NCBI GenBank assembly: GCA_903911825.1
Contig: CAIWFB010000322.1
Location: 1-32,749, forward strand
DNA length: 32,749 bases
Direction of reading: 5' to 3'
DNA from: an uncultured Verrucomicrobia subdivision 3 bacterium
GTDB lineage: Bacteria > Verrucomicrobiota > Verrucomicrobiia > Limisphaerales > UBA11358
Made by a program: the position numbers and the translations under genes. Under the pieces are notes generated by a model, which worked only from the letters and a program-made list of their open reading frames with translations, ran no database searches and had not been told where the DNA came from. Shown piece by piece: positions 1 through 32,749 of this stretch (positions are counted from its first letter, which is position 1; each line of letters begins with the position of its first letter).

Positions 1-84
1 AGACCTGAAAATCCAGTTCCCTTTGCTCTGAAGGTGAGGCACTTTTCGAGCGCCACCCGCCGCACTTTTCAACCGCCGTTTACA
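1..84 (-). mobile_element. Putative terminus of an IS21-family-like insertion sequence (rest of element off the left edge)
   Basis: Minus strand reads TGTAAACGGCGGTTGAAAAGTGCGGCGGGTGGCGCTCGAAAAGTGCC..., a TGT start with two GAAAAGTGC repeats, resembling IS21-type ends. It abruptly interrupts the SIR2-like reading frame at 84/85. Transposase genes not in window. Confidence 0.5.
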
Positions 85-618
85 GTATGGTCTTGATTGA
101 TGACGTTCTAGCGCAGGCAGAGCACCTAAATCACCATGTAAATGAATTATTGGGATTTTACTGAGTTTTTCAGCGCATTCTTCAATAGATTTATCATATG
201 AATTTTGGAGCGACGTCAGTAAATAGTGCTCAAGTGACCGGTCATAATTAAACGTAAGAATACTGAGCTGATTTTTTTCAAAATCACAAAAATTAGTGCT
301 CAATTCGTTAAACAAATATTCATACCAACTTTTGCCATCGCGCCGAAACAAAGCGGTTTCCCTCTCGCAAACAATCAGCTCTGCAGCAATCAATGCCTTG
401 CCAACGTCCAAATATTCCGGGCGATGCTCCAAAAAGGAATCCACCGATTTTTTGCCGCTTTTTGACAGCGCCTCGGTGAAGCTTTTTAGCTTAGAGTTAT
501 CGATTTTGAGATGTTCAAAGATTTGACGGTTTGCTTCGTCATTTCCAATTTGATTCCAACCTAAAATCTTCTGGACTAGGTTATATCCAGTTGGGAAATT
601 GAAAAAGTAATTTCTGAA
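85..618 (-). pseudogene. SIR2-like domain protein remnant (possible anti-phage defence gene), interrupted 3' by IS-like end and lacking an obvious 5' start
   Basis: Own translation of the minus strand: FRNYFFNFPTGYNLVQKILGWNQIGNDEANRQIFEHLKIDNSKLKSFTEALSKSGKKSVDSFLEHRPEYLDVGKALIAAELIVCERETALFRRDGKSWYEYLFNELSTNFCDFEKNQLSILTFNYDRSLEHYLLTSLQNSYDKSIEECAEKLSKIPIIHLHGDLGALPALERHQSRPY. The TFNYDRSLE and IIHLHGDLG motifs are SIR2-like. In-frame TAA immediately upstream (619-621), no nearby ATG/GTG/TTG. Confidence 0.6.
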
Positions 619-886
619 TTACGGCATTTTTTTTGCCGGAGATAAATTTTAAGACCTTCGCGGCGGCGGGAAACTTCACTGCTAGGCAAAATTTTCAAAA
701 ATTGGTGCCTACCCTATTTGCTTAACGCAGCAAAACTTTTATTTAATTTAATCGTCAATTCGGGGTTTATTATTGCCGAGACGCTTCAAAAAATAAAACT
801 AATTAGTTTTTTCTAAGTATCTATAAATAAATTAGTTAGAAATAGTAATTACTTGACGAATTTTAACGATTCATTACGGTGGGATT

Positions 887-1111
887 ATGGAAATTACACA
901 CATCACCCCAACTAAAACCGTAGCAAATTCTGTGGACGCGTATTTCATTGAAGAGGCTGCTATCAGATTGCGTATGAGCGTAAAATCTGTGAGGCGGCAA
1001 ATCGAAAGGGGGCATTTGCGAAAATGTAAAGTGTTTGGCCGTGTATTAATTCCACGAAAAGACGTGGATACTTTTATTGAAAAGTTTTCTACGTATGCGT
1101 TCGCTCAGTGA
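887..1111 (+). CDS. Excisionase/AlpA-like helix-turn-helix DNA-binding protein
   Basis: 74 aa; YFIEEAAIRLRMSVKSVRRQIERGHLRKCKVFGRVLIPRKDVDTFIEK matches the HTH_17/excisionase pattern; adjacent to integrase. Confidence 0.75.
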   Translation: MEITHITPTKTVANSVDAYFIEEAAIRLRMSVKSVRRQIERGHLRKCKVFGRVLIPRKDVDTFIEKFSTYAFAQ

Positions 1112-2271
1112 GTGGTTTGCTCCGTTGGTTCATTTTTTGGTGCGGGGGCGGTTTCAGCAGGTGCCGCAACTGCAAAACTCACAAGCTTGGCCATGCCGGA
1201 AGAATGCTCTTCGCGCAGGTGACCATATACTTTCATCGCTAATGCCCCGCCGTCTTTGTGGCCAAGCCATTTGGCTACCGTCGGAATATCTACGCCAGTT
1301 TCGATGCAGCGCGTAGCGAAAAGGTGCCTGAGGTCGTGGTGTGTAAAGCGCGTTACATTCAGGTTTTTACAGGCCGTGTTTATGGCGCCCTGACATTCTG
1401 AAACCAGCATAACGGCATCACTAGGCTTGGCCTCGGGGCGTTCGCTGCGAAGCTTTTCTAGTAAAATCTTCATTTCGGGAATCATTGGCACGTAACGGAC
1501 TTCCCAGTTTTTTGTGCCGGTTTCGGGGTCGCCTTTCACGCGAATTTTCCCCTTTTCAAAATCACAATCTGCCCAGCTTATTTGTTTCGCTTCGCCTTTG
1601 CGGAATCCACCGTATGCCAAAAAGCGCATTAGATTGGCGCAGCTTTTAGTTCGCCCCACGCGGACTGACTCAACATAAGTGAGAAGTGCTTGAAATTCTG
1701 CTTGGCTTGGCAGTTCAAGCTGTTTTGCGCGAACGCGGTGCTTGCCAATGGACTTGGCGGGATTGTCATAACAAGCGCCAAACTCAATCCCAATCGCCAG
1801 AATCAGTTGCAGCGTGCCAACTGTATTGTTAAACGCTGTTGGGCTGGAATCTTTGCCAAATATTTTCGCCCATTCTTGGCAGTCATGTTTGCGGATTTTG
1901 CCTATGTCTGTCGTTTCGAGATTAGGCCAAGATTTGGTCAAAGCTTTTAGGCGCTCTAAGCGGTAGCTTTTTGAACGGGGTTTCAGGTCTTTGGAAGCCG
2001 CTAGGCGGGATTTAAAAGTTTCTGCTGCTTCGCCGAATGTCAATTTTCCAGCCGCCTTGCTATCCATTGACTCCGCCTTGCGATGCTCTTCGCGTAGGAA
2101 ATCGCCTAAACGCTGTTTTGCGACGCTCAGCTTGTCTGTTCTTAGGCATTTCACCTTAACCTTGCCTTTGATGCGGGGGCGAGCGTAGTATGTTCCCGTC
2201 GGGGCGTAGTAGTATAAGTTCGCTACCGATGACTTTTGCCACGTTTTTTGACCGTCTTGTTTCGTTTGCAT
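1105..2271 (-). CDS. Tyrosine-type site-specific recombinase/integrase (phage or genomic-island type)
   Basis: 388 aa; catalytic-domain motifs including YGGFRKGEAKQISWADCDF, THHDLRHLFATRCIETGVDIPTVAKWLGH, MKVYGHLREEH. Confidence 0.92.
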   Translation of the reverse strand: MQTKQDGQKTWQKSSVANLYYYAPTGTYYARPRIKGKVKVKCLRTDKLSVAKQRLGDFLREEHRKAESMDSKAAGKLTFGEAAETFKSRLAASKDLKPRSKSYRLERLKALTKSWPNLETTDIGKIRKHDCQEWAKIFGKDSSPTAFNNTVGTLQLILAIGIEFGACYDNPAKSIGKHRVRAKQLELPSQAEFQALLTYVESVRVGRTKSCANLMRFLAYGGFRKGEAKQISWADCDFEKGKIRVKGDPETGTKNWEVRYVPMIPEMKILLEKLRSERPEAKPSDAVMLVSECQGAINTACKNLNVTRFTHHDLRHLFATRCIETGVDIPTVAKWLGHKDGGALAMKVYGHLREEHSSGMAKLVSFAVAAPAETAPAPKNEPTEQTTH

Positions 2272-2276
2272 GAATA

Positions 2277-2302
2277 CAGGCTACAAAAGCAGGCTACAAA
2301 AG
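2277..2302 (+). repeat. Two tandem copies of 13-bp CAGGCTACAAAAG
   Basis: Direct reading: CAGGCTACAAAAG at 2277-2289 and 2290-2302, between integrase start and tRNA. Confidence 0.9.
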
Positions 2303-2352
2303 TCAAATTGGCTTTGGCAAAAACCACCAAAACCATAATAAAATCAACGGTT

Positions 2353-2442
2353 GGAAGGGTGGCTGAGTGGTTAAAGGCACCTGACTCGAAATCAGGAGTA
2401 GGGGTAACTCTATCGTGGGTTCGAATCCCACCCCTTCCGCCA
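2353..2442 (+). tRNA. tRNA-Ser (anticodon CGA), CCA encoded
   Basis: Acceptor GGAAGGG/CCCTTCC, anticodon arm CCTGA-CTCGAAA-TCAGG, long variable arm, T-arm GTGGGTTCGAATCCCAC, GCCA 3' end. Confidence 0.96.
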
Positions 2443-2536
2443 CCTCTCAAAGTTCATAATTTCTTTCCCTGCCTGGGAAATTAATTCTTCGATTAAAGTT
2501 CCCAGCGCAAGCGAGCTGACCTTGGTGACAATTATT

Positions 2537-3607
2537 TCAGTCGCGCAAAACGTGGCAGGTGTAACCGCCCGGATGTTTGATGAGATATTTCTGGTGATAG
2601 TCTTCCGCCGAATAAAACTTTGAGGCTTTCGTGATCTCGGTCGTGATGGGGCGGCTGAATTTACCAGACTTGTCCCACTGCGCTTTCACGCGTTCGGCAG
2701 TTTGTTTTTGCTCGTCGCTGGTGTAGAAAATCGCCGACCGATATTGCGTGCCAACGTCGTTGTGCTGACGATTCAACGTCGTGGGATCGTGCATGCGGAA
2801 AAAGTAGTCCAGCAGCTTTTCGTAAGTGAGCCGCGAGGAATCGAACACCACTTCAATGGACTCCGCGTGGCCGGTGGTGCCGGTGCAGACCAGTTCGTAA
2901 GCTGGATCGGGCAGCGTGCCGCCGGTATAACCCACGGTGGTTTTAGTGACGCCAGGAATCTGGCGGAGAATTTCCTCCATGCCCCAGAAGCAGCCCCCCG
3001 CGAGAATGGCGGTTTCCGGTTTGGAGGCTTTGATCACACCCGCCGCTACGAAGGGCGCGAGGTATTGGGCGTAACCCGCCGTTTCCATTTCGGTGACGGG
3101 AATGAATTTCAGCGCGGCAGAGTTGATGCAATAGCGCAAACCCTTTTCGCCGGGGCCGTCGTTGAACACATGGCCGAGATGCGAGTCGGCCATTTTGGAA
3201 CGCACTTCGGTGCGGGGCAGGCCCAAGGTGGAATCAGTCTTTTCAACAATTTCAGTGTTCTTAACCGGTTGCGAAAAACTCGGCCAGCCGGTGCCAGAAT
3301 CAAACTTATCGAGCGAGCTGAACAGCGGTTCTCCGGAGACGACATCCACATAAATTCCGGGCGCGTGATTGTCCCAGTAAGCGTTGCGAAACGGCGGTTC
3401 CGTGCCACACGATTGGGTGACGGCGAATTGTTCGGCGGAGAGCTTTTTCTTCAACTCAGTGGTCTCAGGTTTCTTAAAATCTTTCATGGTTTCAGGTTGG
3501 TAGGTGACAAGGTTGGTCGGTTGCGCATTACTTTGGCGGCTCAAGGCGATGAGGCCTGCCACTACTATCACTGCGGCGGCGATGCCGGCAATTTTTATTG
3601 AGTGCAT
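2537..3607 (-). CDS. msrBA: Bifunctional peptide methionine sulfoxide reductase (MsrB-MsrA fusion) with N-terminal signal/anchor
   Basis: MsrB part ([45 protein letters not shown]) followed by MsrA ([27 protein letters not shown]); hydrophobic N-terminus. Confidence 0.93.
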
Positions 3608-4086
3608 ATTTTTAGGCTGGGTTAAGTTTCGTTCGTGGCGACCGTCGATAATTTCTTTTCATTGCCACTGAGGTAAGTCGCTCTGGACGACGAAAACTTA
3701 CAGTCAAAGTGAATGGATAATTCACGCGCTTAAACTAGCACGGAATGCTGCCCAAGGTTGGTTTTTCTGCAAGAAATTGCCAATTTTTTTCAGAGACGGT
3801 AAAGCCGATGGCGCTCCCAAGTTGCCGCCGCCCGGTTGGTTTCACGGCGTAACGCGCATTACAGCATTGGGAAAACTGACGCTACAGGTTTTCTTGGGGT
3901 TTGGCATCAGCTTTTCCAGCCCGAATATTTTTTCAACTAAATTGGTTAACGGTGAAACCAAATGGCTTGCCTGTCCGTCTCGTGATAAACTAAATAACCC
4001 AGCAAAATAATGGCTAAACCAAAATGGCGAATATCCCGAATGAGTGATGGCGAAATTATTTCTGTGCGTCAGACTGCGATTTATCT

Positions 4087-7000
4087 ATGCAAGCGAGCTT
4101 AAAGCGCAGCGCACCCAAAATAGCCGTCGCTATTTTATTGATTCCGGTGCTGGCTGCTTTCGGTCAGCCGCTGGGAAATGCCATCAGCTATAATCGGGAC
4201 ATCCGCCCCATTCTTTCCGAAAATTGTTTCGCCTGCCACGGCACGGATTCGGCGGCGCGGAAAGCGGGATTGCGGCTGGATACAGTTGAAGGCGCGACGA
4301 ACCGACTGGAGAGCGGGGTCACGGCGATTGTCCCTAGTCACCCTGAGCAGAGTGAACTGGTGCGGCGCATTCTTGCGACGGACGATGACCAGATGCCGCC
4401 CGCAAAAATCAATAAAGTGCTGCAGCCGGCGCAGCAAGGCCTGTTGAAAAAATGGATCGCGGCCGGGGCAAAATACGAGCCGCATTGGTCGTTCATTCCG
4501 CCGGTGAAAGCGCCGTTGCCTTCAGTGAAAAATCCCAAGTGGGTGGCGAACCCGATTGATAATTTTATTCTCGCCCGCTTGGAGCAGGAAAAATTGAAGC
4601 CCAATCCCGTGGCGGATAAGCGCACCTTGATCCGCCGAGTCTCCTTGGATTTAACGGGTCTGCCGCCCAAGCCGGAAGCGGTGGCGGCGTTCGTGGCGGA
4701 TTCGTCGCCCGAGGCTTACGAAAAATTGGTGGATCGGTTGCTGGCCTCGCCGGCGTGGGGAGAGCACCGCGCCCGTTACTGGCTCGACGCGGCGCGTTAT
4801 GGGGATACCCACGGAATCCACTTCGATAATTATCGTGAGATGTGGACGTATCGTGAATGGGTGATCAAGGCTTTCAACGCCAATATGCCCTTCGATCAGT
4901 TCACCCTCGAAAATCTCGCGGGAGATTTGTTGCCTAACGCCACGCGTGACCAACAGATCGGCAGCGGCTTCAACCGCTGTAACACCACGAGCAATGAAGG
5001 CGGTTCGATTGATGAAGAAGTGTTGGTCTCCTACGCTCGGGATCGCACCGAGACGACGGCGCAAACGTGGCTGGGTTTGACGGTTGGCTGTGCCGTATGC
5101 CATGACCACAAATATGACCCGATTTCGCAGAAAGATTTTTATGCCTTGTCCGCTTTTTTCAATAACACCACGCAGAAAGCACTGGACGGTAATATCAAAG
5201 CCACGCCGCCGGTCCTGATGATTCCCAAGCCGGAAGATGATGGGCGTTGGCACAAGCTTGCAGATGAAATTCCGGCGGCCGAAAAAAATGTTTTGGCTCG
5301 CAAAGCGGCCGCGCATGGCGATTTCACGAACTGGTTGGTCCAGCCGTATCGCGCGGGCATTTCCCGCCAGCCCACGACGGAAAAATTGGTTTTTACCGCC
5401 CCGCTCGATGAAGGCACGGGCGCTGAAATTAATTTTACGTTGGCGGGCAGTAATCAGGTGGTTGCGCTGGGGGCGAACACGAATTGGCAAGCCGGTGCGA
5501 TTGCAGAAAAAGCTTATACCAGCAGCGGCACCACCGCGCCGCTGTTCGCCGATGCAGGCGATTTTGAGCGGACGAACGCTTTCAGCTACGCGGCTTGGGT
5601 GCGGGTCAGTGAGGATAAAGACGGGGCGCTATTTGCCCGGATGGCGGATCAAGCCAGCCAGTATCGTGGTTGGGACTTTTTTTTGGAAGGCGGCAAACCC
5701 GCCGTGCATCTCATCCATGAATGGCCCCAGAATGCGCTCAAGATCTCCGGCCGGAAGGAACTGCCTAAAAACCGCTGGAACCACGTTTGTGTGACTTACA
5801 ATGGTTCCTCGAAAGCCAAAGGATTGAAGATTTATGTGAACGGCGAGTTACAGGAAAAGGAAGTGCCAAACGATACGCTTAAAGACTCCATTCGCACCCC
5901 CGCGCCCTTCAAATTAGGTCAACGCGATACTGGTTCGGCGGTAACCAATGCCGGGTTGCAGGCGGTGAACATTTTCGCTCGCGAACTCAAGCCTGGCGAA
6001 ATCGCCGAGCTGATGAACTTGCCGCGCTTGCAATGGCTGGCGCTTCAGCCGCAACCCACGCCGGGCGAGCGGGACGAATTATTTTTGCTTTGGCTCGAAA
6101 AAGCTGACGCGGTTTATCGTGGCTTGATCGCGGCGCGCGATGGCTTGAAAAAAGAGGAGGCTGATATTCGGCTACGCAGCACGGTGGCGTATGTGATGAA
6201 TGAACGCACGAATGCACCTGAAGCCTATGTGCTATTCCGGGGTGCTTACGATCAACGCCGTGAGCGTGTGACGCCCAACACCCCGAGCGCGTTGCCACCG
6301 TTGGCGGCGGATGCGCCGCATAATCGGCTCGGTTTTGCGCAATGGTTGTTGCGGCCGGAAAATACGCTCACGGCGCGGGTGACAGTGAATCGTTACTGGC
6401 AGGAACTGTTTGGCACGGGCATCGTGAAGACGGCGGGTGACTTTGGGGTCGCGGGCGAACAACCGTCGCACCAGCAATTGTTGGATTGGCTGGCGGTGGA
6501 TTTTCGCGAGCATCATTGGGATGTGAAACGGATCTTCAAATTGATGGTCATGTCCACCGCGTATCGGCAATCGGCAGTGACCTCGCCAGAAAAAATTGAA
6601 AAGGATCCCGAGAACCGCTTGCTCGCGCGCGGCCCGCGTTTCCGCATGGACGCCGAGATGATTCGCGATTGCGCCCTGGCGGCGAGCGGTTTGCTAGTCG
6701 AAAAAATCGGCGGCCCGAGTGTGCGCCCTTACCAACCTTCCGGAATCTGGGATGTGGTGGGTATGCCCGGCGGTGACACGCGGAATTATAAGCAGGATAT
6801 GGGCGAGAGTCTTTATCGCCGGAGCCTCTATACGTTTTGGAAACGGCAGGCCGCGCCGGCTTCGATGGAGATTTTTAATGCTCCCTCGCGTGAAACGTGC
6901 ACGGTGCGTCGAGATCGCACGGACACGCCTTTGCAAGCGCTCGTGGTGCTGAATGATCCGCAATTCGTCGAAGCGGGTCGGCAATTGGCGCAAGCGAGTC

Positions 7001-7257
7001 TCCAAAGCCAAACTGACCGACTAGATTTTATGGCGGAGCGATTATTGGCGCGGCGGTTAACGGCGAAGGAGAAAAAAATTATCGCGGCGAATGCTAGTGA
7101 TTTGTTGGCGCACTACCAACAGGCACCGAAGGAAGCGGAGAAACTACTGGCAGTTGGTGACTCCAAGCCGGACCCAAAACTGGATGTGCCCACGCTCGCG
7201 GCTTACACAATGGTGGCGAACGAATTGATGAACCTCGACGAAACGCTGAACAAGTGA
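4087..7257 (+). CDS. Planctomycete-type cytochrome c domain protein: PSCyt1-PSCyt2(DUF1549)-LamG-PSD1(DUF1553)
   Basis: ENCFACHGTD and GCAVCHDHKYDP heme motifs; LamG-like region approx aa 420-650; C-terminal PSD1 pattern (FAQWLLRPENTLTARVTVNRYWQELFGTGIV). Confidence 0.9.
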   Translation: MQASLKRSAPKIAVAILLIPVLAAFGQPLGNAISYNRDIRPILSENCFACHGTDSAARKAGLRLDTVEGATNRLESGVTAIVPSHPEQSELVRRILATDDDQMPPAKINKVLQPAQQGLLKKWIAAGAKYEPHWSFIPPVKAPLPSVKNPKWVANPIDNFILARLEQEKLKPNPVADKRTLIRRVSLDLTGLPPKPEAVAAFVADSSPEAYEKLVDRLLASPAWGEHRARYWLDAARYGDTHGIHFDNYREMWTYREWVIKAFNANMPFDQFTLENLAGDLLPNATRDQQIGSGFNRCNTTSNEGGSIDEEVLVSYARDRTETTAQTWLGLTVGCAVCHDHKYDPISQKDFYALSAFFNNTTQKALDGNIKATPPVLMIPKPEDDGRWHKLADEIPAAEKNVLARKAAAHGDFTNWLVQPYRAGISRQPTTEKLVFTAPLDEGTGAEINFTLAGSNQVVALGANTNWQAGAIAEKAYTSSGTTAPLFADAGDFERTNAFSYAAWVRVSEDKDGALFARMADQASQYRGWDFFLEGGKPAVHLIHEWPQNALKISGRKELPKNRWNHVCVTYNGSSKAKGLKIYVNGELQEKEVPNDTLKDSIRTPAPFKLGQRDTGSAVTNAGLQAVNIFARELKPGEIAELMNLPRLQWLALQPQPTPGERDELFLLWLEKADAVYRGLIAARDGLKKEEADIRLRSTVAYVMNERTNAPEAYVLFRGAYDQRRERVTPNTPSALPPLAADAPHNRLGFAQWLLRPENTLTARVTVNRYWQELFGTGIVKTAGDFGVAGEQPSHQQLLDWLAVDFREHHWDVKRIFKLMVMSTAYRQSAVTSPEKIEKDPENRLLARGPRFRMDAEMIRDCALAASGLLVEKIGGPSVRPYQPSGIWDVVGMPGGDTRNYKQDMGESLYRRSLYTFWKRQAAPASMEIFNAPSRETCTVRRDRTDTPLQALVVLNDPQFVEAGRQLAQASLQSQTDRLDFMAERLLARRLTAKEKKIIAANASDLLAHYQQAPKEAEKLLAVGDSKPDPKLDVPTLAAYTMVANELMNLDETLNK

Positions 7258-7260
7258 CCT

Positions 7261-8766
7261 ATGAGTTTACCCTCTGAATTTAAGCCGCATCCACTCCTGC
7301 AGGATTACGTCCGCTACGAGACCCGCCGCCAGTTTTTTAAACGTGGCGCCAGCTTGCTGGGCACCGCTGCGTTGGCTTCGCTCGCGCCGAATCTACTGTT
7401 TGCGGATGACAAAAAAACGGCGGCGGCGGGCGACGCCAAGAAAATGCTCGCGGCCATCGGGCCACATTTCCCGCCGAAGGCGAAGCGCGTGATTTATCTG
7501 CACATGGTCGGCGGGCCGTCGCAGATGGATTTGTTCGATTACAAGCCGAAGCTCGGTGAGATGTTCGACAAGGATTTGCCCGACTCCATCCGCATGGGGC
7601 AGCGTATCACGACGATGACGAGCAATCAGAAGCGTCTACCCATCGCGCCGTCGAAATACAAATTTGCGCAATACGGCAAGAATGGCATGTGGGTGAGCGA
7701 GCTCCTGCCTTGGACGGCGAAAATGGTGGATGATTTGTGCTTCATTCGCTCGATGAATACCGACGCGATCAATCATGAGCCCGCGATCACATTCATGCAA
7801 ACCGGGAATCAAATCACCGGCAAACCGTGTCTTGGTTCATGGGTTTCTTACGGGCTCGGGACGATGAATGAAAATTTGCCAACCTTCGTCGTGTTGGTCG
7901 CCAAATCCTCGAACACCGAGCAATTGCAGGCCATCGGCGCCCGCCTATGGTCGGCGGGATATTTGCCGGGCGAACACGCCGGGGTTTCACTACGCACGGC
8001 GGGCGACCCGATTCTGTTCATTAATAATCCAGCGGGCGTGGACGAAAAAGTCCGGCGCAAGACGCTTGATGGATTGAAGGCTTTGAACGAAATAAATTTT
8101 CGCACTCTGGGTGATCCCGAGACGCACACCCGCTTGCAGCAATATGAACTGGCGTTTCGGATGCAGTCAAGCGTGCCCGAGTTGGCGGATGTTTCCGGCG
8201 AAACGGCTGCGACTTACGCACTCTACGGCGACGAAGCAAAGCAGCCCGGCACCTTTGCAAATACGGCGCTCCTAGCGCGCCGGCTCGTGGAACGCGGCGT
8301 GCGTTTCGTGCAGATTTACCACAACAACTGGGACACGCACTCCAACGTGAATGGCCGCTTGCCGTCGCAATGTAAAGACGTGGATCAGGCTTGCTATGGG
8401 TTGATTCAAGATTTGAAACAGCGCGGGATGTTGGAAGACACGCTCGTGGTTTGGGGTGGCGAATTCGGCCGCACCATTTATTCGCAAGGCCAGCTCACCA
8501 AAGATAATTACGGTCGCGATCATCATCCGCGCTGCTACACCATGTGGATGGCGGGAGGCGGTGCAAAGCCGGGCGTGGTGCATGGCGAGACGGATGATTT
8601 TTCCTACAACATCATCAAGGACCCCGTGCACGTTCACGATTTTCATGCGACCACCTTGAAGTTGCTGGGGTTTGACCACCTCAGATTTTCCTATCGCTTC
8701 CAAGGTCTCGACCAGCGGCTTACTGGCGTCGTGCCAGCCAATGTAATTGATAGTCTGATCGCTTGA
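7261..8766 (+). CDS. DUF1501 family protein with twin-arginine-like signal
   Basis: N-term TRRQFFKRGASLLGTAALASLAPNLLFA; DUF1501 motifs (HMVGGPSQMDLFDYKP, GGEFGRT, GRDHHPRCYTMWMAGGG). Directly follows PSCyt/PSD1 gene. Confidence 0.92.
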   Translation: MSLPSEFKPHPLLQDYVRYETRRQFFKRGASLLGTAALASLAPNLLFADDKKTAAAGDAKKMLAAIGPHFPPKAKRVIYLHMVGGPSQMDLFDYKPKLGEMFDKDLPDSIRMGQRITTMTSNQKRLPIAPSKYKFAQYGKNGMWVSELLPWTAKMVDDLCFIRSMNTDAINHEPAITFMQTGNQITGKPCLGSWVSYGLGTMNENLPTFVVLVAKSSNTEQLQAIGARLWSAGYLPGEHAGVSLRTAGDPILFINNPAGVDEKVRRKTLDGLKALNEINFRTLGDPETHTRLQQYELAFRMQSSVPELADVSGETAATYALYGDEAKQPGTFANTALLARRLVERGVRFVQIYHNNWDTHSNVNGRLPSQCKDVDQACYGLIQDLKQRGMLEDTLVVWGGEFGRTIYSQGQLTKDNYGRDHHPRCYTMWMAGGGAKPGVVHGETDDFSYNIIKDPVHVHDFHATTLKLLGFDHLRFSYRFQGLDQRLTGVVPANVIDSLIA

Positions 8767-8793
8767 TTCTGTCCGTAGCAGAAACAAATTGCG

Positions 8794-10296
8794 GTGGCGC
8801 GCTCCGAACGGCAAATTTTCCCCGTGCAAAATGCTGCTGCTCGCCCGCCACGGGATTTATTTCTGCTGCTGGCGGTTGCCTATCTCGCCCTTCCCAACGT
8901 CATCTTTCTAGCGAGTTGGGTGCGTCCCATCATTGGCCTGCCCGCTGCGCTCGTAGTCTTGGGTGCCGTGGTTTGGTTGGCTTGGAGCACGAAGTTAGAG
9001 TCGCCGCGGCGTAGGTTGTCTTCGAAAATGTTTGGCGCAGTTTTGGCGGCGGCGTGCTTGTGGACGTTGGTTACCGGAGTGGGTGGTGTCTTTCCTCAAA
9101 GCAACGATTACTTCAAACACAATCTGCTGTTTCACGATCTGGCGACGATGAGTTGGCCGGTGAAATATTCGCTTGAAGGTGGACAAAGTTATCTCTGCTA
9201 CGCCATGGGCTACTACCTCGTCCCGACGTTGGGTGGCCAATGTTTCGGCGAATCCGCCGTGGCACCGCTGACTTTTCTGTGGACCTTTCTCGGCGTGGCA
9301 CTGGTGTTCTATTGGGCCGCGATATTGACGGCGGCCCCGGTTAAAACTTTGGCCGTGATCATCCTGTGTGCGGCGACGGGCGTGGCGTGGACCTTTTTTA
9401 AGAATCACGGAATCCCCGGTTTGTATCCGGTAGATGAATTGGGCGGAATCCTGATGAAGGACGGCTTGTATTTTGATTACAGCGATAGCTTCACGCGTTT
9501 CAACTATCAGCCGCAACATGCGCTCGTTGGCTGGCTGGGTGCGGCGGTGCTGTATGAAATGCTTTGGGCGCACCGACAACCGCGCGGCGTCATGTTTGTC
9601 TGGTCGTTGTGTTTGCTGTGGAGTCCGCTGACGTGCTTGGGGCTATTACTCGTGCCGTTGGCCGCATTGGTGCGGGTGTGCTGGCAAAATTACTTTGAGC
9701 CCATCAACCTGCTGGGTGGGTGTGTTGTGTTGATGGTTATGGGGATTTATTTTCAGGGGCATGCCGTTTTGCCAGACCAAGGATTTATCGGCAAATTTTC
9801 TGAAGGTTTGGGCTGGGTGGTTCGCTACGGACTATTCTTGGTGCTACATCTAACGCCATTACTCTTTTTGTGGTTGATCGAGCGAAAGGGAAAAATTCTC
9901 GGCGAATGGCGTCCGTTGCTGCTGGTCGCCACGGTGATTCTCGTGTTGCTACCACTGTTCAAAATCGGTTTTGCTAGCGACCTGCGTTTGCAAGCCAGTT
10001 CGGCGGCGTTGCTCTTTTTTGCGCTGGCGGTGGACCGAGTTTTGCAGAGTGAGAAATTCTCTCTAAAACGTCCAATATTTCTGTTGCTGGTAGCCACACT
10101 CTTGGTTGGAGCGATCTGTCCCGTGGTGCGTCCGGTCAAAAATCTTCTATTCAGCACCAATAATTACTCCTACGAAAGCATTGTCACCTACGTCGGCTGG
10201 CAACATTTGCCGGATATGCGCGATCCGGGGTTTGATGTCGCCGCCCAATATCTGGGCCGCCACGGCAGTCTCGCCGAGCGGATGTTGCTGCGGTAA
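8794..10296 (+). CDS. Polytopic membrane protein of unknown function
   Basis: 500 aa ORF, many hydrophobic segments; start may be non-ATG. Confidence 0.7.
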   Translation: MARSERQIFPVQNAAARPPRDLFLLLAVAYLALPNVIFLASWVRPIIGLPAALVVLGAVVWLAWSTKLESPRRRLSSKMFGAVLAAACLWTLVTGVGGVFPQSNDYFKHNLLFHDLATMSWPVKYSLEGGQSYLCYAMGYYLVPTLGGQCFGESAVAPLTFLWTFLGVALVFYWAAILTAAPVKTLAVIILCAATGVAWTFFKNHGIPGLYPVDELGGILMKDGLYFDYSDSFTRFNYQPQHALVGWLGAAVLYEMLWAHRQPRGVMFVWSLCLLWSPLTCLGLLLVPLAALVRVCWQNYFEPINLLGGCVVLMVMGIYFQGHAVLPDQGFIGKFSEGLGWVVRYGLFLVLHLTPLLFLWLIERKGKILGEWRPLLLVATVILVLLPLFKIGFASDLRLQASSAALLFFALAVDRVLQSEKFSLKRPIFLLLVATLLVGAICPVVRPVKNLLFSTNNYSYESIVTYVGWQHLPDMRDPGFDVAAQYLGRHGSLAERMLLR

Positions 10297-10308
10297 GTTG
10301 CGTTCCTA

Positions 10309-10983
10309 ATGAGAAAAATCTGGTTCATCACCGGCACCGATACGGGCGCAGGTAAAACCGTTTTGACAGCGCTGCTGACGCAATTTTTGCGTGAGCGTGG
10401 CATCAACGTCGGCGCACTGAAGCCGCTCTGCTCGGGTGGGCGAGATGATGCCGAAGCGTTGCACGCTGCGCTGGATGGCGCTCTCACGCTGGATGAAATC
10501 AACCCGTGGTATTTTCGTGCGCCCATTGCTCCAGTGCTGGCGGCACGGCGCGAACGTAAAAAAATCCGGCTGGCCGAAGTGCTGGCCCACGTGCGTTTTT
10601 TTCAGCCGCGCTTTGAACGGCTCTTAGTGGAAGGCGCAGGTGGATTGTTGAGTCCGTTGGGCGAAGGTTTTGACTCACGCGATTTGCTGATCGCGTTGCG
10701 GGCAGAGCCGATCATCGTGGCACAAAATCGGCTAGGTGTGGTGAATCATCTGCGGCTCACGTTGGCGGCCTTGCCGAAATCTTTGCGCGGTAAAACCAAG
10801 GTGGTTTTAATGTCGCCGCCCAAACCGGATGCCGCGAGTAAGGCGAACGCCCGGCTTTTGGCAGAATATTTTCCGGCAGAAAAAATTTGCACGTTACCGT
10901 GGTTGGGGGAGAGTTTTTCCAGCACCGAAGCCATTCGCAAGCCAGCTGTTCGTCGGACGCTTGCAGCGCTGGCGGCGGTTTAG
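10309..10983 (+). CDS. bioD: Dethiobiotin synthase
   Basis: WFITGTDTGAGKTVLTALL P-loop, KPLCSGGRDDAEAL, VEGAGGLLSPL. Confidence 0.93.
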   Translation: MRKIWFITGTDTGAGKTVLTALLTQFLRERGINVGALKPLCSGGRDDAEALHAALDGALTLDEINPWYFRAPIAPVLAARRERKKIRLAEVLAHVRFFQPRFERLLVEGAGGLLSPLGEGFDSRDLLIALRAEPIIVAQNRLGVVNHLRLTLAALPKSLRGKTKVVLMSPPKPDAASKANARLLAEYFPAEKICTLPWLGESFSSTEAIRKPAVRRTLAALAAV

Positions 10984-12944
10984 TTTTTCACGGGCGCATT
11001 CGTGGCAATGAAAGATTCCCGCCATGGCCGCTGTTTTTTGTAGAGTTCCAGCCGTTCGCTGATCTGGCTGGTGTTTTTCATCTGATTAGCGGTGGCGAGG
11101 TCAAGCGCGTTTTGCGCGCAGACCACGGCGTTGGTGAAATCGCCGGTATTGGAAAGCGCCATTCCCAAAATATCAAAAACCATCGGCTGGACGCGGCCCG
11201 AAAGTTCGTTGGCTTTGATCGCGAGCACCAAACCGGTCTGACCGTCGCGCGTGGCGTCGTTGCGATTGGCGGCAAGGTGGCGGGCAATGCTGGCGAGCGT
11301 TTGGTAGTTGTCAGGTTCCAGTTGCAGCGCGAGGCGAAATGATTGGATGCCCTCGGCATCGCGGCCCAATTTGAAAAGGGTTTTTCCGGTTTCCAAATAC
11401 GGCCCGGACAGCTTGGGATTCAGGCGCATGGCTTCGGCGAATGCGGCCAAGGCTTCGTCAAATTTACCGAGCGCCGCGAGTTCCATGCCGATCGCGTTTT
11501 GCAGGATGGCGTCGCCGGGGCGCAGGCGCAGTGCTTCGCGATATTCGACGAGCGATTCCGCATGGCGCCCGAGTTTGTCGAGGATGTTGCCGAGGTTGTT
11601 GTGGATTTGGTGGCGTCCGCTTTCCAGCTTCGCGGCTTGCTGATAAATATCGAGCGCTTCGTCGAAGCGACCTTGCACATCCAGCGCTACGCCAAGATTC
11701 ACCAGCGCGATGTCGTTGTCTTTCGTAACGGCGATCGCCCGGCGAAACAGCGTTTCGCTATCACGCCAATAGTGAAGTTGAAATTCTGTGGCGATGATGC
11801 AACCCAGCGCAACCACCGCTGCGAAGCCGAGGCTAATGAATTTCGGAGTTTGAATTCTAGCCGCGAAATCCGCCGCCAGAAAAACCAGCGCGAAGAAAAA
11901 TCCGATGGACGGAATGTAAGTGTAGCGGTCAGCCATTGCCTGCCCGCCGACTTGCACGAGGCCGATGACGGGCACGAGCGTGCCGAGAAACCAGAGCCAG
12001 CCGACCAGCATATAAGGTTTATCCTGTCGCCAACGCCACGCGATGACGGTGATCAAAATCAGAACCGCGACGGCGGCCAAAACGTGCAGCGGAGCCAGCT
12101 TGGCGTGCATGGGGTAGATGGCGCAAAGATCGGTGGGGAGAAAGAATTTCTCCAAGTAGGTAACGACGGCGACGGGCGCGTTTTGCAGCCGGTAACTCAA
12201 GGAAACTTTCGCCAATGAAACCACGGCTTCACCTTGCTTCTGCGCGAGAAAAGTCAGGATGCACGAGCCGATTGTGAGGGCAAAGAATGGAAGTTTTTCG
12301 ACAACTAACTTCCCCCAACCCTGAACCCTGAACTCTAAACCTTGAACTCGCCTAAACGGCCACACATCCAGCAACAACAGCACGCACGGCAGCGTGACGA
12401 GCATTGGTTTTGCCATCAGTCCCAGCGCGAAGCACAGCAGTGCCAGCCAGAAATGGCGTTGGGATTTTTCCTGCACGAAGCGGGTGTAATGTAGCAGTGT
12501 CAGCAGGGCGAAGAACGTGCTCAAAACATCTTTGCGTTCGGAAATCCAAGCGACAGATTCGACGTGCAGCGGATGCCACGCGAACAGCGCCGCGACGAGG
12601 GCACTGGGCCAAAGCCGGGCTGTCCAGCGCCACAGCAAGGTGAAAAGCAGGGCGACATTGGCGGCATGAAGCAGCACGCTCATGAAGTGGTGGGCACCGG
12701 CGTTCGGGCCGAAGAGCGAGCAATCAATCATGTGCGAAATCCACGCGAGCGGATGCCAGTTGCCGGCGTGGAAGGCGGTGAATGCCCAGTGGATATTCGC
12801 GGCGGTCAGCCCGCCTTTGACGAAGGCGTTTTCAGTGACATAATCCGTGTCGTCGTAGTTCACGAAGCTGTATTGCCCGACGGGTAGGAACACCACGAGC
12901 GTGATGAAGGCGAGGAGCAGGGCAAAGAGACGCGGACGCGACAT
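10980..12944 (-). CDS. TPR-containing TMTC-like membrane protein
   Basis: N-terminal multi-TM region (NYDDTDYVTENAFVKGGLTAANIHWAFTAFHAGNWHPLAWISHMIDC; WHPLHVESVAWISERKDVLS) followed by TPR repeats. Confidence 0.85.
   Translation of the reverse strand: MSRPRLFALLLAFITLVVFLPVGQYSFVNYDDTDYVTENAFVKGGLTAANIHWAFTAFHAGNWHPLAWISHMIDCSLFGPNAGAHHFMSVLLHAANVALLFTLLWRWTARLWPSALVAALFAWHPLHVESVAWISERKDVLSTFFALLTLLHYTRFVQEKSQRHFWLALLCFALGLMAKPMLVTLPCVLLLLDVWPFRRVQGLEFRVQGWGKLVVEKLPFFALTIGSCILTFLAQKQGEAVVSLAKVSLSYRLQNAPVAVVTYLEKFFLPTDLCAIYPMHAKLAPLHVLAAVAVLILITVIAWRWRQDKPYMLVGWLWFLGTLVPVIGLVQVGGQAMADRYTYIPSIGFFFALVFLAADFAARIQTPKFISLGFAAVVALGCIIATEFQLHYWRDSETLFRRAIAVTKDNDIALVNLGVALDVQGRFDEALDIYQQAAKLESGRHQIHNNLGNILDKLGRHAESLVEYREALRLRPGDAILQNAIGMELAALGKFDEALAAFAEAMRLNPKLSGPYLETGKTLFKLGRDAEGIQSFRLALQLEPDNYQTLASIARHLAANRNDATRDGQTGLVLAIKANELSGRVQPMVFDILGMALSNTGDFTNAVVCAQNALDLATANQMKNTSQISERLELYKKQRPWRESFIATNAPVKN
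12313..12347 (-). repeat. Degenerate heptamer tandem repeat (GTTCAGG)n inside the TPR-protein CDS
   Basis: Minus strand: GTTCAAG GTTTAGA GTTCAGG GTTCAGG GTTGGGG; encodes the RRVQGLEFRVQGWGK segment. Confidence 0.7.
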
Positions 12945-13110
12945 GGCGTTCTTTTAAGCGATTTTGGTGGCGCGGCAAAGCGGATTCATTTTTTGCGCAA
13001 ATTGTTTTTGCAATTTCAGCGGCGCGGATTGATAATTTGCCCCGACGGACGAAAGCTCGGAGTTCCGTTACTTGGCCTAAACCGGGTCCTCACCACCAAG
13101 TTTAGATTTT

Positions 13111-13836
13111 ATGAGCGGGTTACCTTTTACACTCATCGGAGCGGCTGCTAATCAGTCTGAACTCCTCGATATCTGGGATCGCGCGACGGTGGAGGCGAAA
13201 GCCATCATTGCCGTGCTGTTCATCTTTTCCATCGCCGCATGGTTCGTGATGATGTCCAAAGTCGTCCAGATGCGGAAGGCGCGGAAGCTGAACCATTTCT
13301 TCGGCGAAGAATTCACTGCTCAAAAAAGTGTGCTCGAGATGTTCGACCGCAAGCTCCATGTGGAAGGTTGCCCGCTTTACGCCGTCTATCAGATGGGTTG
13401 CACGCAACTCGACGCGCGCTTGCGCGGGCCGAGCGGCGAACGCGCCAAGCAGGAGATCAGTCTCAAGAACATGGAGCACATCAAGCGCGCGATTGAAAAT
13501 GTCGTTGCTAAGGAATCGCTCAAGCTAGAATCCGGCCTCATCATTCTGGCCATCGCGGTCAGCGGGGCGCCGTTTCTTGGGTTGCTGGGCACGGTCTGGG
13601 GCGTGATGAGCACGTTTGCCGGCATTGCCAAGGCGGGCACCGCGACCATGGCGGTAATGGCGCCGGGTGTTTCTGCGGCCTTGCTAACGACCGTCGCCGG
13701 GTTGCTCGTGGCGATTCCCTCGATGTTTGGCTACAACTGGCTGGTTCACAATCTGCGCGCGTTCACGGTTGAACTGGACAATTACGCGCAAGAACTCGTT
13801 TCTAAAATGGAAACGGAATTCTTGAAGGACGAATAA
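13111..13836 (+). CDS. tolQ: TolQ/ExbB family proton channel protein
   Basis: MotA/TolQ/ExbB pattern: APFLGLLGTVWGVMSTFAGIAKAGTATMAVMAPGVSAALLTTVAGLLVAIPSMFGYNW; start of tol-pal cluster. Confidence 0.9.
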   Translation: MSGLPFTLIGAAANQSELLDIWDRATVEAKAIIAVLFIFSIAAWFVMMSKVVQMRKARKLNHFFGEEFTAQKSVLEMFDRKLHVEGCPLYAVYQMGCTQLDARLRGPSGERAKQEISLKNMEHIKRAIENVVAKESLKLESGLIILAIAVSGAPFLGLLGTVWGVMSTFAGIAKAGTATMAVMAPGVSAALLTTVAGLLVAIPSMFGYNWLVHNLRAFTVELDNYAQELVSKMETEFLKDE

Positions 13837-13845
13837 TTTCCTGCC

Positions 13846-14262
13846 ATGAGACGCTTTTCCCAACGCAGTCATCTCGTGACGTTGAGTGACATCAACATCA
13901 CGCCGTTGCTGGATTTGGCGTTTGTGTTGCTGATCATTTTCGTCATCACCACGCCGCTGTTGGAGCAGAGTATTGATTTGAAGCTGCCGCGCGGTGGTCG
14001 ACCGGAAACGCCGTTGATCAAATCGGATATTCGCACCGTCGAAGTGTCCGGCACGGGATATTACGCGCTGGATAAAAGGCGGATGCAACTCGCGCCGATG
14101 ATCGTGCAATTGGCGAATGAATTTCGCGCCAACAAAAATCTCGTGGTGTATATTCGCGCGGATAAAGATTGCCGCTACGACCTCGTGGCGCAGGTGATTG
14201 ATGGCTGCCAGAAATACGGCATCACCCGTTATTCGCTGCGCACAGATCCATCGCCCAAATAA
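13846..14262 (+). CDS. tolR: TolR/ExbD family protein
   Basis: LSDINITPLLDLAFVLLIIFVITTPLLEQSIDLKLP. Confidence 0.9.
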   Translation: MRRFSQRSHLVTLSDINITPLLDLAFVLLIIFVITTPLLEQSIDLKLPRGGRPETPLIKSDIRTVEVSGTGYYALDKRRMQLAPMIVQLANEFRANKNLVVYIRADKDCRYDLVAQVIDGCQKYGITRYSLRTDPSPK

Positions 14263-14264
14263 CC

Positions 14265-15164
14265 ATGACCCGACTGCAAAAAAAATGTCTCATTGCCACC
14301 GCAGGTTCGCACCTGCTGGTGATTGTGGCGTTGTTTTGCTCCGGCTTCATTCGCTCCACGCCCAAACCGGATGACACAAAAACATCTACTGTTATTCCGG
14401 CTATACTTATTGATGAGGCAATGAGCTCTGGTTCCCAAGCTCCCGAGCCGCCGAAACAGCAGCCCATTGTCAAACCACCGGAGCCGGTCACGCCGCCCGA
14501 GCCGCAACCCAAGCTGGAAGTGAAGCAACCGGAGCCTAAACCGGAGCCAAAACCTGAACCCAAGCCCGAGCCCAAACCGGAGCCGGTGAAAGAACCGGAG
14601 AAGTTGGACCCCGACGCTTTGAAGCCGGTAGTGAAAGTTGAAAAGAAACCCACACCGAAGCAGCATGAAATCAAAGTGGAGTTGAAGCCGGTGGTTCGCA
14701 AAACGCCCAAAGCGACTCCCGACAACAGCGAGGCCGAAGCCCAAGCTGAAGCGAAGGCCCAACAAAAAGCCCGCGATGCCAAACTGCGGGCCATTGCCAA
14801 TGCGGCCAGAAGTATTCGCGATAATTCGTCCTCTTCCACTTCAGTCGAGATGCCGGGGCCGGGCAGTGTTTCATACGCGAATTACGCTTCGGCCATCAAA
14901 AGTATTTACGACAACGCTTGGAAATCGCCGGACGACATGTCGGATGCGGATGTCAACGTTCGTGTCAGTGTTGTCATCAGCCGCGATGGGCGCGTGATTT
15001 CGGCGCGGATTTTGGGTCGCTCGGGCGATGCTCGCGTGGATGCCAGCGTGCAACGTGCGCTGGATCGCGTGGACAGCGTGCCGCCTTTTCCCGAAGGTGC
15101 CAAAGAACGGGAACGCACTTTTATCATCAACTTTAACCCTCAAGCTCGACGGATGACCGGATGA
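14265..15164 (+). CDS. tolA: TolA/TonB-like energy transducer with Pro-Glu-Lys linker
   Basis: N-terminal TM, (KPEP)n linker, C-terminal TonB-type domain (VSVVISRDGRVISARILGRSGDARVDASVQRALDRV); between tolR and tolB. Confidence 0.83.
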   Translation: MTRLQKKCLIATAGSHLLVIVALFCSGFIRSTPKPDDTKTSTVIPAILIDEAMSSGSQAPEPPKQQPIVKPPEPVTPPEPQPKLEVKQPEPKPEPKPEPKPEPKPEPVKEPEKLDPDALKPVVKVEKKPTPKQHEIKVELKPVVRKTPKATPDNSEAEAQAEAKAQQKARDAKLRAIANAARSIRDNSSSSTSVEMPGPGSVSYANYASAIKSIYDNAWKSPDDMSDADVNVRVSVVISRDGRVISARILGRSGDARVDASVQRALDRVDSVPPFPEGAKERERTFIINFNPQARRMTG

Positions 15165-16360
15165 AAATCAAACTATTCTCCTCAATCAAACTAGCCCTGC
15201 CAATTGTCTTGGCGGTGCTCACCTTGAACTTGGCTCGCGCGCAAAGTGATTCGGGCGAAATCAAAATCACGCGCTCGGTGGACACCTTTGGCCAGAAGCC
15301 GATTCCCGTTTCACTCACTGGCTTCACGGGCGAGGCGGCGGAGGTGTTGCGGTTCGACCTCTATGTCCAAGGCTTCAGCTTTGTGTCAGCTGATGCGGCG
15401 CAATATCTCATCAGCGGGAGCGATTCCGGCGCGGTCGTCGGCAACGTCACGGATAAATTCGCCAAGAAAGTCGTGCTCTCGCGCAGCTACAACGGCGCGA
15501 GCCTGCGGCGTCAGGCGCACGCGTTTGCGGATGACATCGTCTTCGCCATCACGGGCAAGAAAGGCATTGGCCAGTCCAAGATCGCGTTCAAATCGCAAGG
15601 TGCGAATGGCAGCGGCAAAGGTGAAATCTATGTTGCCGATTTCGATGGCAATGCCGCGCAATCCGTGACGAGCGATGCCGCCATCGTGGCCAAACCCGCT
15701 TGGGCTACCGGCAAAATGGCGGTTTATTACACCTCCTACGCGCGCGGCAATCCGGACATTTTCTACCACAGCCTCTCCAGCGGACAGCGCAAGGTCATTG
15801 CCGGCTATTCCGGTTTGAACACCAGCGCCTCCGTTTCGCCGGACGGTTCCAAGATTGCGATGGTTTTGAGCAAGTCCGGCAGCCCGAACATATGGGTTTG
15901 CAACGCCGATGGCTCGAACCTCAAGCGCATCACGACGGGCTTGGAGGATTCCTCGCCCACGTGGTCGCCGAATGGAGATTGGATCTGTTTTGCTACGAAA
16001 GTTGCCGAGCGTCGCCGTTTGGCAAAAGTTTCCGCCAGTGGCGGCAAGATTCAGGTGCTTAGCACGTCCGGCGTTTCTAGTCCCACGGAACCCGATTGGT
16101 CGCCGGACGGCAAGTGGATCGCCTTCACACGGCAGGCGGGTGATTTCGACATCTGCGTGATGGCTGCGGACGGCAGCGTGCCTCCGGTCGTGCTGGTGGC
16201 GGGGCAGAATCCCTCGTGGGCGCCGAACTCGCGGACATTGGTGTTCAATCACGCGATTGGGCATCGTCAAGTCTTATCTGTGCTTGACGTATTCACCAAA
16301 CAATACAAGGATTGTGCCCGAGCGAACGGAAGTAATTCCCAGCCTGCTTGGGCGAAATGA
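15161..16360 (+). CDS. tolB: TolB translocation protein (beta-propeller)
   Basis: WD40-like PD40 repeats (SPDGSKIAMVLSKSGSPNIWVCNADGSNLKRIT, SPTWSPNGDWICF, DWSPDGKWIAFT); ATGA overlap with tolA. Confidence 0.9.
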   Translation: MKIKLFSSIKLALPIVLAVLTLNLARAQSDSGEIKITRSVDTFGQKPIPVSLTGFTGEAAEVLRFDLYVQGFSFVSADAAQYLISGSDSGAVVGNVTDKFAKKVVLSRSYNGASLRRQAHAFADDIVFAITGKKGIGQSKIAFKSQGANGSGKGEIYVADFDGNAAQSVTSDAAIVAKPAWATGKMAVYYTSYARGNPDIFYHSLSSGQRKVIAGYSGLNTSASVSPDGSKIAMVLSKSGSPNIWVCNADGSNLKRITTGLEDSSPTWSPNGDWICFATKVAERRRLAKVSASGGKIQVLSTSGVSSPTEPDWSPDGKWIAFTRQAGDFDICVMAADGSVPPVVLVAGQNPSWAPNSRTLVFNHAIGHRQVLSVLDVFTKQYKDCARANGSNSQPAWAK

Positions 16361-16423
16361 GTTTTTGATTTCGTAACTAACTTTTAACCGTATTTTAACC
16401 GCAATTTTTAACAAACTATAATT

Positions 16424-17041
16424 ATGAAAATGAATAAATGGATTTTGCCCTTGGCCATCGCGCTTGTCGCGACCGTGGCCGTGACGGGTTGCAAAAAAGG
16501 ACCAACGAAAATCACTGGTTTGCCCGGCCAACGCCCAGCGCAAGTGGGTGGTGACAACCCTACTGGTCCATTGCCGCCTGGTAACTCAATTGAGCCCGGC
16601 CCTGGCTCTAGTAGCGGACCGGTTACGTCTGGTCCTGGCAATTTGGCCACAGCTGACATTGACTTGGACAAATACGACCAAGACCGTAAGGCGTTCGCAG
16701 CTTATACGGTTCACTTCGCTTTCGATAGCTCCGTTGTGAAGAGTTCAGATGAGGCCAACATTTCCGCCGTGGCTGCTGCCCTCGCGGGTGACGCCAGCGC
16801 CAAGTTGCTCATCGAAGGTCATTGCGACGAACGCGGCACGGAAGAATACAACCGCGCCCTCGGTGAACGCCGCGCTTTGGCGCTCCGTGAAGCTCTCCAG
16901 AAACAAGGTTTGGATTCCATGCGCGTCAAAACCATCAGCTACGGCAAAGACAAACCTGCCGTGGAAGGTCACGATGAAGCGGCTTACGGCAAAAACCGCC
17001 GTGGCGAATTCATCTTGCTCCATCCGAAAGCCGGCGCTTAA
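16424..17041 (+). CDS. pal: Peptidoglycan-associated lipoprotein, OmpA domain
   Basis: Lipobox VAVTGCKK; VHFAFDSSVVKSSDEANI...LLIEGHCDERGTEEYNRALGERRA. Confidence 0.93.
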   Translation: MKMNKWILPLAIALVATVAVTGCKKGPTKITGLPGQRPAQVGGDNPTGPLPPGNSIEPGPGSSSGPVTSGPGNLATADIDLDKYDQDRKAFAAYTVHFAFDSSVVKSSDEANISAVAAALAGDASAKLLIEGHCDERGTEEYNRALGERRALALREALQKQGLDSMRVKTISYGKDKPAVEGHDEAAYGKNRRGEFILLHPKAGA

Positions 17042-17061
17042 TCCTCTGGGTTTAAATTTCG

Positions 17062-17092
17062 AGAGCCGCGTGTTCGCACGCGGCTCTTTTTT
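17062..17092 (+). terminator. Rho-independent terminator after pal
   Basis: AGAGCCGCGTG-TTCG-CACGCGGCTCT followed by a T tract; 11-bp perfect stem, UUCG loop. Confidence 0.92.
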
Positions 17093-17205
17093 ATGGCCTG
17101 AACGCGGCTGCGACTGGTTGGCGACACCGCCGCACTCCACTGCTTGCTTTGCGACTTTACTAAAACGCGATACAAGCGTAGCTTCGTGGCAGAAAGATAA
17201 CATTT

Positions 17206-17463
17206 ATGAATACCATTTTTGCATGGGCTCCCGGTGGAATGCAGGTCATTTTGATTTTGGCGATTGTCTTGATCATGTTTGGCGCTAAGAAAATCCCTGA
17301 ATTGGCCAAAGGTCTGGGCAAAGGCATCAATGAGTTCAAGAAAGCCACGCGCGAAGTGACGGACGAAATCCAGAATTCTGACACGGCCACGACGGCTCCC
17401 AAAACTCCGCCCGCAAACACTACCGCTCAAACGCAGACGCCGCCGGAAACGAAGGTTGTCTGA
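17206..17463 (+). CDS. tatA: Sec-independent translocase TatA/E family
   Basis: [39 protein letters not shown]. Confidence 0.93.
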
Positions 17464-17491
17464 CCGCTGATTTTTTCAGCCGCAGTTTTTC

Positions 17492-18580
17492 ATGGCCGAT
17501 TTTTCTTCAGAGCCGTCCGATGACGACGACGGCGGTGGTCCCGTAAAATCTTTTCTCGAACACCTCGAAGATTTTCGCTGGCTGCTGGTTAAAATCAGTA
17601 TTTCGCTAGGCTTGGCGATGCTGATTTGTCTGATTGGTGCCAACTACGTCATGGCCGTCATCAAGTGGCCACTCTCGCGTGCCACGGTCAGTTATCCCGG
17701 CACCAACCAAATTGTCACCGTCAGTTTTGGCGCGAATCGTCTGGGGCATTTCACGCTTTCGGCGGAACAGGAAAAAACTTTGAACCTCGGCACGAATCGC
17801 TTCGTGGCGATCGCGGTCGAACCACTCACGCTCGGCACCAATCAAGTCTTAGGCTGGCACGTTGACCCGAACACCAAAACGGCCGACGAAGCGCAGCAGA
17901 TGCAGGTGGAACTAGTGAATCTCGGTCCGGCTGGCGGTTTCTTCGTCGCGATTCAAGTCGCTTTTTACGGGGGGATTTTGCTGGCAGCGCCGTTCCTGCT
18001 CTACTTTGTCGCCTCTTTCGTTTTTCCAGCCTTGCGAATGCACGAGCAAAAATATGTTTTGCGCGGCCTGATCATTGGCTTGGGACTTTTTATCGCGGGT
18101 GTTTCTTTCTGTTATTTTGCGCTGATGCCGGTGGCGCTATCGGCCTCGCAGATGTATTCAAACTGGCTCGGTTTGGGTGCGTCGCAGTGGCGGGCGGAGG
18201 AATACATCAGCTTCGTTTGCAAATTCATGTTGGGCATGGGGCTAGGCTTTGAGATGCCGGTCTTGATCCTGACCCTAGTTAAAATCGGCGTGTTGAGCTA
18301 TTCCACGCTGGCCAAAGCGCGGCGCTACATGATCGTTATCAACATGGTTTTGGGTGCGGTGCTGACGACCCCGGAGGTGGTGACCCAAGTGCTCATGTTC
18401 ATCCCGTTGCAATTTCTTTATGAAGTCAGCGTTTGGATTGCGTGGTATTGGGATCAACCAGATCGTGCTAAGGCACGACGTCAAGTGTTGCTAGTCATCG
18501 CCCTGTTACTGCTACTCACGGTGCTTTTATGGCAAGGCTATAAATTTGCCCAGCCTTGGCTGCGGCAATACTTTCACTAA
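17492..18580 (+). CDS. tatC: Sec-independent translocase TatC with enlarged first periplasmic loop
   Basis: SFLEHLEDFRWLLVKISISLGLAMLI...; C-terminal TatC segments VSFCYFALMPVAL, MLGMGLGFEMPVLILTLVKIGVLS, TTPEVVTQVLMFIPLQFLYEVSVWIAW. Confidence 0.93.
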   Translation: MADFSSEPSDDDDGGGPVKSFLEHLEDFRWLLVKISISLGLAMLICLIGANYVMAVIKWPLSRATVSYPGTNQIVTVSFGANRLGHFTLSAEQEKTLNLGTNRFVAIAVEPLTLGTNQVLGWHVDPNTKTADEAQQMQVELVNLGPAGGFFVAIQVAFYGGILLAAPFLLYFVASFVFPALRMHEQKYVLRGLIIGLGLFIAGVSFCYFALMPVALSASQMYSNWLGLGASQWRAEEYISFVCKFMLGMGLGFEMPVLILTLVKIGVLSYSTLAKARRYMIVINMVLGAVLTTPEVVTQVLMFIPLQFLYEVSVWIAWYWDQPDRAKARRQVLLVIALLLLLTVLLWQGYKFAQPWLRQYFH

Positions 18581-18652
18581 ATCGGCCGTCTGAAAACACG
18601 CTTTACAAGCCGGGGATTCGGCGTAAATTCCAGAAACTAAATAGAACACCGT

Positions 18653-19087
18653 ATGCGTAAAATTATTTTTCCTCTGATTGCTGGCGTCGTGGCGGTCTTC
18701 GCGACCGGTTGTGCTGGCCCTGACCAGAAACTGGGCCGCGGCTTGAGCAACACTTACGAACTCGTCCGCTGGGGCGAAATGCGTCAGTCGGTTGAAGAAA
18801 GTTCCATTATGGCTCGCCCCGGTTATGGCTATTACGGCGCGGTGCACGGCTTCCAACGTTCACTGGGTCGCGCAGCTTTAGGCATCTTTGAAGTCGCCAC
18901 GTTCCCCATTCCCTCCTACGACCCGATTTTTACCACGACGTATGCTCCCGATCCCGTGTATCCGGAAAGCTACAAGCCGGGTCTGTCGAATGATCCCTTG
19001 TTTCATACGGATACCTACACCGGCTTTAGCGGTGGCGACGTTGCCCCGTTCATTCCCGGCAGCCGCTTCCAAGTGTTCGACAACTAA
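18653..19087 (+). CDS. Small lipoprotein resembling the exosortase-associated TIGR04073 family
   Basis: Lipobox VFATGCAG; KLGRGLSNTYELVRWGEMRQSVEESSI...GAVHGFQRSLGRAALGIFEVATFPIPSYDP. Confidence 0.7.
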   Translation: MRKIIFPLIAGVVAVFATGCAGPDQKLGRGLSNTYELVRWGEMRQSVEESSIMARPGYGYYGAVHGFQRSLGRAALGIFEVATFPIPSYDPIFTTTYAPDPVYPESYKPGLSNDPLFHTDTYTGFSGGDVAPFIPGSRFQVFDN

Positions 19088-19104
19088 CCGTGAATTTTCC
19101 CCGA

Positions 19105-19134
19105 ACGCGCCAACAGATTTGTTGGCGCGTTTTT
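19105..19134 (+). terminator. Rho-independent terminator
   Basis: ACGCGCCAAC-AGATTT-GTTGGCGCGT followed by TTTT. Confidence 0.88.
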
Positions 19135-19150
19135 ATTTAGTTCAACTCCC

Positions 19151-20023
19151 ATGCGCCTCGAAAAGCTTTCGCCCTGCAAGGTCAACCTCATCCTGAACAT
19201 CCTCGGCAAACGCGCGGATGGCTTTCATGAATTGGAAACCGTCATGCAGACCGTCAATGTCTGCGATGTGATGAGCTTTGAACGGACTGGCGCCAGCTTG
19301 CAACTCACGTGCAGTAATCTTGAACTGCCGTGCGATGCCAAGAATCTGGTGCATCGCGCCGCGACGGCGTTTTTTGGTGCGGCAAAGATCACCGATGGCG
19401 TCCGCATTCATCTCCAGAAAAACCTTCCGCTTGCAGGCGGAATCGGCGGCGGCAGCGCGAATGCGGCGGTGACCTTCACCGCTCTCAACGAACTGTTCGG
19501 CTCACCGTTGCCGTTGTCGAAATTGCACGAACTTGCCGCCGCGCTGGGCTCGGACGTTCCATTTTTCCTCTACGACAAACCGGCGCTGGCTACGGGACGC
19601 GGCGAGAAAGTTCAGACGCTGGAAAATTTTACGGCGCTGCAAGGGAAGGCGTTTTTTCTCGTGCACCCCGGCTTCGGCATTTCCACGCCGTGGTCGTATC
19701 AAAATTTGGCGCGCTTCCCGAAAGACCAGAACGGCACGGCTGGCCGCGCGGAGAAATTAGTGACGGCACTGCAGGCGAATGATTGGCCCGCCATCGCGGA
19801 TGGCGTTTATAATTCTTTGGAAGCACCCGCGTTTGACAAATTTCCCGTGTTGCAACTTTACAAAGAATTTCTCCGCGAGAATGGCGCGTTGGTTTCGCTG
19901 ATGTCCGGCAGTGGCTCGACCACGTTTGCGATCATGGAAAACTTGGCCGCTGCGGAACGAGTAGCGGAAAAATTCAAAGCCCAGTTCGGCGATCAAGGTT
20001 GGATTGCCACCGTGGCTATTTGA
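19151..20023 (+). CDS. ispE: 4-diphosphocytidyl-2-C-methyl-D-erythritol kinase
   Basis: SPCKVNLILNILGKRADGFHELETVMQ, LPLAGGIGGGSANAAVTFTALNELF, LMSGSGSTTFAI. Confidence 0.94.
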   Translation: MRLEKLSPCKVNLILNILGKRADGFHELETVMQTVNVCDVMSFERTGASLQLTCSNLELPCDAKNLVHRAATAFFGAAKITDGVRIHLQKNLPLAGGIGGGSANAAVTFTALNELFGSPLPLSKLHELAAALGSDVPFFLYDKPALATGRGEKVQTLENFTALQGKAFFLVHPGFGISTPWSYQNLARFPKDQNGTAGRAEKLVTALQANDWPAIADGVYNSLEAPAFDKFPVLQLYKEFLRENGALVSLMSGSGSTTFAIMENLAAAERVAEKFKAQFGDQGWIATVAI

Positions 20024-21614
20024 AGCGCTTGAATTTCGCCAGCGCGAACGTGGTCATTTCCTGTGCTGTCGGAATCTTGAGTTGCAAAGCGAGGAGCCAG
20101 TAGAGTCCGCCCGCAATTCCCGCCGGCACAAACACTGCGCCGATCTTGAGCGCGAGCGTGGCGTGGCCCAGCCATTGTTCCCAATGCATCCAAGTGCACC
20201 ACGCGGCGACACACGCGAGCAAGGCCGCGAGTGTGAGTGGTCGCACCGTGTTGCGAAGCGATGCCATTTCCAGTTTCCCCAGTTTTTTCCGCAGCGCAAA
20301 GAATAGTAAGGTGACGTTGCAGACGGAAGTGATCGTGTTGGCGATACCAAGGCCGCCTTGTTTGAGTGGCACGATGAGAATGGCGGCGAGCATTAGGTTG
20401 AGAGCGAGGCATACCAGACTGATCTTCATTGGTGTCTTGGTGTCGCCCAGCGCGAAAAAAGCCCGCGCTAAAACATTGACCGCCGAAAAAGCTACGAGTC
20501 CCGGGGCGAGGCAAATTAGCGCGAAGGCCGCGCGTTCCGTGGCGGCGGGGCTGAATTGTCCGCGCTCAAATAATAGCCGCATGATCGGTTCCGCCAGCGC
20601 GACGAGCAGGGCGGCGGCGACTAGATTAACGAATAGCAGTGAGCTGAGGCCGTGACGGAGTTGCGCGCGAAATTCCGGAAAGTTTTTATCAATCGCGAGG
20701 CTGCTCAATGACGTGAGCAAAAAAGTGGCGAGCGAGATGCCGAACATTCCTTGCGGCAATTCCATCAAGCGCACGGCGTATTCAAACGAGGCGGTGATCT
20801 GCGGGTCAATGCCGAACGCCAGACTCTGCACCAGCAGCACGTTGAGTTGAAAAGCGGCTACGCCAATCGTGCCGGGAATCATCCGCGTGGCGACGAGGCG
20901 CACCGTTTCATTGCGCCACGGCGACACCCAGCGGTAGCGAAAACCTTCGCGCCAGAGCGTGGGCACTTGAAACGCCGCCTGTGCTACACCCGCCACCAAA
21001 ACACCGTAGGCGAGCGCGAAAATTTGCAGCGGCAAACGCGCTTCCTTCGGCAGCTCTAGTCCGAGCCTTGGCGCAAAAAATAAAACCGACGAAATCATCA
21101 CCAGATTCAGCATCGTCGCGCCCATGGCGGGAATGAAAAAATGGCCGCGCGCATTCAGCATTCCCATCAACGCGGCGGCGATGCAGACAAGCACCATGTA
21201 GGGAAACATCACGAAGAGCAGTCGTAGCATGAGTTCATTGCTGGGCTCAAATTCGTGCCACGACAACGCGACGGCGAGGCCCAGCATCACGAGTGCGATG
21301 ATCACGCTGGCGACGACGACGAGGCCGGAAATGACGGCGTTCGCCGCGCGCCACATTTCCGCGTCGCCGTGTGTCTTTTCTTTTTCTTTGAAGATGGGAA
21401 TGAACGCCGCCGTCAACGCGCCTTCGCCCAGCAAACGTCGGAACAGATTTGGAATCTGAAAGGCGAACGTGAAAGCCCCAGCCACCCAGCCGTCGCCCAT
21501 GAAGCGCGCATAAACCATCACGCGCATCATGCCGAGCACGCGGCTCAAGAGAGTCGCGGCGGCCATCGCGCCGGAGGCTTTCAACATTTTTGACACGTGC
21601 GGATTCTCACGCAA
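20016..21614 (-). CDS. murJ: Lipid II flippase MurJ (MviN)
   Basis: ASGAMAAATLLSRVLGMMRVMVYARFMG...FQIPNLFRRLLGEGALTAAFIPIF; multi-TM. Confidence 0.95.
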   Translation of the reverse strand: MRENPHVSKMLKASGAMAAATLLSRVLGMMRVMVYARFMGDGWVAGAFTFAFQIPNLFRRLLGEGALTAAFIPIFKEKEKTHGDAEMWRAANAVISGLVVVASVIIALVMLGLAVALSWHEFEPSNELMLRLLFVMFPYMVLVCIAAALMGMLNARGHFFIPAMGATMLNLVMISSVLFFAPRLGLELPKEARLPLQIFALAYGVLVAGVAQAAFQVPTLWREGFRYRWVSPWRNETVRLVATRMIPGTIGVAAFQLNVLLVQSLAFGIDPQITASFEYAVRLMELPQGMFGISLATFLLTSLSSLAIDKNFPEFRAQLRHGLSSLLFVNLVAAALLVALAEPIMRLLFERGQFSPAATERAAFALICLAPGLVAFSAVNVLARAFFALGDTKTPMKISLVCLALNLMLAAILIVPLKQGGLGIANTITSVCNVTLLFFALRKKLGKLEMASLRNTVRPLTLAALLACVAAWCTWMHWEQWLGHATLALKIGAVFVPAGIAGGLYWLLALQLKIPTAQEMTTFALAKFKRFK

Positions 21615-21668
21615 AGTCGCAAAGTCGCAAAGTTAAATTCTTATGCGGCTTTGCGCCTTTGCGTGAGA
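21605..21668. repeat. Inverted repeat containing three tandem CGCAAAGT octamers
   Basis: CGCAAAGT x3 at 21610-21633; arms TCTCACGCAAAGTCGCAAAG (21605-21624) and CTTTGCGCCTTTGCGTGAGA (21649-21668) complementary at 19/20. Confidence 0.85.
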
Positions 21669-21724
21669 CTGTATCGGTTCAATTGGAAATTGGCATTTCG
21701 CCACCGACAAATTAACCTGCCTGC

Positions 21725-23056
21725 GTGAACATTTACGAAGAATTACAATGGCGCGGTTTGGTTGCTATGACCACCGAAGGCGCACCCGAGTGTCTTGGGT
21801 TTGCTCCAGCAGCTTCAGATGGCAACTCGCAATTCGTGAATGCTTCACCAGTTGAGGAAAAGCCCATCACCCTGTATTGCGGTTTCGACCCAACGGCGGA
21901 TTCCCTGCACGTCGGCAATCTCGTGCCGCTGCTTGCGTTGCGCCGCTTTCAATTGCTCGGTCATCATCCCATCGCGCTGGCGGGTGGGGCCACCGGTTGC
22001 ATCGGTGATCCGAGCGGCAAGTCGCAAGAGCGCCAACTGCTCACGAAAGAAATTCTCGACGGCAACATCGCCAAGGTGCGTGAGCAACTTGCCAAGTTGC
22101 TCGATTTTGAAACGCCGCAAAACCCCGCGCGCCTCGTGGACAATGCCTCGTGGACCGCGGGTATCTCGTTCCTCGATTTTCTCCGCGACATCGGAAAACA
22201 TTTTACCGTCAACCAGATGGTCGCCAAAGAATCCGTGCGCGCGCGCATGGAAGACCGCGAGGTCGGCATCAGCTACACCGAGTTCAGCTACATGCTCCTG
22301 CAGGCGTTTGATTTTTATCACCTCGCCAAAGAAACGGGCTGCGAACTCCAGATCGGTGGCAGCGACCAATGGGGCAACATCACGGCGGGCATTGAGCTCA
22401 CGCGCAAAAAAATCAGCAAACAGGTTTACGGCCTCACGCTGCCGCTCATCACGAATGCGGATGGCTCCAAATTTGGCAAGAGTGTGAGCGGCGCCATCTG
22501 GTTGGATGCGAAACGCACGAGCGTTTACAAGTTCTACCAATTTTGGATCAACACCGATGATCGCGATGTCATCCGTTACCTGAAATATTTTACCTTCTTG
22601 GCGCAGGCGGAAATTGAAACGTTGGAAAAGGCGCACACCGAAAATCCCGGTGGCCGCGTGGCGCATCGTGCCTTGGCGAAGGCCACGACGGATTTGATCC
22701 ACGGCGCCGGCGCCACGACAGAAGCGATTCGGGCCAGCGAAATTTTATTTGGCGGCGAGTTGAAAGATGTTTCCGAAAGCACCTTCAACGAAATCGTGGG
22801 CGAAGTGCCGACGAAAGAATTGGAATTGGCCAAGCTGGAAGGCGCGGGCATTCCGTTGGCGGAATTGCTAGTCCACGCGGGGCTGTGTCCGTCCAAAGGT
22901 CAGGCGCGGAAAGACATCGAAGGCGGCGGTGTGAACATCAACAACGTCCGCGAAGCCAACGCCGCGCGCGCGGTGACGACGGCGGATTTGCTGTTCGGCA
23001 AACACATCTTGTTGCGCAAAGGCAAAAAGAATTATGTCGTGGTGACGGCTAAATAG
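21725..23056 (+). CDS. tyrS: Tyrosyl-tRNA synthetase
   Basis: YCGFDPTADSLHVGNL (HIGH-like), QIGGSDQWGNITAGIEL, KFGKSVSGAIWLD (KMSKS-like), C-terminal S4-like domain. Confidence 0.96.
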   Translation: MNIYEELQWRGLVAMTTEGAPECLGFAPAASDGNSQFVNASPVEEKPITLYCGFDPTADSLHVGNLVPLLALRRFQLLGHHPIALAGGATGCIGDPSGKSQERQLLTKEILDGNIAKVREQLAKLLDFETPQNPARLVDNASWTAGISFLDFLRDIGKHFTVNQMVAKESVRARMEDREVGISYTEFSYMLLQAFDFYHLAKETGCELQIGGSDQWGNITAGIELTRKKISKQVYGLTLPLITNADGSKFGKSVSGAIWLDAKRTSVYKFYQFWINTDDRDVIRYLKYFTFLAQAEIETLEKAHTENPGGRVAHRALAKATTDLIHGAGATTEAIRASEILFGGELKDVSESTFNEIVGEVPTKELELAKLEGAGIPLAELLVHAGLCPSKGQARKDIEGGGVNINNVREANAARAVTTADLLFGKHILLRKGKKNYVVVTAK

Positions 23057-23063
23057 TTTCTGG

Positions 23064-23549
23064 CTAATTAAACTTGATGTGAATTTCCACCAGTCCGCGC
23101 GTGTTCTGGGATTCAAAGGCGAGGGCGATGAGTTCCACGCCGGGCTTGGGGGTGACGGCAAAGGAGGTTCCGCGAATCACGGCGGGGGTGGTCAGGGCGC
23201 AGGTGGCGCCGGCATCGCACAGCCAAGATTTTAATCCGCCCGCGAGCATGTTGGTGACTTCGCCCACGACGTCGTTGACTTCGGCGTGTCCGGATATTTC
23301 TTCGGGCGTCATGCCCAGCATGGCGGCGGTGGCTTGGATGGCGAAGGGTTCGGAGAGGTGCAGATAGACTTGGCCGGTCACTTTTTCACCCGCCATGCCA
23401 ACGGTGCCGGTGACGCGTTCGCTCGTGAAGCCCGCTGCGCCGATTTCCGGTAGAGGCACGGCTTTCAGGGAAAGCATGGTGTCGAACACGGATTCCAGAT
23501 GCCCGGAAATATAGCTGCGAACCTCTGCGGGGGCGATGGCGATAGTCAT
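23064..23549 (-). CDS. CheX-like chemotaxis phosphatase domain protein
   Basis: 161 aa; GMTPEEISGHAEVNDVVGEVTNMLAGGLKSWL matches the CheX/CheC-type pattern. Confidence 0.72.
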   Translation of the reverse strand: MTIAIAPAEVRSYISGHLESVFDTMLSLKAVPLPEIGAAGFTSERVTGTVGMAGEKVTGQVYLHLSEPFAIQATAAMLGMTPEEISGHAEVNDVVGEVTNMLAGGLKSWLCDAGATCALTTPAVIRGTSFAVTPKPGVELIALAFESQNTRGLVEIHIKFN

Positions 23550-23631
23550 AGTGGAGTAGTGATGCGCTACTCTGGCTATCGGCGATCGGGCGGAAAACTG
23601 TAACGGTTTTCGCGCAGCCAGCGGCTTTCGC

Positions 23632-25404
23632 TTATTTCGTTTCGAAGAGACTCGGCGCGGTCTGCCAGGCGAATTGCTGGCAGCGAGCGAAGATTTCGGT
23701 GGGGGATTCGCTTTGCAGGGCGAATTCGGCGAGGGCTTGGGCTTCGTCCATCTTCACGCGGCGAATCATGTATTTCACTTCGGGAATGACGGCGGGCGCA
23801 CAGCTTAATTCATCGACGCCCAGTCCCAGTAGCAGCGGCACGAGCACGGGGTCGCCAGCGATCTCACCGCAAACGCCAGCCCAGATGCCGGCGCGATGGG
23901 CGGCATCCACGGTGGTTTTGATGAGTCGCAAAATCGCCGGATGCGTGGGTTCGTAAAGGTGTGAAACCTTTTCGTTCGTGCGGTCGGCGGCGAGCGTGTA
24001 TTGGATGAGATCGTTGGAGCCGATGCTGAAAAACTTCACGCGCTTGGCGAGTGAATCGGCGATGAGCGCGGCGGAAGGAATCTCAATCATCGCGCCGACT
24101 TCCAGATGTTCGTCGAACGGAATATTCTCCGCGCGCAACTCGGCTTTGCATTTTTCGAGCAGCGCGGTGGCTTGGTTCCATTCGTCGAGACCGGAGATCA
24201 TCGGATACATCATCTTGACGTTACCCTCAGCGCTGGCGCGGAGGATGGCGCGGAGTTGGGCGCAGAACAGTTCCGGTTGCGCGAGGCAAAAGCGAATAGC
24301 GCGCCAGCCAAGGAAGGGATTCACTTCCTTGGAGAGCTGCAAGTGCGAGGCAAATTTGTCGCCGCCCAAATCGAGCGTGCGGATGATGACTTGCTGCGGT
24401 TTCAGTGCGGCAGCGACTTGGCGATAGGCCTGAAATTGATCTTCTTCACCCGGTAATTTTTCGCGGTTGATGAATAAAAATTCCGTGCGAAACAGTCCCA
24501 CGCCTTCCGCGCCGTATTGGAGCACAGCTTCGACGTCGTATTGATCTTCAATGTTCGCCGAGAGATGAATCGCTTTGCCGTCAAGCGTGACCGCCGGTTG
24601 CCAGACGATTTCGCGCAGCTTCTCATCGAGCGAGGCTTTGTTTTTTTCGAGCTGGCCGTATTCGAATAACGTGTTGTCAGTCGGGTTGATGGTGATCGTG
24701 CCGTTGTAGCCGTCGAGCAAAGCGTAATCGCCGGACTCCAAGTCGTCGCTGATGGTTTTAAGACCGACGATGGCGGGAATATCCAGTGACCGCGCCATGA
24801 TGGCGGTGTGCGAGGTTTTGCCGCCGATGTCGGTGGCGAAGCCGAGCACCATCTTCTTATCGAGTTGCGCCGTCATCGACGGACTCAAATCATGGCCGAC
24901 GAGGATGCAGGGTTCAGTCAAATGGCGGAGATCAAACTGATCTTTGACTTCGAGTAGGTTGTCGAGCACGCGGCCGGTCAGGTCGCGCAAGTCAGCGGCG
25001 CGTTCCCGGAGATATTCATCCTCGACGGCTTCAAGCACAGCCACGTATTTTTCTGAAGCGGTGTGAAAGGCGTATTCGGCGTTCGTTTTTTGATCGCGGA
25101 TGATCTTGAGCACTTCATCAATCAAAACGTGGTCTTCGATCATCAACAAATGCGCGTCGAAAATATCCGCTTCGGCTGAGCTCATCGTTTCCGCAACTCG
25201 CCGTTGGACTTCAGAGATTTGCTGGCGAGTGCGGACGAGCGATTGCTCAAAGCGTTTGACCTCAGATTCAACTTCATCGCCGCTCAAGTGTTGCTTGGCG
25301 ATGACGTGCCGGGTCTGATGTAGGACAAGGATTTTCCCGCGACATACACCTGCCGAGACAGGGATGCCGCGATACACTTTTTCCCCTTTCACTAAACCTG
25401 ACAT
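23632..25404 (-). CDS. ptsI: Phosphoenolpyruvate-protein phosphotransferase (PTS Enzyme I)
   Basis: GGKTSHTAIMARSLDIPAIVG, GVGLFRTEFLFINR, GVCGEIAGDPVLVPLLLGLGVDELS. Start placed at internal ATG 25404 (MSGLVKGEKVYRGIPVSAGV) rather than 25449. Confidence 0.95.
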   Translation of the reverse strand: MSGLVKGEKVYRGIPVSAGVCRGKILVLHQTRHVIAKQHLSGDEVESEVKRFEQSLVRTRQQISEVQRRVAETMSSAEADIFDAHLLMIEDHVLIDEVLKIIRDQKTNAEYAFHTASEKYVAVLEAVEDEYLRERAADLRDLTGRVLDNLLEVKDQFDLRHLTEPCILVGHDLSPSMTAQLDKKMVLGFATDIGGKTSHTAIMARSLDIPAIVGLKTISDDLESGDYALLDGYNGTITINPTDNTLFEYGQLEKNKASLDEKLREIVWQPAVTLDGKAIHLSANIEDQYDVEAVLQYGAEGVGLFRTEFLFINREKLPGEEDQFQAYRQVAAALKPQQVIIRTLDLGGDKFASHLQLSKEVNPFLGWRAIRFCLAQPELFCAQLRAILRASAEGNVKMMYPMISGLDEWNQATALLEKCKAELRAENIPFDEHLEVGAMIEIPSAALIADSLAKRVKFFSIGSNDLIQYTLAADRTNEKVSHLYEPTHPAILRLIKTTVDAAHRAGIWAGVCGEIAGDPVLVPLLLGLGVDELSCAPAVIPEVKYMIRRVKMDEAQALAEFALQSESPTEIFARCQQFAWQTAPSLFETK

Positions 25405-25461
25405 AAGCTTGGGACAGAAATAACCGAGGGCGTTTGGGTTGCAAAGCAATTAAGCCGGAAA

Positions 25462-25492
25462 AATAAAAAAAGCCCGCTGCTCACAGCGGGCT
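25462..25492 (-). terminator. Rho-independent terminator for efp
   Basis: Minus strand AGCCCGCTG-TGAG-CAGCGGGCT followed by TTTTTTATTTTT. Confidence 0.88.
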
Positions 25493-25520
25493 TGGAAAAT
25501 CGACTGTGAGCGTCTTTAAC

Positions 25521-26078
25521 TCAAGCGCGTTCCATGTATTTGCGAGTGCGAGTATCAATCTTGATTTTTTCACCGGTCTTGATGAAGAGCGGAGCCTGCA
25601 CCGTGATACCCGTTTCGAGCGTGATGGCTTTTTGCACATTGTTCGCCGAATCGCCGCGCACGCCTTCGGGTGCATCCGTCACCGTCAACACCACGCTGGA
25701 AGGAATTTCTACCGAGATGGCTTTTTCTTCGATGAAGGTCACCGTCACCGAGCAGTTTTCCACCATGAAATCTTTGGCATCGCCCACGAGTTCCGCGCTC
25801 AAGGTCACCGTTTCATAGTTTTCCGGGTCGGTGAATACATAATCGGCGCCGTCCTTGTAGCTGTATTCCATCTTGGTGGTCATCATCGGCACCGGCTCGA
25901 TTTTTTCGGTCGAGCTGAAACGCACATCGGAAGCTTTGCCGGTGCGGATGCTGCGGAGGGTCGCCTGCACGAACGCGCGCAAGTTACCGGGGGTGCGATG
26001 CTGGAAGTCGAGGACTACCGAGATGTCGCCATTGTAATTGATGGCCATGCCACGGCGGAGATCATTTGCTGTTGCCAT
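25521..26078 (-). CDS. efp: Elongation factor P
   Basis: Three-domain EF-P pattern: NDLRRGMAINYNGDISVVLDFQHRTPGNLRAFVQATLRSIRTG...GITVQAPLFIKTGEKIKIDTRTRKYMERA. Confidence 0.95.
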   Translation of the reverse strand: MATANDLRRGMAINYNGDISVVLDFQHRTPGNLRAFVQATLRSIRTGKASDVRFSSTEKIEPVPMMTTKMEYSYKDGADYVFTDPENYETVTLSAELVGDAKDFMVENCSVTVTFIEEKAISVEIPSSVVLTVTDAPEGVRGDSANNVQKAITLETGITVQAPLFIKTGEKIKIDTRTRKYMERA

Positions 26079-26229
26079 AATAATTTTGCTTTTTTAGTTC
26101 TAAAATGAGTCGCGCAGTCTAGCCACAAAAAGGGCGAACGCAAGTGGCTTTTACGTTAATCCCACGGTTTCCTTGACACCACAAATCATTGTGTGCTACA
26201 AACGCGCAGCCACTATAAGCAGTGGTTTT

Positions 26230-26685
26230 ATGCGTTGCCCCAAATGCGGTTGTCAGGAAGATAAGGTCATTGATTCGCGTGCCTCCCGAGAAGGCGCGAC
26301 CATCCGCCGCCGCCGTGAATGCTCCCAGTGCACCCACCGTTTCACGACCTACGAAGAATTGGAGCACGAAGGGCTCATGGTGCTCAAGCGCGACGGGCGC
26401 CACGAAGAATTTTCCCGCGAAAAACTCCTCTCTGGCATCCGTAAAGCCTGCCAAAAACGCCCCGTTTCCCCCAAAGCGATGGAAGATCTTGTGGATCACA
26501 TCGTCGCCGCCGTCACCGCCAAATTTGAGAGTGAAGTGCCCGGTGAATTCATCGGCACCATGGTCATGGACGGCTTACGCCAGATTGATTCCGTCGCTTA
26601 CGTCCGGTTTGCGAGCGTGTATCGTCGTTTTCAAGAAGCCACCGATTTTGTTTCCGAAGTGCAAAAGCTGGAGGCGCGCGAATGA
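26230..26685 (+). CDS. nrdR: Transcriptional repressor NrdR
   Basis: MRCPKCGCQEDKVIDSRASREGATIRRRRECSQCTHRFTTYEELE plus ATP-cone. Start re-placed at ATG 26230. Confidence 0.95.
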   Translation: MRCPKCGCQEDKVIDSRASREGATIRRRRECSQCTHRFTTYEELEHEGLMVLKRDGRHEEFSREKLLSGIRKACQKRPVSPKAMEDLVDHIVAAVTAKFESEVPGEFIGTMVMDGLRQIDSVAYVRFASVYRRFQEATDFVSEVQKLEARE

Positions 26686-27233
26686 TTGCCCTCCACACTG
26701 ACTGTCTTTTCTTCAAGCTCAATAATGGCGAAAGTGTCCCGTGCTCGCCGGAAATGATTTCCGTCGAAATCGTCGGCGAAATCAATGGCCTGCTTGATCC
26801 CGAAATGTTGCGCCATGCCGCGAGCAGCGTGTTTCACTATTTCAAAAACGAACTCGAACGCGAAACCGTCTCCATCGGAGAATTTTCCGTCGCGCTCGAA
26901 AAAGTTCTCCGGCTGCTTGGCTACACCATTCACGCTGGCGAAAGCAGCGATAAACAAATCAGCGATACCGATCTCATCTCGCTCGCGCGTGATTCTGGCG
27001 ATAATCTCGAACTCTTTTTCTTCCCACGCCTGCGTAACGAACTGCGCCTCCGTTTGAGTCAGTCGCCGCGTGTGTTGCGCTTTCGCGGTCTGCGCGGCTG
27101 CGCCAAGCAGCTTGCCGGTGCCCGTCGCTGGAGTCCGCGTTGCGAACAGATTCAAGACCAGATCGTCGAATATCTCCGAGGCTGCTTCACCGCCGAATCC
27201 GAACAGGGCAAGTGCGCGTTGGTCGTGGAATAA
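26682..27233 (+). CDS. Hypothetical protein, translationally coupled to nrdR
   Basis: 183 aa ORF overlapping the nrdR stop (ATGA, 26682-26685). Confidence 0.7.
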   Translation: MIALHTDCLFFKLNNGESVPCSPEMISVEIVGEINGLLDPEMLRHAASSVFHYFKNELERETVSIGEFSVALEKVLRLLGYTIHAGESSDKQISDTDLISLARDSGDNLELFFFPRLRNELRLRLSQSPRVLRFRGLRGCAKQLAGARRWSPRCEQIQDQIVEYLRGCFTAESEQGKCALVVE

Positions 27234-27311
27234 ATTTTCCGTTCGTTTTTATTCAACGGTGGCGAACTGTTTGCAGTTTTTAATCCGTAAAATTCGTGTC
27301 TAAATTTCCCC

Positions 27312-27656
27312 ATGAGCAAAACCCTTTTTGAAAAAATCATCGCCCGCGAAATCCCAGCAGCCATTGTTTACGAAGATGAATCGGTCCTCGCCTTCCGCGA
27401 CATCCATCCTGCTGCCCCCACACACGTTTTGATCGTTCCGAAAAAAGCCATTCCCCGCATTGCGGAAACGGCCGTCGATGAACAACAGCTTTTGGGTCAC
27501 CTGATGTTGAAGGCCGCAGCAGTCGCGGCTCAATTAGGTTTGGATAAAACCGGTTATCGCCTTGTCATCAACAACGGCAAAGATGGCGGCGAAACGGTGC
27601 CGCACTTGCATTGCCACATTTTAGGCGGACGCCACCTCGCTTGGCCGCCGGGCTGA
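27312..27656 (+). CDS. HIT family (HinT-like) protein
   Basis: FEKIIAREIPAAIVYEDESVLAFRDIHPAAPTHVLIVPKK...ETVPHLHCHILGGRHLAWPPG (HxHxHxx). Confidence 0.94.
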   Translation: MSKTLFEKIIAREIPAAIVYEDESVLAFRDIHPAAPTHVLIVPKKAIPRIAETAVDEQQLLGHLMLKAAAVAAQLGLDKTGYRLVINNGKDGGETVPHLHCHILGGRHLAWPPG

Positions 27657-27662
27657 AACGTT

Positions 27663-28328
27663 TTATTTGGCCGCTTTTTTCTCGCGCGAACGGAACGTCC
27701 GTTCGCGTTTTTTCGTTTCGCTCGCCAGCAATTCTTCTGCGCACCAACCGTTGGCTTGTGCGAGCGCGGTCAGTTCAAAGAGTTCGTTCGCCATCGCCGC
27801 CTTGCCCAACTTGCGCTTGGGAGTTTTGCTGAACGCTTGATCGGTGGTGAAAACTTTGTGTGCTTTCTTCAACAGCTTCTCCGCGCGGAGCAGGGCGGGG
27901 AGGTGTTTGGGAATGCCGTCAAACGCCGACTTGCGTTCCAGGTGCGTGCCGGTTTTTTCCGCACGTTTGATCTTTTCCCAATTCGCCCAGACCTCATCAA
28001 TGTCTTTCACCTTGGTCGTGGCAAAGACGTGCGGGTGACGACGGATTAATTTTTCCACCAGATTGCGCGTGACCTTTTCTAAATCAAAAACGCCACGCTC
28101 GCTGGCGAGTTGGCAATGGAAGACCACTTGCAGCAACAGGTCGCCCAACTCCTCCGCCATCTCCACGTCGTCCCCGGCCTCGATGGCGTCGATCAACTCG
28201 TAGACTTCCTCGATTGCGTGGCGGCGCAGCGTCATGTGGTCTTGCTCGCGATCCCACGGACAACCCGTGGGCGATCGCAGCCGTTGCATGACTTTGAGAA
28301 GATCGTTGATGGCCGGTTGTTTTTTCAT
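27663..28328 (-). CDS. mazG: MazG family nucleoside triphosphate pyrophosphohydrolase
   Basis: LRSPTGCPWDREQDHMTLRRHAIEEVYELIDAIEAGDDVEMAEELGDLLLQVVFHCQLA. Confidence 0.94.
   Translation of the reverse strand: MKKQPAINDLLKVMQRLRSPTGCPWDREQDHMTLRRHAIEEVYELIDAIEAGDDVEMAEELGDLLLQVVFHCQLASERGVFDLEKVTRNLVEKLIRRHPHVFATTKVKDIDEVWANWEKIKRAEKTGTHLERKSAFDGIPKHLPALLRAEKLLKKAHKVFTTDQAFSKTPKRKLGKAAMANELFELTALAQANGWCAEELLASETKKRERTFRSREKKAAK
27685..27713 (+). terminator. Terminator for the HIT gene, embedded in the 3' coding end of mazG
   Basis: CGCGAACGGA-ACG-TCCGTTCGCG followed by TTTTTT; lies inside the mazG ORF. Confidence 0.82.
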
Positions 28329-28333
28329 CGAAA

Positions 28334-29449
28334 TTATAAAATCACCAAGTCATCGCGATGCACCAATTCCTCTTTAGGCAAACTGCGTTCGTTCACGGCG
28401 GCAGAGCCGAAGCGCGCGATGCCGCGGGCAAATTCCATGCCGTCCAAATCGCAGATACGCACCACGTCGTCCGCTGCAAAATCCCCTTCGCAACGCGCTA
28501 CGCCGGGCGGCAGCAGGCTCTTGCCCGCTTCGCGCAACGCCTTCTTCGCTCCGTCGTCCACGAACAACGTGCCTTTTGGATGATGAAAGAACGCGATCCA
28601 ACGCTTGCGACCTTGCAACTTGGCGGTTTGCGCGACGAACAGTGTGCCGTCGTCCGCACCGCTCAAGATTTTCGCCAGAATATTTTTGTCGCGACCCGAG
28701 GCGATGACCAGCGGAATGCCGGAGCGCACCACGATCTTCGCCGCATCAATCTTCGACTTCATGCCGCCCACGGCGGTGACGCTGGTGGTGCCGCCGGCCA
28801 TCGCTTCGATGGTGCCGTCGATCTGTTCGATGACGGAAAGCGTTTTGGCATTGGCCGCGCCGAAATTTTCGATGACGCCGTCCACGGTCGTGAGAATCAC
28901 CAGCAAGTCGGCCGGTAACAGCGACGCGACGAGGGCGGACAATTTGTCGTTGTCGCCAAATTTGATTTCCGTGAACGACACCGCGTCGTTCTCATTGATG
29001 ATGGGAATGACGCCGCGATTCAGGAGCGTGACGAGCGTGTTGCGGGCGTTGAGGTGGCGTTCGTGATGTTCCAGATCGTCGTGCGTGAGCAGCACTTGCG
29101 CGACGACGAGGCCATGCGCGGAAAATAGTTTATCATACACCGCCATGAGGCGCGATTGTCCGACGGCGGCGCAGGCTTGTTTCTCCGCGAGATCCGTGGG
29201 GCGATTGGCGTAACCGAGCGCGCCCATACCCGCGCCGACCGCGCCGCTGGTGACGACGACGACTTCTTTGCCCGCTTTGCGAAGCGCGGCGACTTGCGCC
29301 ACGATTTGCTCGAGCTGCGTCGGATCGATCAGCTTCTGGCTGTCGGTGAGCACACCGGTGCCGAGCTTGACGACGAGGCGCGAAACAGATTTGAGAGAGT
29401 CACGATGCACGCGGGAGCTTAGGAAAATTTCGGGAACTGAAAAAGGCAA
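28334..29449 (-). CDS. proB: Glutamate 5-kinase with C-terminal PUA domain
   Basis: RLVVKLGTGVLTD, VVVTSGAVGAGMGALGY, INENDAVSFTEIKFGDNDKLSALVASL. True start may be inside the ORF. Confidence 0.95.
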   Translation of the reverse strand: MPFSVPEIFLSSRVHRDSLKSVSRLVVKLGTGVLTDSQKLIDPTQLEQIVAQVAALRKAGKEVVVVTSGAVGAGMGALGYANRPTDLAEKQACAAVGQSRLMAVYDKLFSAHGLVVAQVLLTHDDLEHHERHLNARNTLVTLLNRGVIPIINENDAVSFTEIKFGDNDKLSALVASLLPADLLVILTTVDGVIENFGAANAKTLSVIEQIDGTIEAMAGGTTSVTAVGGMKSKIDAAKIVVRSGIPLVIASGRDKNILAKILSGADDGTLFVAQTAKLQGRKRWIAFFHHPKGTLFVDDGAKKALREAGKSLLPPGVARCEGDFAADDVVRICDLDGMEFARGIARFGSAAVNERSLPKEELVHRDDLVIL

Positions 29450-29459
29450 AATACCGTCG

Positions 29460-30128
29460 TCACTTCAAGTTCGCGGGCGTGACGAGCGAGCCGAAGAAAT
29501 CCCCGCTGCGCAGTGCGATGAGCAACACCAAGCCCGCCAAATCCGCCGGTTGCTTCACGTCTTTGAGCACTTGATTATCAATCCCGACTTTTTGCTCGCG
29601 ATTGTTTTGCGGATCTTTCAGATCAATGAACTTCAGCGTGCCGACGGAGACGTTCAGCACATCAATGCCCGCGAATTCCAAGTTTGTCCGCCGTTTCAAT
29701 TCGTTCAGGTCTTTGCTTTTCGCGAGGCTATCTTTCGTGGGCAACGCCAGACCGAGTGCGAGAATGTTCGTCTGGCCCGCTTCATTTTTGACGATGTCGA
29801 GCTCGCCGAGATTGAAGCGCACCAGCGTGCAATGCAGCTTGCCTTGGTTCAGCGCGGGTTTGTCGTATGCCACGTGGATTTCGGGAATGCTTAAGAACGG
29901 CGTGCCGCCAAACTCCGGCGGATTGTGCAGCTTCAAATCCTTGATGGTCACCACGGATTCCAGCAGGCCGAAATGGAATTTCCCGATCTCCACCTGCATC
30001 CCCGTTTGCTGACGAATGCTCCGCTCCGTGATCACGCGCAGAATCGTGTCCAGCGACAACAGGAAAACCACCAGCAACACCACCGCCAGTCGTAACAGGC
30101 GAAAAATCCATTTGAACAACCATTTCAT
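29460..30128 (-). CDS. AsmA-like membrane-anchored protein of unknown function
   Basis: N-terminal TM followed by VEIGKFHFGLLESVVTIKDLKLHNPPEFGGTPFLSIPEIHV. Confidence 0.65.
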   Translation of the reverse strand: MKWLFKWIFRLLRLAVVLLVVFLLSLDTILRVITERSIRQQTGMQVEIGKFHFGLLESVVTIKDLKLHNPPEFGGTPFLSIPEIHVAYDKPALNQGKLHCTLVRFNLGELDIVKNEAGQTNILALGLALPTKDSLAKSKDLNELKRRTNLEFAGIDVLNVSVGTLKFIDLKDPQNNREQKVGIDNQVLKDVKQPADLAGLVLLIALRSGDFFGSLVTPANLK

Positions 30129-30131
30129 AAC

Positions 30132-30740
30132 TCAAAGCTTCACATCCTCCGGGCGCACTTCCAAGCATTCGTCCTGATCTTCCCAGACCATCGTCGCGTA
30201 ACTCTCCAGCAACTTCGGCGCGAGTTCTGAGCCCGCGTGCGCGAGCAGTTTCTCCGCCTCCAACGCCGCCGCTTCAAACGCCGTATCGTAATTACCCGAA
30301 GCCCGCCGTTGCCGGTCATCCCAATGCGCCACCGCGTGCACCGGCTCGTAAAGTTTCGCCCACTGTTCCACCGCCTCGCGCTGTTCCACCGGCAACTCCT
30401 CGAACGGCACCAGAATTTCGTTGCAATGCTGGCAGATCAAGCCTTCCGCCCGCACATCCCGCGTGAGCAACGGCAGGAACGGCGCCCGGCAGCAGGGCGA
30501 TTCCACATAACCCGCCGGCGGCGTGGCTAGCCGTTTGAACCAGATCTGTTTCTCGTGCGCCACTTGCGCCGCCAGCCGATACGCCCCCAACAGCGGATGC
30601 GACAGCCGCCACGCGCGCCCTTCCAATTGACCGAGCGTTTGCGCCAGCCAACGCGCCAGCGTCAGGTCATCCCAATCGCGGAACACGCGGCCGTATTGTT
30701 TCCAGAGCGTATCCAACGATGATTCGGGGCCAAAAGACAT
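30132..30740 (-). CDS. Hypothetical protein with CC/CxxC putative metal-binding motif
   Basis: ESPCCRAPFLPLLTRDVRAEGLICQHCNEILVPFEELP; start placed at MSFGPESSLD (30740), ORF extends to 30797. Confidence 0.65.
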   Translation of the reverse strand: MSFGPESSLDTLWKQYGRVFRDWDDLTLARWLAQTLGQLEGRAWRLSHPLLGAYRLAAQVAHEKQIWFKRLATPPAGYVESPCCRAPFLPLLTRDVRAEGLICQHCNEILVPFEELPVEQREAVEQWAKLYEPVHAVAHWDDRQRRASGNYDTAFEAAALEAEKLLAHAGSELAPKLLESYATMVWEDQDECLEVRPEDVKL

Positions 30741-30947
30741 GCGGCAAGGATGCGGCGGCTGGGCAAATTTGTCGAGCGATGTTGAAGTCCGGGCCACGCC
30801 AGAGCAGCAGCCTCATCCGCCTTGCGCGGCCATTCGACTTACCACGCATCGTCTCGGCAAACCCTGTTATCGCCAGGCCAAGGATGATTAGCCTGCGCGC
30901 CCAGCTTGCTTGCCCAGCAACAATCTCGTCTAACCCAACAGAAAACA

Positions 30948-31246
30948 GTGGCGCTATTTTGAAAATAGAACCACAGGGACAAAGTTTGCTAGCTTGCTCG
31001 CGCGGAATCTGTGGTTCTATTTTAGAAATAGCGCCACAGGAAAGCCTGACTCCAGCTTGGAAATGTCGTCCGAGTGGTTCTAAATGCAAAATAGAACCAC
31101 AGAAACCATTTCCGCAAGCTAGTCACCAAAGAGTTAGTGGTTCTATTTAAGAAATAGAGCCACTGAAATGATGAGTGCAAGCTAGAGCAACGAGTTTCTG
31201 TGGCTCTAATTTGAAAATAGAACCACTGAAACGGCCGGGGCCAGCT
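30948..31246. repeat. Array of five 27-bp imperfect palindromes at exact 63-bp period with AGCT-centred 36-bp spacers
   Basis: Units: 30948-30974 GTGGCGCTATTTTGAAAATAGAACCAC; 31011-31037 GTGGTTCTATTTTAGAAATAGCGCCAC; 31074-31100 GTGGTTCTAAATGCAAAATAGAACCAC; 31137-31163 GTGGTTCTATTTAAGAAATAGAGCCAC; 31200-31226 GTGGCTCTAATTTGAAAATAGAACCAC. AGCT at 30991, 31054, 31117, 31180, 31243 (every step 63 bp). Confidence 0.97.
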
Positions 31247-31400
31247 AGGTGAGCGAACCAACTAGGTCGAAAAGGCGGGGTTTTAGTGATTTTTCCGGGT
31301 TGGCAAGGTCGTTTGGCGAGGAAACTGACCTTTGACCAACGGGAACCGGCCGAGCTGGCTCCAACCCATTACAGCCAGCGCCGACGGCGCGAATGATCCT

Positions 31401-31543
31401 AGCCCGTAGTTTCAACTGCGGGTTGGCGCCACCAATCCAAACCAGTCCTGCAGGGACGACTGAACCCTAGGCGACCCTGCTTCAGCCGCCCCGGTGGGGC
31501 GGGATTGTTTTTGGCCCTGAACCCGCAGTTGAAACTGCGGGCT
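31401..31543. repeat. REP-doublet/REPIN-like inverted repeat pair
   Basis: AGCCCGTAGTTTCAACTGCGGGTT (31401-31424) and AACCCGCAGTTGAAACTGCGGGCT (31520-31543) are inverted with 1 mismatch; each half is itself palindromic; internal hairpin CCGCCCCGGTGGGGCGG at 31486-31502. Confidence 0.8.
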
Positions 31544-31659
31544 ATTTTCAATAGTCCCTGCGGGACTCCGGCGGGTAGGGCAGAGCTGCCGCTCGGCCGC
31601 GTGGCTAGACCGGCGGATGTTGGTTCCCGCCGCAGATTGCTGGCTGATTTCCGCTCTCG

Positions 31660-31875
31660 GTGCGCGCGGGGCAAGCCGCGCAAGGCGGTGCCACCGGCGG
31701 CATCGACGACACCACGCACCAAGCCGCCGTGGCCCTGCACATCGTGGACACCGTCGTGCGGAATAAATACAAAGCCGACCCCGCCAAGCTGGCCGAATGG
31801 GTCATTGCCAGCCACGTAGAGAAACATACCCCCGCCAAAAAAGTGACGCCCGCCCCCACGCCCAAACCGGTTTGA
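31660..31875 (+). pseudogene. Short ORF, possible C-terminal fragment of a larger gene
   Basis: 71 aa with non-ATG start; HQAAVALHIVDTVVRNKYKADPAKLAEWVIASHVEKHTPAKKVTPAPTPKPV looks like a natural C-terminus; embedded in hairpin-rich DNA. Confidence 0.35.
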
Positions 31876-32109
31876 ACGAACGCCGGGTAGGGACAGACCG
31901 CCGGGCTGTCCCCGCCCGCGCTTTCCCGTTTTTGGGCGGGCGGCGGGGGATTCCGCTGGCCCAAAAGCGGGGAACCGCCAGCGGGGCCGGCGCAGCGCGC
32001 CCAGCCCTACCGGCAAAGGCTGCCGAAACCCTAGCTGGACAAAGCGAAACCACAGAATTAACGTCTCCACTCATGAACTGTTACACGCCCTTTCGGCTAC
32101 CGAAAACCT

Positions 32110-32687
32110 GTTAGGCGCATGAAAGCACGCATCTTCAAATTTGTTAAGTGGTTTCTCCTTATTTGGGGTGGCATTTCATTCGTTGCCGCTGTTTATATCG
32201 CAATTTGGTTTGGTCGGTTTGTTTTGCCAAACCCCGCGAAGATTGATTCTGCTTCGCCGCATGATGTTAGCTACGTTCTCGACGGGTGTCATTTTGGTGG
32301 CAAGCAAATTGAGAGAGTCGTTCATAGTTACATCGGTTCCCATGGGTTGCTAGATGGTGGCGATGCTGATGCTTTTGCCATCAAGATTTCCAACATAGAT
32401 GAAGCAGATTTTGTCCCTAAAAAAGACCACCCAAACGAGCATTGGTTTCGTGGCGACCAGCTTCCACCAGTTCTTGACGCTGCTGTGAGTTTGGTTTCTG
32501 GGTGGCATAATAGGTTTCCTTGGTTTCCGACTGGAGCAGAGTTGAGAAGCCCGGAAGTCTATGTGTATCCGATGGACTTTTATTGTTGTTGTGGCAGCGT
32601 TGATCCGGCGATGGCCACATTGGTTTTTGTTCGCAAGACCGACAACATGATGTTTTATTTCAAAGACAGACGATGAATGCGCCTAAC
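32110..32687 (+). mobile_element. Putative integron gene cassette boundaries (attC-like core sites)
   Basis: GTTAGGCGCAT (32110-32120) and its exact reverse complement ATGCGCCTAAC (32677-32687) flank a single ORF; these match the GTTRRRY and RYYYAAC core consensuses. Confidence 0.5.
32119..32676 (+). CDS. Hypothetical membrane-anchored protein in a putative integron-type gene cassette
   Basis: 185 aa with N-terminal TM; ATG 3 bp after GTTAGGC, GCCTAAC starts 5 bp after the stop codon. Confidence 0.75.
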   Translation: MKARIFKFVKWFLLIWGGISFVAAVYIAIWFGRFVLPNPAKIDSASPHDVSYVLDGCHFGGKQIERVVHSYIGSHGLLDGGDADAFAIKISNIDEADFVPKKDHPNEHWFRGDQLPPVLDAAVSLVSGWHNRFPWFPTGAELRSPEVYVYPMDFYCCCGSVDPAMATLVFVRKTDNMMFYFKDRR

Positions 32688-32749
32688 CAATCGCGAGCCC
32701 GTGTGAAAACTATTTAAATTAGTGGCTTAGTAAGTGGGTTTCTTAGTTA

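Follow-up and report, generated by a model that had tools for sequence, protein, structure and literature searches.

A palindrome array on a Verrucomicrobia subdivision 3 contig as a putative orphan of a class of helically phased 21-bp DNA elements

Plasmid iterons are tandem sites of 17-22 bp, phased at about two helical turns and placed beside one gene, and the arrays described here are alike in these respects. Rickettsia palindromic elements are repeat DNA that lies in frame within protein genes, and bear comparison with an array in alaS treated below. At parC, the centromere of type II partition systems, direct repeats of 10, 11, 17 or 20 bp lie upstream of the operon; the repeat sequence varies between plasmid families, and binding of ParR wraps the DNA into a solenoid (PMC9426499). 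BrickBuilt, a MITE of Porphyromonas gingivalis, is an intergenic, dispersed element with a spacer-free tandem array of a 23-nt unit, having one unit sequence in one species together with a leader, a tail and terminal inverted repeats (PMC4596501). The array considered here lies in an uncultured Verrucomicrobia subdivision 3 bacterium, in a window (the whole stretch of DNA analysed, 32.7 kb) with the following features.

30948 to 31226, no strand: whole array of five 27-bp palindromes, period 63 bp (3 x 21), about 13 units of 21 bp
30948 to 30974, no strand: palindrome 1, GTGGCGCTATTTTGAAAATAGAACCAC
31011 to 31037, no strand: palindrome 2, GTGGTTCTATTTTAGAAATAGCGCCAC
31074 to 31100, no strand: palindrome 3, GTGGTTCTAAATGCAAAATAGAACCAC
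31137 to 31163, no strand: palindrome 4, GTGGTTCTATTTAAGAAATAGAGCCAC
31200 to 31226, no strand: palindrome 5, GTGGCTCTAATTTGAAAATAGAACCAC
30975 to 31199, no strand: region of the four 36-bp spacers (30975-31010, 31038-31073, 31101-31136, 31164-31199), each with a midpoint AGCT
31227 to 31393, no strand: right-hand tail of a duplicated element, sharing 78% identity with its counterpart beside the array on contig C194
30132 to 30740, minus strand: nearest gene, without a Pfam match, reading away from the array and starting about 208 bp from it

The five palindromes, with the 27-bp consensus GTGGNNCTA-N9-TAGNNCCAC, start where the original prediction had placed them, at spacings of 63, 63, 63 and 63 bp without indel, and AGCT occupies positions 17-20 in 4/4 spacers. 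The palindromes are real, as claimed, but their arms are not strict: positions 5-6 read TT, CT or CG and vary independently between the two halves. No further GTGGNNCTA-N9-TAGNNCCAC site was found in the window at up to three mismatches, and a tandem repeat scan (TRF) of the window did not pick up the array because its copies are too diverged. An Rfam scan of the window gave a single match, a tRNA at 2353-2439, and none for the array, in agreement with the view that it belongs to no catalogued family. An intrinsic terminator was rejected: a terminator scan called none of the five palindromes, and one weak call, at 31001, touches both a spacer and the first bases of a palindrome. To the right of the array, at 31401-31545, lies another inverted-repeat element (GCCCGTAGTTTCAACTGCGGG ... 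CCCGCAGTTGAAACTGCGGGC) that is missing at the same point of C194.

Across the genome of origin (G000; 3.9 Mb in 354 contigs) the consensus has 17 exact matches, as against 0 for a reversed control pattern, and the window palindromes are therefore not due to chance. All 17 sites fall in four arrays, namely that of the window, C194:83681-83946, C193:20432-20710 and C173:713-970, and the same-genus genomes G016 and G003 contribute four further loci, one of them a single palindrome. A search for the pattern GGNGCTA-N9-TAGCNCC in 245 genomes of the order yielded, beyond the genus, hardly anything but isolated GC-rich sites attributable to chance, so that the palindrome family is a genus-level one. 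The suggestion of a dispersed, lineage-specific repeat thus holds for the palindromes; it does not hold for the underlying 21-bp architecture, which spans phyla and is tied to fibronectin-III genes. The AGCT midpoint, likewise, is a trait of the window and its close paralogues (3/3 intact spacers in C194, 2/4 in C193) and not a general one, being no feature of the C173, G016 or G003 arrays.

What is constant among these arrays is their spacing. Over the eight that contain several palindromes (window, C194, C193, C173, G016 C25, G016 C71, G003 C33 and the variant L079), the palindrome-to-palindrome distance is 63 bp in 18 of 26 cases, 84 bp in six, 105 bp in one and 50 bp in one; this last, the lone exception, lies in the C194 paralogue, where 13 bp have been deleted as compared with the window array. 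That 25 of the 26 are multiples of 21 has a nominal P of 2e-32, which is not a value for independent observations, since some of the arrays share descent; the dyads thus stay a whole number of two-turn steps apart. In G016 C25 and C35 a 21-bp array, in phase with the palindromes, can be seen in the sequence that separates and surrounds them. The invariant is therefore 21 bp, two helical turns, and not the 63 bp that had first been taken as the conserved length. The wider expectation of selection on geometry is borne out, copies elsewhere being spaced at 63, 84 or 105 bp where irregular spacing would have spoken against it, and the placing of all dyads on the same helix face at 10.5-bp phasing is likewise supported. 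The dyad of a cyclic unit makes a second dyad half a unit away, and the alternating dyad centres noticed at the outset are therefore the same geometry.

The arrays of C193, C173 and G016 C25 sit directly upstream of a gene that runs to about 207 codons and encodes a C-terminal fibronectin-III domain (fn3, PF00041). No such gene accompanies the window array: tblastn detected no remnant of it beside five arrays, the window's included, and since the nearest gene is divergent and has no Pfam match, the window array is an orphan. The others are those of C194, which is likewise upstream of a divergent gene, at about 200 bp, G016 C71, G016 C35 and G003 C33. An AlphaFold2 model of the fibronectin-III protein (pLDDT 92.8, 20-row alignment) predicts a helical hairpin, one helix of which is long (37-93), ahead of the fn3 domain; fold searches with the model matched the fn3 part only and returned nothing for the helical part. 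The N-terminus, a short strand-like stretch and two helices, was considered as a ribbon-helix-helix DNA-binding fold, and no search with the monomer models supported this. At E<=0.001 the family has matches in 22/59 relatives, the weakest ones being to fn3 domains in larger proteins; it also occurs in a few other lineages of Verrucomicrobiota, and in Schlesneria, Prosthecobacter, Sphingobacterium and other Bacteroidota; a search of genome contigs with a single family protein gave 19 loci. In a phage collection close relatives of the protein were absent, with one weak match in the fn3 region.

Many family members start with a short tag of repeated W/Y/F-D motifs. At loci such as L147, L148, L150, L151, L088 and L089 the tag comprises 2-3 W/Y/F-D-S/G repeats (e.g., LRWDTNGLTWDSGSTWDE) before the helical part, and at L193 it stands on a protein without an fn3 match. 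The order in most of the Sphingobacterium loci L132-L138 is a small helix-turn-helix gene, the array, the fibronectin-III gene, a DUF5675 gene and a small hydrophobic protein. At L162 (G016 C49, about 1000-2100) a gene for an integron-integrase-like tyrosine recombinase is directly followed by an array and a divergent member of the family.

The association of this family with arrays extends well beyond the genus. We looked for tandem periods of 12 to 60 in the 900 bp before each gene and counted the 48 loci with at least 600 bp of upstream sequence. At a score of at least 0.40, the top period was 20-22 bp, or double that, in 32/48 (37 when weaker or palindromic arrays are included); shuffled sequences peaked at 0.31-0.41, and the downstream sides gave essentially nothing at period 20-22. 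Array-bearing family members occur in Verrucomicrobiota, Planctomycetota and Bacteroidota. The unit sequences are locus-specific and unrelated (e.g., CGTTTCCCAGTCTTGGGAAGT, TCGATGTTCCCGCGAATTACA, GTACAAnnnnTTnnnnnnnTT, ATACGGATGTTTACTTTAAAC), as seen across Verrucomicrobiota, Schlesneria, Bacteroidetes and Sphingobacterium. In a refined set of 38 arrays, 29 adjoining the gene and nine found without bias, the unit measures 21 bp in 34, 20 bp in two and 22 bp in two, and in none 18-19 or 23-24 bp. Most have 10-17 units, a significant unit dyad is present in 29/38, and conservation within the unit has most of its power at the 10.5-bp harmonic (mean share 0.22 vs about 0.10). Among open-licence PMC papers we found none describing 21-bp arrays with fibronectin-III genes.

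Comparisons between related arrays indicate what is retained over time. The window and C194 arrays are paralogues, 79% identical over 455 bp, within a duplicated element (about 30939-31393 in the window) whose tail, 31227-31393, is present at only these two places in the genome. Between them 1/70 positions changed in the palindrome cores, 12/45 at inner palindrome positions, 25/131 in the spacers and 17/104 in the right flank; the contrast of core and spacer (Fisher P 1e-4) is partly circular because the core positions were picked by conservation. The G016 and G003 genomes carry orthologous arrays between gltX and rpoD, 474 bp at 92.4% identity with no gap and no unit turnover, while the DNA adjoining the block is unrelated and the two genes are 89.5% and 91.8% identical, respectively. 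In Sphingobacterium the L133 and L134 arrays (336 bp, 82%, no internal gap; the gene is more alike, at 93.6%) show fewer changes at conserved positions (17/144 vs 42/192, P 0.02), and the L137 and L138 arrays differ by a 21-bp gap.

The palindromes might also be regularly spaced hairpins of a transcribed, structured RNA, a role that had been among those first proposed. Every one of them could fold, and standard pairs make up 88.5% of the pair cells in the full set of 32 palindromes, slightly above shuffles. Against this, 17/64 cells are unpaired at positions 5-6, the two most variable pairs, where the halves vary independently; in three arrays of the TT type homotypic sites number 2/15 where 5.5 would be expected; there is no Rfam family for the array; and an RNA has no need for spacing quantised at 21 bp. 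We regard this reading as improbable. Still more remote, in our judgement, is a coding repeat, in which 21 bp would be seven codons and the array would belong to a gene for a repetitive protein, intact or decayed. Several relatives have an open frame through GGCGCTATTTCnAAAATAGCGCCA (GAISKIAP), and one 21-bp array, L163 (G016 C49, about 1807-2070), lies in frame within alaS, where it encodes a heptad-repeat insert of alanyl-tRNA synthetase: between residues 284 and 372 the enzyme has some 85 additional residues, made up of GSTDNPA-like repeats of seven. The window frame, by contrast, is interrupted by stops, the substitutions between the G016 and G003 arrays are spread 11/10/15 over the three codon phases, and the existence of units of 20 and 22 bp means that codon phase is not the general cause of the period.

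The main rival is a selfish or neutral minisatellite, in which replication or recombination in two-turn steps makes 21-bp arrays that disperse and decay, and nearness to the fibronectin-III gene reflects a shared carrier element. Background counts bear on it in both directions. In 1.03 Mb of DNA from genomes that possess the gene (783 kb of G016 and G306, 250 kb of G013) we found 12 arrays of period 21 or 42, about 1 per 86 kb, as against 0 in 0.64 Mb from same-genus genomes that do not (347 kb of G001, 295 kb of G033), where about 7.5 would be expected at the same rate; this co-occurrence at genome level speaks for the phased element proposed below. Only 3/12 of these arrays, found without gene-guided search, adjoin a fibronectin-III or tag gene (L162, L193 and L245); many arrays are therefore not that gene's operator, and the other nine speak for the minisatellite. 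So do the array within alaS, a place that a regulatory site need not occupy, and the precedent of BrickBuilt. The best-preserved arrays (units more than 90% alike) resemble ordinary recent tandem amplification, which counts against the phased element. In G306, moreover, one unit sequence (CAAACGGCTAGCCGGATGGAG) recurs in three arrays (L187 3901-5000, L187 7401-8500 and L147), two of which also have about 80 bp of one flank in common, so that arrays can be copied along with a flank. What this explanation leaves unaccounted for is the upstream association in three phyla and a unit length that stays fixed despite unrelated sequences. Diverged arrays have kept their phase and palindrome cores, and the G016 and G003 orthologues have lasted without unit turnover. 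Same-sequence copies, as in a many-copy minisatellite of one fixed sequence, were found within G306 only, and at the ends of the window element (30939-31393), which exists in just two homologous copies, no terminal inverted repeat was seen by eye. On balance we think a selfish origin rather unlikely, while granting it more weight than the RNA or coding readings.

We suggest instead that the window array is probably an orphan of a putative class of helically phased, multi-site DNA elements that work in the manner of iterons or parC centromeres, on the understanding that the compared genomes are mostly metagenome-assembled and the compared arrays partly related by descent. Recurrence before one gene family with unrelated sequences points to a protein-binding scaffold and not to a gene or RNA, and two-turn phasing, dyads, independent half-sites and indels of whole units would be expected of a DNA element that is bound cooperatively and recognised by a dimer. 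The observed basis of the proposal is the 21-bp quantum, the upstream position, the spread over phyla, co-occurrence with the gene family and the conserved palindrome cores. A member would be a tandem series of about 10-17 steps of 21 bp whose dyad-symmetric sites share a single helix face, and such arrays often lie just before a gene of the fibronectin-III family; the 27-bp palindromes would be the strongest dyads of this genus, standing every 3, 4 or 5 steps (6, 8 or 10 turns). A dimeric DNA-binding protein may load cooperatively on the phased sites and assemble with them into a regular nucleoprotein structure, of the kind that ParR forms on parC or Rep forms on iterons; that structure could control the linked gene or organise the local DNA. 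At the window, where the fibronectin-III gene is missing, the array now stands upstream of an unrelated divergent gene. For Sphingobacteriaceae a candidate binder is a small protein that shows a weak helix-turn-helix match and whose gene immediately precedes the array; the protein's sequence differs where the units differ, a correspondence confounded by phylogeny.

More tentatively, and with somewhat more doubt than belief, the array, as about 12 dyad-symmetric units of 20-22 bp irrespective of sequence, and the fibronectin-III protein may form one conserved genetic module in three phyla, a new chromosomal nucleoprotein system in which geometry is inherited and sequence is not, perhaps with a machinery dedicated to depositing or preserving 21-bp units. 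If geometry is selected, the arrays are natural experiments on helical phasing in dozens of unrelated sequences that have in common only the 21-bp step, the dyads and the position; they would offer a testable way into an unstudied gene family of three phyla, and insight into how regular nucleoprotein structures are built on bacterial chromosomes in settings other than plasmid partition. Were the arrays selfish, a process able to turn any sequence into two-turn units, even within a tRNA synthetase gene, would still be new.

Set beside described systems, the window array fits CRISPR in its dimensions, with a 27-bp palindromic repeat and 36-bp spacers. A CRISPR array was nevertheless rejected: the repeats are variable, both centrally and at positions 5-6, the window and C194 spacers are homologous and keep a motif, the spacings run to 63, 84 and 105 bp, and no cas gene was noticed among the ORFs near the arrays. 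Rickettsia palindromic elements, unlike the arrays here, are neither tandem nor helically phased. BrickBuilt differs in that the units here are locus-specific, 20-22 bp long, spread over three phyla and tied to one gene family. Iterons differ in that the arrays here have many copies per chromosome and no Rep-like protein, no Rep gene adjoining them and their neighbours being unrelated or without a Pfam match. From ParR/parC the arrays are set apart by being chromosomal, dispersed and multicopy, by units with internal dyads and by neighbourhoods in which, among those read, no parM- or parR-like genes occur and the linked gene encodes a helical hairpin and fn3. They share with it, as a trait of the class, a phased direct-repeat array upstream of an operon, the window copy being the array alone, and by analogy ParR on parC may serve as the nearest worked example of the mechanism proposed here.
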